From Clostridia bacterium (lineage in GTDB: Bacteria; Bacillota; Peptococcia; DRI-13; UBA5745), in NCBI GenBank assembly GCA_018434325.1, contig JAHDPO010000008.1, forward strand, positions 1 through 59,818: DNA of 59,818 nt. The letters run 5' to 3'. The notes beneath the pieces were generated by a model. It was given only the letters and a program-made list of their open reading frames with translations, had not been told where the DNA came from and did no database searches. Positions 1-59,818 of the stretch are shown one piece after another. The first letter of the stretch is position 1. Each line of letters begins with the position of its first letter. Made by a program: the position numbers and the translations under genes.

Positions 1-1
1 A

Positions 2-616
2 CCGCTTCCCATTGGAACTGGACTGCGCTATGAAAGCAAAGTGTCCTATGGATATTTAAATAAATCATTTCAGAACGCCGTTGAAGAAGGTGTTCGATAT
101 GGTTGTGAGCAGGGGTTATATGGATGGGAAGTAACAGATCTTAAAGTCTGTTTTGAATATGGCGTATACTACAGTCCGGTAAGCACCCCTGCTGACTTTC
201 GGCACTTAGCTCCTATTGTATTTGAGCAAGCCCTAAAACAGTCAGGTACGGAGTTGTTAGAGCCCTGCCTGTCATTTGAGCTTTATGTTCCCCAAGATTG
301 CAACGCGCGTGTTTACAATGATCTGAAAAAATTTCATGCAGATATTGTATCAATAAAGACACAGCACAACGAAGTCGTAGTATCAGGAAAAATTCCGGCT
401 CGCACATCACAATTTTATAAAGAGCAGCTTTCGGAACTTACAAAAGGTCGTGGAGTCTTTTTAACAGAACGGGCAGGGTATCAGCAGAACACCGGTGAAA
501 CTTTTACTCAGGCCAGAAAACCGGATGATCGATTGGATAAAACTCGTCACTTTTTTGATAAGTCGTATGGCGAGATAGGCAATGAGGGACATCAATCTGG
601 CATGAAATTCATGTAG
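2..616 (+). CDS. Tet(M)-family ribosomal protection protein, C-terminal part (5' end outside window)
   Basis: The reading frame is open from base 2 and encodes the last ~204 residues of a translational GTPase of the Tet(M)/Tet(O)/Tet(W) class. The start [20 protein letters not shown] corresponds to domain IV of Tet(M), and ICFEYG-like ([19 protein letters not shown]), LEQALK-like and LTERAGYQ segments follow the family order. The C-terminus RLDKTRHFF matches the end of Tet(M), then runs on for about 18 extra residues. In the family the protein displaces tetracycline from the ribosome. GTPase motifs lie outside the window, so resistance cannot be judged. It is an accessory gene at the ICE edge, convergent with the transfer operon. 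A divergent non-resistance paralogue is possible. Confidence 0.85.
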
Positions 617-634
617 CCAAGGAGGAATGAGAAA

Positions 635-967
635 GTGGATAACTTAAAAGAAGCAACATTACAATCAGAGCTGCGTTTTAAGGATTTAGTAATCAATCCT
701 TGCCATCGCAGTGTTTTAATAAATAACAACCGCATAGACCTCACCACGAAAGAATTTGATCTCTTGTACTTTTTGGCTATCCATCCGGGATGGGCATTTA
801 CAAAATCCCAAATTTATGAGACCGTATGGGGAGAAGAGTATGTGTGTAATCAACACGCTGTGGAAAATATTATATACAATTTGCGGCGCAAGATGGCTAT
901 AAATTCTACAAGTATAAACTACATTCAAACATTAGTTGGTTATGGCTACAAATTTTTAGCACCTTAG
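635..967 (+). CDS. Stand-alone winged-helix (OmpR/PhoB-type) DNA-binding protein
   Basis: The protein of 110 residues consists almost entirely of a Trans_reg_C winged helix: LTTKEFDLLYFLAIHPGWAF, the recognition helix region QHAVENIIYNLRRKM, and the C-terminal wing YIQTLVGYGYKF. No receiver domain is present, so it is not a classical response regulator. It starts at GTG 635 behind AAGGAGG, 18 bases after the tet-like stop, which points to co-transcription with the resistance-type gene. Such single-domain regulators are common in Firmicutes mobile elements. The target is unknown; control of the tet-like gene or of ICE functions is an inference. Confidence 0.8.
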   Translation: MDNLKEATLQSELRFKDLVINPCHRSVLINNNRIDLTTKEFDLLYFLAIHPGWAFTKSQIYETVWGEEYVCNQHAVENIIYNLRRKMAINSTSINYIQTLVGYGYKFLAP

Positions 968-1029
968 TAAAAATATCAAGAGGGTTCATTTTAATAATAA
1001 ACAGGCAACTGTTCGGAGGTGAAGTGCCG

Positions 1030-1353
1030 ATGGGTGAATCACCTATAACTTTAGGAAAATTAATTAAGAGCGCACGGTTAGAGGCAGGATTAACGCAGGA
1101 CAACCTTGCCACACGGGTTGGGGTTACATCACGGTATATCATGGCTATTGAAAACGAAAATAAATACCCAAGCATCCAAGTGTTGTCTAAGATCATATGC
1201 ACATTGAAAATATCAGCAGATACAATCTTTTATCCTGAAATGCAGCATAAAACCAGGGAAAAAGAACAACTCATCCACCTGATTCATATGTGCGATGAAA
1301 GGGAGATTAAAGTGGCTATCGTAATCATCAAAGCATTATTGGATGCTAAATAA
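1030..1353 (+). CDS. XRE-family helix-turn-helix regulator
   Basis: The protein is 107 residues long. Residues ~8-65 form a Cro/C1-type HTH (LGKLIKSARLEAGLTQDNLA, then RVGVTSRYIMAIENENKYPS), typical of ICE and phage repressors. ATG 1030 is preferred over GTG 1024 because GGAGG at 1015-1019 is 10 bases upstream. The C-terminal ~40 residues are helical and lack a peptidase, so there is no ImmA-like partner in cis. It ends the plus-strand unit tet-wHTH-XRE. A perfect inverted repeat lies 12 bases after its stop and could be its operator or a processing site. Confidence 0.85.
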   Translation: MGESPITLGKLIKSARLEAGLTQDNLATRVGVTSRYIMAIENENKYPSIQVLSKIICTLKISADTIFYPEMQHKTREKEQLIHLIHMCDEREIKVAIVIIKALLDAK

Positions 1354-1365
1354 TTTGACACATCT

Positions 1366-1402
1366 TCTATCTTTAGGTAGCTTATAATCCCATAAAGATA
1401 GA
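1366..1402. repeat. Perfect 10-bp inverted repeat downstream of XRE gene
   Basis: TCTATCTTTA (1366-1375) is exactly repeated in inverse as TAAAGATAGA (1393-1402) with 17 bases between. A TTGACA (1355-1360) and a TATAAT (1383-1388) also lie here, but 22 bases apart, too far for a standard sigma-A promoter. It could be a regulator binding site or a weak hairpin; there is no long T-run. Confidence 0.45.
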
Positions 1403-1465
1403 TTGTTCTTTCTCTGTGTTTAAAGAAATCCTTAGAGTGAAAAGTTCACTGCATAGGCCATGATG

Positions 1466-1527
1466 ACACATACCTCATGCCATCAAGAGAGCACACTGCT
1501 CCCTTGGCGGCAGGGTATGTGTTTTTT
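1466..1527 (+). terminator. Rho-independent terminator closing the tet-wHTH-XRE unit
   Basis: ACACATACC (1466-1474) pairs with GGTATGTGT (1514-1522). Between them TGCC-ATCAAG-GAG pairs imperfectly with CTC-CTTG-GGCA, giving a long hairpin followed by TTTTTT at 1522-1527 on the plus strand. There is no matching T-run on the minus side. It separates the plus-strand regulators from the convergent ICE operon. Confidence 0.7.
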
Positions 1528-1781
1528 CATTTCACCGTAAACAGCAGGCTGCTCTTGCCGCCGTTTTCCCGCCAACGCTGTTCCTTTTGTAGATGGCCGG
1601 TCTTTTCAAGATCAGCGATGGCTCGCTGAACGGTGCGGCGAGACAGCTTTAAGTCCTTGGCGATAGTGCCGATGGAAGGATAACAGGTTCCATCCTTATT
1701 TGTCCGGTCTTTCAAATAGCGATAGACCGCAACAGCACGATGCGGGACATCCTGTGCATAGAGTGAGGAAAGATAGTTCAA
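1527..1781 (-). CDS. HTH_36-type helix-turn-helix protein, last gene of the transfer operon
   Basis: The protein has 84 residues. It contains a MarR/replication-initiator-like winged helix: YPSIGTIAKDLKLSRRTVQR, then AIADLEKTGHLQKEQRWREN. The likely start is TTG 1781 with AAGGAGG 9 bases upstream. The nearby ATG belongs to another frame without recognisable homology. It begins 14 bases after the VirD4-like stop. Small HTH_36 proteins often sit at this place in Firmicutes ICEs and may control replication or transfer, but no function is shown. Confidence 0.75.
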   Translation of the reverse strand: MNYLSSLYAQDVPHRAVAVYRYLKDRTNKDGTCYPSIGTIAKDLKLSRRTVQRAIADLEKTGHLQKEQRWRENGGKSSLLFTVK

Positions 1782-1795
1782 CCATGAACACCTCC

Positions 1796-3604
1796 TTAAT
1801 CGGTGCGCAGAGGCATGGCAGGAGGCTCCGTCTCCGACTCATGCTCCTGCACCGGCGTATACAGCGTACCACCGCTGCGGTCACCACCGGGTGGTTCGGG
1901 AAATTCCGCAAAGTCATCCTCATCATAGGCACAGCGACGGTTCATGATTTCCTGTTCCAGCTCGAAGCGGTCGGCGTAGGCAACCTTTCGGGCTGCACGT
2001 TCCTCAACCTCAAAGGGTTTCTCAAAGCGGATGCCCCATTTGAGGAACAGCGGCAGCTTGGTGCGCATAGGGTAGCAGCCGGTCTTGGCCAGAATAAAAT
2101 TACCCTTGGAAAGTGTTTTAAGCTCATCCGGTGTCATCAGCGGTCTTTGGATCATCTGCAGGCTTTGGCTGGGATCATTTTTTCCTCTGCTGATAGACCC
2201 GGACATGACGGTCTTGTTGCCCAGCGCCCTTGAGAGGATATCTGCACTCTCAGAGTTTGGGGCAAAGCCGCCGAACAGAATGTCTTGGCAGTTATCGATG
2301 ATGATGGCACTGCCCTCTTTGCCGTAGTTTTTCTCAAGCTGTGCAAAGGATTGAATGATCGGTACCATAGAAATCCGGCGAGAACGTCCGGCTGAGAACA
2401 TCATTTCCATCGATTGAATTTTTGGAATGGTTCCGATCTCATCAGCGAAGATCATCACCCGGTTGGGGAGCTTGCCGCCGTATTCATCAGCCACCGTCAG
2501 CATCTCCCGATAGAGCTGCTGCAGGAACAGAGACACCATAAAATATTTCGTGTTATCTTCCTCCGGCAGAATAATGAAAATGGCGCACTTCTCCTTACAG
2601 AAGGTTTCGGTGTCCAGCGAGCTGTCAAAACAGAGAATTTGCTCCATTTCCGAATCCAAAAACGCATTGAGGCGGGACATGGCGGTGGACAGCACCGAGG
2701 CCATTGCTTGGTCGGCGGTGTTGAGGGCTGCACCGGCAAACCATTTTGCCTTATGGTCGGAGGGCAGTTTGTCCATCAGCAGCTGGAACTGGCTTTTGTT
2801 CTTCACCGGTGAGGGAGCGAGCAAATCCTGTATCATCTTAAACACCGATATGATATGCCGCTTCTCCGGAGGGCAGTATTCCGCAATCAGCAGGATGACG
2901 GATGTTAGCAATCCCTCGGCGGCATCGTAGAAGAAGGCGTTTTGACCGTAGCTGCTGGCATCCTCACCGTTGCTGGTGATGATGGTCTTTGCGGTGATTT
3001 TGGCATACCTCTCAGCTTTCGCTTTCAGAGCGAGGTTATCGGGATTCTTCATGTAGGCATCCATATAGCGGTTGACCAGCTGCAGATTGTTGTCGCCGTC
3101 CGAGCGTGTGGGATTGCGCAGATCCAATACGGAAATTTTGAAGCCATAGTAATCTTTGGCGATACCTGCGTAGTTGCGGAACAGATCGCCCTTGGTGTCG
3201 GTGCAGAGGAAACTCATACCGGAAGCACAGGCATATTCGATATTGGGGTATAAAAAGTTGGCGGTTTTGCCGACACCGGCAGCACCGATCATGAGGCAGT
3301 GAATGTCGCCGTCATCAATGAGGGCGATAGTGGCGCCTGCCTTTTGCTTGCAGCCTACCACAAGCCCCTGCAAAGCGGGCAGATTTTGCCCACGCCGCCA
3401 TTTCTCCGGTTCATAGGGTACATGTGTGTATGTCTTTTTAATCTCGCCCTCGGTGGCGAAACGGGCGGTACCGTGCTGACCGTCACCCACCGTCTTGGAC
3501 TTGATGCCACTGAGGGTGTAATAGTGTGCTAAAAGAGAAAGGCCGCCGATGACGGAGAACATCACGGCGACCACTGCTATTAGGATAGTTACTTGTGAGG
3601 GCAT
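1796..3604 (-). CDS. virD4: VirD4/TraG-type type IV secretion coupling ATPase
   Basis: This is the coupling protein that hands relaxase-bound DNA to the secretion channel. From ATG 3604 (AAGGAGA 7 bases upstream) it has 602 residues. A transmembrane helix lies at ~4-27, followed by the family motif HGTARFAT, Walker A GAAGVGKT (~107-114), a Walker B-like VMIFADEIGTIPK, and a TraG-type C-terminus. An upstream extension of 38 residues reads through the previous gene's end and is rejected. It lies 26 bases after the Toprim gene and is co-oriented with the relaxase, as expected for a transfer module. Confidence 0.93.
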   Translation of the reverse strand: MPSQVTILIAVVAVMFSVIGGLSLLAHYYTLSGIKSKTVGDGQHGTARFATEGEIKKTYTHVPYEPEKWRRGQNLPALQGLVVGCKQKAGATIALIDDGDIHCLMIGAAGVGKTANFLYPNIEYACASGMSFLCTDTKGDLFRNYAGIAKDYYGFKISVLDLRNPTRSDGDNNLQLVNRYMDAYMKNPDNLALKAKAERYAKITAKTIITSNGEDASSYGQNAFFYDAAEGLLTSVILLIAEYCPPEKRHIISVFKMIQDLLAPSPVKNKSQFQLLMDKLPSDHKAKWFAGAALNTADQAMASVLSTAMSRLNAFLDSEMEQILCFDSSLDTETFCKEKCAIFIILPEEDNTKYFMVSLFLQQLYREMLTVADEYGGKLPNRVMIFADEIGTIPKIQSMEMMFSAGRSRRISMVPIIQSFAQLEKNYGKEGSAIIIDNCQDILFGGFAPNSESADILSRALGNKTVMSGSISRGKNDPSQSLQMIQRPLMTPDELKTLSKGNFILAKTGCYPMRTKLPLFLKWGIRFEKPFEVEERAARKVAYADRFELEQEIMNRRCAYDEDDFAEFPEPPGGDRSGGTLYTPVQEHESETEPPAMPLRTD

Positions 3605-3630
3605 AGGGGTTCTCCTTTCCGGCAGACGGC

Positions 3631-5034
3631 TCATGACAAACACAGGCCGCACTGCTCTTGTTTTTTCTCTGCCGCTTGCTGAATGGAAAGCTCCGCAAGG
3701 ACAGCGCCCTTTAAGCATTCGGATGCCAGCTGTTCATAGTGCTCCGCACGGCTTTGTTTTTCATACTGTGTTTCTATTTGGGAGCATGAAAAAAGCGGCA
3801 CCAGAGTATTTCTGATGTCGCTCAATTTGTTTTCCAGCCTGCCACGATTTTGGTAAGGTTTAAATCCATAGTTCAAGCGGCTGTTCACAGTAGATAAATC
3901 CCGGCTGTGACCGATGCTTTTGTATTCCTTAGAAGCGGCCAGCACAGAAAGACTGGCCAGCTCTATCAGTGAATCTTTTATATGCTGAGGATTATCTTTG
4001 CAGTTTTGCAGGATATTTCGGAACACAATAGCGGAGCAGTCAGCACTTGGATGCTCTCGTGCATACCGATTGATTTCTTTACATATCTCGTCCCGGAGTA
4101 ACAGTTGAGGATGTTCTTCAGCAGGAATAGGAGTAAATCCACTTTTTGCCTTTAAATCCTCATTCCAGTCCTTATATTTGGATTGTGCCTGACCTACTGC
4201 AGGCTGACCCTGCTCTATCAAAGTGTCGTAGATGCGCTCGGCAGCTTCGATGCCTGCGGTATCATGGTCGAGGCACAGCACCACATGGTCGAGCTGCGGA
4301 TATAACTCCAGCAGTTTGAGGATGGGCTTTTCCGACACACCGTTCAGCGCCACATAGCTGGCGCTTTTCCAGTTGTGCGGATGCAAGCTGATGTATGAAA
4401 GCATATCTATGGGAGCCTCGAATACCAACAGCCGGTGTGGATAGGGATTTTTCGAGAGGTAGTGGAAGCTATAAGCCGGATCACTGCCCTCTACATTGAT
4501 GCGAAAGCTGCTGCCGGTGGCGGTGCTTTTTTTATGAGCATGGCGAGCCACACCATTTTCATCCACGCCGACAAACACAGCATTGTGATACTCACCGTCC
4601 TCAAACAGCAGCTTTTCTCTGGCAAACTCAGACAGCACCTCCCGGCTGATACAGCGCTGCTTGATGAGATAGGCAAATACCCGGCGCATATCGGTGTGCA
4701 CTGGCGGAAGGGCAAAGGGTTTTCGCTGCTCCTGTTCTCTGTTCCCGCTGTGCTGTCGGTATTCCACTCCTTGCTCGCCGCCCAGCAGAAGGCTGACCGC
4801 CTCCGGAAAGGGCAGATTGTAGAGCCGTTTCACAAGGTCAATGGCATAGCTGCCCTGTTCAGCGGAATGATCGTACCAGCGATTACCACGAACAGTAATG
4901 CTGTGGTCACTGACCAGCCGCTTATCTCTGCCGGAGGGCAGGAGCTTTTCACCCTGCCGCTGGAGGAAGTCCACCAAATCCACTGAGTTCGCTCGCTCCT
5001 TTTGCTCGTCTGTAAAATAGATATAGCCTGACAA
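3631..5034 (-). CDS. DUF3991/Toprim-domain protein (primase-like)
   Basis: The protein is ~467 residues. The N-terminal part (FTDEQKERANSVDLVDFLQR ... WYDHSAEQGSYAIDLV) matches DUF3991-type proteins of mobile elements. A Toprim fold follows, with the catalytic Glu in LLVFEAPIDMLSY and the DxD-type motif in VVLCLDHDTAGIEAAE. Toprim proteins with this layout are thought to act as primases or nucleases for the transferred strand. TTG 5034 has GGGAGG 7 bases upstream. ATG 5052, overlapping the relaxase stop as ATGA, is an alternative start. The C-terminal ~120 residues are helical and not recognised. Confidence 0.85.
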   Translation of the reverse strand: MSGYIYFTDEQKERANSVDLVDFLQRQGEKLLPSGRDKRLVSDHSITVRGNRWYDHSAEQGSYAIDLVKRLYNLPFPEAVSLLLGGEQGVEYRQHSGNREQEQRKPFALPPVHTDMRRVFAYLIKQRCISREVLSEFAREKLLFEDGEYHNAVFVGVDENGVARHAHKKSTATGSSFRINVEGSDPAYSFHYLSKNPYPHRLLVFEAPIDMLSYISLHPHNWKSASYVALNGVSEKPILKLLELYPQLDHVVLCLDHDTAGIEAAERIYDTLIEQGQPAVGQAQSKYKDWNEDLKAKSGFTPIPAEEHPQLLLRDEICKEINRYAREHPSADCSAIVFRNILQNCKDNPQHIKDSLIELASLSVLAASKEYKSIGHSRDLSTVNSRLNYGFKPYQNRGRLENKLSDIRNTLVPLFSCSQIETQYEKQSRAEHYEQLASECLKGAVLAELSIQQAAEKKQEQCGLCLS

Positions 5035-5048
5035 AATAAAACCTCCCA

Positions 5049-7841
5049 TCATAAATGAATTTGCGGTGCATGGTCATCACGCTTGTGACCCTGCGCCTGT
5101 TTTTTCTCCTGCAGCTGACCTCTGCGCTTGCGGTCGATGTGATCGACACCGGCGCTTCTGCGATAGTCCTCATGAAACAGGTTCTCCAACTGGCGAAACA
5201 GTCTGGTGGCTGCCAACAGCACCGATGGATTGCTCTGGGCATTGATATTGTCGATGAGAAACTGCGCATAAGCATTGCCCTGCGCTGCAGATAGTCCCAG
5301 CCAGTACAAACTCTTTTCCTTATCACGAGGAACATCGCCATCATAGAAATACAACTTGCCCAGGGCATACTGCGAAAACTGGTTTCCCATTTCGGCGGAG
5401 GCGGTCAGCCAGCGGATCGCAGCCTTCGCATCCTTTGGCACATCCTCGCCCCCCAGATAGAGCTTGCCGAGTTGGTAAGCCGCAAACTCATTTTGTTGCT
5501 CTGCCGATAAGGTGAACAGCCGAATTGCCTCACTGACGTCCTTGGGCATATCCTCACCGGCAAGATGCAGCTTTGCCAGAGCATACTGCGCATAGGCATT
5601 GCCGAGATCAGAGGAGAGCGTGAACCACTTGACCGCTTCCGGAACATTCTTAGGGGTATCTGTACCGGCGAGATACAGCCTGCCAAGCTGATAGGCGGCG
5701 TACTCATTTTTTTGTTCTGCGGCGGCTGTGAACATGGCCACTGCCTTTTGAATATCTTTTTCCACATGAGCGCCATCCCGGTACAGCTTGCCAAGGGCAT
5801 ATTGCGCTCCGGCGTTTCCGGCTTCCGCTGCCTTGCTCATCCAAACTATCGCCTGTGCCGGATCACCGATGCCGGTTTCCAGACACACCTTACCCAGCAG
5901 ATACTGTGCATTGACATTTCCAAGCTGCGCCGATTTCTCCAGATAGGAAACCGCCGCCTGCACATCCTTGTCCGTACCGGTTCCGGTGTAGAGCATTTGA
6001 CCGAGGCGGTATTGCAGCCTATCATCATGGCTTTCCTGTTCCAGACGATAAAACCCGGTAAAGGCAGACTTGAAATGCTGGGAGGAAAGTTCAGGGCGCA
6101 CTGTGGTACCAACGCCATCCCGATACATCTTCGCCAATTCATAATCCGCATAAGGGTTGCCCTGTGCGGCAGACAGACTGTAGAGCTGCAGCGCTTTTAC
6201 ATAATCCTGCGGAACACCCTGACCACGGTAATACAAAGAGCCGAGAGAATATTGGGCATACTTGTGGTTCTTATCCACCGCTTCCTGAAACCATGAGGCT
6301 GCCTGCTCATAGTCCTGCACAGTGCCAAGACCGGAGGCGTGCATTTTTCCGATGCGATATTCCAGATAGGTCTTGGGCTTTTCTTCCTCTGCGGATAAAA
6401 AAGCAGTCAGAGTTTTTTCGTACCAAGCATGAGATGACTGTAAATCAATATCACGCCCCAAGCCATCCGCAAACATTCTGCCGAGATCATGCATGGCAAG
6501 GGCATTGCCGGATTCCGCTTCCAAAAGGAACAGCTGGTATGCCTCACTAAAATCCTGCGGAACATCCCCACTGCCATAGAGATATTGCCTCGCCAGTTTG
6601 TATTGCTCGCTCCACTCAGCATGAAAGGCCGCATCGGGAGGCTCCATAAAAGCATCATCCACATGAACATCGGCAGGCTCCGGCAGCTCCGGTTCCGGCA
6701 TTGCCTCATCCTCAAATGAAACATGGTGACCACCCAGCTTCAACGCTTCGGCAATCACCATGTTTTTAATGCTCTTAAATTGTTTCTGCTGGGATAGAGG
6801 CGGCAGGGGCGGCAGCTTATTTGAATAAGTCTTTAGGATTTCATTCTGCCAGTCGTTCCATGCCCGGTACAGCTTGTCGATTCGTTCCTCCTTGGCAAGC
6901 TCATCCACAATGCGGTCGATAATGGCTTTTACATCTGCTTTGAGATAACCATACACCTTTTTGCCCCCCGTGTTTTGAAGCCGTCTTGATAACAACAGCA
7001 GATCCGCTTCTATGGCTTTGTTTTCACCGACATGATTTTGCATCTGTGAAAGCAGTTCGGTCATTACATCGGCAGCACCTTGCTTGAGATCGCTTCTGGC
7101 GGCATTCTGGTGCTCATAAATGTGAGCGAAGTCTTGACGGAAGATATCATGCGCCATCTCTGAGCGCATGGCTTCGATAGCTGGCTGGGTGAGAAAGCCG
7201 TCATTGTCCTTGGCGGAGTAGACCATGAGATGCACATGGGGATGGTGGCTTTCATTGTGAAAGGCGGCATACCAGCGGAGATTCTCGCTGTCGATCTTCA
7301 TGTGCTTGGCAAGCATGGCTTTTTTACTGCGGAGCAAATCCTGCCACTGTTTTCCGCTGTCATACCCAAGCCTTGCGGCATCCTCCCGGCGCAGACTGAT
7401 AACATGAGTCCAGACAGCACCTTTGTTACCACACACATCCTCCTGCACTTGTGCCAGCACCACCGGAACGCCTGCATCGGTGAAGAGGCCATGCTCGCCG
7501 ATGCGCTCCACACGAGGGCGGCCTGCGATGTAATCCACATAGTTTTCCCGTTTGCCGATGAGGCCCCGGTTCTGCTCCAGTGCCAGAGAAATAAACTCAG
7601 TAGCGTTGCCGATGGTAGGGTTCTCGCAGTAGTCGGCATACTCCAGCATTTCCTTGGCAGAGGGAATATCCCGGATGAGCTGATTGATGAGCTGTTGCTG
7701 TTTTACCGTAGCCGGAAGCAGCAGCTTGCTCTCATCAATCTTTTCTACGCCATCACGGGTTCCGATGTACTTCACATAGTTTTCAAGCTGGGCTGGCGGA
7801 GCATCCCGCATATATTGCGAGGTGAAGATGATCTTTGGCAT
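5049..7841 (-). CDS. MobP-type relaxase fused to a Sel1-like repeat domain
   Basis: The protein has 930 residues from ATG 7841, with AAGGAGG just upstream. Residues ~1-340 are a MobP3-like relaxase: the metal-binding three-histidine motif lies in FHNESHHPHVHLMVYS (H199/H202/H204), preceded by WTHVISLRREDA. The nicking Tyr is probably one of those near the N-terminus (Y10, Y22, Y25), which is not resolved. From ~415 to ~880 there are about twelve Sel1/TPR-like repeats of ~36 residues (pattern AxYxLGKLYxxGxxVPKDxxxAxxWxxxSAxxGN). The relaxase would nick oriT and pilot the strand. The repeats suggest a docking role. Relaxase-Sel1 fusions occur in other Firmicutes elements. Confidence 0.9.
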   Translation of the reverse strand: MPKIIFTSQYMRDAPPAQLENYVKYIGTRDGVEKIDESKLLLPATVKQQQLINQLIRDIPSAKEMLEYADYCENPTIGNATEFISLALEQNRGLIGKRENYVDYIAGRPRVERIGEHGLFTDAGVPVVLAQVQEDVCGNKGAVWTHVISLRREDAARLGYDSGKQWQDLLRSKKAMLAKHMKIDSENLRWYAAFHNESHHPHVHLMVYSAKDNDGFLTQPAIEAMRSEMAHDIFRQDFAHIYEHQNAARSDLKQGAADVMTELLSQMQNHVGENKAIEADLLLLSRRLQNTGGKKVYGYLKADVKAIIDRIVDELAKEERIDKLYRAWNDWQNEILKTYSNKLPPLPPLSQQKQFKSIKNMVIAEALKLGGHHVSFEDEAMPEPELPEPADVHVDDAFMEPPDAAFHAEWSEQYKLARQYLYGSGDVPQDFSEAYQLFLLEAESGNALAMHDLGRMFADGLGRDIDLQSSHAWYEKTLTAFLSAEEEKPKTYLEYRIGKMHASGLGTVQDYEQAASWFQEAVDKNHKYAQYSLGSLYYRGQGVPQDYVKALQLYSLSAAQGNPYADYELAKMYRDGVGTTVRPELSSQHFKSAFTGFYRLEQESHDDRLQYRLGQMLYTGTGTDKDVQAAVSYLEKSAQLGNVNAQYLLGKVCLETGIGDPAQAIVWMSKAAEAGNAGAQYALGKLYRDGAHVEKDIQKAVAMFTAAAEQKNEYAAYQLGRLYLAGTDTPKNVPEAVKWFTLSSDLGNAYAQYALAKLHLAGEDMPKDVSEAIRLFTLSAEQQNEFAAYQLGKLYLGGEDVPKDAKAAIRWLTASAEMGNQFSQYALGKLYFYDGDVPRDKEKSLYWLGLSAAQGNAYAQFLIDNINAQSNPSVLLAATRLFRQLENLFHEDYRRSAGVDHIDRKRRGQLQEKKQAQGHKRDDHAPQIHL

Positions 7842-7865
7842 GGCGGCCTCCTTTCTGTGTTTTGG

Positions 7866-7900
7866 GCAAAAGAAAAGAGCGACCACGGTTGTGATCGCCC
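7866..7900 (-). terminator. Terminator-like hairpin between HEPN gene and relaxase
   Basis: On the minus strand GCGATCAC (7898-7891) pairs with GTGGTCGC (7886-7879; one G-U) around AACC, followed by TCTTTTCTTTT. The relaxase ribosome binding site follows within about 15 bases. It ends the HEPN transcript and could act as an attenuator for the relaxase. Confidence 0.65.
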
Positions 7901-7911
7901 TAAAAATAATT

Positions 7912-9666
7912 TCACTCTTTATTAAAGTCCTCTAAACAATTTTCGCAGAAATTTGGCCCATCTTCATCTGCCGTTCCTTCAAAATAAGACTCACATCTGT
8001 CACAAAAACAGATATCATTCATCTCGCCACAGTTTAAGCACTGACCAAGTGCTCCATAGTTTTCATCTATACAAATGTATTCCTCTCCACATTCCCAACA
8101 TGAAAATTCTGCTAAAGGACTACTACCTCCATCCTTGATTATGGAGAACATCTCAGAATCAACCTTTTCACGCAGATTTTCAAACTGTTCATTGAGGAAA
8201 TCTACAGCCCCTTCTTTGAGTGCTGACAAATCTTCCATTGAAATTGAGTCTTGAGTTTCTGGCATATAGCAACTTTGATGTGAATTAAATGATATTTCAC
8301 CATTTGTGTATGCGATGTCTTTAGAAAAGACATTTTCTCCTACCATAATATTAACTGCCACTACACTCTCGGAACCTTGAGAGTCATCCATACACTCAAT
8401 CGAATAGCTAACAATAGCACTCTCATCATTAACTTTATAACGTATTTCAAATAAGATTCCAGTATCATTTTCGATTGATTTATATTCCCCAATCTCCAAA
8501 TCGTTTCGGAATCTCAAATATTCTTGAAGCTCCGAATGAAAAATAAAAAGTTGTTCTTCATATACTTCGATAATTTCTTGAGAATTCCTTATTTTTACTC
8601 CTGCTTCCGATTCCATGATATCTTTTAAAGCGACTTCCATTTCTTCTTGCTCTATTGCCCGTTGTTGTTCTCTTGCCTCTCGCTGTTCCTTTGAAACTAC
8701 CACTTGTTCAATTTTTGCAAGTGCTTTAATAAGCTCTGCTTCGACAGTAGAAATCGAATTAGAGATGCTGCCATAGGCAGAACGATCAATCAATTTGTTA
8801 TGCACAATATGATTGCGATTCAGTTCAAATGTTTTAAAGTCTTTTATAAAATCTTCAGACAAGTACTTAGAAAATTGCTCTACCCACAAATCAATAGACA
8901 CAATCATTTGGGCTGATAAAAGTGTTTTCATCCGTTCCAGCTTCATATCTGATTGCTCATTTAGAAAACTGCTTATCTCCGGAATGAAAGCAGGGTTCCA
9001 TTTCTTCTCTTTCAGAGTAATAATTGAATTTAAATCGCCAATGTCAATAGACATCAGTCTTTCATCAACATTTGCAAAGCCCGGCGTAATTGATTTGTAG
9101 CCACCCAATCGCCCCATATGCTTATTTTTAATCGTGAGAGGAACGTAAGTATCCCACCATTCAAACCCGTATTCTTTCGTCATTATTTCACTTATAAGTT
9201 GTCTGGCCAAATTTTCAACTCTATAAATGCGTGGATAAAGAGCGATTGATAATTGTTCCGAATCCTTGTCCATCAACCAAATAATCTTCTCCCAATTTGG
9301 CTTTACTAATAGTTTGATGGCAAACTTCAATTGCTCTAAATAATTATCTGCAACATTTAATTCATAATCTGCAGACAAAATTTTAATTTGAAGTTGGCTG
9401 CATGAATTATATGTTCCATACTCAAATGCTATTTGCCAATGATTCTCCTTGTCGTCTTTTGAATAAATAAAGTTTGCCACATAAAATGTATCTTCAACTT
9501 CAATTAAGCAAGAATCATCACCAAAGTCGCATTGTGCAGGACTGTATTCAATTTTGGTTATTAATCCTTTTTTTTGCAGCTCTGTTACAACATTTTCGAT
9601 ATATCCAAACATATCAACAGGCTGAATGTTGCCGTTAATCATTAAAAAATTAACCATGTTGACCAC
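7912..9666 (-). CDS. HEPN-domain protein with C-terminal zinc ribbons (candidate defence cargo)
   Basis: The protein is ~584 residues and markedly more AT-rich than its neighbours. The middle region resembles ApeA/Swt1-like HEPN proteins: LYPRIYRVENLARQLI ... GFEWWDTYV, then MSIDIGDLNSIITLKEKKW, then ELNRNHIVHN. The last segment holds the HEPN RNase signature R-N-x3-H (R286 to H291 counted from TTG 9672). A charged coiled segment (~330-370) follows, and the C-terminus has cysteine pairs CWEC, CLNC, CDRC and CENC, likely zinc ribbons. GTG 9666 is favoured (AAGGAGG 8 bases upstream). It is flanked by terminators on both sides, so it is a separate cargo unit. A role in abortive infection or RNA cleavage is inferred. 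Confidence 0.7.
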   Translation of the reverse strand: MVNMVNFLMINGNIQPVDMFGYIENVVTELQKKGLITKIEYSPAQCDFGDDSCLIEVEDTFYVANFIYSKDDKENHWQIAFEYGTYNSCSQLQIKILSADYELNVADNYLEQLKFAIKLLVKPNWEKIIWLMDKDSEQLSIALYPRIYRVENLARQLISEIMTKEYGFEWWDTYVPLTIKNKHMGRLGGYKSITPGFANVDERLMSIDIGDLNSIITLKEKKWNPAFIPEISSFLNEQSDMKLERMKTLLSAQMIVSIDLWVEQFSKYLSEDFIKDFKTFELNRNHIVHNKLIDRSAYGSISNSISTVEAELIKALAKIEQVVVSKEQREAREQQRAIEQEEMEVALKDIMESEAGVKIRNSQEIIEVYEEQLFIFHSELQEYLRFRNDLEIGEYKSIENDTGILFEIRYKVNDESAIVSYSIECMDDSQGSESVVAVNIMVGENVFSKDIAYTNGEISFNSHQSCYMPETQDSISMEDLSALKEGAVDFLNEQFENLREKVDSEMFSIIKDGGSSPLAEFSCWECGEEYICIDENYGALGQCLNCGEMNDICFCDRCESYFEGTADEDGPNFCENCLEDFNKE

Positions 9667-9745
9667 AAACAATACCTCCTTTGGGCTTTCAAACTAAGTA
9701 ATACATATTGTACCACTCCTCACGAAAAAATTCATCCCTAATATG

Positions 9746-9776
9746 TAAAACAGCCCCTGCTCCGCAGAGGCCGTCC
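9746..9776 (-). terminator. Terminator-like hairpin upstream of the HEPN gene
   Basis: On the minus strand GGCCTCTGC pairs with GCAGGGGCT around a 3-base loop (9774-9752, one wobble), followed by GTTTTAC. It lies after the stop of the 95-residue gene and before the HEPN gene. Confidence 0.55.
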
Positions 9777-9788
9777 ACCTATGTTTCC

Positions 9789-10076
9789 TTAAAGCGCACC
9801 AAGCTGTTTGAGCAGCTCCACACAGTCCTTTGCGCCCTGCACATAGAGGTGCTGGCATTCATGGTCGGCAATCAGATTGGTTTTTTCAAAGTAATCGGTA
9901 AGGATTTTCTGCTGTTCCTCCGGTAGCATTTTGACAATATCACGAGCCTGAGCGCTGAGAGTCTTTACCTCGGTATAAAGCTGCAGCTCATTGTCCTCCA
10001 GTGTTTCTTTGCGTTTGTTGATTGCTGTTTCCGTCAGTTCACGGATTGCCATTTCAAAGATTTTACTTTTTTCCAT
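9789..10076 (-). CDS. Small conserved ICE protein of unknown function
   Basis: The protein is 95 residues, almost entirely helical and charged (KSKIFEMAIRELTETAINKR ... LPEEQQKILTDYFEKTN), without transmembrane segments or recognised catalytic motif. AAGGAG lies about 14 bases before ATG 10076, a long spacing. It follows the RHH gene and ends just before a terminator, so it probably belongs to the oriT-proximal mobilisation genes. A DNA-processing accessory role is only a positional guess. Confidence 0.6.
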   Translation of the reverse strand: MEKSKIFEMAIRELTETAINKRKETLEDNELQLYTEVKTLSAQARDIVKMLPEEQQKILTDYFEKTNLIADHECQHLYVQGAKDCVELLKQLGAL

Positions 10077-10163
10077 TGTGCATTTTCATCTCCTTTCGCA
10101 ACACACCATAAACGAATAATTCGCCTTAGTCCATACCCAAAAGAAACAAAGAAATCATGTATT

Positions 10164-10577
10164 TTAGACCCGCCGCTTTTGGTAGTTGTAGGCATCCTCG
10201 AAATCAACCGCACCGTTGATCCGCTTGACTTCCTCCACACATTTTAAGTGTAGACTTGAAAGTGCCTGCTCGTCAATCGCATGGGTATGTGCTACCACAT
10301 GAGTGAGCTTGGACAGCTCGGTGGCGATTTTGAAATCCATTCGCGCCAGACGGTTTTCGGTATCACGGATGGTGCTGATGAGGACGGAGGACAGGCTCTG
10401 CAGGAGATAATTTTCGTTCTGTTTCGAGGTGAGGTAGCCGCAGTAAAACCGCAGAGCCTCGGTGACAAATTCATTTCGGGATTTCACATTGGCCTGCGTG
10501 AGCAGCTCATCGCACCGATCCAGTACTTCCTTTTCGATGTAAAAGCCGGTGCGCACCTTTTCCGGTTCCTTTGCCAT
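10164..10577 (-). CDS. Ribbon-helix-helix protein, probable mobilisation accessory factor
   Basis: The protein has 137 residues from ATG 10577 with AAGGAGG upstream; a longer frame to 10670 lacks support. The N-terminal VRTGFYIEKEVLDRCDELL plus KSRNEFVTEALRFYCGYL is a CopG/MobC-like ribbon-helix-helix: a beta strand and two helices. The C-terminal ~80 residues form helices for oligomerisation. RHH proteins of this kind bind oriT and assist relaxase nicking. Its position directly next to the gene-free, repeat-rich stretch 10578-10975 fits that role. Confidence 0.75.
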   Translation of the reverse strand: MAKEPEKVRTGFYIEKEVLDRCDELLTQANVKSRNEFVTEALRFYCGYLTSKQNENYLLQSLSSVLISTIRDTENRLARMDFKIATELSKLTHVVAHTHAIDEQALSSLHLKCVEEVKRINGAVDFEDAYNYQKRRV

Positions 10578-10975
10578 GCAAGACCTCCTTTTCCTGTGGT
10601 TTCTTGCCCCGGTATGCAGAATAATCCTCACAAATGCCCGGTTCCCCTTGGATTTTTCTGAAACCGGCATAACAAATCAGGGTTTCGGGCAGAAAGTTAT
10701 GTCACTTCGCAATCCCCGAACGGCTTTGCCGGTCGGTGTTCAGGGAGTTTATGCTGCCAAAGCAGCATAAACCCTTTAACCTGCACCACTTTCGACCCAA
10801 CCGGAACGCCCCTGCTTTGAGTGTTCCATCACCGTATTTGGTGCTTTTCAGATGCTCTGCACACGGGGGCAACAGGGCGCTTTCACCGGGGTGGGGGCAT
10901 AAGGATGCCACCCGGCCTGCCAAAAGGCCACACAGGGCGACACAGCCGCCCACACGCCGGGACAGCATCGCCTTC
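10578..10975. other. Gene-free GC-rich interval with inverted repeats: candidate oriT
   Basis: No convincing gene is present in this ~400 bases. It contains a perfect 11-bp inverted repeat, GTTTATGCTGC (10747-10757) and GCAGCATAAAC (10762-10772), with a 4-base loop. There are also further GC-rich partial palindromes (for example around 10721-10741) and C/G tracts at 10870-10965. It lies upstream of the RHH gene and close to the relaxase. Origins of transfer typically have this layout. The nic site is not identified. Confidence 0.5.
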
Positions 10976-11230
10976 CTATCCCATGCTGTTTTCAGAACTG
11001 CCTATAGTGGCAGGGCGCACCGGTCTTTTGGGCTTGGATTTGGCAGCAGCTTCACGAGACAATTTGTCATCAATGTATTCACGGGTGGCCTGCGGAACGT
11101 GCTTTTCATAGAGTTTCTGGACGGTATCCTCCAGCTCTGTTTGCAAATCCGCATCCTTTTTGCCCATGTGAAAAGTTAGGGCATCCAGCTTTTCGCAGTC
11201 AAAGCTGACGGTCAGTGTTGCCTTTTTCAT
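10976..11230 (-). CDS. DUF6103-like small ICE protein
   Basis: The protein is 84 residues (KKATLTVSFDCEKLDALTFHMGKK then DLQTELEDTVQKLYEKHVPQATREYIDD). I recall this pattern as the DUF6103 family of Firmicutes conjugative elements. It has a beta strand plus helix N-terminus and a basic tail (KSKPKRPVRP). ATG 11230 has GGAGGAAAG upstream. It directly borders the candidate oriT interval, and may bind DNA, but no function is established. Confidence 0.65.
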   Translation of the reverse strand: MKKATLTVSFDCEKLDALTFHMGKKDADLQTELEDTVQKLYEKHVPQATREYIDDKLSREAAAKSKPKRPVRPATIGSSENSMG

Positions 11231-11246
11231 CGTACTTTCCTCCGTT

Positions 11247-12176
11247 TCACAGTTTCATTTCAGGTGATTGGGTAGGCGATTCGGCTTCTTCTGCTACCCA
11301 TTTTTCATAATCCGATACCGGACAATACCCGGCGAGCATGGCTGAGAATTCCTCTAAACGAGAGGGCTTTACCTTGTCCAGCTCAATCTGCAAACCGTAG
11401 TATCCGGTATATACTTTGGCCACCTCGGCGTTCAGCACATCCTGCCACGCCTCTTTACCGGCAGCGGTTAGGGTGCGTTCATCCAGTTCCACAATGGTAT
11501 GCGGCACCTCTAACTCTACTTCCTTATGCATGAGGTGAATGTCCTCCCAGCGAGTGCGAAGTAAATCCCGCAGGGTGGTGACTGGCGCTGCCAGTGCAGG
11601 CTCCGGCACAGTTTCCTCCGGTTGGCCACTGTAATTGGGGCAGAAGTCGAGGTAATAGCACACATCAATGCTGCTGTCACCCAACGCTACATCGGCCACT
11701 TCCTCTCGCTCATGGAGCATATCCATGATTGTATCCATACTATTAAAGTCATGCTCAAAGCCGGTTTGTTGCGCCAGCTCATCAAAGCTGATAATCCAGT
11801 TTCCCTCGGTAGTATTCTGTGTTCCGGTTTCCACGATGTAATCCACTGTGGCTGTCATCAGCTCGTTCAGTTGCTGCAATGCCGGGGAAGTCAGCGCCGA
11901 AGCATCCGGAACATAAGAGGCGTACCGACAGTAGCCGTAGCCCTCCGATTCCACCAGCAGACCGTCATTTTTGCCCTCGCCGATGAGCAGCAGACAGTGA
12001 TATACGCCGTTATTATCACTGTGCATGAGGTCTATATTTTCCCGAATAAAATCGTAATCCCGAATGGGATTTTTCAGCACATCTTCAAAGACTTCAACGG
12101 GAAGCCGAATGGTCTTTGATACCTCAAAGTCCTGCAAACAGAAGTCTGAGGGTTTTCTTTCAAAAATAGCTTGCAT
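11247..12176 (-). CDS. Conserved ICE accessory protein (DUF6329-like)
   Basis: The protein is 309 residues, acidic and soluble, with no signal or membrane segment. The N-terminal half (FERKPSDFCLQDFEVSKTIR, GVYHCLLLIGEGKNDGLLVE, GYGYCRYASYVPD) recalls a family I know from Clostridia ICEs as DUF6329. The C-terminal ~100 residues (TLRDLLRTRWEDIHLMHKEV onwards) form a second domain seen in related antirestriction/LPD-type proteins. It lies between the M23 hydrolase and the DUF6103-like gene in the operon. Function unknown. AAAGGAGG lies 7-8 bases before ATG 12176. Confidence 0.6.
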   Translation of the reverse strand: MQAIFERKPSDFCLQDFEVSKTIRLPVEVFEDVLKNPIRDYDFIRENIDLMHSDNNGVYHCLLLIGEGKNDGLLVESEGYGYCRYASYVPDASALTSPALQQLNELMTATVDYIVETGTQNTTEGNWIISFDELAQQTGFEHDFNSMDTIMDMLHEREEVADVALGDSSIDVCYYLDFCPNYSGQPEETVPEPALAAPVTTLRDLLRTRWEDIHLMHKEVELEVPHTIVELDERTLTAAGKEAWQDVLNAEVAKVYTGYYGLQIELDKVKPSRLEEFSAMLAGYCPVSDYEKWVAEEAESPTQSPEMKL

Positions 12177-12191
12177 ATCCTACCGCCTCCT

Positions 12192-13283
12192 TTACGGCAA
12201 AAATTGTCTTGGATTTACTTTCTTGCCGCCAATGCGCACCTCCAGATGAAGGTGATTGCCGGTGCTTCGACCGGTGCTGCCTACGGCGGCAATGACATCG
12301 CCCTGCTGCACAGTCTGCCCGGAACGAATATAGACCTTGGAGCAATGGGCGTAAAGGGTGACCATGCCATCGCCATGATCAATGGCGAGGTGATAGCCGT
12401 AGCCGCTGCTGCCGGAGTCCTTTACATAGCTGACCACGCCGGTGCGGGCTGCCTGTATGGGTGTGCCTTTTGGTGCGCCCATATCCAGCCCGGAGTGACC
12501 CTCACCGCCGCCACCGCCAAAGGGATTCGGCCTCCAGCCAAATTCCGAGGTGACCATACTGCGCCAGCCTGCTCCAAGGGGGCTGGCGAAGTCGCCGCCA
12601 CCGGTGTAGATTTCGCCGTCAAACACACCACCAAGCCATTCGTCCTCGCCGATGCTTCCATCCCTCGGCAGGCCATAACCGTAAAGCACACGACTGTAAA
12701 TCTGAGCCGCATTGATGCGGTTTTCCTCTGTAATGGTTCTGCCAAGAGCACTTTCAAGGTTCCCATAAATCGCATTGAGGTTGGAAAGGGGGATGGCTAC
12801 CATGTAGGTTTCTTCCGTTTCATTGCCATCCCCATCGGTGACGGTACGGGTGCGTTCCTCGTAACGGACAAAGGCATCTGCAAATTCCCGGTAGTCATTT
12901 TGGTTCATTCGGAGATTTTCAGCGCCGAAAAACAGAGAGTAAAAAATAGCTTTCATGCGGGTGCTGTCGATGCTGCCGCTTTCTATCATTGGCGCAATCT
13001 CCGACACGGCGCTGTCCAAATCGGAGAAGCTGCCTCGCATATCCTCAATGTAATTTCTGTAGTCAGCTGGCATCTGTGAGCTGATCGTTCCTCCATAAAA
13101 GGTCAAATCCACAGCAGAATTGTTGTGGTCGGCTGTGCCGGACAGGAGAGAACAGACCAGCACAACAATTAAAATGACCGGGGACAGGATGGCGGCAATC
13201 ACCCAGCCTACAGCCTTGCGTGTTTTCTCATTGGACAATAGGGCAGCCGCAGCTTTTGCGATTGCCGCTACAGGTACAGCCAT
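12192..13283 (-). CDS. M23 (LytM) peptidoglycan endopeptidase of the conjugation machinery
   Basis: The protein has 363 residues. The N-terminus has a single transmembrane helix (GWVIAAILSPVILIVVLVCS), a helical VirB1/CwlT-like spacer, then an M23 domain with the zinc ligands in GHSGLDMG and HLHLEVR. It would open the peptidoglycan for the secretion channel. ATG 13283 lies 4 bases after the preceding stop, suggesting translational coupling; the longer frame overlaps the upstream gene. It is part of the run amidoligase-GGCT-M23, which hints at joint action on cell wall or peptides. Confidence 0.9.
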   Translation of the reverse strand: MAVPVAAIAKAAAALLSNEKTRKAVGWVIAAILSPVILIVVLVCSLLSGTADHNNSAVDLTFYGGTISSQMPADYRNYIEDMRGSFSDLDSAVSEIAPMIESGSIDSTRMKAIFYSLFFGAENLRMNQNDYREFADAFVRYEERTRTVTDGDGNETEETYMVAIPLSNLNAIYGNLESALGRTITEENRINAAQIYSRVLYGYGLPRDGSIGEDEWLGGVFDGEIYTGGGDFASPLGAGWRSMVTSEFGWRPNPFGGGGGEGHSGLDMGAPKGTPIQAARTGVVSYVKDSGSSGYGYHLAIDHGDGMVTLYAHCSKVYIRSGQTVQQGDVIAAVGSTGRSTGNHLHLEVRIGGKKVNPRQFLP

Positions 13284-13287
13284 TGAA

Positions 13288-13791
13288 TCACCACCATTTC
13301 TGCTCCCAAAGATTAAACTGCGCATCCTCTATAGCCTGCTTCTCCTGCGCCAGCCGGATGGATTTCTCCACCGCCTGATCCAGAAAATCCGTATCAAAGC
13401 CTGCGGTTTCATAGCCCTCGGCGATGGTATGGAGATAGAAGTCCGATGGTGTGCCGAACTCTCTGCCGTCATTCATGATGTAAACCATTGCCCCCACCGG
13501 CTTGCCGTTCAGCTCCACCTCCATCCTTTCCTTGCGGTAAAAATTGGGGTATCCCTCATAGCGGTCGAGGGCAAGCTCATCCTGCGGCCTGATCTTCCAC
13601 AAAAGCACAGGCACAGAACTGCCCTCCAGTGGTTCAATGGTAGCCACCGCACCTCGGCTGCCGCCCCGGAACAGCAGCTCATACCCTTTGACTTCACCGG
13701 CTCCCACCACCTTGGCGGTGGGGCATCGGTACTCCATCTGCGGCAGATTGAGGTTGCTGCCGTAGGCGATATATAGACGGGTTTTACTCAT
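13288..13791 (-). CDS. Gamma-glutamylcyclotransferase-like (AIG2/GGCT) protein
   Basis: The protein is 167 residues. The substrate-loop motif YGSNLN near residue 10 and a catalytic-type Glu in DRYEGYPNFY mark the GGCT fold, which releases 5-oxoproline from gamma-glutamyl amines. ATG 13791 has AGGAGG 6 bases upstream and is chosen over two upstream starts. It follows the amidoligase gene with a small gap. In published comparative genomics GGCT-like genes recur next to amidoligases, as if one makes and the other breaks a glutamyl amide. The substrate here is unknown. Confidence 0.85.
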   Translation of the reverse strand: MSKTRLYIAYGSNLNLPQMEYRCPTAKVVGAGEVKGYELLFRGGSRGAVATIEPLEGSSVPVLLWKIRPQDELALDRYEGYPNFYRKERMEVELNGKPVGAMVYIMNDGREFGTPSDFYLHTIAEGYETAGFDTDFLDQAVEKSIRLAQEKQAIEDAQFNLWEQKWW

Positions 13792-13808
13792 GTTCATCCT
13801 CCTGACAT

Positions 13809-14852
13809 TCACATTCGCATAGTAAAAGCCGGGGCATCTTCTGCCTCGGCTTCGATCGGTTCGGGAGCAGTCGGATCAGCTTCGCCAGCAGCCTGCCGTG
13901 CCTGCTCCAGCTCTTTTTCTTTTTTCTGCCGCATTCGTTCCTTTTGCTGCTCGGCCTGCGCCGGGTCACGCCAAGCGATGCAACCGGGCAGCGCCTTAAG
14001 CAAATGCTCACGGGCGGTCTTAAATTCATCGCCGATCAGCCCCAAACGCAGCAGCCATGTCCGGAAGGTGTACTTTTCGTTGGTGGTCTGAGTCTTGGTT
14101 CGGCTGGCACAGCGCTGATTGAGCGCCTGTGCGGAAATGGCCATGCAGAGCTGGATATAGGCCTTGATTTTTCCGGCATGGGTTGTGCCGTTAAACAGGC
14201 GAAACTCCACCGTACCTTTCTGGAACACCGAGTGGAGGTTGAGGCAGTGGTACCGGCTGTCATCATAGTGATAATGACTTCGGCTCTCGCCGTTATACCA
14301 GATACGGCTGACCTGATTCAGTGTCCGGGGTTTCCTGCTGTTGAGTTCCTCTAAGAAACGGTTGTCCACCGGGCGGCACCAGCGATGCTGCCTTGCCACC
14401 GATACCTCCAAAGCCTTGTAAATCAAATCCTCCTTTGCCGCCATGATATTGGTAATGTTGCGCAGCGTATTGGCATCAAAGGGTGAAGCATCCACATGAA
14501 CATGGATGCCGCAGGATTTGTTGGAGATGGCACCGGCCTCCCGCAGCTTGCGCACTAATTCCTGCACTTTTTCAATATCATCCCAATAACAGATGGGGCT
14601 GACCATCTCAGTTTTGTATTCATCCGAAGCGGATATGGTCTGCCTGCCGTTTTTTCTCTGTGGTGTAATGCTGGCATCGCTCATGAATTTCCACTGCCTG
14701 CCCTGATTATCCAGCGCTGCATAAGTGTCGTACCCTGCACCCAGATAGCGGCTGCTGGTACCGAAATAGGCAGCGGCAATATCGGCAGCCTCCTTGCGGG
14801 TGATGCCGGTCAGCTCCACCTCGATGCCGAAGCGCTGGGCTTTCATGTCCAT
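13809..14852 (-). CDS. Amidoligase-family (GS-fold COOH-NH2 ligase) protein
   Basis: The protein is 347 residues from ATG 14852 (GGAGG 8 bases upstream). Motifs fit Amidoligase_2: RFGIEVELTGI at the N-terminus (acidic metal-binding residues), KSCGIHVHVDASPF in the middle, and GTVEFRLFNGTTHAGKI with a conserved Arg. The family uses ATP to form amide bonds, predicted for peptide or cell-wall modification. The tail (~300-347) is charged and rich in Glu/Ala. It sits directly downstream of the VirB4 gene and upstream of GGCT and M23, so a role in conjugation at the envelope is plausible but not shown. Confidence 0.85.
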   Translation of the reverse strand: MDMKAQRFGIEVELTGITRKEAADIAAAYFGTSSRYLGAGYDTYAALDNQGRQWKFMSDASITPQRKNGRQTISASDEYKTEMVSPICYWDDIEKVQELVRKLREAGAISNKSCGIHVHVDASPFDANTLRNITNIMAAKEDLIYKALEVSVARQHRWCRPVDNRFLEELNSRKPRTLNQVSRIWYNGESRSHYHYDDSRYHCLNLHSVFQKGTVEFRLFNGTTHAGKIKAYIQLCMAISAQALNQRCASRTKTQTTNEKYTFRTWLLRLGLIGDEFKTAREHLLKALPGCIAWRDPAQAEQQKERMRQKKEKELEQARQAAGEADPTAPEPIEAEAEDAPAFTMRM

Positions 14853-14867
14853 TACTTTCACCTCCCA

Positions 14868-16700
14868 TCAACGCCCGCCCGCCTTTCCGAACAGCTTAGA
14901 TTTATGCTCCGGAGCGTGAACCATCAAATTGTAGCGCTCATTGCCGCATTTGTAGAGGCACACGCCACGCTGGGGGTAGCGAATCAGGTTGTACTCGCTC
15001 TGCTCCAGCTGCAGGGTATCGATGTAGAACTTGGCATCAATATTCCCGGCATTGAACAGGAATTGATGAGTTGGGATGCTGAATAGGGGCTTGGTGTATT
15101 CCCGGATGCCCTCGATATTGAAGTCCTCCAGATTTTGACTGGCGATGATCACCGCCGAGTCCTTTTTACGCACACGCTTGGAGAAGTTTCGGACATATTC
15201 CACGGCGGTGAGGTTGGTGAGGAACAGGTAAAACTCATCAATGCTGGCGGCGGTATTGCCATTGGTCAGCAGCTCGTTGCTCATGTAGGACAGAATGTTA
15301 AACAGCAGGGCGTTTTTCAGGCTCCTGCTGGCCTGCAAGAGTCCTTTCACACCAAAGGTGACAAAGCTGGAATCGGTGATATTGGTGTGTCCGTCAAAGA
15401 ATTTACTTTCCGCACCCTTGCAGATGGAATGCAGCCCCAGCAGGATATTCTGGAGCAGCTCGGCGGTATACAGCTGCCGCTGGCTCTCATCATAGGCCTT
15501 GTACTCGTCATCAATCAGCCCATACAAATCGGACAGAATAGGATAATCGGTAGCTGTCAGCCGGTCAAAATCAGCCCCATCGCTGATGCCGAACTTGGCG
15601 TACAGCTTCTGCAGCATGATTTCAATGGTGTCGATCTCCCGGTCGGAAAAGTCCTTGTAGGTGCGGAAAAAATCCTTGAGAAAGGAAATATGCTGACTGA
15701 GTCTGCTGCTGATCCGGAAGGTCTGCGGCGCATCCTTATCCTCCGGGCTGCCGTTTTCATCCCATGTTTTCGGTTCCAGCACATTGATGATAAACTCACC
15801 GGACATAAGGTCGATAAAGCAGCCGCCGAGGTTATTGGTCAGATCCTCGTACTCCATTTCCGGATCGAGGGCGCACACATTCATGCCGGATTCCCGGAGA
15901 TTGGTGAGAATGAGCTTGAGCAGATGAGATTTACCCTGACCGCTGTTTCCGAGAATTAAGATATTGGCGTTGGTTTTGTCATCGGCTCGCTTATTAAAGT
16001 CTGCCAGCACATTGCTGCCGAACTTATCACGGCCAATATAAAAACCATTGGCATCGGTTTTGCCCGAATAATTGAAGGGATAGAGGTTGGCCACACTGGA
16101 GGCAGGCAGCACCCGTTCAAATTGGTCACGAAACACATTAAAGCCGCTTGGCATCACGCATTGGAAGCCTTGCTGCTGTCGGAGCATCAGCCTGTCCACA
16201 TTGAGCTTGCTGCGGATCAGTTCGGTCATCACCTCTGTCTGGAGGAGCTTCAGCTGATCCAAATCGTGTGCGGACAGCTCAATATATACAGCCGAGTGGA
16301 TGAAGGGTTCCCGGTTCCGGTGCGCCTGTGCCACAATGGTGGCCACATCCTGCAGATTGCTTTCGGCCATAACCGTCTGCTGTAAATCGTTGGTGTTGGA
16401 TTTGTTCAGCCGGTTCTTATTGGCAGCGTTGCTGATAATTTTCTTTTCCTCCACCGGGGTGACATGGCGGGTGTAGATGCGCAGGGTAACGCCATCCTTT
16501 TCCCCCAAATGCCGTAGGATTGCCTGTTCCTCAGTGGCAGTGGGGTATTCTCTGAGCGCCCACACACAGCGGTAGGTGTTCCCGCAGATAAAGTGGTCGG
16601 TGTTGAATTTGATGACCGAAGGGGCGATCATATCCAGAAATCCTTGGATGCGCACATCCTCCGGTTCCTGCATTGCTGTTTTTCTTCTGTTTTTACTCAT
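14868..16700 (-). CDS. VirB4/TraE-type conjugation ATPase
   Basis: The protein is 610 residues. Walker A GNSGQGKS is at 251-258, a Walker B-like segment AASIDEFYLFL near 490, and the C-terminal IIASQNLEDFNI is a typical VirB4 motif. It energises channel assembly and transport at the inner face of the membrane. ATG 16700 overlaps the stop of the preceding gene (ATGAGTAA). The usual N-terminal VirB4 domain seems shortened here, and the preceding 196-residue gene may supply it. Confidence 0.93.
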   Translation of the reverse strand: MSKNRRKTAMQEPEDVRIQGFLDMIAPSVIKFNTDHFICGNTYRCVWALREYPTATEEQAILRHLGEKDGVTLRIYTRHVTPVEEKKIISNAANKNRLNKSNTNDLQQTVMAESNLQDVATIVAQAHRNREPFIHSAVYIELSAHDLDQLKLLQTEVMTELIRSKLNVDRLMLRQQQGFQCVMPSGFNVFRDQFERVLPASSVANLYPFNYSGKTDANGFYIGRDKFGSNVLADFNKRADDKTNANILILGNSGQGKSHLLKLILTNLRESGMNVCALDPEMEYEDLTNNLGGCFIDLMSGEFIINVLEPKTWDENGSPEDKDAPQTFRISSRLSQHISFLKDFFRTYKDFSDREIDTIEIMLQKLYAKFGISDGADFDRLTATDYPILSDLYGLIDDEYKAYDESQRQLYTAELLQNILLGLHSICKGAESKFFDGHTNITDSSFVTFGVKGLLQASRSLKNALLFNILSYMSNELLTNGNTAASIDEFYLFLTNLTAVEYVRNFSKRVRKKDSAVIIASQNLEDFNIEGIREYTKPLFSIPTHQFLFNAGNIDAKFYIDTLQLEQSEYNLIRYPQRGVCLYKCGNERYNLMVHAPEHKSKLFGKAGGR

Positions 16701-17283
16701 TAAAAATCACCCACCTTTCGCCGTCAAAGTCCTCAAATTTTTCGGTCGTGACGTTCTGCTCGAAATAGACCGCAAGGATGCGCTTGATGTCCTCCTTATC
16801 GGCTCGCTTTACGGAAAAGCCCTGCTCTTTCAAGGACTTTTCGATGCGGGACAGATACGGAAACACCTCTTTTTCTTTTTCATCCCGCAGGCGAATGAGA
16901 ATGAGAAACTCCCTTGCGGTCGCCATCTGTACCTGTATCCTGTCAAGGAAGGACAGGTCTTGCTCCAGCAGCTTTCGCACCACAGGATTCTGCTCCTGTT
17001 CAATGCGGCTGCGGAGAAACCGTTTGTTGTCCTCGAAGTTTTCCCGGCTATTTAAACACATCAGTTCAATCTCGGCGATGCCTTTAAGCACGTTCATCAA
17101 CGCATAGATTCGGGTGCTAATGCTGGCCTCGGACAGCACCGAGATGTTGCTGGGCTTGATGATAAAATACACCAGCTCGCCATGACCGTAGGTCTGCAGG
17201 CTGTAATCGGTGACAGCCTTGGTACCGATGAGCTGACGGGTGGAGGCTCGCTGTTTTGCCTCCTGCTTTGCTTTTTTACTCAC
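16693..17283 (-). CDS. Conjugal transfer protein, VirB4 N-terminal-like partner
   Basis: The protein is 196 residues, soluble, helical and charged (VYFIIKPSNISVLSEASIST, FLRSRIEQEQNPVVRKLLEQ, EFLILIRLRDEKEKEV). The pattern resembles the N-terminal domain that precedes the ATPase in VirB4/TraE and is found as a separate gene in many Gram-positive ICEs. It starts at GTG 17283, overlapping the VirB3-like stop by 8 bases, and its own end overlaps virB4 by 8 bases, so the three are translationally coupled. It likely acts in the same complex. Confidence 0.75.
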   Translation of the reverse strand: MSKKAKQEAKQRASTRQLIGTKAVTDYSLQTYGHGELVYFIIKPSNISVLSEASISTRIYALMNVLKGIAEIELMCLNSRENFEDNKRFLRSRIEQEQNPVVRKLLEQDLSFLDRIQVQMATAREFLILIRLRDEKEKEVFPYLSRIEKSLKEQGFSVKRADKEDIKRILAVYFEQNVTTEKFEDFDGERWVIFNE

Positions 17284-17545
17284 TTGGCGTATACCTCCAT
17301 TCGTAGAATTGCTGCTTGGTCATAAAAAAAGCACAGGCATACCGGAGAAAATCCAGAATACTTGTGTCCTCAAATTGTATGGTTAAAAAGGCGTAGACGG
17401 CGGTCATCACGATGGGAAGCGCCAGTCCAAGCTGGGAAATTGCAAGCACAGAGAGAAGAAGCGCCACGCCGATGATGCCGATATCCCGAAGCTGCCACAG
17501 CCAGAGGGTTGCCTTTGCCCTTAAGTGGTCGGGGTAGATATACAT
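17276..17545 (-). CDS. VirB3-like inner-membrane channel protein
   Basis: The protein is 89 residues with a short cytoplasmic start (MYIYPDHLRAKATLWLWQL), two closely spaced hydrophobic helices (~22-41 and ~43-57), and a soluble tail ending in YEWRYTPSE. The length, topology and position immediately before VirB4 fit VirB3/PrgI-like subunits that anchor VirB4. AGGAGG precedes ATG 17545 at good distance. Called from topology and position more than from sequence motifs. Confidence 0.75.
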   Translation of the reverse strand: MYIYPDHLRAKATLWLWQLRDIGIIGVALLLSVLAISQLGLALPIVMTAVYAFLTIQFEDTSILDFLRYACAFFMTKQQFYEWRYTPSE

Positions 17546-17557
17546 GAGGCACCTCCT

Positions 17558-18124
17558 TTACATCCGCATAGAAAAACCGGAACCTTGACTCAGCTTCGGC
17601 TCCATTTCCTTGGGGTAATAATGTACATTCATGGTAGCGAGGTTTTTATTGAGCTGGTCAGCATACTCGACGGCCTGCTCCATCATATCAAACTCCATCG
17701 GCTTGCCGCCTTGCTTGCACCAGCTTTGTGCCGCACCGCAGACCGATGCAGCGCTGCGCACCGCCCATACGCCATATTTTTTATCCATTGCAAGACCTCC
17801 TTGTATTTGTTCGGCGGATACCTCCCGGACAGGGATACCCAGCTTTTTTGCCTCTGTGATTTCGGCAGCCATACCGCTGGATATGCGCTCGCCGCACACC
17901 CACAGCTCGTCACAGGCCAGAAGCACCCGATGCCCCATTGTGAGACCGGCACTTCGCTGCACCAGATCGTTGTCATCCAAAAATTGCGGATATAAAAGAT
18001 GCACAGCTACCGGCGTACAGTTCTGCCTCATTGCATAGCGGCAGGCTGCCTTTGCAAATTCAATATTTTTCAGCACATCACCGGCGTAAGGAGAGGCGAT
18101 GTAGACCAGCTTATGCTCACTCAT
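17558..18124 (-). CDS. DUF4406 (nucleoside 2-deoxyribosyltransferase-like) protein
   Basis: The protein is 188 residues from ATG 18124, overlapping the VirB6-like stop as ATGA. Residues ~5-105 (KLVYIASPYAGDVLKNIEFA, ACDELWVCGERISSGMAAEI, AKKLGIPVREV) match DUF4406, a Rossmann-like fold related to nucleoside deoxyribosyltransferases and seen in phages and ICEs. The remaining ~80 residues are a separate short domain, with no clear family (KYGVWAVRSAASVCGAAQSW). Its place inside the type IV secretion core is odd for an enzyme. It may be cargo involved in nucleotide metabolism or signalling. Function unproven. Confidence 0.75.
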   Translation of the reverse strand: MSEHKLVYIASPYAGDVLKNIEFAKAACRYAMRQNCTPVAVHLLYPQFLDDNDLVQRSAGLTMGHRVLLACDELWVCGERISSGMAAEITEAKKLGIPVREVSAEQIQGGLAMDKKYGVWAVRSAASVCGAAQSWCKQGGKPMEFDMMEQAVEYADQLNKNLATMNVHYYPKEMEPKLSQGSGFSMRM

Positions 18125-19023
18125 TTCGCCACCGCCTGTATCACCGTTTTGGTCATGTTCACCGCTGTCTGCGCCGCATACATCGTACTCATGAGGTTTG
18201 CCTTGGTGGAGGTGTCCAGCCCGAACTGTCCGGCAATGCGGGGGATTTCTCCTGCCGCCAGCATCAGCCCAAGGCCGAGGAGAGCATGGTCTTTCACCAC
18301 CATGAGTCCTGCAATCAGCACCGTTGCCTGCAAAAATGCTGTGAGGCACAGGCCGATGACCTGCTTGCTCCATGAGACAAAGCCGTCAATATAGCCACGG
18401 GGAACGGAAAACATATACAGGCTCCCCACAGCAATTTGAATGAGCAGGATGCCGCCTCGCTTCAGGTTGGCGAAGAATATTTTAATGACCGAATAGCCCA
18501 TTAGGATCAATATAAAGATCATCATGATGGGGCTGGTGATAGCAGATAGACCGCCAAACACATTGCTGGTCATGGCCTGCTCCAAATTTCCGGCATCCTG
18601 CAGCGAGGTGATGATATTTCCGGCTACCGTGCCGAAGTCGGTTCCAAGACCGGTAATCCCGGCAGTGAGGCTGCCCTGCAGGGACACCGACAGCTTATAC
18701 AGTTCCACCGGCACAGTGGTAAACAGGCCAACGGCCATAAAGCCCTTGATGGCGTTGAGGGCAGTGTCTTTGATGCTGCCTCTGCCGGATTGATATTCGA
18801 TTCCGCATTCAAAGGCGGCGACCACAAGGCCGACACCGTAGAGCGCCCATGCCAGATAGGAGAAGAACAGGACGATGGACTGTACCCAGCTCATGGTGAA
18901 CAGGTCGGCTCCCATGTTTCCCATCTGCATAAAAAAATCGCCGAGGAAGCCCACAATCTGACCGTAGATCCAATCCACAATCTGACCGAGGACAGTGTCG
19001 GCGATAAAATCCCAAATGAACAT
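18121..19023 (-). CDS. VirB6/TrbL-like polytopic channel protein
   Basis: The protein is 300 residues with at least five hydrophobic helices (for example VLFFSYLAWALYGVGLVVAA, PIMMIFILILMGYSVI, GLCLTAFLQATVLIAGLMVV) and a periplasm-type amphipathic loop in the middle (SLTAGITGLGTDFG). This layout is characteristic of VirB6-like proteins in Gram-positive ICEs (CD1112-type). It would form the inner-membrane pore. ATG 19023 has AAAGGAG upstream at 10 bases. It is the first gene of the VirB6-DUF4406-VirB3-VirB4 block. Confidence 0.85.
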   Translation of the reverse strand: MFIWDFIADTVLGQIVDWIYGQIVGFLGDFFMQMGNMGADLFTMSWVQSIVLFFSYLAWALYGVGLVVAAFECGIEYQSGRGSIKDTALNAIKGFMAVGLFTTVPVELYKLSVSLQGSLTAGITGLGTDFGTVAGNIITSLQDAGNLEQAMTSNVFGGLSAITSPIMMIFILILMGYSVIKIFFANLKRGGILLIQIAVGSLYMFSVPRGYIDGFVSWSKQVIGLCLTAFLQATVLIAGLMVVKDHALLGLGLMLAAGEIPRIAGQFGLDTSTKANLMSTMYAAQTAVNMTKTVIQAVAK

Positions 19024-19114
19024 TTGAAGTCATCACTCCTTTCGTCACCGCAGCCACAGCCCAAGTACATTTTTAGTGGGTATTTGAGATGCGGCTGCAG
19101 GATTGATTTATGAC

Positions 19115-19143
19115 TTGACAATCAGCTTTTTTAGAGCTTTAAT
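19115..19143 (+). promoter_or_regulatory. Sigma-A type promoter for the plus-strand small gene
   Basis: TTGACA at 19115-19120, a 17-base spacer, and TTTAAT at 19138-19143. It points against the surrounding minus-strand operon and lies 44 bases upstream of the small gene's start. Confidence 0.65.
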
Positions 19144-19187
19144 ACCACACAACGGAGGCCGCCGAAAAAATGAAAGGAGGTATTTGT

Positions 19188-19361
19188 GTGGCAGATTACA
19201 AAAAACTTTATCATAAAGTGTTTAGCGCAGTAACCGATGCCGAGGCACTCGTTTCTCAGGCGGCTCATATCATGCGCACCGCCCAGCAGGAGTGCGAGGA
19301 AATGTATATGGATGCGGACGACACGCCGCTGCGCCTGATGGACAAGCCGGAGGAGGAGTAA
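19188..19361 (+). CDS. Small conserved ICE/phage protein, divergent from the operon
   Basis: The protein is 57 residues from GTG 19188, which has GGAGG 8 bases upstream; the ATG at 19170 would put the ribosome binding site inside the gene. Sequence: ADYKKLYHKVFSAVTDAEAL, then AQQECEEMYMDADDTP. Short helical proteins with DYKKLY...F.A.TDA...A...AQ..AEE.Y are frequent in Clostridia mobile elements; function unknown. It is the only plus-strand gene inside the transfer region and has its own promoter, so it or its transcript may act against the operon. Confidence 0.65.
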   Translation: MADYKKLYHKVFSAVTDAEALVSQAAHIMRTAQQECEEMYMDADDTPLRLMDKPEEE

Positions 19362-19379
19362 AACATTGCTTTTCCTCCG

Positions 19380-19718
19380 CTACATCCCCAGCACCTGCCA
19401 GATGTATAATGGCGCTGTCAGGGTGAACACCAAACAGGCGAACAGGATTGCCGGAGCCGCCCACTCGAACTGCCCATGCTTGCGATAATCAAAATATGCG
19501 GTTCCGAGTTTCGCAAAGAAAAACACCGCCAGAATCAGGTCGATGGCGGGGAACACCACCTTGTTGACCACCGTCTTAATCTGCTGGGAGGCGGTGTTCC
19601 ACGTTCCCTCAATCGCTCCGGCCACATCGCCGGTTCCCGCCGCAAAAGCGGTCTGGCTGAACACAAGACAAAGGAGCAGCGCCACGCAAAGGGCGGCTGC
19701 CAGTCGCTTCATTTTCAT
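19380..19718 (-). CDS. VirB2-like pilin/channel subunit (DUF3852-like)
   Basis: The protein is 112 residues from ATG 19718 (AAAGGTGG 7 bases upstream). A signal peptide (KRLAAALCVALLLCLVFSQT then AFAA) is followed by a short loop and two hydrophobic helices (PAIDLILAVFFFAKLG and PAILFACLVFTLTAPLYIW). Size and topology match VirB2/TrbC pilins. The longer open frame starts inside the previous intergenic hairpin and is rejected. I recall the family as DUF3852. Confidence 0.75.
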   Translation of the reverse strand: MKMKRLAAALCVALLLCLVFSQTAFAAGTGDVAGAIEGTWNTASQQIKTVVNKVVFPAIDLILAVFFFAKLGTAYFDYRKHGQFEWAAPAILFACLVFTLTAPLYIWQVLGM

Positions 19719-19744
19719 TGATTTTCCACCTTTCTTTGTGAGGG

Positions 19745-19786
19745 TAAAAAGCGCAAGGCCACAGCTTTTTTCGAGCTGCGGCCTTG
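19745..19786 (-). terminator. Terminator-like hairpin before the VirB2-like gene
   Basis: CAAGGCCGCAGCT and AGCTGTGGCCTTG (minus strand, 19786-19754) pair over 13 bases with one G-U, followed by CGCTTTTTACCC and then the next ribosome binding site. The plus strand also has a T6 after the hairpin. Confidence 0.7.
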
Positions 19787-19800
19787 TTTTTTCTCTGTTT

Positions 19801-21534
19801 TTAATGGGGTTTTTGGGGCGCAATGTGCCAGTCATCCCAAAGTGATCCTCGGATGGTGATATTATCGGTAAAGTTAAGGGAGAGCATCCCGTCCGGTGTC
19901 CAACTGTCAATCAGCCAAGTGTGAGGGGTGTAGCTTCCGTCCGGGTACCAGATGGGCGTGAAGTGTGTCCTGCTCCCATAGGTGCTGTATTGATTTTCCT
20001 TAAACTCAAACCGGGCGCTGTAGCCGGAACTCATGCGCTCCAGAAGCCGCCAGTAGGTCTGGTATGCGAATTCCGGGAAGTAGGTTACCGCAGTCTGTGC
20101 ACCGGTAACCGCCGAGGACTGATTGGTGCTGACACTTGCGGTGACCGTCTGGTTAAAGCCATAGCCGGACTTCATGCTTTTTCCGCTGGCGGTAGGGCTC
20201 TTGTCATCCGGCTTGATGCTCATGGAGGCAGACAGGCTGGCTTGATACCGGTCGAGGTCAAACTCCCACCAGCCATGATCCTCCCACCAGCCGTTGTCTA
20301 CCCAATGACCGCCATCCTCGCCATGATCGCAGTAATCCCAATCGGAAATCCATACCCAATATTCCTGCCACCAAGGTCGCCAGACACTCCAGCTCGCCGA
20401 GGTTTTCTGCGGCTTATTGACCACAGACGGCCTTGTATACCCATCATTTCGGTCGTCTGCTACCGGATTGGGGGGTGGTTTTTTATCAAGGTCAACGATA
20501 TTTACATTGATGGTGGCCTTGCTGGAGCTGCCGCCTCCCGATACGGAAACGGTAATGGTCATCTTCTGCGGAGTGCCGGGCGTTGTCCAGCGTATCCACG
20601 CCAGCTGGCTGTCGCCATTCGGATAATAAATATTGCTGACCTTGAGGCTTTTGCCGTTCACATAAAAAGTGGCGGACACCGGCTTATCCGGATCGCTCTG
20701 ACCGCCGCTGACAGTGATGGCTGTGATGACTTCGGTGTTCACCCGGTACTCATAATCATAGACCGACACATCGGGCGGTTCGGCAGGCCTATCCTTAAAG
20801 CGCACGATACCGAGACCAAGGGCGGCTTTGATATCTACATTGGAGGCTGCGGCGCTTTTGCTGCCCGACCATGCGGGATAGCCGAGGTCGGCCACCTCCA
20901 AGAACATGGACAACGGCAGATTCTTATGTGAAAGAGAAACCATTCGCTTGCGAAGCAGACCGCCGACCTGAGCATCATACAGGGCGGCTTCGGTGGCTGT
21001 AGTTAACACCATCACACCCTCAAATTTATAAAAGGCAAACGGCTCAATGAGTAATTTATAGTCACCGTTAATTAACACATCGAAGTCCATTCCTACAGTT
21101 TCTGAAATAGACCGGATGACTTGCTCATCGGTGAAATAACTCTTGATAGCAGCGATGTTATTGCTGCCGCTGGTGCTGATAATTCGGGGCAAAGACTGTG
21201 CCGGGTTTTTAAAGGTATATCCTCCCTGCACAGGAGAGAGTCCTCTACCGCCAGTGTATTGCAGTTTGCTAACCTTTCCAAAATGATAGATGCTGGAGGG
21301 AGGTGTTTTATTGGTGAGGTCAACGGGTGTTGTCACAGCAGTGTGGTCACTTGCCCGAACTACCGTCACCCGCACACCATCATTACCGGGAGTCCATGAA
21401 TTAGTGCTGGTACCATCGCCCATACCACCACCGCCACCGTCCACATTGCCCTCACCAATGGCATAAACCGAAACCGGCGAAACCAGACAAAGCAGCAGTG
21501 CCAGTGATAGAAAAACAGAAAACAATCGCTTCAT
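19801..21534 (-). CDS. Secreted, Trp-rich surface protein of the ICE
   Basis: The protein is 577 residues from ATG 21534 (AAGGAG 5 bases upstream). A signal peptide (KRLFSVFLSLALLLCLVSPV) is followed by a Gly-rich linker (GGGGGMGDG). A large extracellular part has an Ig-like or beta-rich middle (SATFYVNGKSLKVSNIYY, KMTITVSVSGGG). A conspicuous aromatic stretch around residues 390-435 contains many Trp plus Asp/His (WRPWWQEYWVWISDWDY, WVDNGWWEDHGWWEFD). No sortase motif. It lies next to the VirB2-like gene and may be a mating adhesin or pilus-tip protein; the family is not recognised beyond ICE association. Confidence 0.7.
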   Translation of the reverse strand: MKRLFSVFLSLALLLCLVSPVSVYAIGEGNVDGGGGGMGDGTSTNSWTPGNDGVRVTVVRASDHTAVTTPVDLTNKTPPSSIYHFGKVSKLQYTGGRGLSPVQGGYTFKNPAQSLPRIISTSGSNNIAAIKSYFTDEQVIRSISETVGMDFDVLINGDYKLLIEPFAFYKFEGVMVLTTATEAALYDAQVGGLLRKRMVSLSHKNLPLSMFLEVADLGYPAWSGSKSAAASNVDIKAALGLGIVRFKDRPAEPPDVSVYDYEYRVNTEVITAITVSGGQSDPDKPVSATFYVNGKSLKVSNIYYPNGDSQLAWIRWTTPGTPQKMTITVSVSGGGSSSKATINVNIVDLDKKPPPNPVADDRNDGYTRPSVVNKPQKTSASWSVWRPWWQEYWVWISDWDYCDHGEDGGHWVDNGWWEDHGWWEFDLDRYQASLSASMSIKPDDKSPTASGKSMKSGYGFNQTVTASVSTNQSSAVTGAQTAVTYFPEFAYQTYWRLLERMSSGYSARFEFKENQYSTYGSRTHFTPIWYPDGSYTPHTWLIDSWTPDGMLSLNFTDNITIRGSLWDDWHIAPQKPH

Positions 21535-21550
21535 TTTATCTCCTTTCCGC

Positions 21551-21580
21551 AACAAAAAAGCACGGCATAAACCGTGCTTT
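21551..21580 (-). terminator. Terminator-like hairpin before the surface-protein gene
   Basis: AAAGCACGG and CCGTGCTTT (21580-21557 on the minus strand) pair over 9 bases around a 6-base loop, followed by TTTTGTTG and then the ribosome binding site AAGGAG. Confidence 0.7.
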
Positions 21581-21597
21581 TCTGCTGCTTATTCTAT

Positions 21598-22140
21598 TTA
21601 GTCCATGTCACCGATTTTGTTGCCATTCTCATACATATTATCAAGTCGTTCCCCTTGATTGGCTCCTGCATTCGGCACATTGTCAAAACCCGGCAGCCCA
21701 CCGCCACCCTGCGGTTTGCTTTCGGGAGGAGTCGTTTTTTTCTCAGTATCCTCCGGTTTGTAGACAGGCGGGGCATCGGTGCTTTCGGGAGTAAAGTCAT
21801 GGTCTTTATCCGAGCTGGGTGTCCTGTCAGTGCCATCCGCTGTTTTTGGATTCTCCGGGGCTTCCGGCTTTACCGGATCGGACTGGAGCTTCTGCTCCGG
21901 CAGGTCGGTTTGAGGCGGCAGGGTTTCCACCGGCTGCGAGGGTGTATGATTGGGCGGCGTGACCACCACATCAGGCGGCTGCACCTCCGGCGTTACTGAA
22001 GAAGAGCCTTGCTCCGACTGAGGCAGGGTATCCGGTTTATCGGGAGCCTTGGCGAACTGCATTCCAATAGCGACCAGAAGTGCCAGTCCGAGAACCGATA
22101 CCCCTGCAATGGTCAGCCTTTTCTTTGTTTTCTCTGTCAT
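21598..22140 (-). CDS. Membrane-anchored Pro-rich extracellular protein (DUF6550-like)
   Basis: The protein is 180 residues: a short basic start (TEKTKKR), one transmembrane helix (~9-26), then ~150 residues rich in Pro, Glu, Asp, Ser and Thr with no predicted fold. Such spacers hold a terminal element away from the membrane. It lies between the surface-protein gene and the TadE-like gene. I recall similar ICE proteins as DUF6550. Role in the pilus or mating bridge is a guess. Confidence 0.65.
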   Translation of the reverse strand: MTEKTKKRLTIAGVSVLGLALLVAIGMQFAKAPDKPDTLPQSEQGSSSVTPEVQPPDVVVTPPNHTPSQPVETLPPQTDLPEQKLQSDPVKPEAPENPKTADGTDRTPSSDKDHDFTPESTDAPPVYKPEDTEKKTTPPESKPQGGGGLPGFDNVPNAGANQGERLDNMYENGNKIGDMD

Positions 22141-22236
22141 ATTGAACCCCTCCTTTGAGAAGTGTAAAATGCTACCTTTTTGTATTTTTCACCATACTAT
22201 ATTTTTTTCCAGAAGTCCAGACAATTTCCCGCACAG

Positions 22237-22782
22237 TTAAAACACCTCGGTATACCCTGCCTGAACCTTGAGCTTGATTTTCATGGACGGAAGCTGCTTG
22301 CCGCCGAAATAGACCGGCACCTCCAGCCAGATTGTGGCATCAGCCTCGAAGCGCTGGACGTTTCTTGGAGAAGAAGGTGCCAGCGGCGCATTGCGAATGG
22401 TGACGTCCAAGCCGGAGAGCTTGTATTCGAGCGCATCTCCGGAATACTTTACATGGCTGCCGCTGATTTCTTCCGTACCGAGAACACTGTCCATGTAGCT
22501 GTAGATATCGCCGGTGTTCACGCTGTAGTAGAAGGAGGAACCGTCCGGCTGATAGCCGCCGCTGTATCCCTCACGAACTCCATGATACACATCGGCATAG
22601 TTGTCGTTGACAGTGACGATGATGGCATCCTGCAGGGCTTCTTTTGCGCCGCTGGCGATAATATTCAGCCTGAAAAACTCCATCACGCCGCACAGAATGA
22701 GGATAAGCGCCAGTGTAATGGCCACCACCAAAGGGAAGCCGTTACCGGCCTTGCATTTGAGAATTCTTCTCAGCTTGGTCAT
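22237..22782 (-). CDS. TadE-like pseudopilin
   Basis: The protein is 181 residues from ATG 22782, overlapping the previous stop as ATGA. The basic leader TKLRRILKCKAGNG precedes a hydrophobic segment (FPLVVAITLALILILCGVMEFFRL), the TadE-type layout with an acidic residue at the end of the helix. The rest is an extracellular beta-rich domain. It would be processed by the A24 peptidase encoded at 28288 and form a minor component of the pilus. A longer frame to 22929 lies inside the neighbouring gene. Confidence 0.75.
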   Translation of the reverse strand: MTKLRRILKCKAGNGFPLVVAITLALILILCGVMEFFRLNIIASGAKEALQDAIIVTVNDNYADVYHGVREGYSGGYQPDGSSFYYSVNTGDIYSYMDSVLGTEEISGSHVKYSGDALEYKLSGLDVTIRNAPLAPSSPRNVQRFEADATIWLEVPVYFGGKQLPSMKIKLKVQAGYTEVF

Positions 22783-23174
22783 TTGTGGTACACCTCGCTT
22801 TTCCCGGAGGCCTCTGAGCGCAGGGTGATGGGAAAAGAGCCGAAGCCGCCGAACAGCCCGATATTCATATCCAATGTTAAGGTGACGGTGATTTCTCCAT
22901 TGAGCTGGATACTGCCTGTCTTTGACCATGAAATCCGGGGACTCAGCCCGGTCTGCTCAGTGAGAACCGCTGCACGGCGGCTGGTTTCGCTGCCGACTCT
23001 GCCCGAGATTTCCGCTTCCCTGCACAGCTCGGTGGCGTAGGTATCCAGTTGGTTTTTGGCGATGAACACAGGCAGCACCCGCACCGCCAGTACAATCACC
23101 AGAACAGCACATAAGACGAGGACACACACATCAATGTAGCCCTCGCCACGTTTGGATTTTAGAATTTTCTTCAT
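22779..23174 (-). CDS. DUF4320/TadE-like pseudopilin
   Basis: The protein is 131 residues from ATG 23174 (GGGAGGG ~6 bases upstream). The leader MKKILKSKRGEGYID is followed by a hydrophobic helix (VCVLVLCAVLVIVLAVRVLP), then a 95-residue outer domain. The motif RGEGYID recurs as RGEGFVD in the Flp-like pilin at 28718, so both are probable substrates of the same prepilin peptidase. It is translationally coupled with the next gene. Confidence 0.78.
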   Translation of the reverse strand: MKKILKSKRGEGYIDVCVLVLCAVLVIVLAVRVLPVFIAKNQLDTYATELCREAEISGRVGSETSRRAAVLTEQTGLSPRISWSKTGSIQLNGEITVTLTLDMNIGLFGGFGSFPITLRSEASGKSEVYHK

Positions 23175-23186
23175 GTTCACCCCTCC

Positions 23187-24056
23187 CTAAAACATCCCGC
23201 CAAGAGACTTTATAATCTCAAAGGCGATGATGGCCAGATAGGTAAATAAGAAGCACATGAGCATGAGAAAGGAAAACACACGGATTTTCGGTGGTATCTT
23301 CTGCGCCTCACTCTTGAGTCGCTGCAGCTCCAGCTGCTTGAAATCGTGCGCCAGCATCTGAAAATACAAGGTGCTGTCATCGCCTCGCAGCGCACCGATG
23401 AGACCACGGGTAATATCCGACAGCATGGGCGAATTGAGCCTCGCCTCAAACCGGGTAAGGGCGGCCTCATAACTAGAGGATCGCATATCCGCTGCCAGCA
23501 TGGTCAGTTCCCCGGCAAAGACTTCCCCGGCGTTTTTCTTATAACTTTCCACGATGGACAGCACATCACGGGAGGCTTTCAGTTCCTGCTCTATGCTGGC
23601 AACAAATCGGGGCAGTTCCTTTTCCACGGCAGCTCGCTTGACCGACAGCTTTTCATCGGCCTTTTTTGTTTCCTTAAAATACACCATCACCGACAGGAAT
23701 ACCACCACTGGCACCAGCAGCGGAAAGACTAGCCCTGCCGGGATTACAGCCAGCAGGATTGCTCCGGCCTTGACCAACGCATAGGTCTGATAAATCTCCG
23801 GCTCCATGTTCATGCCGGTGGCTTTCAGCACATTCTTCAGCCGGTGTTTGCGGTATTCGTCCATGCGGATATACCTTGATAGCTTCACCGCAAAGGTCAT
23901 GAGATAGGTTTCAAAACTCCTTGCCGCTTTTTTCTCTGCTCTTGTGGTGTTCAGCATGGCTTTCGCCGTACTGAGATAAGGCAGGCGTAGCACATCCAAA
24001 AGGATAAAGAACAGACCAGCTGCCAGTGTTAATCCAAACAAAAATAGTAGTTGCAA
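23187..24056 (-). CDS. TadC-like pilus assembly membrane protein
   Basis: The protein is ~289 residues. TTG 24056 is chosen because GGAGG lies 8 bases upstream; the ATG at 24077 would include that site in the gene. Type II secretion F-like architecture: N-terminal helix (QLLFLFGLTLAAGLFFILLD), central helices near 110-145, the conserved cytoplasmic stretch VEKELPRFVASIEQELKASR, and a C-terminal helix (LMLMCFLFTYLAIIAFEI). With TadB it forms the platform for the pilus. Confidence 0.82.
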   Translation of the reverse strand: MQLLFLFGLTLAAGLFFILLDVLRLPYLSTAKAMLNTTRAEKKAARSFETYLMTFAVKLSRYIRMDEYRKHRLKNVLKATGMNMEPEIYQTYALVKAGAILLAVIPAGLVFPLLVPVVVFLSVMVYFKETKKADEKLSVKRAAVEKELPRFVASIEQELKASRDVLSIVESYKKNAGEVFAGELTMLAADMRSSSYEAALTRFEARLNSPMLSDITRGLIGALRGDDSTLYFQMLAHDFKQLELQRLKSEAQKIPPKIRVFSFLMLMCFLFTYLAIIAFEIIKSLGGMF

Positions 24057-24075
24057 ATAGATAGACCTCCTTTGC

Positions 24076-24188
24076 ATTAAAATCCCCCTCGGAGAGCATG
24101 GGGGGCACACGGGGGGAACTGGTTCCCGCCCGTGAGGTGCGCCGTGAGCGAAGCGAACCATATCACTTCCGCAGAAGTGATGCGCACC
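24076..24188 (-). other. Intergenic stretch with three stacked hairpins
   Basis: Between the TadB and TadC genes the minus strand can form three structures. First, AGGTGCGC closes on GCGCACCT around an inner hairpin ATCACTTC-TGCG-GAAGTGAT. Second, CACGGG-GGGAAC pairs with GTTCCC-CCCGTG. Third, CCCCC pairs with GGGGG, followed by ATTTT. The TadC ribosome binding site follows directly. It may be an attenuator or RNA processing site that sets TadC levels. Confidence 0.5.
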
Positions 24189-25118
24189 TTACCTCCTGTA
24201 CTCAATGGGCTTTGTCAGCCGTATCACGCAAGCGGTAGAGATAAAAATGAGGGCGGCGCTGATCGCCAGAATGATCTGCCCCAGCGGGGTGTGCATCAGC
24301 GTGTCATACCAGCTTTTGTTTAAGAGATACATCAGCGGAATGTTTCCGATGACAAAGAACGCCATGATAATAAATTCCTTGCGGGGTTCAAAGACGAGAT
24401 ATTCCAGCTCGCCGTTCACAATCCTCATATCAGACAGCTTGCTGACGATGGGTGTCAGGGTTGTTTTGAGGCTGCGGTCATGCTGGCAGTCGCACAGGGC
24501 ATCGCACCATTCCCGAAAGACCTCGTTGTCGATCTTGGTGCGCAGGATTTTCAGCGCTTCCAGCACATCGGGATCAATGAGTTTCACCCGCATCACAAAA
24601 TCCTGAAACACTTGATGCACCGGCGGATTCAAATAGTGAAGGTTTTCCTCCACAGCGGTGAGGATGTTTTCACTTCTGAGGTAGGCGGTTGTCACGATGG
24701 AGAGCGCTGTTTCCAGCTCTGCCGCAATGTCTTTCCGAAAGTGGCTGGCGGTCAGCTGCACATACCAGAACGGCAGCAGCATAAAGCCCACCGCCATCAC
24801 CGGAGCCAGAAAGAAATTGCCCAGCACAATGGCGATAGAGGCACCGATGCCAAACAGGAGCAGCGAGCAGGCACAGAGCAGAGAAAAGTGCTTGCTGCGC
24901 CCGGTCATGGTCAGGATATCCTGTGCCATGCGGATTTCCCGTTTTAGAAATCCCTGCTTTTGGCGGCGCTGCGCCGCCTTAATCTCATCCTTGATGGAGG
25001 ACTTCTCCCTTGTGAGAAAAGAGAACAGCCCATCGGTGAATTCCATCGGCGCAAGCCCGAACAATAGAAAGGAGCCTGTGATCATGCCGATACAGGCCAG
25101 TAATTGAATGGTTGTCAT
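24189..25118 (-). CDS. TadB-like pilus assembly membrane protein
   Basis: The protein is 309 residues from ATG 25118, overlapping the tadA stop as ATGA. N-terminal helix (IQLLACIGMITGSFLLFGLA), a pair of helices near 85-125, the GspF-like cytoplasmic domain (AAELETALSIVTTAYLRSEN, LEALKILRTKIDNEVFREWC), and two C-terminal helices. Partner of TadC in the inner-membrane platform. Gene order TadA-TadB-TadC is as in Tad loci. Confidence 0.82.
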   Translation of the reverse strand: MTTIQLLACIGMITGSFLLFGLAPMEFTDGLFSFLTREKSSIKDEIKAAQRRQKQGFLKREIRMAQDILTMTGRSKHFSLLCACSLLLFGIGASIAIVLGNFFLAPVMAVGFMLLPFWYVQLTASHFRKDIAAELETALSIVTTAYLRSENILTAVEENLHYLNPPVHQVFQDFVMRVKLIDPDVLEALKILRTKIDNEVFREWCDALCDCQHDRSLKTTLTPIVSKLSDMRIVNGELEYLVFEPRKEFIIMAFFVIGNIPLMYLLNKSWYDTLMHTPLGQIILAISAALIFISTACVIRLTKPIEYRR

Positions 25119-26467
25119 GCGGATATCTTCCCTCCTTTCTTGATGGCGTTGATGCGCTCCTGCGGCATACCGTTTTCCAGCAGCCGCTTGCATAGGCTGT
25201 CCGAGACGGGATTAACCGTCACATGGTCGCCGCTGATATGGAACTGATTGTTTTCATAGCGGTTTTCACTGATTTCATACTGGAACAGGGTGCGATAGCG
25301 GCGGCTGTTGTCCGGCAGGATTTCACACTCCATAATCTCCATGAGCCGCCTTTGTTTGTTCTCCAGCTGCTTGCAGAACACGATAATGGGATAGGCCTCG
25401 GTGACATAGCCCATGAGGGTTTCATCCGACAGATCCACAGCACGCTTACAGAGAGAAACCATGCGGCGATAGGTGGATTCACAGGAATTAGAATGGATGG
25501 TGGTGACCACCGCCACGCCGGTTCGGGCTACCTCCTGTGCGGCGTTGGCCTCCGCACCACGCATTTCTCCGACTACGATGATGTCCGGATTAAAACGCAG
25601 GGAGATGTCCACAAGGTCGATCTGCTCGATGCGGTACAGCTCGTTTTCGCTGTTGCGGGTCAGGGTATGCACCACGGAATTGCTCACTTTGCCGTCCTTT
25701 TCCCGGATAAGGGAAAGCTCCCTACTGCCATTTTCAATGGTGAAGATGCGCTTATTATCGGGAATGGTGGTTAAAAGCCAGCCTGCCACAGTGGTCTTGC
25801 CGCTGCTGGTGGCTCCGGCAATGCACACAGAAATGCCGTAGCGGATGAACTCCGATAGTAAATCCAGCATTGGGGCGGTAGCCGTGCCGCCGTTTATGAA
25901 ATCCTCTTTTCCCATGTTGTTGGGGTTTACAATACGGATGGATGCCGCCGCCCCTACGCTGGCATCCACGATAGGGCTTTTCATCACAGCAATACGGATA
26001 TTCTCCGCAAGAGTACCTACCACCAGCGGCGATTGATCATCTAAAATCGTACCGGACACATGGAGCATCCGGCGCAGCACATTGATGCAGTGTTCGGGGC
26101 TGTCGAAGTGTTCTGTGAGCTTTTCGCAGCGCCCACCAGCGTATTGGATTTCGATATCCCGCCAGCTGTTGATGTCGATTTCTTCAATGTCCTCGCTGAA
26201 GATGTACTTTGTCAAAAAGGAGTATTCAGCCATCTCGGTGAACAGGGCATCCACCAGCTGCTGCGATGTCATGCCACGCACTGCCACACGGCTGTCCTGC
26301 ACAAACTTGGCGATATACCGTTTGATATGCGCCTTGGCTTCGGAAGCATTGCCGTCCGAGAGCAGCTCGCTGTGCTGTCCGGCGATATGCTCCTGCACCT
26401 GTTGCAGAACACCACGGAAGTCATCGATTTCCTGCTCCGGGGCAAAAAATAGATTGTGCCTGCTCAT
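25115..26467 (-). CDS. TadA/CpaF (VirB11-family) secretion ATPase
   Basis: The protein is 450 residues. Walker A GATSSGKT lies at 218-225, the Asp box and Walker B-like region in DIIVVGEMRGAEA, and the His box in VVTTIHSNS, all in family order. The N-terminal ~190 residues match CpaF (DIEEIDINSWRDIEIQYAGG). It powers assembly of the Tad-type pilus. Start ATG 26467 overlaps the upstream stop (ATGA). Since VirB4 and VirD4 are also present but no separate VirB11, this ATPase could serve both machines. Confidence 0.92.
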   Translation of the reverse strand: MSRHNLFFAPEQEIDDFRGVLQQVQEHIAGQHSELLSDGNASEAKAHIKRYIAKFVQDSRVAVRGMTSQQLVDALFTEMAEYSFLTKYIFSEDIEEIDINSWRDIEIQYAGGRCEKLTEHFDSPEHCINVLRRMLHVSGTILDDQSPLVVGTLAENIRIAVMKSPIVDASVGAAASIRIVNPNNMGKEDFINGGTATAPMLDLLSEFIRYGISVCIAGATSSGKTTVAGWLLTTIPDNKRIFTIENGSRELSLIREKDGKVSNSVVHTLTRNSENELYRIEQIDLVDISLRFNPDIIVVGEMRGAEANAAQEVARTGVAVVTTIHSNSCESTYRRMVSLCKRAVDLSDETLMGYVTEAYPIIVFCKQLENKQRRLMEIMECEILPDNSRRYRTLFQYEISENRYENNQFHISGDHVTVNPVSDSLCKRLLENGMPQERINAIKKGGKISA

Positions 26468-27276
26468 ACACCAAACACCTCCTTGCAGATTTTTTCAATT
26501 TCCTTGCGATAGCCCCGGCTATCCTTGAGGCCGAGGTCGGCGAACAGATTCCCGGCCAGCACCTGAGAGGCAACCTCCGGGGAGTGTGGAATCGAGAACA
26601 CAGCGCTGCCCATCACCTGCTCCATGTGTTCGCTGGCCTCGCTGGATTTCACATTGCTGACCGCCTTGTACATCTTGCCAAAGTCAAAGCCGCCCATTTT
26701 CAGGTATTCCTGTTGGCTGGACAGGTAGCTGACCGATTTGAGGTCGCAGTTCATGAGCCGAAGCACCGCATCGGCCTCCAAGATGGACATGGCGGACAGC
26801 TCGTCAAAATAGATATAGCTGCTGCAGTCGATTACCACATAGCTGGCCATGTCACGCAGCGCTTCCAGCAGCTGCCGGATCAGCTCGGTGGGTGCGGTCG
26901 GATAGCAGCGCTCGCTTTCTCCCTTTTGCAGACCAATCACCGCCAGATGCCTCATGCGCTTATGGGTATTGCATCCTTGTTTCAGCAGCGTTTGGGTGAT
27001 GGCATTGGCTACCAGAATGCTGCCGAGGGAATGGTCGCCCTCCAGCTCACCGGGAGGACAGATGCAGGGGATCATGGGAGTGGTCGAGTCGCAAAGGAGC
27101 AGCGCCACATCCTTTTTCTTGTCTGCCAGATACTTTGCCAGCTTGACGGCAGTGGTGGTTTTGCCGCTGCCGGGGCTGCCCCAAACCGCCAGCACCTGTG
27201 CGCCGCTTTCCTGCTGCACGTCCGGCTCCGGTTCGTCCTTGCGGCTGAATAAGCCGCCCTTTTTGAAATTCAGCAT
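26464..27276 (-). CDS. CpaE/TadZ-like MinD-family ATPase
   Basis: The protein is 270 residues. The N-terminal P-loop VWGSPGSGKTTTAVKLA (residues ~31-47) starts a MinD/ParA-like fold with an Asp in VVIDCSSY. There is no receiver domain at the N-terminus, unlike long CpaE. In Tad systems this protein positions the pilus at the membrane. It abuts the CpaB gene (TAA immediately before ATG) and overlaps tadA. Confidence 0.85.
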   Translation of the reverse strand: MLNFKKGGLFSRKDEPEPDVQQESGAQVLAVWGSPGSGKTTTAVKLAKYLADKKKDVALLLCDSTTPMIPCICPPGELEGDHSLGSILVANAITQTLLKQGCNTHKRMRHLAVIGLQKGESERCYPTAPTELIRQLLEALRDMASYVVIDCSSYIYFDELSAMSILEADAVLRLMNCDLKSVSYLSSQQEYLKMGGFDFGKMYKAVSNVKSSEASEHMEQVMGSAVFSIPHSPEVASQVLAGNLFADLGLKDSRGYRKEIEKICKEVFGV

Positions 27277-28101
27277 TTACGCAACCTCGCTTTCCGCAGG
27301 CGGTTCGGAGGGCGCTGACGGTTGGCTGGTTTCCTCGCTTTCCGAAGAATTGTCCGCTTCATCGGCTGATTCATCCGGGTACAGCTCAGAAAGCACCGCA
27401 TCCTGCGCCTCGGTAAACTTCGCCGCATTTTCCTTGCTGCCCCGGTAGACGAGAGACACATGGAGCGCACCGTCAGCCTCCAGCATAGCGAGGATTTTGC
27501 TCTGCTCCGGTGTCACCAGCAGCGTAACGGTGGAGGGCAGCTCCTTTTCCTCCGCATCCTTTTGTTCGACCGTATTGGCATCGTATCCGCTGCCTGCGGT
27601 GACAGCGATGACCTCCACATACTGCAGTTCCGGCGGAATCACCGTCACACCCTGTTTTTTGTAATCCGGAGCGATGATAGACACAATATCGCCGGAAACC
27701 AGCTTGCCGGAAAGCCCTGTGGCAAAGGTTTTGACCGATACGGAGATGGCCTGCTTTTCTCCGGTCAGATGATAGAGGTAGGCGTTTTCTGCGGCGGGAG
27801 CATCGGCGATTTTGGAGCCGATGATGTAATCCCCCGGCACCAGATCGGCGGAAGCAAATTTGCCGATCACCGTATCCGTATGCCTGACCACATCCTCCGG
27901 TAGATTGTAGCCTCCTACCTCTACGGCCTGCACCATATCCTTGGTGATGACCTCCCCGATTTTAATGGGCTTTATTACCCGTACGATTTCAGCCTTTTGG
28001 CTGATGCCTTGGTTAAACAGCGGCGTGACCGCAAAGCAGATCAGAAGCGACAGCACAATGCAGATCACGCCGATGACAGTTCTGTTTTTAAGAAAGCTCA
28101 T
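27277..28101 (-). CDS. CpaB/RcpC-like pilus assembly protein (SAF domain)
   Basis: The protein is 274 residues: N-terminal transmembrane helix (TVIGVICIVLSLLICFAVTP), SAF domain (KPIKIGEVITKDMVQAVEVG, then ASADLVPGDYI), a CpaB C-terminal region (KTFATGLSGKLVSGDIVSII), and an acidic Ser/Glu/Pro-rich tail (~235-274). In Gram-negative Tad systems it meets the outer-membrane secretin. In this presumably monoderm host it probably spans the wall. AAGGAGG precedes ATG 28101. Confidence 0.85.
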   Translation of the reverse strand: MSFLKNRTVIGVICIVLSLLICFAVTPLFNQGISQKAEIVRVIKPIKIGEVITKDMVQAVEVGGYNLPEDVVRHTDTVIGKFASADLVPGDYIIGSKIADAPAAENAYLYHLTGEKQAISVSVKTFATGLSGKLVSGDIVSIIAPDYKKQGVTVIPPELQYVEVIAVTAGSGYDANTVEQKDAEEKELPSTVTLLVTPEQSKILAMLEADGALHVSLVYRGSKENAAKFTEAQDAVLSELYPDESADEADNSSESEETSQPSAPSEPPAESEVA

Positions 28102-28123
28102 AGCTTAAGTCCTCCTTGATTGA

Positions 28124-28157
28124 TAAAAAGTGAAACGGCCAGCTTGAAGCTGACCGC
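28124..28157 (-). terminator. Terminator-like hairpin before the CpaB gene
   Basis: On the minus strand CGGTCAGCTT pairs with AAGCTGGCCG (28156-28136, one wobble), followed by TTTCACTTTTT. The CpaB ribosome binding site comes about 10 bases later. Confidence 0.6.
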
Positions 28158-28165
28158 CTTAATGA

Positions 28166-28291
28166 TTACTGCACAACATATTTTCTGATTTTGTGCCTGC
28201 GGATAAGCTGTGGTATACTGACCGCCGCAGCTATCAGCGGCAGCACAACGCACAACAGCTTCAGAATACTTCTCCTGCTTGGTTTACTCAT
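28166..28291 (-). CDS. Small single-TM protein coupled to the prepilin peptidase gene
   Basis: The protein is 41 residues. ATG 28291 overlaps the A24 peptidase stop (ATGA), with AAAGGA upstream. The basic start SKPSRRSILK leads into a hydrophobic helix (LLCVVLPLIAAAVSIPQLI) and a basic end RRHKIRKYVVQ. Coupling makes expression plausible. Possible pilus or channel helper; function unknown. It is too short for standard length cut-offs. Confidence 0.5.
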   Translation of the reverse strand: MSKPSRRSILKLLCVVLPLIAAAVSIPQLIRRHKIRKYVVQ

Positions 28292-28728
28292 ATAACCCAT
28301 CCTTTCATGGTTATCAAATAGGCGAGCAGGCAGCCCGCCGATAAAAAGGGCGCAAGAGGGAAGGCTTTCACCGCCTCCCATCCTCGCACCTTGCAAACAA
28401 TCCGGTATATCCCTGCATAGAACAGCAGCAGGCTGAGTCCCGCCGTTGCCGCAAGCAGTCCTTTGAGTAATCCCAGCACCAGACCGCAGGCTGCCATCAG
28501 CTTGATGTCGCCGCCGCCTATGCCGCCCCATAGCACAGCTGCCAGCAGAAACGGCAGGGCGATGAACAAGCCCCAGAGCCGCACCGGTGAAAAACACAGC
28601 AGGGCGCTTGCGGCGATGGCGAGGTTCAGCGTGTCGGGAATGATGCGCCTCCTAAGATCAAATACGGATGCCGCACACAGCAATAGGGCAAAAAAGACCG
28701 CCTGCACAGCGGCCAGATTATCCGGCAT
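28288..28728 (-). CDS. A24 prepilin peptidase (CpaA/TadV-like)
   Basis: The protein is 146 residues with about five hydrophobic helices. The two catalytic aspartates are seen in the conserved positions SVFDLRRRIIPD (first Asp) and GGGDIKLMAA (GxGD motif). It lacks the N-terminal methylase domain, as in TadV/CpaA. It would cleave the leaders of the Flp-like pilin and TadE-like proteins. ATG 28728 overlaps the pilin stop by 11 bases. Confidence 0.9.
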   Translation of the reverse strand: MPDNLAAVQAVFFALLLCAASVFDLRRRIIPDTLNLAIAASALLCFSPVRLWGLFIALPFLLAAVLWGGIGGGDIKLMAACGLVLGLLKGLLAATAGLSLLLFYAGIYRIVCKVRGWEAVKAFPLAPFLSAGCLLAYLITMKGWVI

Positions 28729-28948
28729 AATTGAACATATCTTTAATGCGCTGGGTCAGGGTGGGCAGCACGGTTTTATCGAAGAGCAGATACAGCCCTG
28801 CCAGCACCAAAGCGCCGATGACCACTGCCATCAAAATCTTGATTGCTGTGTCCACAAAACCTTCCCCGCGGGGGTTGGCCAGCGCCATTCTTGCCTTCAT
28901 TGCCAGCATATTTGCCTTGTGGGTTACCTTGTTCATCATCTTTTTCAT
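28718..28948 (-). CDS. Flp-like major pilin candidate (DUF6133-like)
   Basis: The protein is 76 residues: a long basic leader (MKKMMNKVTHKANMLAMKAR), the motif NPRGEGFVDTAIK, then a hydrophobic helix (ILMAVVIGALVLAGLYLLF), and a short tail TLTQRIKDMFNYAG. The layout resembles Flp pilins cleaved by A24 peptidases, although the Glu/Tyr pair of canonical Flp is missing. I recall the family as DUF6133. The adjacent prepilin peptidase supports the role. Confidence 0.75.
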   Translation of the reverse strand: MKKMMNKVTHKANMLAMKARMALANPRGEGFVDTAIKILMAVVIGALVLAGLYLLFDKTVLPTLTQRIKDMFNYAG

Positions 28949-28985
28949 GGTGTTTTACCTCCAAAATTTTATAGGATATTTTTGC

Positions 28986-29327
28986 TTACATACCGCCCAT
29001 CTGCATGGGCGCAGGGGCTTGCTCCGGTGCGTTTTCCTGCGGCTGCACCGGAGCCTGATTCATGGCTACGGCCTGCTGGTAGCTGTCCAGCACAGCCTTA
29101 TGGAGCTGCTCCCGAAACTCCTTGGTGACAGGGAAGCAGATTTCCTTGTAGCCGTTCTCGGTCTTGCGGCTGGGCATAGAGACGAACAGGCCATCCCGAC
29201 CGCCCTCCACCACCTTGATGCCCCGGATACCGAGGCAACCGTCCACCGTTGCCGAAGCGTAGGCACGGATGCCGCCGCTGGCACCGGGCGGGTACATGGA
29301 ATTGATTTTTACATCTACATCGGGCAT
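28986..29327 (-). CDS. spoVG: SpoVG-family RNA/DNA-binding regulator
   Basis: The protein is 113 residues from ATG 29327 (AAAGGAG 6 bases upstream). The core MPDVDVKINSMY ... VKINSMYPPGASGGIRAYAS, FVSMPSRKTENGYKEICFPV, and REQLHKAVLDSYQ is SpoVG. A Gln/Pro/Met-rich tail (~90-113) is extra. SpoVG binds nucleic acids and affects many genes in Firmicutes. ICE-borne copies are common next to pilus genes and may tune host or element expression. Confidence 0.88.
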   Translation of the reverse strand: MPDVDVKINSMYPPGASGGIRAYASATVDGCLGIRGIKVVEGGRDGLFVSMPSRKTENGYKEICFPVTKEFREQLHKAVLDSYQQAVAMNQAPVQPQENAPEQAPAPMQMGGM

Positions 29328-29369
29328 GATTTTCTCCTTTCGCATTCTGGCAATAAAAAAACAGCCCCG

Positions 29370-29918
29370 TCAGAACTGCATGGTCTGTGTCTGCGCCGGT
29401 GGCGCAAAGCTGATTTCCTCAAATCCGAAGCGGTCGCAGTAGTGGAAGCTGCTGCCGTTCTCATCGTACAGCTCCAGCACATCGGACATGGACAGGGAAT
29501 GTCCTGCATAGCCGGGAGGGTGGGCTGTGTTGAATTTGGTATACAGCGCCTCCAGATCATTGGTTTCCACCTCGCTGTCATAGACGGTTTGGTAGTCGGA
29601 TATCTGCGGCTCTCCAAAGGTCTTGCAGAAATCCGCAAGGCTGATGAAGCGCATCCGGATATCCGATTCGGGCTTTAACTGCCACACCCGGCAGTTTTTC
29701 AGCAGGGTGAGTTCTTGGGTATCTCTCTGTCCGTTGACGAGCCGGTCGTAGACACCGTCCGTCCATTTCACCTCACCGATATCCTTTTGGCGGCTGAGAA
29801 AGGCTTTCAGTTCCTCCGACTCAAACAGGAGATCAACCACCGCCTTGCCGCCGCTGGCATAACCGGCAGGGTTGCCGTAGTACAGAATAATCTCTTTTTC
29901 CATTCGGATATTTCGCAT
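29370..29918 (-). CDS. YodL-domain-like ICE protein
   Basis: The protein is 182 residues, soluble. The C-terminal part HPPGYAGHSLSMSDVLELYD then SSFHYCDRFGFEEISF follows the pattern I know from YodL-like domains in ICE polyvalent proteins (PxxYxGHSLSVSDVI...). The N-terminal half is less clear (IILYYGNPAGYASGGKAVVD). GGAGG lies 7 bases before ATG 29918. Function unknown; such proteins travel with antirestriction-type genes. Confidence 0.65.
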   Translation of the reverse strand: MRNIRMEKEIILYYGNPAGYASGGKAVVDLLFESEELKAFLSRQKDIGEVKWTDGVYDRLVNGQRDTQELTLLKNCRVWQLKPESDIRMRFISLADFCKTFGEPQISDYQTVYDSEVETNDLEALYTKFNTAHPPGYAGHSLSMSDVLELYDENGSSFHYCDRFGFEEISFAPPAQTQTMQF

Positions 29919-29930
29919 GGGCGTGCCTCC

Positions 29931-30551
29931 TTATGTCATGGTCATGCCTCCGTTTCCCTCATCTAAATCGCTGTGGCGAGAAAGCGGATAGGGGGCTACG
30001 GCCTGCGCTTCCTGCCGGAAGGCCTCCATCGCTTCCTCGCCGGGATACAAAAGTTGACCCTCCCGCAGCTCCAGCACACAAAAGTCATTGCGGTCGCAGA
30101 TCATGATGCGATGTTGGTAGGGCTTTTGCATTTCGATGTAGTCCATCACCTCCTGCTCGCTGCAAAGCCACACACCGGCAGCGTAGCGGCCATCGGGCAG
30201 AAAGCTGTAGCCGCTGTATTTCGGCTCGTTCCTCTCAAGAGGCAGCGCATCTGCCGGTCTGATTTGGGACAGGTGCAGCTTGGCGCTCTCCGGCAGCAAC
30301 TCCGGCTTTAGTACGCCGAGGACGTCACTGCGGAAGAATCGGTAGTTCTCCCCGTCAGACAGAGAGGTCAGGAACACCGAGCGCCCGATAGGGTTGGGGT
30401 TTGCGCCGTTGCCTCCGGAGCAGAAAAAGAGCTGATTCCGGTAATCCGACCGCAGGGCTTGTCTGCTGAGAACGATGACCTTGCCTTGCAGGGAGCAGTC
30501 ATAGCCGGTTTCGATGCAGTCGGCGGCGGTGTAGAGCAGTTTGGGTTCCAT
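29931..30551 (-). CDS. Conserved ICE protein of unknown function
   Basis: The protein is 206 residues, soluble. Noticeable segments are YDCSLQGKVIVLSRQALRSD, RNQLFFCSGGNGANPNPIGR, and LERNEPKYSGYSFLPDGRY. The pattern of a short Asn/Gly-rich loop (GGNGANPNP) followed by GRSVF is shared by proteins of related elements, but I do not recognise a named domain. It lies between the YodL-like gene and the AbrB-like regulator, with AAGGAGG about 5 bases upstream. Confidence 0.55.
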   Translation of the reverse strand: MEPKLLYTAADCIETGYDCSLQGKVIVLSRQALRSDYRNQLFFCSGGNGANPNPIGRSVFLTSLSDGENYRFFRSDVLGVLKPELLPESAKLHLSQIRPADALPLERNEPKYSGYSFLPDGRYAAGVWLCSEQEVMDYIEMQKPYQHRIMICDRNDFCVLELREGQLLYPGEEAMEAFRQEAQAVAPYPLSRHSDLDEGNGGMTMT

Positions 30552-30555
30552 AGGG

Positions 30556-30840
30556 CTATCCCTCCTTTTTCTGCTGCATGAGTGCGGTCAGGTCTGAAAT
30601 GAGGGAGAGCCTTATATCGTCCGGCATGGTCTTGAACGCCGCACGGACATAGGCCTCCACCGCCTCCGGGGATTGGTCGCCCACCTCGATGATATTGATC
30701 TTCTGCACACTGACTGTGCCGTTTGACAGGCCAAGGCGCACAATGTCGCCGTAATCCATGCCGCTGGCGGTGCGCAGATCCTTGGGAATCAATACCCGGC
30801 CTTTGCCGTCCACCAGTTTGTAGATAGGCTTATGCTTCAT
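30556..30840 (-). CDS. AbrB/SpoVT-family transcription regulator
   Basis: The protein is 94 residues from ATG 30840 (GGAGG upstream), overlapping the preceding gene by 11 bases. The swapped-hairpin AbrB domain is clear in KLVDGKGRVLIPKDLRTASG and MDYGDIVRLGLSNGTVSVQK. The C-terminal helix may mediate oligomers. Paired with the related gene upstream, it probably regulates the ICE operon or acts like an antitoxin, though no toxin is adjacent. Confidence 0.85.
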   Translation of the reverse strand: MKHKPIYKLVDGKGRVLIPKDLRTASGMDYGDIVRLGLSNGTVSVQKINIIEVGDQSPEAVEAYVRAAFKTMPDDIRLSLISDLTALMQQKKEG

Positions 30841-31261
30841 TCTCCGCACCTCCCTCCAGTACACAGCGGATGGCATCATGGCTGATGCCGAGGCTGTCGA
30901 ACAGCTTTAGAAGCTGGGGTGGCAGCTGCACCACCGGATCAGCGCTGCCGATGATGATTGCGCCGTTTTCACAGCGGATATCCAGATCATCGTCCAGCCC
31001 AATCCCTGCTGCTTCCAAAAGTGCATGAGGCACCGACAGCTCGGCAACCTCCGGCGCTTCCACCGGTTCGCTTACATGGTCGATGCCCTCCTTGGTGAGA
31101 AAAAACTCGCCGTAGCTGTTCATCTGTTTCACCGGGTGATGGGATAGGTATGCCAGATGCACCGGGTCACCGGTGGTGATGCACATGGTTTCCAACACAC
31201 CGGGCGGCAGGATGATGCTACCATCCTCTGCAATCCTGCCCTTGGTTTCAATCAATCTCAT
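30830..31261 (-). CDS. AbrB-like double-domain protein
   Basis: The protein is 143 residues from ATG 31261 (GGAGG 8 bases upstream). An AbrB-like strand-loop unit appears at the N-terminus (ETKGRIAEDGSIILPPGVLE) and a second one after residue ~80 (VPHALLEAAGIGLDDDLDIR then CENGAIIIGSAD). It overlaps the next regulator gene, and the two may act together. DNA targets are unknown. Confidence 0.7.
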   Translation of the reverse strand: MRLIETKGRIAEDGSIILPPGVLETMCITTGDPVHLAYLSHHPVKQMNSYGEFFLTKEGIDHVSEPVEAPEVAELSVPHALLEAAGIGLDDDLDIRCENGAIIIGSADPVVQLPPQLLKLFDSLGISHDAIRCVLEGGAENEA

Positions 31262-31288
31262 AGTCACTTCCTCCTTGCTTTCTCTGAT

Positions 31289-32251
31289 TTAAGTGTTTGT
31301 GCCAAGCCCATATTGCGGTTCGTCCTCGTCTAAACCATATCCGCAGTCGAATAGATTCATCTGGAACGAGGCGTTCTCTCGCTCCTTGGGATTATAGTTG
31401 GTGATGATGACCTCCGGGTACTCGCAGCCGCCCTCATACCGCTGTGCCAGATTGTTCAGGCGGGTGACCGGTGTGATGGTGTAGTCCTGATACAGCTCCC
31501 GGATAAATTCACAGTCGTTGTAGCTGACCATCCATTTTCCCATGCAGTCTGCCAACGCATCCCGGAGCCGCTGGTGGTCAGTTTTCCGGAATTCCACCGC
31601 ATAGTGACCCTCGGTCATATAATAGGGCGGATCGCAATAAAAAAAGGCATTGTCCCGGTCGTACTGCCGGATTAATGCCTCGAAGTCTTTATTTTCCACC
31701 ACCGTATCAGCGAGCCGCCTCGATGCCTCCCAGATAACGGCGAACACCTTGCGGATATCGAAGGGCTGGCAGCCGTAGGAGGTGCATCCGCTGCCGTAGC
31801 TGTAACGGATGAGCTTGAAAAAGGCCGCCGCCCTCCATACATCGCTGGGTTCTGCTTGTTCCAGCAGGATTGCCCTCAGTTCCTCAAATTCAGGCGGGGG
31901 GAGGTTCTGCTGTGCCAGCTCCAGTTCCTCGCTCAGATATTCCCTATCGAATTCATCCTTTTCAAAGAACCGGCGCAGTACGCCAAATTCATGCCGGGAG
32001 TTGAGGGGCAGGAAGCCCAGCTGCTTGAGGAAGGCCAGCGTTCTGCTCTTTACGCAGTAGAACAGGTTGGTTAGGTTGCCGTTAAAATCGTTGTAGACCT
32101 CCATGCCCTTAAAGTCCGGCTGTCTGCCGAACAGCACCCAGCCACCGCCGCCAAAGACTTCGATGTATCTGCCGAAATCCTTGGGGAAGAGCCGGTATAT
32201 GATATTGCGGAGGGCTTTCTTGCCGCCCACCCAGCTGATAAAGCTATTGAT
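31289..32251 (-). CDS. D12-class DNA adenine N6-methyltransferase with damaged start codon
   Basis: Homologues begin MNSFISWxGGK; here the same residues N-S-F-I-S-W-V-G-G-K are encoded, but the codon for the first Met reads ATC at 32251-32249. GGAGG lies 9 bases upstream of it. The next usable start is GTG 32230, inside the AdoMet-binding motif. Domain features are intact: EVFGGGGWVLF (motif I), a target-recognition region (~85-170), and DPPY (~200 from the GTG). The enzyme class methylates adenine in short sites, often protecting incoming ICE DNA from restriction. Whether it is still made is uncertain. Confidence 0.85.
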   Translation of the reverse strand: MNSFISWVGGKKALRNIIYRLFPKDFGRYIEVFGGGGWVLFGRQPDFKGMEVYNDFNGNLTNLFYCVKSRTLAFLKQLGFLPLNSRHEFGVLRRFFEKDEFDREYLSEELELAQQNLPPPEFEELRAILLEQAEPSDVWRAAAFFKLIRYSYGSGCTSYGCQPFDIRKVFAVIWEASRRLADTVVENKDFEALIRQYDRDNAFFYCDPPYYMTEGHYAVEFRKTDHQRLRDALADCMGKWMVSYNDCEFIRELYQDYTITPVTRLNNLAQRYEGGCEYPEVIITNYNPKERENASFQMNLFDCGYGLDEDEPQYGLGTNT

Positions 32252-32294
32252 ATTCCATCACCTCCCTCGGAAAAGAAAAGAGAGCCGGTGACCA

Positions 32295-32384
32295 CTACAT
32301 TTTCAGTGACATCGACTCAAACATAGCGCTAACTTTGTTCGGATCGCCGAATGCCCTTAAAATATTGGTTACATGGTTTGGCAT
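32295..32384 (-). CDS. 29-residue Api92-like mini-ORF (truncated gene or leader)
   Basis: ATG 32384 overlaps the stop of the upstream gene (TGATG), with GGGAGG ahead. The product starts MPNHVTNILRAFGDP and ends after 29 residues. MPNHVTNIL is the typical start of Api92/DUF1281-like phage and ICE proteins of much greater length. It is probably a remnant left by deletion, though a short regulatory peptide cannot be excluded. Confidence 0.5.
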   Translation of the reverse strand: MPNHVTNILRAFGDPNKVSAMFESMSLKM

Positions 32385-32755
32385 CAGCCCATTCCTCCCA
32401 TCGTCATCGTGTTTTCTGTTGCCTGTTGTTCCTTAAAATCGACTTCACTCATATTCATCCAATCCTGAAGTGAAACTGTGGTGCCTAAATAGTTCATGGA
32501 ATTTTCAGGGTAATATGAGCCGTACTCATTCAGCGGAAAAGGGGATTTGCAAAGGATCGTTCCCCAATGGTTTACCATGACATGGGCTTTGACCTCCGCA
32601 CAGCTGCCATCCAGATTATCCGAGTCACGGATATCGTAACAGTACAGCCCATCAGGGATAGTCTGCCTGTCGAGGCGCATATTGGTGAAGGCCACAGGCT
32701 TTCCATCAAGCTCGCAAAGCTCATATTGCTCTCTTGCTGCATGAAGCACCGCCAT
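32384..32755 (-). CDS. LPD28-like ICE accessory protein
   Basis: The protein is 123 residues. The pattern YELCELDGKPVAFTNMRLDR, then IPDGLYCYDIRDSDNLDG and HVMVNHWGTILCKSPF matches what I know as the large polyvalent protein-associated domain 28. The tail ends in a Met/Gly-rich MTMGGMG, shared with the ends of neighbouring ICE proteins (TMGGR, QMGGM, GGMTMT). GGGGG precedes ATG 32755. Function unknown. Confidence 0.6.
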   Translation of the reverse strand: MAVLHAAREQYELCELDGKPVAFTNMRLDRQTIPDGLYCYDIRDSDNLDGSCAEVKAHVMVNHWGTILCKSPFPLNEYGSYYPENSMNYLGTTVSLQDWMNMSEVDFKEQQATENTMTMGGMG

Positions 32756-32756
32756 A

Positions 32757-33272
32757 CTATCTACCCCCCATCGTCATGCCAAAGCCGGAGGACTGACTAC
32801 CTTTCAGTTTATCCTTCGGCTTAATGAAGAAACGGTCGCTGCTATCCCAAAAGCTGACACACAGCTCGCCGTCATCCACTTTGATTTCCCTTTGCTCCAG
32901 CCCCTCGCCCCAGCCATCGCTAAATTGTCCAGAGAGCCATTCTGTCAGCTCCGCAAGCTCAGAGGAAGAGAGCGCACCGTGGGCTTGCACTTCGGTCACG
33001 CCCCACAGCTCACCGTTTCATTCCTCAACAGTCGGGTTAATGCTGTACACCTTTCGGCTGAGATCGTCATCGAGGTAAACGGCGAGGCCACGCTCACCCT
33101 CATCGGACAGCCTTTCCCTTTCAATGAGATCGAGGATTTTATCCTCATATTCTAAAATTTCCCCAGCGCTTAAATCCACCGGATTGTTCTCCAAATCTCC
33201 CCATTCATTTCGAGGGTAGATATGAGGGAAGAGGGGATTCCATAAACGGAGGGTAGTCAGTTCTTTTTTCAT
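32757..33272 (-). pseudogene. ICE accessory gene interrupted by an in-frame TGA
   Basis: ATG 33272 opens a frame KKELTTLRLWNPLFPHIY ... VYSINPTVEE that stops at TGA 33020-33018. The same frame continues with NGELWGVTEVQAHG ... DGWGEGLEQREIKVDDGELC to 32757. Related ICE proteins as I recall them run through this point without a break (…HPTVEVxDGELWGVTEV…). So one base change has split a ~171-residue protein. A functional stop readthrough or a split protein restarted at GTG 32999 are alternatives. The family function is unknown. Confidence 0.7.
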
Positions 33273-33300
33273 CGTGCATCTATCCTTTCTTTTCGTTTTT

Positions 33301-33362
33301 GGGCAACAAAAAAAGCGGCTGTGTTTTTCAATTACGAAGAACACAGCCGCTTAAAATTGCCC
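33301..33362 (-). terminator. Strong hairpin with T-run in the leader of the ICE operon
   Basis: AAGCGGCTGTGTT (33352-33340 on the minus strand) pairs perfectly over 13 bases with AACACAGCCGCTT (33325-33313), followed by TTTTTGTTGCCC. An outer GGGCAA/TTGCCC pair flanks it. It stands ~35 bases before the first ICE gene, so it ends host transcription from the tRNA side or works as an attenuator. Confidence 0.75.
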
Positions 33363-33383
33363 CATAGGGTATTGGCTTTATGA

Positions 33384-33535
33384 TGTTGTCTGCCGGACTG
33401 ATTCCGGCCTAAAAAGAGAAACACCCTGCTTTTCCTTAAAAAGCAGGGTGCATCTATGAAAAACGAGGGTTCTGAATTTTTCATTCAAAACCCTCGTCAG
33501 GCCGCATAAACACTGGGTTTTTCGGCCCTGCATCT
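33384..33535 (-). terminator. Cluster of hairpins between tRNA-Asp and the ICE
   Basis: Three further hairpins are seen. CACCCTGCTTTT/AAAAGCAGGGTG lies at 33422-33450. A near-perfect 33-base palindrome starting CGAGGGTT is at 33466-33498 and is followed by T5 on the minus strand. GGCCG/CGGCC lies around 33502-33528. A small GCCGGA/TCCGGC stem lies near 33391-33407. The palindrome is the probable terminator of tRNA-Asp. Otherwise 33273-33552 holds no gene. Confidence 0.6.
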
Positions 33536-33552
33536 ATTTTGACCTAATGTTA

Positions 33553-33629
33553 TGGCGGAGCCGACGAGAGTCGAACTCGCGATCTCCTGCGTGACAGGCA
33601 GGCATGTTAGGCCACTACACCACGGCTCC
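33553..33629 (-). tRNA. tRNA-Asp (GTC), likely ICE attachment site
   Basis: On the minus strand the acceptor arms GGAGCCG/CGGCTCC, the D-arm, an anticodon stem CTGCC/… with loop CTGTCAC (anticodon GTC), and the TPsiC arm GCGAGTTCGACTCTCG… are all present. CCA is encoded at the 3' end (33555-33553). The ICE lies at its 3' side, the usual integration point of tyrosine recombinases. The duplicated att copy should lie at the far ICE end outside the window. Confidence 0.93.
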
Positions 33630-33714
33630 GCATCATTTGACAAACCATATTTTAACCGAAAAGCTCTATACTTGTCAATGATAAAAATCATATAAAGATT
33701 TGCTAATTGAATTG

Positions 33715-33935
33715 TCTTAAATTGCTGCCTACGCCACCCGCTACCGTAAGCTGCCGCTGTGCCTGCTGCCGTGGCAACTGCCATAACTGCTGCGTACCAT
33801 AGCCGCTGCTGTTGCCGCTACCGTGATCCCTACTCCGCCCGCCGTCTTAGTTGCTACCGTGACCGCCGCCATGGCTACCATCCTGGGGCGCTGCTGTTGT
33901 TGACTCCTTGGTTGCCGTGATCTCCGTCCGCCGCC
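33715..33935. other. Low-complexity, decayed Gly/His/Ser-type coding remnant
   Basis: The DNA is made of degenerate CTGCCG/CTACCGTGA units. On the minus strand two frames give fragments such as GGDHGNQGVNNSSAPGW, GSHGGGHGSN and DHGSGNSSGYG, broken by stops and frame changes. This looks like the remains of a Gly/His-rich (spore-coat-like) gene. No intact gene is present in 33630-34063. Confidence 0.4.
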
Positions 33936-34003
33936 GTGGCCCATCGCTTTGGCCCTTCGCTGTGGGTCACGCAGTAGAACTACAAAGCAGTACCTCGAAG
34001 CAG

Positions 34004-34042
34004 GATAGCGCAGCAGACCACGTAGTGGCCCGCGGCGCTATC
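34004..34042. repeat. 8-bp inverted repeat with nested palindrome
   Basis: GATAGCGC (34004-34011) and GCGCTATC (34035-34042) are exact inverse copies enclosing CCAC-GTA-GTGG. It sits 22 bases beyond the end of the P-II gene, so it may be its terminator stem, although no T-run follows. Confidence 0.4.
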
Positions 34043-34063
34043 ACGCTGCCGCTAGTGGCAAAA

Positions 34064-34756
34064 TCAATCGATTCCGGCCAGGCTATCCACAGGCAGAGCA
34101 AAGATCAGCCCTTTACAGGCTGTATTTAATCCGGCCACCTGACTGATGGCCTTCATGATGGCCGGCTTATCCTCCCGCTTGACAATGATGCCGATAATGT
34201 CCTTTTCCGGTTGAATGCAAATACCCAGAAAACGCTCCACCTCTTCCTGACCCACATTTCTGGCATGCACCACAGTACCGCCGGTAGCTCCCGCCTCCCG
34301 GGCCGCATCCATCACTTCTTCTTTATGGCCATGATTGATTACGGTCAGGATCAAGTCATGCTTGACCGATTCTTCCATCTTGCTCACTTCCTTTTCAATC
34401 CTCTCGTGTTCTTCTTCCGTTAACAGCCGGGCGAAGGGACCGCTGATCCCGGACAACGGCACCGTAAAAATAATGCCTTTGCCGGGTTTTTTCAGCTGCA
34501 TCTCCGTATTGATGGCCTCAAACATCTGCGGTATCTTAAACTGCGGGGCCATACTGATGATTACATCCTTGTCGGTTTCCCCCAAGCCTAAGTAATCAAG
34601 AACTTCGGAATTGGCGGTCCCCATGCCCAGGCAAATAAAGTGCACGTGAATATGATGCTTCAGGCAAATATCTACGACCCGCTGGCCTTTGCCACGGTCC
34701 ACGATGGTTACGATCATTTTAATCATTTTGTCTTGTGGGCTTAACTGCTCACTCAT
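34064..34756 (-). CDS. Tandem P-II-like signalling protein
   Basis: The protein is 230 residues. Two ferredoxin-like P-II units follow each other: residues ~10-105 (KMIVTIVDRGKGQRVVDICL) and ~130-225 (HDLILTVINHGHKEEVMDAA, then GATGGTVVHARNVGQEEVER, the P-II signature region). P-II proteins bind nucleotides and control transporters or enzymes. ATG 34756 overlaps the stop of the DUF1538 gene by 8 bases, so it probably regulates that membrane protein. Confidence 0.85.
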   Translation of the reverse strand: MSEQLSPQDKMIKMIVTIVDRGKGQRVVDICLKHHIHVHFICLGMGTANSEVLDYLGLGETDKDVIISMAPQFKIPQMFEAINTEMQLKKPGKGIIFTVPLSGISGPFARLLTEEEHERIEKEVSKMEESVKHDLILTVINHGHKEEVMDAAREAGATGGTVVHARNVGQEEVERFLGICIQPEKDIIGIIVKREDKPAIMKAISQVAGLNTACKGLIFALPVDSLAGID

Positions 34757-36278
34757 TTGCCAGGTCCCCCTCGTACAGGATAATTTCTTCTTCCGCCTGA
34801 ATAGCCTTACTGGCCTCTGCGCCGGCCTTTTTCATTCTTCTCACATAAATCAAGCCCAATATCTGAATAGTAATTAATGGCGTCATGGCCACCATCGCCA
34901 CAATGCCGAAGGCTTCCGTTAAAATGTTGCCTCCCAAGGCTTCACAGGCACCCATAGCAAAAGGCAATAGGAAAGTAGCCGTCATAGGGCCGCTGGCTAC
35001 ACCGCCGCTGTCAAAGGCTACGCCGGTAAAGATCTTAGGTACAAAAAAGGATAAGCTCAGTGCCAAGATATAACCGGGAACCAGAAGCCAAAAGATAGAA
35101 ATTCCTGTCAGCAGCCGGGTCATCGCCAATCCCAAAGAAATGGCAACACCGATGGAAAGGCTGATTTGCATATATTTTTGGGGGATAGCGCCGGCGGATA
35201 TTTCCTCTACCTGCTTATTCAGCACATGCACCGCCGGTTCCGCGGCCACAATGAAATAGCCGATCAGCATACCTAAAGGAATCAAAAGCCATTTAAAAGC
35301 ACTGCCGGCAATAACCGTGCCCATAAATTGACCGGCGGGCATAAAGCCTACGTTGACTCCGGTGAGAAAAAGCACCAGGCCGACCAACGTATAGCCCAAC
35401 CCAATGGCAATCCGGATCACTTCTCTGCGGGAGTAATGCTTAAAAGCCCGCTGAAAGACGGCAAAGACCGCGGCAATCGGCAATATAGCCAAAACTACCT
35501 CTTTAAGAAACGCAGGGAACTCAAGAGCAAATTGACGGGCTACATCTGCCATGGTCGTTACTTCCGGCACGGTAAGCCCTTCGTAATGAGCGGTTGAGGG
35601 ATTATAGAGAATCCCCAAAAGCAGTACGGCCAGAATCGGACCGATGCTGCATAGGGCGACCATGCCGAAGCTGTCGTCCTGGGAACCGGGGTCACTACGA
35701 ACAGAAGAAATACCTAAGCCCATGGCCATGATAAACGGCACCGTAATAGGCCCTGTAGTGACGCCGCCGCTGTCAAAAGCTACGGCGATAAAGCTTTTTG
35801 GCGTAAATGCAGCCAGAATAAAAATACCGATATAAAAGAAAACCAGCATTTTGGAGAGACTAATTTGAAATAATGTCCTGAGCATAGCAATCACCAAAAA
35901 AATCCCTACGCCCACGGCCACCGTAATAATCAAGGTGAAATCAGGGATAGCCGGCACTTGACGAGCCAACACCTGTAAATCCGGCTCAGCAATAGTCACG
36001 AAAATTCCCATAAATAGAAAAACTAAAATAATATGCCAAATCTTTTTAGACTGGGTCATCCTGGCGGCAATACCCTCACCGATCGGCATCATCGCAATAT
36101 CCGCGCCCAAGGAAAAGAAGCCCATTCCTAAGATAAGCAAAACGGCGCCGGCTAAAAACAGCATCATCGTCCCAATAGGCATGGGCGTTATGGAAATACT
36201 CATAATAAATACGATAAGCGTAATCGGCAATACGGAAGTTAGAGCTTCCTTGATCTTCTCCTTCAGAATTTTATTCAA
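34749..36278 (-). CDS. DUF1538 membrane protein (tandem repeat of two domains)
   Basis: The protein is 509 residues with ~12 hydrophobic segments. Two DUF1538 halves are seen, marked by the repeated motif PKSFIAVAFDSGGVTTGPIT (~160) and PKIFTGVAFDSGGVASGPMT (~415). The family is an uncharacterised transporter-like group often next to P-II genes. The conserved DSGG[VA]T[TS]GP motifs could line a substrate path. AGAGGTGG precedes TTG/ATG 36278. Confidence 0.88.
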   Translation of the reverse strand: MNKILKEKIKEALTSVLPITLIVFIMSISITPMPIGTMMLFLAGAVLLILGMGFFSLGADIAMMPIGEGIAARMTQSKKIWHIILVFLFMGIFVTIAEPDLQVLARQVPAIPDFTLIITVAVGVGIFLVIAMLRTLFQISLSKMLVFFYIGIFILAAFTPKSFIAVAFDSGGVTTGPITVPFIMAMGLGISSVRSDPGSQDDSFGMVALCSIGPILAVLLLGILYNPSTAHYEGLTVPEVTTMADVARQFALEFPAFLKEVVLAILPIAAVFAVFQRAFKHYSRREVIRIAIGLGYTLVGLVLFLTGVNVGFMPAGQFMGTVIAGSAFKWLLIPLGMLIGYFIVAAEPAVHVLNKQVEEISAGAIPQKYMQISLSIGVAISLGLAMTRLLTGISIFWLLVPGYILALSLSFFVPKIFTGVAFDSGGVASGPMTATFLLPFAMGACEALGGNILTEAFGIVAMVAMTPLITIQILGLIYVRRMKKAGAEASKAIQAEEEIILYEGDLANE

Positions 36279-36358
36279 TAAACCACCTCTTCTCTTTTAA
36301 TCCCTCGTCTTAGCTCTCCTCTCTTATAAAATCAGGACATGGCCGAAGGCAAAACGGC

Positions 36359-36838
36359 CTATTTGTGGTAAGTCCGGCCCTGGGCGATCATCTGTCCCCG
36401 ATAAAGCTGCTCCAACAGCAGCACCCTGGCTAATTGATGAGGAAAAGTCATAGGCCCAAGGCTGAGCAGCCAGCGGCTTCTGGCATAAACCTCAGAGGAC
36501 AGGCCGTGAGAACTTCCTATAACAAAAACCATACGTTTGCTTTCAGGGCTGGCGGCAGGATCGATGGCCAGGGAGAAGGCGGGGGAATCCATGGTCTTGC
36601 CGGCAGGCGACAAGGCTACCACTAAATCATCATTTCGAATCCGGCTTAATATTCGCTGGCCCTCCCGGGCCAGGGCCTGCTCGACCAAAGCAGGCACAGC
36701 CTCAGCCTTTAAGGTCTCCTCGGCAATCTCAACCATCTCCACCGGCCGCATGACGGTCATCCTTTTAAGATATTCGGCGCAGGCTTCCCGGTAATACTTT
36801 TCTTTAAGGGTGCCCACGGCTATGATCGTCAGCTTCAC
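36359..36838 (-). CDS. rlmH: 23S rRNA pseudouridine-1915 N3-methyltransferase RlmH
   Basis: The protein is 159 residues, the family's usual length, when started at GTG 36838 (GGAGG 8 bases upstream; ATG 36853 would contain that site). SPOUT features: MKLTIIAVGTLKEKYYREAC, MVFVIGSSHGLSSEVYARS (AdoMet knot), LSLGPMTFPHQLARVLLLEQ, and the C-terminal TYHK. It methylates pseudouridine 1915 in helix 69 of 23S rRNA. Confidence 0.93.
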   Translation of the reverse strand: MKLTIIAVGTLKEKYYREACAEYLKRMTVMRPVEMVEIAEETLKAEAVPALVEQALAREGQRILSRIRNDDLVVALSPAGKTMDSPAFSLAIDPAASPESKRMVFVIGSSHGLSSEVYARSRWLLSLGPMTFPHQLARVLLLEQLYRGQMIAQGRTYHK

Positions 36839-36859
36839 CGGCGATACCTCCATTTTTGC

Positions 36860-37633
36860 TTAGATGCTCATCCATTCTCCCGGTGTGCAGCGGGGAGCCA
36901 CCGATACCGTCAGCCCTTTGCCCAGCAGCATCTCGCCTACGGCTTTTAACGCCTTTTCCGGCGTATTATTTTCCTGGCTTAAATGAGCCAGTACTACCTT
37001 TTTTGTCTTTTCTCCCAGAATCTTCAGCAAGCCCGCGGCAGCGTCTTCATTGGATAAATGGCCGTCAATACCGGCTATTCGCTTTTTTAAATAAAACGGA
37101 TAGCGGCCTTTGCGCAGCATATCCACATCGTGATTGGCTTCCAGCACCAAAAGGGGCAGATCCTGCAATATCCGTTCCATCCGGTTGGTAAAAACCCCGC
37201 AATCCGTGGCGATGCCTATACCCTCGTCATTATGCCGCAGCACGTAGCCTACGGATTCCAAAGCATCGTGAGAAGTGGGAAAGGCCTCCAGATCAAGGGA
37301 GCCAATGCGCCATTTTTCCGAGCAATCAATGATGCGTTTAAACTCCTGAGGAATCTCCTCAGCAATGGGGCCCATCTCGTACCAGGTGCCTTCCGTGGCG
37401 TAAACGGGCAGCTTCAGCCGCCGGGCCAAGACGCCTACGCCGGCAATATGATCCCGGTGAGCATGGGTAACCAAAATTGCCGACAAGGAAGAGCCATCAC
37501 CGCAGCCGGCCATGGCCATGTTCGTTAAAATTCGTTTTCCTGATTGACCGGCGTCAATTAAAAGGCTGGTTTCGCCGGCCCTGACAAAATGGCAATTGCC
37601 CCAGCTGCCGCTCATCAAACTGCAATAATCCAT
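36860..37633 (-). CDS. MBL-fold hydrolase, WalJ/YycJ-like
   Basis: The protein is 257 residues. It has the metal-binding THAHRDHIAG, TSHDALESVGY, an Asp in GIATDCG and a final His in VVLAHLSQENN. The start MDYCSLMSGSWGNCHFV and gene order before rlmH fit the WalJ/YycJ group, implicated in DNA or cell-wall maintenance in Firmicutes. Preferred start ATG 37633; ATG 37651 would include the ribosome binding site. Confidence 0.85.
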   Translation of the reverse strand: MDYCSLMSGSWGNCHFVRAGETSLLIDAGQSGKRILTNMAMAGCGDGSSLSAILVTHAHRDHIAGVGVLARRLKLPVYATEGTWYEMGPIAEEIPQEFKRIIDCSEKWRIGSLDLEAFPTSHDALESVGYVLRHNDEGIGIATDCGVFTNRMERILQDLPLLVLEANHDVDMLRKGRYPFYLKKRIAGIDGHLSNEDAAAGLLKILGEKTKKVVLAHLSQENNTPEKALKAVGEMLLGKGLTVSVAPRCTPGEWMSI

Positions 37634-37696
37634 AAGTTTATCGGCCTCCATCCTATTATTGTAGAGGATTTGAGCCGAAAAGGGAAGTCTTTCCTC

Positions 37697-38506
37697 TTAA
37701 TAGCAGAGGAAAAACTTTTCCTGCCAAAAAGCGAAGGGCATTCCTGTGGCTTCCCGGAAAGCCTGATCCCAGCTCTTTCCCTGCTCTTGCAATGCAAGAA
37801 TATTAACAATACCCGGCCAGCCCCAATCCGCCAGCATTTGCTCAAAGGCGGCATAAGACATATGGTAGGCGCAAAGCTGGGTGGCATGACGATCAAACAT
37901 CGAATCCAGGCCGGATAAATCGAGCGCCAGTATACCTTCATCGATCTCTTTCATCGGCATGATCAAATCTTCCGTTGCCGGAACAGGCAGGGCATAGCCC
38001 GTCAGCTGGTATTCCGCGTACTGGGCAAAGCCTTCGGAAAACCAACGGGGGGCCCGGCCGCCGGAAGCCTGGTCCACTACCCAATGACCCAACTCATGGC
38101 TAAGAGGCGGATTTTCTCCCTCCACATCCAGAATAACGATATTGCCCAGCCAATAATAGCCGGCAGTACGCCGCTGAGTGCTGTTAAAAATTGCTCCCGG
38201 CAATTGAGGGCCGCCTAAAAAGATGCGCACCGGCCTGTTTTGGCCCTTTGACGCTTCTTTATGCAGCGCTTCTTCAGCCGACCCTTCTTCATTTGCACCG
38301 GCAGTCAGCCAGCCCTGCATCTCTTCCAGCCAGGCCTGGCCCTGAATTAAAAAAGTCTCCGCCGCCGCTCCATAACGCTGGGGATAAATGACCATAATAT
38401 CCCCCTGGCACTGACGGTCAAAATTTTCGGGCAGCATTGCGGCCAAGAAGCACACTATCGCTAAAACGCCGGCCAAAGCCCATAGTTTTCTCTTCAACTT
38501 TGTCAT
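37697..38506 (-). CDS. Secreted/membrane-anchored zinc metallopeptidase (MA clan)
   Basis: The protein is 269 residues. An N-terminal signal anchor (LWALAGVLAIVCFLAAMLP) is followed by a gluzincin core: HELGH at 137-141, and WFSEGFAQYAEY with the third ligand Glu158. The arrangement matches peptidase-MA-like proteins of Firmicutes. The substrate is unknown. It lies in the same direction as walJ-rlmH, 63 bases upstream. Confidence 0.8.
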   Translation of the reverse strand: MTKLKRKLWALAGVLAIVCFLAAMLPENFDRQCQGDIMVIYPQRYGAAAETFLIQGQAWLEEMQGWLTAGANEEGSAEEALHKEASKGQNRPVRIFLGGPQLPGAIFNSTQRRTAGYYWLGNIVILDVEGENPPLSHELGHWVVDQASGGRAPRWFSEGFAQYAEYQLTGYALPVPATEDLIMPMKEIDEGILALDLSGLDSMFDRHATQLCAYHMSYAAFEQMLADWGWPGIVNILALQEQGKSWDQAFREATGMPFAFWQEKFFLCY

Positions 38507-38625
38507 GACGGCACACCTCTTTTATAGGTTCATGTCTTCATGCCTGACTGTTACAAAAGTTCCTGAATCGAACTGAATGATGTAATCATATCATAATTTT
38601 CAAATTTTTTCTTACGGTAAGTTAT

Positions 38626-38670
38626 GTCAAAAAAGGATCATTCCTGATAATGCTCAGGAAATGATCCTTT
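38626..38670 (-). terminator. Rho-independent terminator after the LysM-G5-M23 gene
   Basis: On the minus strand AAAGGATCATTTCCTGA pairs with TCAGGAATGATCCTTT (38670-38632), followed by TTTTGACAT. It lies 60 bases beyond the stop at 38730. Otherwise 38507-38729 contains no gene. Confidence 0.8.
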
Positions 38671-38729
38671 GGTAATGATTCCCGTTTTTGTTTTACTGTG
38701 AGTTATTTGCTTTGCCTTTGAGTTTAGAC

Positions 38730-40496
38730 CTAATTTAGGTAGTTTACCGGATTGACGGGACTGCCGTCGATCCGCACTTCAAAGTGCAAGTGGGGTCCTG
38801 TGGTCCTGCCGCTGGTGCCCGCTAAGCCAACCAACTCCTGGCTGCCTACGGTCTGGCCTACGGAAACGTTGAATTGACTTAAATGAGCATATAGGGTGGT
38901 TACCCCGTCGCCATGGTCAATGGTCACCAGATTGCCGTAGCCGCCGCTATAGGAAGCCGATACTACTTTGCCGCCGGCAGCGGAGTAAATAGGATCGCCG
39001 GTGCTGGCCTGGATGTCGATACCGGTGTGGTAACCCCGGCTGCGATTGCCGAAGGGAGAATTGATCCGGCCCCTGATGGGCCAGGCAAAACTGCCGCTGC
39101 CGACATTGCTGCCATCGCCGCGGGAAGCGACGATGGTTTTGGTGCCGCTTTCCACAACCCGGTCAACAGGGTTGGCAATGATGGTTTCCGATAACACTTT
39201 CTTGTCCACCAGGACGCCATTGATCTGAGCTATCTCATACTTAACTTCTTTGGTGCCGGCCGTACCGGCAGTAAGAACCTTGTTTTGCCCTTGCCAGGCG
39301 TCATTATTGGATTTGTAAACCGTCTGGTAAGGAATGTCCTCCTGATCGATGGCGCTGATGGTCATCTTTACCGACAGCAAAGGCTGAGGACTATTGAGCT
39401 TGAGTACCTGGCCTATCTTGAGGCTGTTGCCGGTGATACCGTTGATCTCTTTCAACTGATCTACCGTCAAATTGTTTTTGTTGGCAATAGACCAGAAAGA
39501 GTCGCCGCTTTGAACCTTATACTCCCGCATGGGCTCTTTGCCTTCGGTGAGAGTCTTCAGGGCCTGATCGCTGTTGCCCAGGCTGGTAATGGGGATTTCT
39601 TCCTTAACCAATTCTACAGGCTGCACAAACTCCGTGCTAAGAATGGTGACTTGATCCCCTTCGGGCAGATAAGATTTTTTGACGTTTTCCAGAACCGCTT
39701 CGGCCTCAGACTTGGAAGGGAGAAATACGGTGCGCTCTTTCCCTACGGCAATGGACCAGCCATCCACCAGCCAGGTGATTCCACCCTTTAAACTCTCCAA
39801 TATAGTCTGATCGTCAGTCGGCTTTGTCTTGATGGCTACGCCTTCCTGGGTATAGCTGATCTCGGCTTTCTGACGGAAGTTGGCTTCCGCAGGATAGGGC
39901 GAGGACAGCTCCAGGCTTGCCTGCTCCAGCAGTTTCTGGCCAGCCTCCTTATTTTGGACGTAAGCAATGGGTTTGCCGTCCACTACCATGAGATAAGGCT
40001 TGCTGAGCTGCACAAAAACCATGCTGAATATCAGCAGGCCCAGTACCAGAACAGGCCCGGCATTGGCCCAGGAGCCTTTATTGCTTTTAAAAGATTTTAG
40101 CCAGACCTTGAAATCAAAGCCCTTTCGCTCCGGCCTTTCCTTCGTACCAAAGGGAAAGCCTTCTCTGGACTTCGGCAGGGCTGCGGATACCTTCTCTTCT
40201 TTCTGCACAGCTTCCACTGCCGCAAAAGCAGCCACCGCTTCCTCAATGCTTTCATCTTGCTGCATTGCTGCCATCCCGGCTTCGGCGTCAAATTCAGTAC
40301 CGGCTTCCGCCTGAGCCTCTGCCTCGCTTGCTTCAATCATCATTTCACTATCATCATCTTCGTTTTTTTCTTCATTCCGGTGCTTTTCAGAGGTGAAAAC
40401 CAGCTTCGACGCTTTAGTTTTGTCTCCCGATTGTCGCTTCCTCTTCAGACGACCACCACCTTTTTTCAAGAAATTTTGCCTTTGCTGCCTATGCAT
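38730..40496 (-). CDS. Cell-wall endopeptidase with LysM, G5 and M23 domains
   Basis: The protein is 588 residues. A charged, Glu/Ala-rich cytoplasmic part (~1-145) precedes one transmembrane helix (VLVLGLLIFSMVFVQL). A LysM unit (EYKVQSGDSFWSIANKNNLT ...) and a G5 domain (IPYQTVYKSNNDAWQGQNKV ...) follow, then the M23 domain with GYHTGIDI and PHLHFEVR metal ligands. It trims peptidoglycan, likely during growth or sporulation. A TTGTAA-17-TATAAT promoter lies ~55 bases upstream. Confidence 0.92.
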   Translation of the reverse strand: MHRQQRQNFLKKGGGRLKRKRQSGDKTKASKLVFTSEKHRNEEKNEDDDSEMMIEASEAEAQAEAGTEFDAEAGMAAMQQDESIEEAVAAFAAVEAVQKEEKVSAALPKSREGFPFGTKERPERKGFDFKVWLKSFKSNKGSWANAGPVLVLGLLIFSMVFVQLSKPYLMVVDGKPIAYVQNKEAGQKLLEQASLELSSPYPAEANFRQKAEISYTQEGVAIKTKPTDDQTILESLKGGITWLVDGWSIAVGKERTVFLPSKSEAEAVLENVKKSYLPEGDQVTILSTEFVQPVELVKEEIPITSLGNSDQALKTLTEGKEPMREYKVQSGDSFWSIANKNNLTVDQLKEINGITGNSLKIGQVLKLNSPQPLLSVKMTISAIDQEDIPYQTVYKSNNDAWQGQNKVLTAGTAGTKEVKYEIAQINGVLVDKKVLSETIIANPVDRVVESGTKTIVASRGDGSNVGSGSFAWPIRGRINSPFGNRSRGYHTGIDIQASTGDPIYSAAGGKVVSASYSGGYGNLVTIDHGDGVTTLYAHLSQFNVSVGQTVGSQELVGLAGTSGRTTGPHLHFEVRIDGSPVNPVNYLN

Positions 40497-40549
40497 TTAA
40501 CCAAAGGCATTATCCTGCATTTCCATTAAACTCCACTTACACAGCCATG

Positions 40550-40578
40550 ATTATACCACTTTTCTTTCCAATTTACAA
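40550..40578 (-). promoter_or_regulatory. Sigma-A type promoter of the LysM-G5-M23 gene
   Basis: On the minus strand TTGTAA (40578-40573), a 17-base spacer and TATAAT (40555-40550), about 54 bases before ATG 40496. Confidence 0.7.
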
Positions 40579-40645
40579 TCCTTTAACATTTAGAATATGC
40601 CCTATTGGAAAAATTTGGACCATTTTACTCATCTTATTGAGCGGT

Positions 40646-42031
40646 CTATGCTTCCGTTGCCTTAATCCAAATGGCGCATTCAAGCCGTTTTTTCTCTAAT
40701 TCACAGCCTAAATCATAAGGTTCTTTCAAATCCTGATTGAAATTCCAGGCGTTGGCATGGCAGCCGCCGCTGCAGTAGAATCTGGCCCAGCAAGCACGGC
40801 ATTTTTCTTTCGCCAGAACATGGCATTCACGGAAATTATTGCCGATCTCACGATTTTCTATACCTTTATCCACATTGCCTACCGCAAAGTCCGGGTTGCC
40901 CACGAATTGATGGCAGGGGTAAAGCGTCCCTTCCGGCGCCACGGCTAAATATTCATGACCGGCGCCGCAGCCGCTGAGGCGTTTAGGCAAGCAGGGCCCA
41001 TGATTCAAATCCAGGTTAAAATGGAAAAAGGTGAAAGGCTCGCCGGCCCGGGCCTTCGCCACATAATAACGGGCCAGCTCGTCGTATTGCCGGAAAAGCT
41101 CCGGCAGGTCCTCTTCACGAAAAGCGTATTCCTCCTGAGGCTGAGCCACCACCGGCTCCATAGAAACCAGATCAAAGCCTGACTCCACCATGTGGCGGAC
41201 ATCCTCAAAAAAATCCTTATTAAATCTGGTGTAAGTGCCCCGCAGATAATAATTGTCTCCACCCCGGGCCTCTACAGTCTCTTTGAAATGAGGCAGGATC
41301 ACGTCGTAACTGCCCTGGCCGCCGATGGCAGGCCGCATTCTGTCGTTGACTTCTTTGCGGCCGTCCAGGCTCAGCACTAAGGCAATTTCGTGTTCATTGA
41401 GAAAATCCAGAACCTGGCCTTGCAGAAGCAGGCCATTGGTGGTCAGCGTCTGCTTCAGCTCTTTGCCCCGACGGCGGCTTTCCGCCTCCCCATAAAGAAT
41501 CAGTTCTTTGACCACGGGGAAATTCATCAGCGGCTCGCCGCCAAAATAGTCTACTTCCACGTGTTTACGGCCGCCGGAGGCTTCAAATAAAAAGTCGAGC
41601 GCCTTTTTGCCCGTCTCCAGAGACATCAGACTGCGGTCGCCGCCAAAGGCGCCTGTGCCGGCAAAGCAGTAGCGGCAGCGCAGGTTGCAATCATGGGCTA
41701 CATGGAGGCAGAGGGCTTTTACTACATAGTCACTGGAGAACCGGTAGTCTTTAAGCTCCGGCGCCTCCGACAGCAGCATCCCTGCCGCCGCCAGCTCTGC
41801 CAAGCCCTGGCAGACCTCTTGTATATCGTCGGCAGTGCCTTCGGCAGTTAAAGCCGCCGCCAGCCCGGGGGAAGCTACCAGCTCCTCCAAATCACAGCCG
41901 GATTGCCGCCAGAACTGCACCACTTCATAAGCCAGGGGGCTTAATTGGTGGACAATGCCGCTATTAACGTCCAATAAGATATGGTCCTCACCAAAAGTGA
42001 ACAGGTGAGTCAGGTTCTCCGCAAATTTCAT
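40646..42031 (-). CDS. scfB: SCIFF peptide maturase (radical SAM, SPASM)
   Basis: The protein is 461 residues. An N-terminal peptide-recognition part (~1-95; FTFGEDHILLDVNSGIVHQL) precedes the radical-SAM motif C115-x3-C119-x2-C122 (CNLRCRYC) and a SPASM domain with its Cys set (CGAGHEYLAVAPEGTLYPC, then CRACWARFYCSGGC ... C). It forms thioether crosslinks in the SCIFF precursor encoded just upstream. Iron-sulfur clusters and AdoMet are the family cofactors. Confidence 0.95.
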   Translation of the reverse strand: MKFAENLTHLFTFGEDHILLDVNSGIVHQLSPLAYEVVQFWRQSGCDLEELVASPGLAAALTAEGTADDIQEVCQGLAELAAAGMLLSEAPELKDYRFSSDYVVKALCLHVAHDCNLRCRYCFAGTGAFGGDRSLMSLETGKKALDFLFEASGGRKHVEVDYFGGEPLMNFPVVKELILYGEAESRRRGKELKQTLTTNGLLLQGQVLDFLNEHEIALVLSLDGRKEVNDRMRPAIGGQGSYDVILPHFKETVEARGGDNYYLRGTYTRFNKDFFEDVRHMVESGFDLVSMEPVVAQPQEEYAFREEDLPELFRQYDELARYYVAKARAGEPFTFFHFNLDLNHGPCLPKRLSGCGAGHEYLAVAPEGTLYPCHQFVGNPDFAVGNVDKGIENREIGNNFRECHVLAKEKCRACWARFYCSGGCHANAWNFNQDLKEPYDLGCELEKKRLECAIWIKATEA

Positions 42032-42099
42032 TTATATTCCTCTTTCACTTTGCACCGTTGGCTGATGATTCTGCCATAATTGGCTGATTATCGCTCACA

Positions 42100-42152
42100 A
42101 TAAAGAAAGGCTGCACCCAATCGCTGTTTCTTTGATTGATGCGCAAGCCTTT
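42100..42152 (-). terminator. Hairpin between SCIFF peptide and maturase genes
   Basis: AAAGGCTTGC-GCATCAATC pairs imperfectly with GATTGGGTGC-AGCCTTT on the minus strand, followed by CTTTATTG. Partial termination here would make more peptide than enzyme. Confidence 0.6.
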
Positions 42153-42180
42153 TCATTTTAATCATTCACAAAACCGGACT

Positions 42181-42330
42181 CTACGCTTCCTTGCGGCAAA
42201 CCTGGTTGCCCACGGTGCAAGAGGTTTTGCAGGCAGACTGGCAGGAGGTCTGGCATTCGCCGCAGCCGCCGGTGCTGATCGTCTTGATCAGATTCTGCTT
42301 ATTGATGGTTTTAATATGCTTTGTAGACAT
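42181..42330 (-). CDS. scfA: SCIFF ribosomal peptide precursor (six Cys in forty-five)
   Basis: The protein is 49 residues: MSTKHIKTINKQ leader, then GGCGECQTSCQSACKTSC and TVGNQVCRKEA. It has six Cys (23, 26, 30, 34, 38, 45) in the characteristic spacing. ATG 42330 follows GAGGAG by 8 bases. The maturase gene lies 149 bases downstream. SCIFF is nearly universal in Clostridia; its final role is unsettled. Confidence 0.95.
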   Translation of the reverse strand: MSTKHIKTINKQNLIKTISTGGCGECQTSCQSACKTSCTVGNQVCRKEA

Positions 42331-42402
42331 AGGTGCATCTCCTCTATCTTTTGAAAAATTTACGCCGCGGCAAACAGTCCGGGCATTTTTTATCGTGCGG
42401 TT

Positions 42403-42431
42403 ATTATAACACAGGAAATTCCGGCAAACAA
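42403..42431 (-). promoter_or_regulatory. Promoter of the SCIFF locus
   Basis: On the minus strand TTGTTT (42431-42426), 17 bases, TATAAT (42408-42403), with the SCIFF gene starting 73 bases downstream. Confidence 0.65.
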
Positions 42432-42494
42432 GACTGCCGGGCGGCCTAATTTTTGACGGCCGGCCAAAAATGGCGGAGCATAGCAGCTTTCCGC

Positions 42495-45368
42495 TCAGGA
42501 AATCCGGGCCACCTCCACCAGGTTGGTGTGCTGCGGGTTGCCTTTGGCCACCGGCGTAGGCTTGGTGTGGGTGAGTACATTGATGGACCCGCGGGTATCC
42601 GTCCCGTTTTGATCCGGCCTATACCAGGCTCCCTGGGGGATGGCCACCACGCCCTGCCTCACCCGGTCGGTCAGATGGGCGGGGATATGCACCCGTCCTC
42701 GGTCATTAAATACGGCGACTACTTCTCCCTCTGCAATCTTGCGTATGCGAGCATCTTCCGGATGGATCCACATTCTTTGGGGCTCCACCTCCTCCAGCCA
42801 CTCATTGTTGTCGTGGATGGAATGGCAGCGCCGTTTGGTGTGCCAGCCGATCATCTGCAACGGATATTTTGCCCGCAGCGGATCCTCGGGCCCTTCGGGG
42901 CAGGGAAGATGCTTAGGGATGGCGGGAATGTTTTCGGGATCATTCATCTCATACAACCGTTTTGAAAAGATCTCGATTTTCCCGGAAGGCGTCGAAAAGC
43001 GATGGGTTTCCAGGTCGCTTATCTGCTCTTCATAGGCGATGTAGGGTTTGTTTTCCTTATATTGATAACCGCCCTCCGCCCGGAATACAGAGAATTCCGG
43101 CAGCTCCTGTTCCTTTTGGCGCAGCTCGTTGTAAAGAGCTTCCAGCCACTGGGCGTAATGGGTAAAGCCGCCGCTCCACTGCTGCCACAGGCCAAGACGC
43201 CGGGCCACGTCCTCTATATGGCAATATTCGAACCTGCCCTCAAAAAGGGGTTCAACCGCCTTATTATTATATAGGAGATAGGAGCCGTAATCCCAGGGAG
43301 TTGCTATATTCTCATCTTCCAGGAAGGAGGCGCCGGGCAGGAGAATATCGGCATAGAGGGCGCTGGATGTCATAAACACATCGGAACAGAGGATGAATTC
43401 GCAAAGGGAGGTATCCTTCAGAATCCGGATGGTGTTATTGATGTCTGAATGCTGATTGACGAGGGTATTGCCTGCCAGATTCACCATCATTTTCATATTC
43501 GACTCCAGCTTTTCCACCCCTTCCAAGCCGTGCTCCCTCCGGTTCATCCCCACACCGTTTTCTATTGCGGTGGTCCAAAGAAAACAGGGGATGCGGCCCG
43601 GATAAGCGTCCGGCAGCGTGGGATAGGCAGGCAGCTGGTGCTCCTTGGATTGGGCGGCTCCGGCTCCGCCACCGCCCGGAATGCCGATATTGCCGGTGAG
43701 GCAGGTGAGAAGAGCCAGGCTGCGGGTGGCCTGTTCCCCGTTGCCGGTGCGCTGGATGCCCAGACCCGGCAGCAGACACATCGGTTTGGTTGTGGCAATT
43801 TCCCGGGCCAGCTGCCGGATGGTATCCGCCGGCACGCCGCAGACCGCCTCCGCCCATTCCGGCGTCTTGTGCAGACCGTCCTGTTTGCCAAAAAGGTAGG
43901 CCTCATAGCTTTGGTTCTCAGGAATTCCCTCCGGCATATGGGCTTCGTCGAAGCCGATGCAGTAGGTATCCATAAAGCGCCGGTCTGCCAGCCCCTCCGA
44001 CCAGATGACGTAAGCCATGCCGTCGGCCAGGGCGCTGTCGGTGGAAGGACGTATGGGAATCCACTGGTCGGCACAGGCAATGGCCGTATCGCTGTTGCGC
44101 GGGTCGATGACAATGACTCGCACTCCCGCTTCCCTGGCCTTGGCGAGATAATAGTTACGCTCCGAACCAAAAATGGTCTCAGTGGGGTTATGCCCCCATA
44201 AAATCAGCAGCTTGGTGTTGAGCACGTCGGCCAGGCTGTTGGCACTGTAAATATCGCCGTAGATATACGGCGTAATGTACCTTGTACAGGCGCTGCTATA
44301 GGAATTGTATCTCCCCAGGCAGCCGCCATCCAGATTAAACAGACGCTTGATCGCATTATCAGGCCGCAGGACGGCGCTGATCCCCGTTCCGTAATTAATA
44401 TAACGGGAACCCGGTCCATAGGCATCCCGGATGCGTACCCACTCGGCGGCGACGATGTCGGCGGCTTCTTCCCAGCTAATGCGGCGGAAGCGTCCTTCGC
44501 CCCTTTCGCCGATACGCTGCATGGGGTAGCGCAGCCGTTTGCCGTTCATATAAGTCTTGCGGTATCCTCTCCCCCGGATGCAGGCCCGGATCTGCGGAAA
44601 ATTCTCACTGGAATCAGTGGCGATGTTCAGAAGGCATCCCTCCTGCACCGTCGCCCGGATGATGCATTTACCGCCGCAGTTGTTGCGCCCGGCAGTGTTG
44701 ACGATTCTCTTTTCTCCCAAGGGGATTTCTGCCTGCCGCCCCATGGTTAATCCATCGGCAAAGGCTGCTTTCAGGGCCGCCTCAGCTGCCTCCGGCGGCA
44801 GTATAGCCGGGGCAAAAGCGGCAGCGCCTGAGAAAAAGCGAAGCATTTGTTCCGCCGCCGCAGCGAACACCGGGGTTGCGGAATATTGCAAAATCCCCTC
44901 CGCTACGGTACGGACGGTGTCGATCAGGTATTCGCCGGTGAAGCTCGCAATGGTCTCGAGGTAATCAGACGCCGAACCGCCGCCCTGCAAACCGTGGAGC
45001 CCGCCCCAGGCCAGATAAGCGAGAAAACGCAGCTGCTGCCCGATGTAGTCGGGGGGATTGCCATCCATTGCAACAGGAGCATATCCCCATTTGTAATACC
45101 GGCTGATGACGCCCAGAGTCGTTTCATCCAATAGGATATCCCCGTTATTTTTGCAGGCGGAAGCCCAGAGGGGAATATAGACCGCCGCATTTGTCCCCTT
45201 GAACAAATCGTCGTATTCCTGCAGAGCGGCGGGGCTATCGGCGCCGGCCAACAGGGCGGCATCCAGCAGCTGCCACTGTTTGCTTTGGGTAATCCAGGCA
45301 GAGTAGTCGGTGAAGAAAGAGGAAAGCCATAAATAAGAAAAGCCCTCCCTCAGTAAACGTTCTTTCAT
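42495..45368 (-). CDS. DMSO-reductase-family molybdoenzyme fused to a TorD-like chaperone
   Basis: The protein is 957 residues. Residues ~1-185 are helical and end in GEYLIDTVRTVAEGILQYS and EQMLRFF, as in TorD/NarJ chaperones. From ~220 a molybdopterin oxidoreductase follows: NNCGGKC (C231, C235) and RACIRGRGYR (C263) for the iron-sulfur cluster, YNSYSSAC with the Ser of the Mo-ligand position, and a C-terminal dinucleotide-binding domain (HTKRRCHSIHDNN). No Tat signal, so it is probably cytoplasmic. The first Cys of the usual four is not seen (Gly at that place). It ends an operon with an FAD enzyme and a ferredoxin. Substrate unknown. Confidence 0.9.
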   Translation of the reverse strand: MKERLLREGFSYLWLSSFFTDYSAWITQSKQWQLLDAALLAGADSPAALQEYDDLFKGTNAAVYIPLWASACKNNGDILLDETTLGVISRYYKWGYAPVAMDGNPPDYIGQQLRFLAYLAWGGLHGLQGGGSASDYLETIASFTGEYLIDTVRTVAEGILQYSATPVFAAAAEQMLRFFSGAAAFAPAILPPEAAEAALKAAFADGLTMGRQAEIPLGEKRIVNTAGRNNCGGKCIIRATVQEGCLLNIATDSSENFPQIRACIRGRGYRKTYMNGKRLRYPMQRIGERGEGRFRRISWEEAADIVAAEWVRIRDAYGPGSRYINYGTGISAVLRPDNAIKRLFNLDGGCLGRYNSYSSACTRYITPYIYGDIYSANSLADVLNTKLLILWGHNPTETIFGSERNYYLAKAREAGVRVIVIDPRNSDTAIACADQWIPIRPSTDSALADGMAYVIWSEGLADRRFMDTYCIGFDEAHMPEGIPENQSYEAYLFGKQDGLHKTPEWAEAVCGVPADTIRQLAREIATTKPMCLLPGLGIQRTGNGEQATRSLALLTCLTGNIGIPGGGGAGAAQSKEHQLPAYPTLPDAYPGRIPCFLWTTAIENGVGMNRREHGLEGVEKLESNMKMMVNLAGNTLVNQHSDINNTIRILKDTSLCEFILCSDVFMTSSALYADILLPGASFLEDENIATPWDYGSYLLYNNKAVEPLFEGRFEYCHIEDVARRLGLWQQWSGGFTHYAQWLEALYNELRQKEQELPEFSVFRAEGGYQYKENKPYIAYEEQISDLETHRFSTPSGKIEIFSKRLYEMNDPENIPAIPKHLPCPEGPEDPLRAKYPLQMIGWHTKRRCHSIHDNNEWLEEVEPQRMWIHPEDARIRKIAEGEVVAVFNDRGRVHIPAHLTDRVRQGVVAIPQGAWYRPDQNGTDTRGSINVLTHTKPTPVAKGNPQHTNLVEVARIS

Positions 45369-46648
45369 ATACTCGCCTCCTTGCCAAAAAATTCGCTGCG
45401 GCTATAGCCGCCGGCCACCGCTTTGCGCACCTGCTGCATATCCGCAAGATCGCCCAGAAGCGCCGCTCCCAGCAGCTTACCCTCGGCAAAAAAATACTTT
45501 CGGTGAGGGGCAGCCGTACCCGGATAAGGATTAACCCGATACAGCGGAGCCGTCTTTACCTTGTTGTCCCAAACAATCTCATATGTCATATCCGCTCGTT
45601 TTCCTGCATCGCCAATGGCAAATAGCGCAGTGCCCACAGCGTGAACCAAAATCGGGTCGGGTATAGCGTCATAAACCAGATCGTCGCCGGCAGCGTTGGC
45701 GCCTGCCACATAGCCTTGGCCGCAAGCATTGGTCCAGGTGCCGCTATTGACGCCCTCCAGCTCAGCGCAATCGCCACAGGCGTAGAGGTCAGTAGCGCTG
45801 GTTTCCATACGGGCATTGACCTTCACCGACCGGCCGCAGTCGATTCCTCCTTGCTTGGCAGGCTCGACGTTGGGCCGGATACCTGCTGACAGCACAACGA
45901 AATCGGCGGGGCAAGTCCCGGCGCCAGCCAAGGCGACGCCCTCCGCCGCTCCCGCTCCGGTAATACCGGTCACCTTGGCGCCGGTCACAACGTTAATCCC
46001 TGCTTCCCGCACCGCCTGCTCCAGCAAGCCGGCCGTTTCCTCATCCAGCAGACGCTCCATCAGCGTGGCGGCAACCTCCAGAATGGTTACCTCCAACCCC
46101 GCTTTCTTTATTTCCCAAGCGATCTCCAGACCGATAACCCCACCGCCGATGACCACCGCCCGTTTTGCCCGCAATATCTGACGGCGCATTTTCTCGATGT
46201 CGCAATCCCGCCGAACCGTGATAACACCCGGCATTTCACTTCCCGGGATGGGCGGGATATTGCTCTCCGCTCCCAGTGCATAGATGCATTTATCGTATTG
46301 CAGAACATGGCCGTTTGCCAGCTGTACGCTCTTGCTTTCCGGGCGCACTGCAATGACGCGACTGCTCCTTTGTACCCTGATCCCATTTTCCCGGTACCAA
46401 TTCTCGTCGTGGACGATGTAGGGCCCGGTGGAAAATCCCCGCAGCGGAGTTTTGGTGAGCATAGGGCGGCTATAGGGCAGAACCCCTTCGTCCGTCAGCA
46501 TCAAAATTTCAGCGGTGCAGTTGCGTTCCCGGATGGCAATCGCCGCCCGCAGCGCCGCAACGCCGCCGCCCAGAATTAAAAACCTCTCCTCGGAATCTTT
46601 GCGAAAGGCGGCTTCCGCCAGCTCTAAAGGGCCTTTGGCTTTACTCAT
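45365..46648 (-). CDS. FAD/NAD(P)-dependent oxidoreductase (Pyr_redox_2)
   Basis: The protein is 427 residues. ATG 46648 overlaps the upstream stop (ATGAGTAA); its own stop overlaps the molybdoenzyme start (ATGA). FAD site FLILGGGVAALRAAIAI, NAD(P) site VVIGGGVIGLEIAWEI, and the second FAD motif DLYACGDCAE are present. The C-terminal part recalls the NirB/rubredoxin-reductase group. It probably passes electrons between NAD(P)H, the ferredoxin and the molybdoenzyme. Confidence 0.88.
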   Translation of the reverse strand: MSKAKGPLELAEAAFRKDSEERFLILGGGVAALRAAIAIRERNCTAEILMLTDEGVLPYSRPMLTKTPLRGFSTGPYIVHDENWYRENGIRVQRSSRVIAVRPESKSVQLANGHVLQYDKCIYALGAESNIPPIPGSEMPGVITVRRDCDIEKMRRQILRAKRAVVIGGGVIGLEIAWEIKKAGLEVTILEVAATLMERLLDEETAGLLEQAVREAGINVVTGAKVTGITGAGAAEGVALAGAGTCPADFVVLSAGIRPNVEPAKQGGIDCGRSVKVNARMETSATDLYACGDCAELEGVNSGTWTNACGQGYVAGANAAGDDLVYDAIPDPILVHAVGTALFAIGDAGKRADMTYEIVWDNKVKTAPLYRVNPYPGTAAPHRKYFFAEGKLLGAALLGDLADMQQVRKAVAGGYSRSEFFGKEASI

Positions 46649-47237
46649 TTCCTTCACCCGTCTTCCCTGCACACTCTGTCTTATCTGCTCTCGCTGCCTT
46701 ATCTATCTTGATCAAAAGCGCAGGACGGGTGACATCATATCCCGGCAAAACGGATAATTCCGCCACGGTATTGCTGCCATATTTGGCAGCCAGTTTCTCC
46801 AGCTCGCCAAAATGAAGGCAATGGGTAACGCAAGCATCCATGCAGGCAGGCTGCTTGCCCTCGCTGCGCAAATCAGCGCAAGAATCACATTTGCCCGCGG
46901 CGCCGCTTTGGTGACTGAAGGCCGGCGCACCGTATGGGCAAGCCCAGATGCACTGTCCGCAACCGATGCATTTGCTGCGATTCTGGAGCAGCGTGCCGTC
47001 GCCGGCCTGATAGGTGGCTCCGGTAGGGCATGCCTCGATGCAGGCGGGATTTTCACAATGATTGCAAGCCCCGGAAAAGTGGCGAAGCCGTTTGCCTTCC
47101 GCCTCCTCCACCTCGCAGGTGGTCACGCTCCGGAAAAATACTCCCGGCTCCAGATTATTCTTATCCTTGCAGGCAACCTGGCAGGCTTTACAGCCAATGC
47201 AGCGCTCCATTTCAAAGTAAAACCCTAACCTGGGCAT
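46641..47237 (-). CDS. DmsB-like four-cluster ferredoxin subunit
   Basis: The protein is 198 residues. Four Cys groups for [4Fe-4S] clusters: CIGCKACQVAC, CNHCENPACIEACP, CIGCGQCIWACP, and CDSC ... CMDAC. The order matches DmsB/NrfC-type electron-transfer subunits. No membrane-anchor gene follows, so the complex is likely soluble. AGGAGG lies 6 bases before ATG 47237; it is the first gene of the operon. Confidence 0.92.
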   Translation of the reverse strand: MPRLGFYFEMERCIGCKACQVACKDKNNLEPGVFFRSVTTCEVEEAEGKRLRHFSGACNHCENPACIEACPTGATYQAGDGTLLQNRSKCIGCGQCIWACPYGAPAFSHQSGAAGKCDSCADLRSEGKQPACMDACVTHCLHFGELEKLAAKYGSNTVAELSVLPGYDVTRPALLIKIDKAARADKTECAGKTGEGNE

Positions 47238-47590
47238 ACTGTCCCCTCCTTATTTATCTGGAAGCATCAAACGGCATCAGCCGGCAGGACCAAGCGGAAG
47301 TATTGATGGACAATACGGCAACGTCAACCAGCGACATCAGTCGGAACATAGGCGCCGCACCAGAACCCCTCTGCTGCTTCTTTCAGCTAATTATAATACA
47401 AATCCGGCCTTTTGCAGCAGCCTATGGTGAGAAAAATATGAAAAAACAAACTCCAACGAGAAAACTGGATTCGCCAGCCCACCGGCAACCTTCCTTCGCT
47501 GCTCGCTATCACGCCGGAGCGGGCAAACCCTCCCCATAGGTCGGCTTTGCTGAATCCGCCCGTTCAATTCCCTCCAATTAATTCTCTAAA
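47238..47590. other. Intergenic stretch upstream of the redox operon
   Basis: No gene is supported in these ~350 bases. A TATAAT-like box on the minus strand (near 47391-47396, ATTATA on plus) could be the promoter of the redox operon, but no good -35 accompanies it. Confidence 0.35.
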
Positions 47591-47591
47591 C

Positions 47592-47621
47592 AAAAAAATC
47601 ACCTAAACAGGTGATTTTTTT
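47592..47621. terminator. Bidirectional terminator beside tRNA-Gly
   Basis: AAAAAAATCACCT-AAAC-AGGTGATTTTTTT (47592-47621) is a perfect 13-bp stem with A-run and T-run, suitable for both strands. It directly follows the tRNA-Gly gene. Confidence 0.85.
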
Positions 47622-47623
47622 AG

Positions 47624-47694
47624 AGCGGGTGATGGGAATCGAACCCACGTGATCAGCTTGGGAAGCTGGAGCTCTGCCATTGAGCTACACCCGC
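47624..47694 (-). tRNA. tRNA-Gly (CCC)
   Basis: On the minus strand GCGGGTG/CACCCGC acceptor arms, D-arm GCTC-GAGC, anticodon loop TTCCCAA (anticodon CCC), and GTGGGTTCGATTCCCAT arm are present. CCA is not encoded. The anticodon stem has one C-A mismatch at its outer pair. Confidence 0.92.
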
Positions 47695-47886
47695 TGGTGG
47701 TTAAGTTTTGAACATCCGCGCCCCGGATCCGCTTAGGCACATAGTTATTTTACCTTTTGCAAAGGGTGCTGTCAATGGGGATATATCAAGAAGAGGGGCC
47801 CCCTCCTGTACCTTTTCGGTTCATTTGGAGACCCCTTTTTTACTTATTCATGGTGCTGTATCAAATCAAAATTATATGGCTCTTAC

Positions 47887-48891
47887 TTATTGAGCGGGCT
47901 GACCGGAAGTGTGATTCTGTCCAGCCACACGATTGGTAGCCTCAACATTTACGCCCTCATTGAACTGATCCCAGAGCAGATTGACGGAGATCTGAGCGCC
48001 GGTGTTCTGGCTGAGGGAATCGTCTTTCTTGCTCATCACTTGGGTGGAGCCGGTGGTGTATACGCCCTCGGCGTCAGGATCCATCGCGACGGCGATGTAG
48101 AGATCCATCCTGTTTTGGCTGGGAATTGCCAGCAGAGTGCTGTACTCAGACAGGACTTCTTTGGAGATCTTGTTCAAAGCGGACAGCCGGATGAAATGAA
48201 CGCCGCCAACTTCAAAGATCTCACTGTCGGGAAGACCCATGGCTTTACAAAGCTCGAATACGTGGTTACCTTCCCAGGCGCCAACAGACTGATATTCGCC
48301 TTCGACCAGGATAGCCACACCCAGCATATTACGGGTGGTCTTATTGATGACGCTGTCGCCGCCCAGGCCTTTTACGTCAAAATTAAGACTGCTGAGTCTT
48401 GCTGCAATGGAGCCCACGTTTAAGATATCGGAGCGGAAAGTCTGAGCATAACCGGGGTACATGTTCTCCATAGTGATGAGGATATTGTCGCTGCCGTTTA
48501 TAACGCCTTCCACATAAGGTCCTACAGTTGTGGGAATCCCTGCCGCATCAACCAGCTCGGCGTCAAATCTCACACTGTTAAAGCCCTTGGCCCCATTATA
48601 ATATTCGTCAATTTTACCGGGAGCAGCGATGCTGTTGTAGTCCGAAGTACCTCTTTCAAAATAATTGGCGGGAATGTAGCCTTCGGCGCCAATGCCGTCG
48701 ATGATGCTCCAATCACCGGAATTATACTCGTTGCCGTACTGAGCATAAAGACCAAGGTCAGCGAAGGTTACATCAAAATCGCCGGTGGTGGCTTTGGTGG
48801 TCACATTCAGGGAATCGGTCCAGTAGGCGTAGCCGGTGCCTACAAGAATCATGGACATGGCCAGGATGGCACAAATGATAGATTTCTTCAT
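47887..48891 (-). CDS. TasA/camelysin-like secreted protein with SipW-type signal
   Basis: The protein is 334 residues. The signal peptide (MKKSIICAILAMSMILVGTG then YAYWTDSL) has the SipW-type cleavage zone seen in TasA and camelysin. The mature part begins TTKATTGDFDVTFADLG. Such proteins form extracellular fibres. It lies in its own transcription unit after a 170-base gap, downstream of the SipW-like peptidase gene. AGGAGG precedes ATG 48891. Confidence 0.85.
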   Translation of the reverse strand: MKKSIICAILAMSMILVGTGYAYWTDSLNVTTKATTGDFDVTFADLGLYAQYGNEYNSGDWSIIDGIGAEGYIPANYFERGTSDYNSIAAPGKIDEYYNGAKGFNSVRFDAELVDAAGIPTTVGPYVEGVINGSDNILITMENMYPGYAQTFRSDILNVGSIAARLSSLNFDVKGLGGDSVINKTTRNMLGVAILVEGEYQSVGAWEGNHVFELCKAMGLPDSEIFEVGGVHFIRLSALNKISKEVLSEYSTLLAIPSQNRMDLYIAVAMDPDAEGVYTTGSTQVMSKKDDSLSQNTGAQISVNLLWDQFNEGVNVEATNRVAGQNHTSGQPAQ

Positions 48892-49065
48892 TATTTTTCC
48901 CTCCTAAATTTTTTGCAGCCTGTGTATCGTTTTGATCGCATCGGCTTGAGCCCATTATAGGTTTCCACTGCAAAAAAGGCAGTAAACCCGGGGCTACTTT
49001 TTAGGAGGACATCGGGAGGATTTTAACTACTTCTTCTATCCCAAAAGTATACCACTAAAGGAGTA

Positions 49066-50064
49066 TCAGCGTTTCAAGCAAAGCATATAGCGCCTTTGGC
49101 CATCCGGCACATAAAGCAGGCCTGCCGCCGGCAAGCCCTCCTCATCCAGGGCATAACAGACAGGCCGCTGAAGTTCGTCGGCTATTTTGATCAGGCTGTC
49201 TAAGTCGGCAACCGTCACCTGTACATCTCCCGGCCCGGCAGCAAGGCTCTCAAGCCTTACCATACGGCTGCCATGCTTACGCATTATACCTTTGAAGGCT
49301 GAGCAATAGCTTTCCTCTGTCGTAGGCGGCCTCGTCAAAAAGACGAGGGCTGCTATAGCGGCCAAAGCAATCAGCAGGCTTGTTACAGGCAAGATGAAAG
49401 AGGCGGCGGCAGGCTCCATCACGATTTCCCGGGTTTCAGCAATAACGTCGGCTTTCGTTATCGGAGCTTGTTTGGTAATTGAAAACAGATCATTTGTTAA
49501 AGGCAGCAAAATACTATACATGAAGGGTTCGTTTATTTCCCCCTGTTCCGTTTTCGCTAAAATTACGCCGCTGAACAGAACCCTCGCCTCCCGTCCCGGT
49601 TTGGCATTCAATATCTGGTCAGCTTTATCTGCGAAGGCTTTATATTCATTGATATCGACGGTCACCTCTTCGGCGATCTTTACGCTGTCCGCTCCTTTTA
49701 TAACCTTGTTTTCTGTCAGGGGGAAGTTTTTTTCATAAATCACTTTGCGGCTGTCGCCGACAAGCTGATAGCCCTCCACCACTACGGCAGCGGAATAATT
49801 GCCGCTGATGGCCGCCGTTTTGCTGCCTATATATTCCGCCGTAAACTTAATGCTCAAATGATCGATCAAGCTCCTGGCATAAACCCGGTCTTCACCCAAA
49901 ACCTTTTCAGGATAAAGTTCATTTTCCACCAGGCTCACCTTATAGCCGCTGTCGACAGCCATGGTATAACTATAGAGAATATCCTTTTCACTCACCACCT
50001 TGGGCGTTAAATTGCGGAACAGTCCATAACCGGCAGCCGTTAATAAAATCACGGCTCCAGCCAC
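49066..50064 (-). CDS. DUF5305 membrane protein of the fibre locus
   Basis: The protein is 332 residues from GTG 50064. An N-terminal helix (AGAVILLTAAGYGLF), an outer domain (~20-230) of mixed strands, a second helix (SFILPVTSLLIALAAIAALVFL) and a cytoplasmic tail (~260-332). The frame stays open upstream to ~50118 and encodes KKLAIKKRTWLIAV, the natural basic flank of the helix, so the true start may be a rare codon near 50115. DUF5305 genes regularly accompany SipW-type loci. Confidence 0.8.
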   Translation of the reverse strand: MAGAVILLTAAGYGLFRNLTPKVVSEKDILYSYTMAVDSGYKVSLVENELYPEKVLGEDRVYARSLIDHLSIKFTAEYIGSKTAAISGNYSAAVVVEGYQLVGDSRKVIYEKNFPLTENKVIKGADSVKIAEEVTVDINEYKAFADKADQILNAKPGREARVLFSGVILAKTEQGEINEPFMYSILLPLTNDLFSITKQAPITKADVIAETREIVMEPAAASFILPVTSLLIALAAIAALVFLTRPPTTEESYCSAFKGIMRKHGSRMVRLESLAAGPGDVQVTVADLDSLIKIADELQRPVCYALDEEGLPAAGLLYVPDGQRRYMLCLKR

Positions 50065-50110
50065 GGCTATCAGCCAGGTTCTTTTTTTTATGGCTAATTT
50101 TTTTGGCTCG

Positions 50111-51310
50111 CTAATAATCCAACACCCCTTCCGGTATAGGCTCCCTGCTTTGCATCCATAAAACAGGCAGGCCTATTTTAGGCACCACCTTTTTAATAAT
50201 CCCGTTAAGATCATTGGCCATAACGATGATATCATCGGCAACTTTGTTATTGTCGCCTTTGGTCTGAAAGGAAATGTTCCCTTCCTGATCGTACAGCACC
50301 GCAATAATGCGATGGGTAATCGTGATATTCTCCCTCTTGAAATTAATGACGTCATTTTCCGAAAGGCTATATACTTCCTGCTCTTCAGAAAACTTCTGAA
50401 TCAGTACAATGTCTCCCGGAAAAATCTCCGGTTCCATGCTGCCCGTCAATATAACCGAGGGGTAGATGGGAAACACCCCTACGGCAAACCAGGCAAACGC
50501 AACGGAAAATACCAGGCCCGCCGTGAAAAGACCAATACTCTCCCGCTGCCGTTTTGATTGCTTATGGTTTAAAACGTTATACCAATTCCATATAAAAAGG
50601 GCCATGATAATAGGAAAAATCGTCCCCAAGGCGCTTTCGGCAATCCAGGGCAGCGAAGGCAAAAAAGGAAAAGTCCGCATAAATGCCTTTATGCTGCCGC
50701 TGTAAATTATGCTTGCCCAAGGGCCGCCGCAGAAAGCCAGGGCCGTAAGCAAACTGCTTTCAGCTATGAGAGGCAAGACGTCCTTTGCCGCATAGATAAA
50801 CCATTCTTTGCTGCTTTTGAAAAGCAGTACTTTAAAGAAATTGATTTCAAACAGGCAGGCCGCCAAAACAATAAGCGTTATCCAGAAACGCAAGTGTGTC
50901 AAACGCCGGGAGGCTATGCCAACGGCATAGGCCCTGGCTCCTTCCCGGGCTGCCAGCGCCGGAAAAATACCGATGTAATTAATAATAATACCTTGGGGAG
51001 AAAGATCATAAGGGCTTGACGCCATCTTCTGCAACAATAGGCCGGTGCTGAAATTCACAGCCAGAAAAATTACGGCGCCTGAAAAGGCAGCTCCGGATAG
51101 CTGCTTTCTCAACCGCAGGGGCCCGGGTACATGAATCTGAGGAATCCACAAGAATATAGCCAGGGCCACGGCCAGCCAAAACAAAGGCACGGGGTAAAAA
51201 GAGCAGCGTTTTATATAGCTGCCGACTGCCGGCAGCCTCGGCAGAAAATTTCCCAGGAGCATTGCCGCCACAATGCTCCAGAGATAATATAGATATTTTT
51301 GCTCATTCAT
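50111..51310 (-). CDS. SipW-type signal peptidase with N-terminal multi-TM domain
   Basis: The protein is 399 residues. ATG 51310 overlaps the previous gene's stop. Residues ~1-280 hold seven or more hydrophobic helices of no known family. The C-terminal part is a type I signal peptidase: Ser291 in VILTGSMEPEIFPGD, and His333 in ITHRIIAV replacing the usual Lys, as in ER/SipW peptidases. It should cleave the neighbouring YAYW-type signals. Confidence 0.88.
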   Translation of the reverse strand: MNEQKYLYYLWSIVAAMLLGNFLPRLPAVGSYIKRCSFYPVPLFWLAVALAIFLWIPQIHVPGPLRLRKQLSGAAFSGAVIFLAVNFSTGLLLQKMASSPYDLSPQGIIINYIGIFPALAAREGARAYAVGIASRRLTHLRFWITLIVLAACLFEINFFKVLLFKSSKEWFIYAAKDVLPLIAESSLLTALAFCGGPWASIIYSGSIKAFMRTFPFLPSLPWIAESALGTIFPIIMALFIWNWYNVLNHKQSKRQRESIGLFTAGLVFSVAFAWFAVGVFPIYPSVILTGSMEPEIFPGDIVLIQKFSEEQEVYSLSENDVINFKRENITITHRIIAVLYDQEGNISFQTKGDNNKVADDIIVMANDLNGIIKKVVPKIGLPVLWMQSREPIPEGVLDY

Positions 51311-51794
51311 CTTGGTCGTCAGCATTGCCGGCAGCAGCGGCACTTTCGCCGACGCCAGCATCGGAAACCGTACCAGCCCCGGATTCTTCAGCGGAACCCG
51401 CTCCGGCAATCGGCTGTTCTTCCGTTTCCGGTTGTCCTTCTGTTCCCGTCTCTCCTTCTGCTTCCGGTTGTCCTTCTGTTCCCGTCTCTCCTTCTGTCTC
51501 TGGCGCCCCGGTCACCGCTCCGTCCTGTCCGGCTGGCTCGCTCGATCTTTCTTCTCTTTCGCCAGGCACAGCAGCTCCGGGCTCCGGCTCGCCGGCAACC
51601 TCCTCCGGAAGAGGCTTTACCGGCGGCGTCAGCCCGGTTATGTGGATGGTTACCGGACGGCTAAAAAGAATATGCCAATCCCCTTGGATCTGATCAACCC
51701 AGTAGCCGTAGGCCCGGGCTCCGCTAAAGCCCATAACAAAGACCAGCGGCAACGCCACTATTTTTACCAACTGACGTATTCTGTCCTTTTTCAT
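51303..51794 (-). CDS. Small secreted acidic repeat protein with SipW-type signal
   Basis: The protein is 163 residues. The signal (LVKIVALPLVFVMGFSGARA then YGYWVDQ) has the same cleavage zone as the other fibre-locus proteins. The mature part (~45-163) is Glu/Gly/Pro/Ala-rich and includes a 12-residue unit EGETGTEGQPEA in tandem. Likely a flexible surface component. It overlaps the SipW-type gene, so both are translated together. Confidence 0.75.
   Translation of the reverse strand: MKKDRIRQLVKIVALPLVFVMGFSGARAYGYWVDQIQGDWHILFSRPVTIHITGLTPPVKPLPEEVAGEPEPGAAVPGEREERSSEPAGQDGAVTGAPETEGETGTEGQPEAEGETGTEGQPETEEQPIAGAGSAEESGAGTVSDAGVGESAAAAGNADDQDE
51426..51497. repeat. Two tandem 36-bp repeats inside the acidic repeat gene
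   Basis: A 36-base unit starting TTCCGGTTGTCC is repeated at 51426-51461 and 51462-51497, differing only at the last base. It encodes EGETGTEGQPE[AT] in the minus-strand gene. Copy number may vary between strains. Confidence 0.85.
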
Positions 51795-51850
51795 GGCTGC
51801 CTCTCCCTTTCCCTCTTCTATCGGCTTAAAACCCGGAAGTGAATTCTTGG

Positions 51851-52612
51851 CTATGGGCGGCCCTGCTCAATAAACAGAGGCAGAGAAACCTCATAGCTGT
51901 TTTTTATTTCTGCCTGGATCAAGCCGGCCTGACCGCTGCCATAGGGCACGATATAAGCTTTCAGCTCTTCAGGAAGCTGCTCCGCATCCAGCGAAGGATT
52001 TTCCGGCTGTTGCAAAAGCGCCCGGCTGTCATCACTGAGTTTCAAAAATATAGAGGCTACTATCCCTTCATCCTTCGTCTCGATTTGACGATAAACCTCC
52101 CAGAAAAGCGAGCTGTTATCTACAGACAGCCCTTCGGGCAGCGAGTATTCGCTGCCGTTGATCACCAGCCGGGAAGCAGTCGGGATAAATTCTGCCCACT
52201 CCTGGGATACTGCCGTCAAATCCGTCGGATAATCAGTCACCGATTGCACCGTACTATCCGGGCCAATATCCAGAGGGTATTGAAGCATCAAAAACCGGCC
52301 TTCCCCGGCCAGCTCCTCCACCAGAATACTGCGGCTGATGACAAGGCTGGCCTGCTTCCGGTCATTGCTCAGCATACAGTTTATTTCGTCTGAATCGATG
52401 AAGCTGCCGGCTTGCCCGCCGTTTATATCCGTCACCTGTACAAGATAAGGCCGGTTGCCGTCGAAGACTATGCTTAAAGAGCCTGTATTGAATATACCTT
52501 TGACCGTCAGATAATCCGACCAGGCGGCGTAAGTTATGCCTAAGGCGCCTATGGCCATTGCTAAAACAGCGATAATAATTGCCGGTTTAAGGAATAAAGC
52601 TCTTCTTCTCAT
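51851..52612 (-). CDS. Secreted protein with SipW-type signal (TasA-like)
   Basis: The protein is 253 residues. The signal helix AIIIAVLAMAIGALGITY precedes AAWSDYLTVKGIFNTGSL, a camelysin/TasA-type start of the mature chain. The rest is a beta-rich extracellular domain without named homologue. First structural gene after the response regulator, 15 bases downstream. Confidence 0.78.
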   Translation of the reverse strand: MRRRALFLKPAIIIAVLAMAIGALGITYAAWSDYLTVKGIFNTGSLSIVFDGNRPYLVQVTDINGGQAGSFIDSDEINCMLSNDRKQASLVISRSILVEELAGEGRFLMLQYPLDIGPDSTVQSVTDYPTDLTAVSQEWAEFIPTASRLVINGSEYSLPEGLSVDNSSLFWEVYRQIETKDEGIVASIFLKLSDDSRALLQQPENPSLDAEQLPEELKAYIVPYGSGQAGLIQAEIKNSYEVSLPLFIEQGRP

Positions 52613-52627
52613 AAAATTTTTCTCCCT

Positions 52628-53281
52628 TCACATCACCAACCGCGAGGTTTTATTTAAGGTCATTTGGTTAAAACAACTATTTTTGCTGGCAAAAAGCACC
52701 GCTTCCACCCGGTTGTGCAATTGCAGCTTAGCCAATATGCTGCTGATGTGCTTTTTCGTCGTTCCTAAAGATATAAAAAGCTCTTTGCTGATCTTATCAT
52801 TGTCATAACCTTGGCCCAGCAGTAAAAAAACATCCCGTTCCCGCTCAGTCAAGCTGCTTAAGGCCTTTTCATCCTCCGAGTATTTGCCTATGCGGTCAAC
52901 CAAGGCGGCAGAGTAGAATTTCGCTCCCCGCTCCACGGTATGAAGGCCGTAGGTGATCTCATCGATGAAAGCTTCTTTCAGCACATAGGCGTCTACCCCC
53001 ATTTCCTGGGCCCAGGTAAAATCGCTTTGGCGGGAGGAAGACGTAATGATAAAGATTTTGCTGCCATAGTTTTTTTCTCTTATCCAGCTTAATAAACTGA
53101 AGCCATTCTCCTTGCCTAAATTAATATCGATAAAAGTCAGGCTTACCTGGTTTCTTTCCATTAAAGCTATGGACTCCCTTACAGTGCTTGCCTCCAGTAT
53201 TTCTTCATCCCTTTTGTACATTTGAATGATGGAGCTCAGGCCCTGCCTCGCAAGCGGATGATCATCGAGAATTAAAATCAT
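52628..53281 (-). CDS. NarL/LuxR-family response regulator
   Basis: The protein is 217 residues from ATG 53281 (GGAGGG ~8 bases upstream). Receiver domain with the acidic pair in ILDDHPLARQGL and phospho-acceptor Asp52 in FIDINLG. C-terminal LuxR helix-turn-helix in LTERERDVFLLLGQGYDNDK and LGTTKKHISSILAKL. It follows the sensor kinase by 23 bases and probably switches on the fibre genes downstream. Confidence 0.9.
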   Translation of the reverse strand: MILILDDHPLARQGLSSIIQMYKRDEEILEASTVRESIALMERNQVSLTFIDINLGKENGFSLLSWIREKNYGSKIFIITSSSRQSDFTWAQEMGVDAYVLKEAFIDEITYGLHTVERGAKFYSAALVDRIGKYSEDEKALSSLTERERDVFLLLGQGYDNDKISKELFISLGTTKKHISSILAKLQLHNRVEAVLFASKNSCFNQMTLNKTSRLVM

Positions 53282-53304
53282 ACCAATCCCTCCTGAGCCG
53301 TTTC

Positions 53305-54960
53305 TCACTTAGGCAAAGAACACTTTACCGCGGTTCCTTGCCCGACCTGTGATTCAATTACCAGCTTTCCCTTTAGCATATTCGCCATTTTGTACATGTT
53401 TTTCAGGCCCTGACTTTCTTTTTGAGGAAAATGGTGCACGCTGAAGCCCTTCCCATTATCGGTGATCTCCGCTACAATATTTTGCTTCTCTATATTTAGG
53501 CGTATCTTGATTTGAGTGGCTTGTCCATGGCGGATAGCATTATTGACCGCTTCACAAATGATCCGGTAAAATGCCGTTTTTTGATTCGTTGTCATCAGAG
53601 GTTTATCGGCGGCCATTTCAAGGCTGATATCGGCTCCGCTTAAATTCCTTACTTCATCAATGTATTGAGACAACTTCTGCCAAAAATCATTTTGCCTCTC
53701 CCCCTCCCAGCGCAGACCGTAAATCGTTTCCCGCAGCTCCTTCATCGTAGATTCAATAGCCTTCGCTATGTATCTCAGTTTCTCCCGTTTTTCCTCTTCT
53801 TTCATTGCCGTTTGTCCCTCATCCAGCAGATGAAGGCTGCAAATGACGGCGAAAAGCTTTTGGATGACGGTATCGTGTATTTCATTGGCGATGCGGTTTT
53901 GCTCTTCACAAACCACATAGTCCTCGGCCATGACCTGAAGATCCAATTGCTGCATGACGATCCCTACGAGGTTGTGATAAAACTCCTCCCTGGCAGAATC
54001 CTTTTTCTTTGCCGCTTCTCCCGCGGCTTGCAGCGTAAAAAGAACACCTTGAACGCCGGAAAGATTGCTTATATAAGTTACATCGTATCGGTCGCCGGCT
54101 TCTTCGATTTGACTGCCCAAAAGTTCTTCCGGCATCATCAAATTAAAGTTCTTTATTTTTTCAGTTAACTTTACTTCCTGGTCTGCCCTCAAGCCTTTAC
54201 TGCTTTTTCCTTCCACCTCCTGCAAGGGGTTAATCTTCAATAAAAGGCATCCTTGCTCCGCTATCGTCCGATGCAATAGCGCCGTTATCTCTTCCATGAC
54301 TCTGTCCGGATCCGTTATGCTAAATAAATGAAAGGATTCATACAGACTCATCGTATCCTGAAGAGCCTGTTCACTGCGCCTGATCTCATGCTGCAGGCTT
54401 TCGTTGAACCGGTGCAGCTCCTTCTGGTTTTTATCGAGCTGACAGGCACAGCTAAACAGAGTGTAAAAACCACCGGCTACCACAAGAAAAGCAATCCCTG
54501 TGTTGACATTGGCATGGTTGGCATAATCCGGCACCAATCCATAACGCCGGCCAATCAATGCACAGACCAGGCACCACAAAACAGCTAAAGGTGTAACGTA
54601 TTTAAAGCGTTCATCCAAACGCTCGGCAGCCATGCCAATCGTTAAGGAACTGGCGAAATACCACAGATAAGGGCTTACAAAACCGCCGGAAAAAATAATA
54701 AATATACCGTAAGTCACAACCTCCAGGCACATAGTGAGCGCAACTTCTGTGACCGTACTCTTCGTAAAGCTCCTTTTATACATGAAAGTGCCGATGATGC
54801 TGGCAGCTGTCATTCCCAGGGCAACGCCCAGGCGAAGCAAGGTTATTTCCCCATTGTACATAAAAAAATAAGCAAAGGTGGATATTGCCAGGGAAATATT
54901 ACGATAGATAAGACATACTCTGATCAGCTCTTTTTCATTAGCTGATTTAAAAATTTTCAT
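53305..54960 (-). CDS. NarX/DesK-type sensor histidine kinase
   Basis: The protein is 551 residues. Six hydrophobic helices (~15-175), a coiled linker, a GAF-like middle (~215-325), HisKA_3 with phospho-acceptor His362 (RIANEIHDTVIQKL), and an ATPase domain with NAIRHGQAT and DNGKGF. It pairs with the adjacent regulator. The signal is unknown, presumably membrane- or redox-related. Confidence 0.9.
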   Translation of the reverse strand: MKIFKSANEKELIRVCLIYRNISLAISTFAYFFMYNGEITLLRLGVALGMTAASIIGTFMYKRSFTKSTVTEVALTMCLEVVTYGIFIIFSGGFVSPYLWYFASSLTIGMAAERLDERFKYVTPLAVLWCLVCALIGRRYGLVPDYANHANVNTGIAFLVVAGGFYTLFSCACQLDKNQKELHRFNESLQHEIRRSEQALQDTMSLYESFHLFSITDPDRVMEEITALLHRTIAEQGCLLLKINPLQEVEGKSSKGLRADQEVKLTEKIKNFNLMMPEELLGSQIEEAGDRYDVTYISNLSGVQGVLFTLQAAGEAAKKKDSAREEFYHNLVGIVMQQLDLQVMAEDYVVCEEQNRIANEIHDTVIQKLFAVICSLHLLDEGQTAMKEEEKREKLRYIAKAIESTMKELRETIYGLRWEGERQNDFWQKLSQYIDEVRNLSGADISLEMAADKPLMTTNQKTAFYRIICEAVNNAIRHGQATQIKIRLNIEKQNIVAEITDNGKGFSVHHFPQKESQGLKNMYKMANMLKGKLVIESQVGQGTAVKCSLPK

Positions 54961-55092
54961 AGCCTTCCCCTTCGCTCTCTGGATTTAACCATATCAAAAA
55001 GCCTTGCTTCTTCGAAGGGCGAATCGCGATAAGCCCGATCATATAAGGAATTTATGCAGTATAATCTTACAGCGATATTCTATATTTTGTAT

Positions 55093-55109
55093 ATCACCCG
55101 CCGGGTGAT
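55093..55109. promoter_or_regulatory. GC-rich palindrome in the divergent intergenic region
   Basis: ATCACCCG-C-CGGGTGAT (55093-55109) is a perfect 8-bp inverted repeat in AT-rich DNA between the divergently read kinase and peroxiredoxin genes. Probably an operator. Confidence 0.5.
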
Positions 55110-55188
55110 TTTAAGGAAAAAATTTCTTGTATCATCATTCGATGACCCAACCGATACCCGCCCGTTTTGGTGATATGATAAAATTCTT

Positions 55189-55217
55189 TTACCATGAGTG
55201 TAAGTCAATGGTATAAT
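55189..55217 (+). promoter_or_regulatory. Promoter of the peroxiredoxin gene
   Basis: TTACCA (55189-55194), 17 bases, TATAAT (55212-55217). ACCAT and ATGGT form an inverted repeat over the spacer, and the gene starts 32 bases downstream. Confidence 0.6.
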
Positions 55218-55248
55218 TGGAGTATCTGGATACAGGAGGAAACATAAT

Positions 55249-55701
55249 ATGGACGCAATTCAAACAGGTACAAAAGCCCCTGACTTCACCTTACAAGACG
55301 GGTTCGGCAAGGAAATTCGGCTGTCCGACTATCGGGGCAAGCAAGTGCTGCTATCCTGGCATCCCTTGGCCTGGACCAGCGTATGCACCGATCAGATGCG
55401 CGCTCTGGAGGTGCACTTTGATGCCTTTGCTAAGAAAAACACCGTTGCTATTGGTCTGAGCGTTGACGCCGCTCCCAGCAAAAAAGCCTGGTCAACAGTT
55501 CTATCCATTGAGAAAACTCCTCTGGTCAGCGATTTCTGGCCCCAGGGCAAGGTTTCCCGGGACTATGGCGTATTTATGGATACTCACGGCTTCTCCGGCC
55601 GTGCCAATGTCTTAGTCGACGAGGACGGTATAGTCAAATGGGTAAAGGTCTATCCCCTTAAAGAATTGCCGGACATTAATGAGGTTCTGGCTGCCCTGTA
55701 A
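55249..55701 (+). CDS. 1-Cys peroxiredoxin (AhpC/TSA family)
   Basis: The protein is 150 residues. Thioredoxin-like fold with peroxidatic Cys46 in PLAWTSVCTDQM; no other Cys, so an external thiol must regenerate it. KAPDFTLQDGFGKEI is the family start. AGGAGG lies 9 bases before ATG 55249. It reduces peroxides in the cytoplasm. Single gene with own promoter and terminator. Confidence 0.92.
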   Translation: MDAIQTGTKAPDFTLQDGFGKEIRLSDYRGKQVLLSWHPLAWTSVCTDQMRALEVHFDAFAKKNTVAIGLSVDAAPSKKAWSTVLSIEKTPLVSDFWPQGKVSRDYGVFMDTHGFSGRANVLVDEDGIVKWVKVYPLKELPDINEVLAAL

Positions 55702-55760
55702 GCCGGTAAGATAGACGGGCTTTCCGTATTCGTGAAATATGCCATCCATTAAACTCAAAA

Positions 55761-55811
55761 GAGCGTATCGCAAAACGTTAACTCAAAACGTAGGGCGATG
55801 CGCTCTTTTTT
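55761..55811 (+). terminator. Rho-independent terminator of the peroxiredoxin gene
   Basis: GAGCGTATCGC (55761-55771) pairs with GCGATGCGCTC (55795-55805, one wobble), followed by TTTTTT. Confidence 0.85.
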
Positions 55812-55865
55812 ATCATGTACAGACAAAATTTAATCTATTTAATACCGGCTTGATGTTTCGCACAA

Positions 55866-58004
55866 CTAGTACCCTTGATTGATAACCTCCCAATCAGCAT
55901 CCTGCCCTTTTCTTGCTATGCTGATGGAGCGTTCCGGATTTCCGTCCTTCTCATCTTTAACCGTAAGAACCTTATAAATGATGATATCCCCCGCCGGATA
56001 TTCCCCTTCAACTCCCTGATTCCGATACAAATCATCATCATCGGAGGCAGGGTAAATGGAGATAACCCCCTCGTAATAGGGCGCTTCCTCAGTAAAGTAA
56101 TATCTGGCCAGCTCTTCCGTCTTTTTAAGCTCAGCTTCCGTAAGGCTAACCCTGTAGCTTGGCGGCGCAAATATCTGCTCGCCGCCGCCGGTGCCGATAT
56201 AGACAATCTCAAACCCGCCGGCTTCTTGAGCTTTCAACGAAAGCTCCCGGAATAGCCCTTGAAATGTGCCCTTGCCGGAAACGCCATCCCCCGGTGCGAA
56301 GTAATCCTCCGTTGCCGTGGTAATATTGTAATTCACCCGGACCACGTATTGGTATTTCATATCCGCCCATTGCTCCCCTGCTCGGGGTTCGCCTGCTATC
56401 ACGCTAACATCAGTGATTTCATAAGCGGCAATGCGTTGCTCCGCGGGCGTCTCCGCATCCATCAAGGATTTCAGCCACACCTCGGCAGCGGTCCGGCCAA
56501 TCACCTCCGCCGGCTCGTCGGGCTTCACAAAAAAGGTCAGATTCATTTGCCTTGTATCCAACGGATAATGTTTGGTCTGCTCCTCCATTTCATCGGTTAT
56601 TCTCTTCATTATCTCTCCGTGTAATTCCACAAAGCCTTCCTTTGTCTCAGACCTGGCAAACAAACTGCCGCCGCCCAGGAAATCCTCAGCCCAGTCCCGG
56701 GTATAGTCAAGAGTATAGGGGTTTTGACCGTCATCCAGCGTGAATGTAATATGATCCACATTTTCGATTAAGGAAAAGATAAGGATGGCATTTCGGTTAA
56801 AAGGCCATTCCTTGAATATCTCGGGCAATATTCCGCTATGATAATTGCCGCCTTCGGCTTCTGTCTTAAATTTGATTTCCAGGCCATAGGGCGGCTTCGC
56901 CGTATAAAGCGCAAACTCCCTATACTGCAAATTATCGGGAAAGCTCAATTCCCTGATGACCCTCCACACTGCGGAATTATCGCCGATATATTGGGTCCGG
57001 CTTCCCCACAAGCCCTCTATGCCTGCACTTGCACCCAGCTCGGCCCTATTCTCGTAACCGGGAGCGACAGCCTCTCGAGGGTTAGCCATCAGTCCTGCCA
57101 CCACAACGGCCACCACCAGGATAGCTGCCACCGCCAGCCAAACCGCCGGCTTTTTATAGCTCAGCACGTTTTTCACCCGGCTTTTGGTATCACCCTCTCC
57201 AAAGGCCAGAGGCGTACCGCCAACGATAGCCCTGCCTGTGGCCAAGGTCAAAAGTGAGGAGGAATAGTCCTTTTTGACCTCATAACCCAGTTTTTTGATC
57301 ACCGCTTCGTCACAGGCCATTTCCATATCCCGGGCGCTTAACAAAAAAGCCAGCCAGACCAGGGGATTAAACCAATGGATACACAAGGCCAAAAAGCTGA
57401 TAATCTTGATGATATGGTCAAAACGCCGGATATGGGTTTGCTCATGGAGCAGGATGTATTCCTGCTCTTTTTCTTTAAGATTGGCGGGCAGGTAAATCTT
57501 CGGCCGGAAGATGCCGATTACAAATGCCGTCTCAATATTGTCGGATAAATAAATATTTCCCCGGAAATACACCGCTCCTTGCAAACGACGCTTCAGCCTA
57601 AGCAAAGCAATGAAGCTATAAAGAAGCAGCACAGCCATACCGGCCCGCCAAACCAAGCTGCCGATAAATAGCCAGATTTGCAGCGGATTTATGCTGGTGG
57701 CCGGCGATGCCGGCGGCAGCGAGCCGTTAACCGCATTGTCGATTGCGAAAATCCCCGTGTCTACTTGGGGCTGCATCATATAAACAATATCCTGGGCAAT
57801 GGGATTAGCTTTTGTGGGCAAAAGGCTTAACGCACTTTCAAAGGAAAAAGGGCAAATAAGGCGGAATAAAACCACGCTCCACAAAACATATGAATAGATC
57901 TTGGGCGCCTTTTTCAAAAGCAGACGGACCGCCAGCACGAATAAGATGACAATGCCGCCGGTAAAGCTCATATTAAGCAGCTGCAAAAATAGCTTGTCCA
58001 GCAT
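55866..58004 (-). CDS. M56 (BlaR1-like) membrane metallopeptidase sensor
   Basis: The protein is 712 residues. Four hydrophobic helices in the first ~310 residues and the zinc motif HEQTH (187-191) followed by CDEAVIKKLG mark BlaR1/MecR1 peptidases. The extracellular part (~310-712) is not the beta-lactam-binding transpeptidase of BlaR1: no SxxK/KTG set is seen, and it contains no recognised domain. It should sense another signal and cleave the BlaI-like repressor encoded just upstream. Confidence 0.88.
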   Translation of the reverse strand: MLDKLFLQLLNMSFTGGIVILFVLAVRLLLKKAPKIYSYVLWSVVLFRLICPFSFESALSLLPTKANPIAQDIVYMMQPQVDTGIFAIDNAVNGSLPPASPATSINPLQIWLFIGSLVWRAGMAVLLLYSFIALLRLKRRLQGAVYFRGNIYLSDNIETAFVIGIFRPKIYLPANLKEKEQEYILLHEQTHIRRFDHIIKIISFLALCIHWFNPLVWLAFLLSARDMEMACDEAVIKKLGYEVKKDYSSSLLTLATGRAIVGGTPLAFGEGDTKSRVKNVLSYKKPAVWLAVAAILVVAVVVAGLMANPREAVAPGYENRAELGASAGIEGLWGSRTQYIGDNSAVWRVIRELSFPDNLQYREFALYTAKPPYGLEIKFKTEAEGGNYHSGILPEIFKEWPFNRNAILIFSLIENVDHITFTLDDGQNPYTLDYTRDWAEDFLGGGSLFARSETKEGFVELHGEIMKRITDEMEEQTKHYPLDTRQMNLTFFVKPDEPAEVIGRTAAEVWLKSLMDAETPAEQRIAAYEITDVSVIAGEPRAGEQWADMKYQYVVRVNYNITTATEDYFAPGDGVSGKGTFQGLFRELSLKAQEAGGFEIVYIGTGGGEQIFAPPSYRVSLTEAELKKTEELARYYFTEEAPYYEGVISIYPASDDDDLYRNQGVEGEYPAGDIIIYKVLTVKDEKDGNPERSISIARKGQDADWEVINQGY

Positions 58005-58006
58005 GG

Positions 58007-58369
58007 CTATCCCTCCTTATGCTCGTCGATGAGCCGGCGGATTTCGTCTATTTCCTTTTCACTCAGCTTCTTCCTGCGGCTGAAGGCAGCTAAGAATCTG
58101 GGCAGAGAGCCGTCGAAGCTTTCCTTGAGAAATTGCTCCCCCTGGGCGGCGCCGAACTCGTTTTTGGACATCAACGCGGTAACCGTACCGCCCTCATTCT
58201 GAAAGATGCCCCTATCGCATAAACGCTTGAGCATGGTGTAAGTGGTAGTACGCTTCCAGTCAAAAGCTTGGGCGCACAGCTCCGTGAGGGTGCGGGAATG
58301 AATCGGCTGGTTTGCCCAAATGATCTCGGCGAATTTCTGCTCCATCTCTCCCAATTTATATTGCTCCAT
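58007..58369 (-). CDS. BlaI/MecI-family repressor
   Basis: The protein is 120 residues from ATG 58369 (AGGAGG 7 bases upstream). Winged helix KLGEMEQKFAEIIWANQPIH and WKRTTTYTMLKRLCDRG; dimerisation tail FSRRKKLSEKEIDEIRRLID. It binds the operator overlapping its own promoter and is inactivated by the M56 partner that follows after 2 bases. Confidence 0.92.
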   Translation of the reverse strand: MEQYKLGEMEQKFAEIIWANQPIHSRTLTELCAQAFDWKRTTTYTMLKRLCDRGIFQNEGGTVTALMSKNEFGAAQGEQFLKESFDGSLPRFLAAFSRRKKLSEKEIDEIRRLIDEHKEG

Positions 58370-58393
58370 AAGGCGCCTCCTGTCGTATGCCAT

Positions 58394-58442
58394 TAGACTA
58401 TCAAGTTGATATCAGTCTAGCGCAATTAGACAGGGCTGTCAA
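58394..58442 (-). promoter_or_regulatory. Promoter and operator of the BlaI/M56 operon
   Basis: On the minus strand TTGACA (58442-58437), 17 bases, TAGACT (58419-58414) as -10. TAGACT and AGTCTA (58394-58399 and 58414-58419) form an inverted repeat covering the -10 box, as expected for a repressor site. Confidence 0.75.
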
Positions 58443-58446
58443 CCCC

Positions 58447-58487
58447 ATAGATAAAGGGGGCTCTCTGAATGAGGCCCCCTTATCTAT
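58447..58487. repeat. Strong hairpin upstream of the BlaI promoter
   Basis: ATAGATAAAGGGGGC (58447-58461) pairs with GCCCCCTTATCTAT (58474-58487) with one bulged A. No T-run follows on either strand, so its role is unclear; it may mark the edge of the neighbouring inverted-repeat element. Confidence 0.5.
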
Positions 58488-58511
58488 TAAAGCTTTATTG
58501 ATGCTCGCAAA

Positions 58512-58697
58512 GGCCACTGAAAATGAGCAAAATTGCAAGTTTAAAGTGTCCAAAACCATTTTGGCGGCTGTATTTAACTGCATTTAGCTATATCTAGTGC
58601 GCTATTAGGATAATATGCACTATTTTCAATAAACCACACACTTTAAACCTGCATTTTTGCTCAAAGGGCTGAACCTTGACCGACTTTTTCAGTGGCC
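58512..58697. mobile_element. MITE-like element with long terminal inverted repeats
   Basis: Ends GGCCACTGAAAA (58512-58523) and TTTTTCAGTGGCC (58685-58697) are inverse copies. Inside, 25 bases at 58525-58549 match the inverse of 58638-58662 with 2 differences. TCGCA lies at both outer flanks (58505-58509, 58698-58702), a possible target duplication. The ~186-base element holds no gene and resembles a deletion derivative of an insertion sequence (IS1182-like ends, from memory). Confidence 0.65.
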
Positions 58698-58753
58698 TCG
58701 CACCGCGGCCGGCAGCGCCAACAGTGCCGCAAGCGCCCGGGCAGCACCGTGTA

Positions 58754-59545
58754 TTATTCTTCCTTCAAACCGCAGTAGACCTCAAGATCATGGTAATACT
58801 TGGGGAAATTAGGCTGGGCAGCAAGGCCGGCCACCGGTGTGGGAATGCGGGCTACGCCGCCTTTGTGGGTAGCTTCCAGACCCGCCATCACCTCCTCAAT
58901 TTTTCCCGCAGGCATGGCAAAAGCCAGCTCATCGTCGGCGGTCAGGGCAAACACCCGCTCGCCGCCGCCGGGAATGATGACGTTGCAGCGGTCTTGGGTA
59001 TAAGGAACCGTAATTTCCCCACCGCAGGCCCCCCGGCCGGCAAAGCGGGATTCGATGTAGCCGCCGGTTTTGTAAAGAGCGCCCTGGACAAAGCGGGTAA
59101 TCTGGGCGGCGTTGCCGTAGCAGATCACTACGTCGGGCTCAAAGGCCGCATTCTGCAAAGGCGCAACAACAATGCAATGGGTATCGGCCTGGGGCATCTT
59201 TGGCGTGGATTCCTGGGTTTTTACCGCCGCCTCGTCGTTGCCCGTGTAAAGGTTCTTGATTACGCTGCCATCCTTGATGAAATCCGGCTCCTCCCTATAG
59301 CCCAGGATAACCTGGGCCAGGGGGCAGGCCTGATCCTTCTGGTAAAACGCCACCGCCCAGCCATATTTCCGGGCAAGGCTGATGCCCTGGCAAATGGCGA
59401 TGGGATGGCCGAAGGCTTCCGTGGGTACCTTTGTCTTAGGCGGCAGAGCCTCTCCCTCTTTAAAGAACTTTACGGCCACCGGAAAGGTTGCCGGCCGGAT
59501 ATACTTGGAGATGACCCCATCCAAACGCAAACAAATATCTGACAT
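58754..59545 (-). CDS. DUF169 family protein
   Basis: The protein is 263 residues. Features of DUF169: TFPVAVKFFKEGEALP, ICQGISLARKYGWAVAFYQK and DQACPLA with conserved Cys, DVVICYGNAAQITRF, and GGGERVFALTADDELAFAMP. These proteins occur in anaerobes and archaea near redox or C1 genes; function unknown. It follows the pyruvate synthase subunit with only 20 bases between, so it may be co-transcribed. Confidence 0.88.
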   Translation of the reverse strand: MSDICLRLDGVISKYIRPATFPVAVKFFKEGEALPPKTKVPTEAFGHPIAICQGISLARKYGWAVAFYQKDQACPLAQVILGYREEPDFIKDGSVIKNLYTGNDEAAVKTQESTPKMPQADTHCIVVAPLQNAAFEPDVVICYGNAAQITRFVQGALYKTGGYIESRFAGRGACGGEITVPYTQDRCNVIIPGGGERVFALTADDELAFAMPAGKIEEVMAGLEATHKGGVARIPTPVAGLAAQPNFPKYYHDLEVYCGLKEE

Positions 59546-59565
59546 GCTTTTTCACTCCCTTAATT

Positions 59566-59818
59566 TTACTCGCCGCACTTTTTCAGCAGATCTTCCCATT
59601 TGCGGTCTACTTCCGCCTGGAAAGCCTCAATCATCCATTCATTTTCTTTCTTGAACATATGCTTAAACCGGCCCTGGGGCTTCAGGTATTCTTCGATGGG
59701 CAGCTTCTTCTTCGGCTCGTAGGTCAGCTTCCACTTGCCCGCCTCCACCTCAAACATCGGCCAGAAGCAGGTGTCCGCCGCCAGCTTGCAGATCTTCATC
59801 AGCTCCTGGGTTTCATAG
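59566..59818 (-). CDS. porB: Pyruvate:ferredoxin oxidoreductase beta subunit, C-terminal end (5' part outside window)
   Basis: The last ~83 residues of a thiamine-diphosphate-binding beta subunit: YETQELMKICKLAADTCFWP, FEVEAGKWKLTYEPKKKLPI, EEYLKPQGRFKHMF, and DRKWEDLLKKC. The segment FWP.[FY]EVE.GKWKL.Y.PK..LP[IV]E is typical of PorB. The frame is open to the window edge. It converts pyruvate to acetyl-CoA in anaerobes. Confidence 0.82.
   Translation of the reverse strand, partial: YETQELMKICKLAADTCFWPMFEVEAGKWKLTYEPKKKLPIEEYLKPQGRFKHMFKKENEWMIEAFQAEVDRKWEDLLKKCGE

Follow-up and report, generated by a model that had tools for sequence, protein, structure and literature searches.

A TorD-DmsA fusion encoded beside a four-cluster ferredoxin and an FAD/NAD oxidoreductase: a variant within the DMSO reductase family that is apparently undescribed

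Introduction

What kind of enzyme would keep its maturation chaperone as a permanent part of its own chain? Chaperones of the NarJ/DmsD/TorD type normally act and then leave, and they are hard to catch with the client. A locus in a Clostridia bacterium (assembly GCA_018434325.1, contig JAHDPO010000008.1, positions 1 to 59,818; this whole stretch of 59,818 nucleotides is called the window) encodes a TorD-like domain fused to a molybdoenzyme, next to a ferredoxin and a flavoprotein. A sequence-only reading had proposed a cytoplasmic NAD(P)H- or ferredoxin-linked reductase of unknown substrate. The analysis given here leaves that as the best reading, finds the three genes again in a spirochaete, which supports a functional unit, and allows the substrate to be narrowed tentatively.

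Results

The operon and its products

The three genes form an overlapping operon on the minus strand (47237-42495) in the order ferredoxin, FAD/NAD oxidoreductase, TorD-DmsA fusion; checking of the gene ends left the limits first proposed for the unit unchanged. The first gene (46641..47237, minus) encodes a DmsB-like, four-cluster [4Fe-4S] ferredoxin-type subunit of 198 amino acids. Its score against the DmsB equivalog model TIGR02951 was 170.2 bits, below the cut-off of 214.1, and 16 of its 19 cysteines are used in four cluster groups, a pattern which bears out the earlier assignment as a four-cluster ferredoxin. The second gene (45365..46648, minus) most likely starts at the ATG at 46648 rather than at the GTG at 46672, giving a protein of 427 amino acids and an 8-nt overlap with the end of the ferredoxin gene. 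The product is an FAD/NAD oxidoreductase, as had also been proposed, and is of the NirB-N/FNOR type: it matches Pyr_redox_2 (PF07992, 199.5 bits), carries FAD (GGGVAAL) and NAD (GGGVIGLE) motifs and is without a transmembrane segment. Its nearest NCBIfam models were the NirB N-terminus and PadH, with scores below every curated cut-off shown. A Glu ends the second Rossmann strand, and the acidic residue after this strand suggests a preference for NADH. The third gene (42495..45368, minus), which overlaps the stop of the FAD gene by 4 nt (ATGA), encodes the fusion protein of 957 amino acids.

Upstream of the operon lies a tRNA-Gly gene, and downstream are genes for the SCIFF peptide and for the radical SAM enzyme that matures it, neighbours which fit a Bacillota genome. 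The GC content of the operon region is 0.54-0.58, somewhat above that of most of the window. No molybdenum or SAM riboswitch was found in the window region or at nine related loci, and scans for promoters and terminators gave no more sites than shuffled sequence. The window genome, like seven of the eight other genomes tested, contains moaC, ie the cofactor pathway is present.

The fusion protein and its predicted location

The TorD-like domain (a NarJ/DmsD-type chaperone) and the DMSO-reductase-family enzyme both score above their cut-offs in one 957-residue chain, the former at the N-terminus as the sequence-only reading had it. PF02613 matched residues 31-148 with 35 bits in the whole protein, and with 38.9 bits when residues 1-215 (TorD domain and linker; 44724..45368, minus) were searched alone, the cut-off being 22.2. 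TIGR02166, the DmsA/YnfE subfamily model, matched residues 212-956 with 880.7 bits (curated cut-off 777.7). Ser358 (44295..44297, minus), the predicted molybdenum ligand of the YSS/YST motif, aligns with the Ser that Rhodobacter DMSO reductase has in its YST motif and is invariant in 27 sequences; Ser has an established role as molybdenum ligand in the DMSO reductase family. The fusion has the score and the Ser of the DmsA/YnfE subfamily but not the full Cx3Cx3C...C motif of the FS0 iron-sulfur cluster. Against the BisC model TIGR00509 it scored only 385.7 bits (cut-off 1017.55), and it keeps three FS0 cysteines. The AlphaFold2 model of the fusion was confident (pLDDT 90.7, pTM 0.91), with a helical TorD domain, and the best matches among solved folds were TorA, the methionine sulfoxide reductase MtsZ and Rhodobacter DMSO reductase.

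No twin-arginine motif is present within the first 60 residues of the fusion, while control proteins gave the expected signals. A Kyte-Doolittle scan (window 19) gave no hydrophobic window above 1.6 in the ferredoxin, the FAD protein or the fusion, against 72 in the DmsC control, and no gene for a DmsC anchor was found beside the operon. The locus lacks both the Tat signal and the DmsC anchor of a membrane-bound respiratory complex of the DmsABC type, in agreement with the earlier description of a soluble system.

Partner genes at related loci

The search for the same fusion and gene order, which had been suggested as a check, gave nine further TorD-DmsA fusions, of which eight come from spirochaetes and the ninth from another member of the Bacillota. 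None of the fusions at these nine loci has a signal peptide. One, found in a scan of named genomes, is a full-length relative at 56% (L026, Spirochaetaceae assembly), and its TorD domain is 41% identical to that of the window. The complete order ferredoxin-FAD-fusion recurs at a single spirochaete locus (L084, genome G1148). There the C-terminus of a ferredoxin, read in frame and containing the Cys group of the fourth cluster, is followed by an FAD protein of 407 amino acids, 45% identical to that of the window, and then by a fusion cut by the contig end. Because fusion and gene order recur in another phylum, they are not due to chance, and the finding of all three genes together in a spirochaete supports the idea that they would act as a functional unit.

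At the other loci the partners vary. A ferredoxin gene lies directly before the fusion at L093 (48% identity between this ferredoxin and that of the window) and after it at L032, and neither a ferredoxin nor an FAD gene is adjacent at L059, L060, L085, L092, L094 and L026. An FAD gene beside the fusion was seen only in the window and at L084, and no close homologue of the FAD protein was found in trans in genomes G428, G641, G1135, G1317, G1341 and G1343. It follows that what these loci have in common is the fusion, at some of them with a ferredoxin, that electrons are supplied in a modular way, and that linkage to NADH through the FAD protein of the window is not general.

Several fusions thus have no FAD gene, which would suit a ferredoxin-linked complex or another direction of flow: the donor would be a low-potential ferredoxin or an ETF, and electrons would be exchanged between the FAD subunit and NAD+, as is thought for the FNOR of Ni-CODH clusters. 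The FAD homologues found in relatives (L061, L063) belong to CooS-CooF-FNOR clusters of the Ni-CODH type, whose genes were named from sequence only; they are about 35-36% identical to the FAD protein of the window. In addition, an unfused soluble relative (L027) adjoins etfBA. However, its Ser ligand and its place in the DmsA subfamily mark the molybdoenzyme as an oxide reductase in type, and for such an enzyme NADH is the simplest net donor. A ferredoxin- or ETF-driven route is unlikely.

Substrate

The sequence-only reading called the substrate unknown; the candidates put forward here, with modest confidence, are S- and N-oxides, methionine sulfoxide first. Removal of an oxygen atom from S- or N-oxides is suggested by the type of enzyme, by its Ser ligand and by the solved folds nearest to it, although a fold match to reductases of these compounds does not fix the substrate. 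In E. coli and in H. influenzae, DmsABC is a reductase of methionine sulfoxide and of N-oxides (PMC12096835), and DmsA deprived of its signal peptide gives a soluble DmsAB which is active in the cytoplasm (PMC10609526).

Some of the related loci have genes of amino acid metabolism or transport nearby. At L085 mobA follows the fusion in tandem, metQ-metN-metI are divergent from it, and genes for an M20 amidohydrolase and for a PLP enzyme of the cystathionine/methionine-lyase type are also present. Amino-acid ABC transporters surround L060, an oligopeptide ABC transporter with M24 and acyltransferase/C45-type hydrolase genes precedes L059, an amino-acid permease precedes L093, and an M20 peptidase follows L094. 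The argument for methionine from this context is weak, as transporter genes are common and in the window the neighbours of the operon, the SCIFF system and the tRNA-Gly, have nothing to do with amino acids. Methionine sulfoxide as the main substrate is plausible in view of metNIQ at L085 and the fold match to MtsZ, but it is a tentative and rather doubtful assignment.

The subfamily model TIGR02166 also contains the selenate/tellurate reductases YnfE and YnfF, and hydrolase genes for N-acylated compounds occur near some of the fusions. Both would accord with a substrate other than an S- or N-oxide, either an oxyanion (selenate, tellurate, nitrate, chlorate) or a hydroxylamine or hydroxamate. 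The scores of the fusion against the YnfE/YnfF exception models were, however, far under the cut-offs (670.6 against 1675 and 630.8 against 1650), no gene for oxyanion transport or resistance lies next to it, and the best structural matches, with the reservation already made, are S/N-oxide reductases. We see only a small chance for a substrate of this other kind. The preferred reading, a soluble cytoplasmic NAD(H)-linked S/N-oxide reductase with its chaperone in cis, is given a probability of about 60%.

The FS0 motif

The FS0 motif of the fusion (G227-R-N-N-C231-GGK-C235 ... C263, residues 227-263; 44580..44690, minus) was aligned with that of E. coli DmsA. The window has GRNNCGGKC...C where E. 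coli has CTVNCGSRC...C, which confirms the earlier suspicion that the first cysteine is a glycine (Gly227). The three remaining cysteines (231, 235 and 263) are invariant in the 27 aligned sequences. Gly occupies the first position in 16 of these 27, and the distribution of Cys and other residues at this position needs three steps on the tree. Gly227 was considered as a marker of the fusion and rejected. Unfused enzymes also have it (L014, L021, L027, L030, L031, L086 and L095); of these, L027, L086 and L095 are soluble, while L030 and L031 have a Tat signal and are accompanied by DmsB and DmsC. The fused L085, on the other hand, has Cys. The presence of Gly in unfused and Tat-exported DmsABC enzymes means that it is no mark of the fusion complex. 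The substitution is real, and it is old in a wider DmsA subclade which includes Tat-exported DmsABC; it is tied to the soluble complex only by descent.

A possible replacement for the lost ligand was sought nearby. Cys245 is present in eight of the nine fusions of spirochaete type, among which that of the window is counted, and in none of the other sequences. In the model a hairpin has strands 236-242 and 245-250, the first starting just after Cys235, and Cys245 opens the second, at the far end of the hairpin; moreover, L085 has both this residue and the first Cys. Cys245 is an unlikely fourth ligand. Residue 229 covaries with residue 227: Asn229 occurs in 12 sequences, always together with Gly227, and Cys227 pairs with His, Thr or Val. 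Asn229 is a candidate for compensation of the lost cysteine, although the covariation is partly shared descent.

Candidates for FS0 are a 3Fe-4S cluster, or a site-differentiated 4Fe-4S cluster with one non-protein or Asn ligand, and with three cysteines it might be a poor electron carrier. Tang et al. reportedly found in 2011 that DmsA variants with a degenerate 3Fe FS0 had lost the binding of the Mo cofactor. Salmonella DmsA paralogues have been reported to reduce sulfate at FS0 without Mo cofactor (2025 preprint, PMC12636705); if that report is true, an altered FS0 such as that of the window could exceed a relay role. One could then picture a family of cytoplasmic molybdoenzymes with the chaperone permanently in cis, in which the three-Cys, site-differentiated FS0, its iron open or bound by Asn229, is functional rather than a simple relay, serving for example as a redox switch or as a further site for substrate. 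We regard this as improbable.

Distribution and descent

Among 398 genomes sampled from its own phylum, the fusion was found in the window genome and in G083. No other fusion was found in the 46 genomes searched from its own class, where matches in G029 and G038 are unfused, and a search of four congeners gave none either. Within the family to which the spirochaete G641 belongs, seven of 200 genomes have the fusion (G428, G641, G1135, G1148, G1317, G1341 and G1343); G641 is a complete genome of 4,059,867 bases with two copies. The tree places the window protein in a supported clade of eight fusions (95/96), of which the other seven are spirochaetal. This placement and the absence from the four congeners point to horizontal transfer, by which the fusion has probably come to be shared by a Bacillota and spirochaetes. 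A single origin of the fusion is not supported by the tree, which requires at least three label changes (these may be gains or losses). The TorD domain of L032 is only 29% like that of the window.

A chimaeric or decaying gene, with a vestigial TorD domain and an FAD gene as chance neighbour, is highly improbable, for although the similarity of the TorD domain to Pfam is modest and one relative (G1339) is interrupted by a stop, nine fused frames are uninterrupted and a tenth (L084) is cut only by the contig end, all ten fused N-termini exceed the PF02613 cut-off, the FAD-fusion order is identical in two phyla, and most of the TorD domain is modelled with pLDDT above 85.

Discussion

We infer that the three gene products form a soluble cytoplasmic complex. 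Electrons would pass from NADH through the FAD protein, the four ferredoxin clusters and FS0 to the Ser-ligated Mo-bisPGD centre, which would strip the oxygen atom from an S- or N-oxide, probably one derived from an amino acid. The N-terminal TorD domain would replace a separate DmsD/NarJ chaperone, holding the apo-enzyme in cis for the insertion of FS0 and Mo-bisPGD; in NarG and DmsA, FS0 is inserted before Mo-bisPGD in a chaperone-dependent manner (PMC10609526). As the enzyme would never be exported, export proofreading would not be needed. With no signal peptide to guard, folding would be the only task left for the chaperone, and a permanent tether would be affordable. The physiological role may be BisC-like, with oxides repaired or assimilated, or NADH drained, in the cytoplasm, and not quinol respiration.

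No description of a natural fusion of TorD or DmsD with a molybdoenzyme was found in the open-access literature, and open-access papers likewise gave no characterised homologue with the same three genes, the finding which the sequence-only reading had named as counter-evidence. The TorD-DmsA fusion is real, and as a variant in the DMSO reductase family it is apparently undescribed. All its parts are known; the arrangement is new. A natural chaperone-enzyme fusion offers a tethered one-to-one pair in which insertion of FS0 and Mo-bisPGD can be studied apart from Tat export, and it would represent a DmsA-type enzyme relocated to the cytoplasm and wired to NADH.

Comparison with known systems

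With DmsABC and YnfEFGH the system of the window shares a catalytic subunit of the dmsA_ynfE subfamily, a DmsB-like four-cluster subunit, the Ser ligand of molybdenum and three of the four FS0 cysteines. It differs from them in lacking a Tat signal and a DmsC anchor, in having its chaperone fused in cis where they use a separate DmsD, in having an FAD/NAD subunit instead of a quinol-binding anchor, and in the change of the first FS0 Cys to Gly. NarGHI with NarJ has a similar cytoplasm-facing active site and a chaperone of the NarJ family which inserts FS0 and Mo-bisPGD (PMC10609526), a role which is predicted for the TorD domain of the fusion; but NarJ is separate, NarG is anchored by NarI, and the FS0 of NarG is coordinated by His where the window has Gly.

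For the electron-supplying part, the closest precedent is the CooF-FNOR arrangement of Ni-CODH, where CooF, as four-cluster ferredoxin, and an FAD-dependent NAD(P) oxidoreductase are known as a module beside a cytoplasmic metalloenzyme (PMC6344411). Ferredoxin and FAD genes are likewise neighbours in one operon in the window and at L084, a likeness of the module only: the partner in the known system is Ni-CODH and not a molybdoenzyme, and the identity of the FAD proteins is at the level given above. BisC, the cytoplasmic biotin/methionine sulfoxide reductase, belongs to the same superfamily, is not exported and likely fills the same niche (PMC12096835, PMC10609526). It has been described as the sole non-exported monomeric enzyme of its group (PMC10609526), and unlike the window system it is a single subunit without FeS clusters. 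The system is thus best read as BisC-like in role but built like DmsAB, with the chaperone for its maturation carried in cis.

Related loci and flanking genes

At the Oscillospiraceae locus L027:6030-10187, etfB- and etfA-like genes are followed directly by a DmsA-type enzyme which is unfused, has no signal and carries the Gly motif, ie glycine in place of the first cysteine of the FS0 iron-sulfur cluster motif. The ferredoxin gene is absent from this arrangement, and the enzyme is possibly an ETF-linked soluble molybdoenzyme. Among the TorD-DmsA fusions found, only that of a spirochaete (L085:5538-9054) retains the first FS0 cysteine; its gene is followed by mobA, and metQ-metN-metI are divergent from it. 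The FS0 CxxxC motif is wholly missing from the N-terminus of the DmsA-type reading frame at L011:1393-3609, perhaps as the result of a frameshift. A few genes upstream of the spirochaete fusion at locus L094 is a nitrogenase component-1-type gene (L094:92-1474; PF00148, 230 bits), whose product scored under the cut-off of all the Nif models listed.

Directly downstream of the operon in the window is a SCIFF (six-cysteine) peptide gene (42201-42331, minus strand), and the SCIFF radical SAM thioether maturase is encoded on the same strand at 40646-42031 (TIGR03974, 605.6 bits). The peptide gene is short and easy to overlook. The region 1796-32230 (minus strand) looks like an integrated conjugative element, encoding a fusion protein (5049-7886) of a MobL relaxase and seven Sel1 repeats, a T4SS coupling protein, a Toprim/DUF3991 protein, a TraG-like ATPase, a T2SSE ATPase and an A24 leader peptidase. 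A tRNA-Asp gene (33553-33629) is situated near this putative element.
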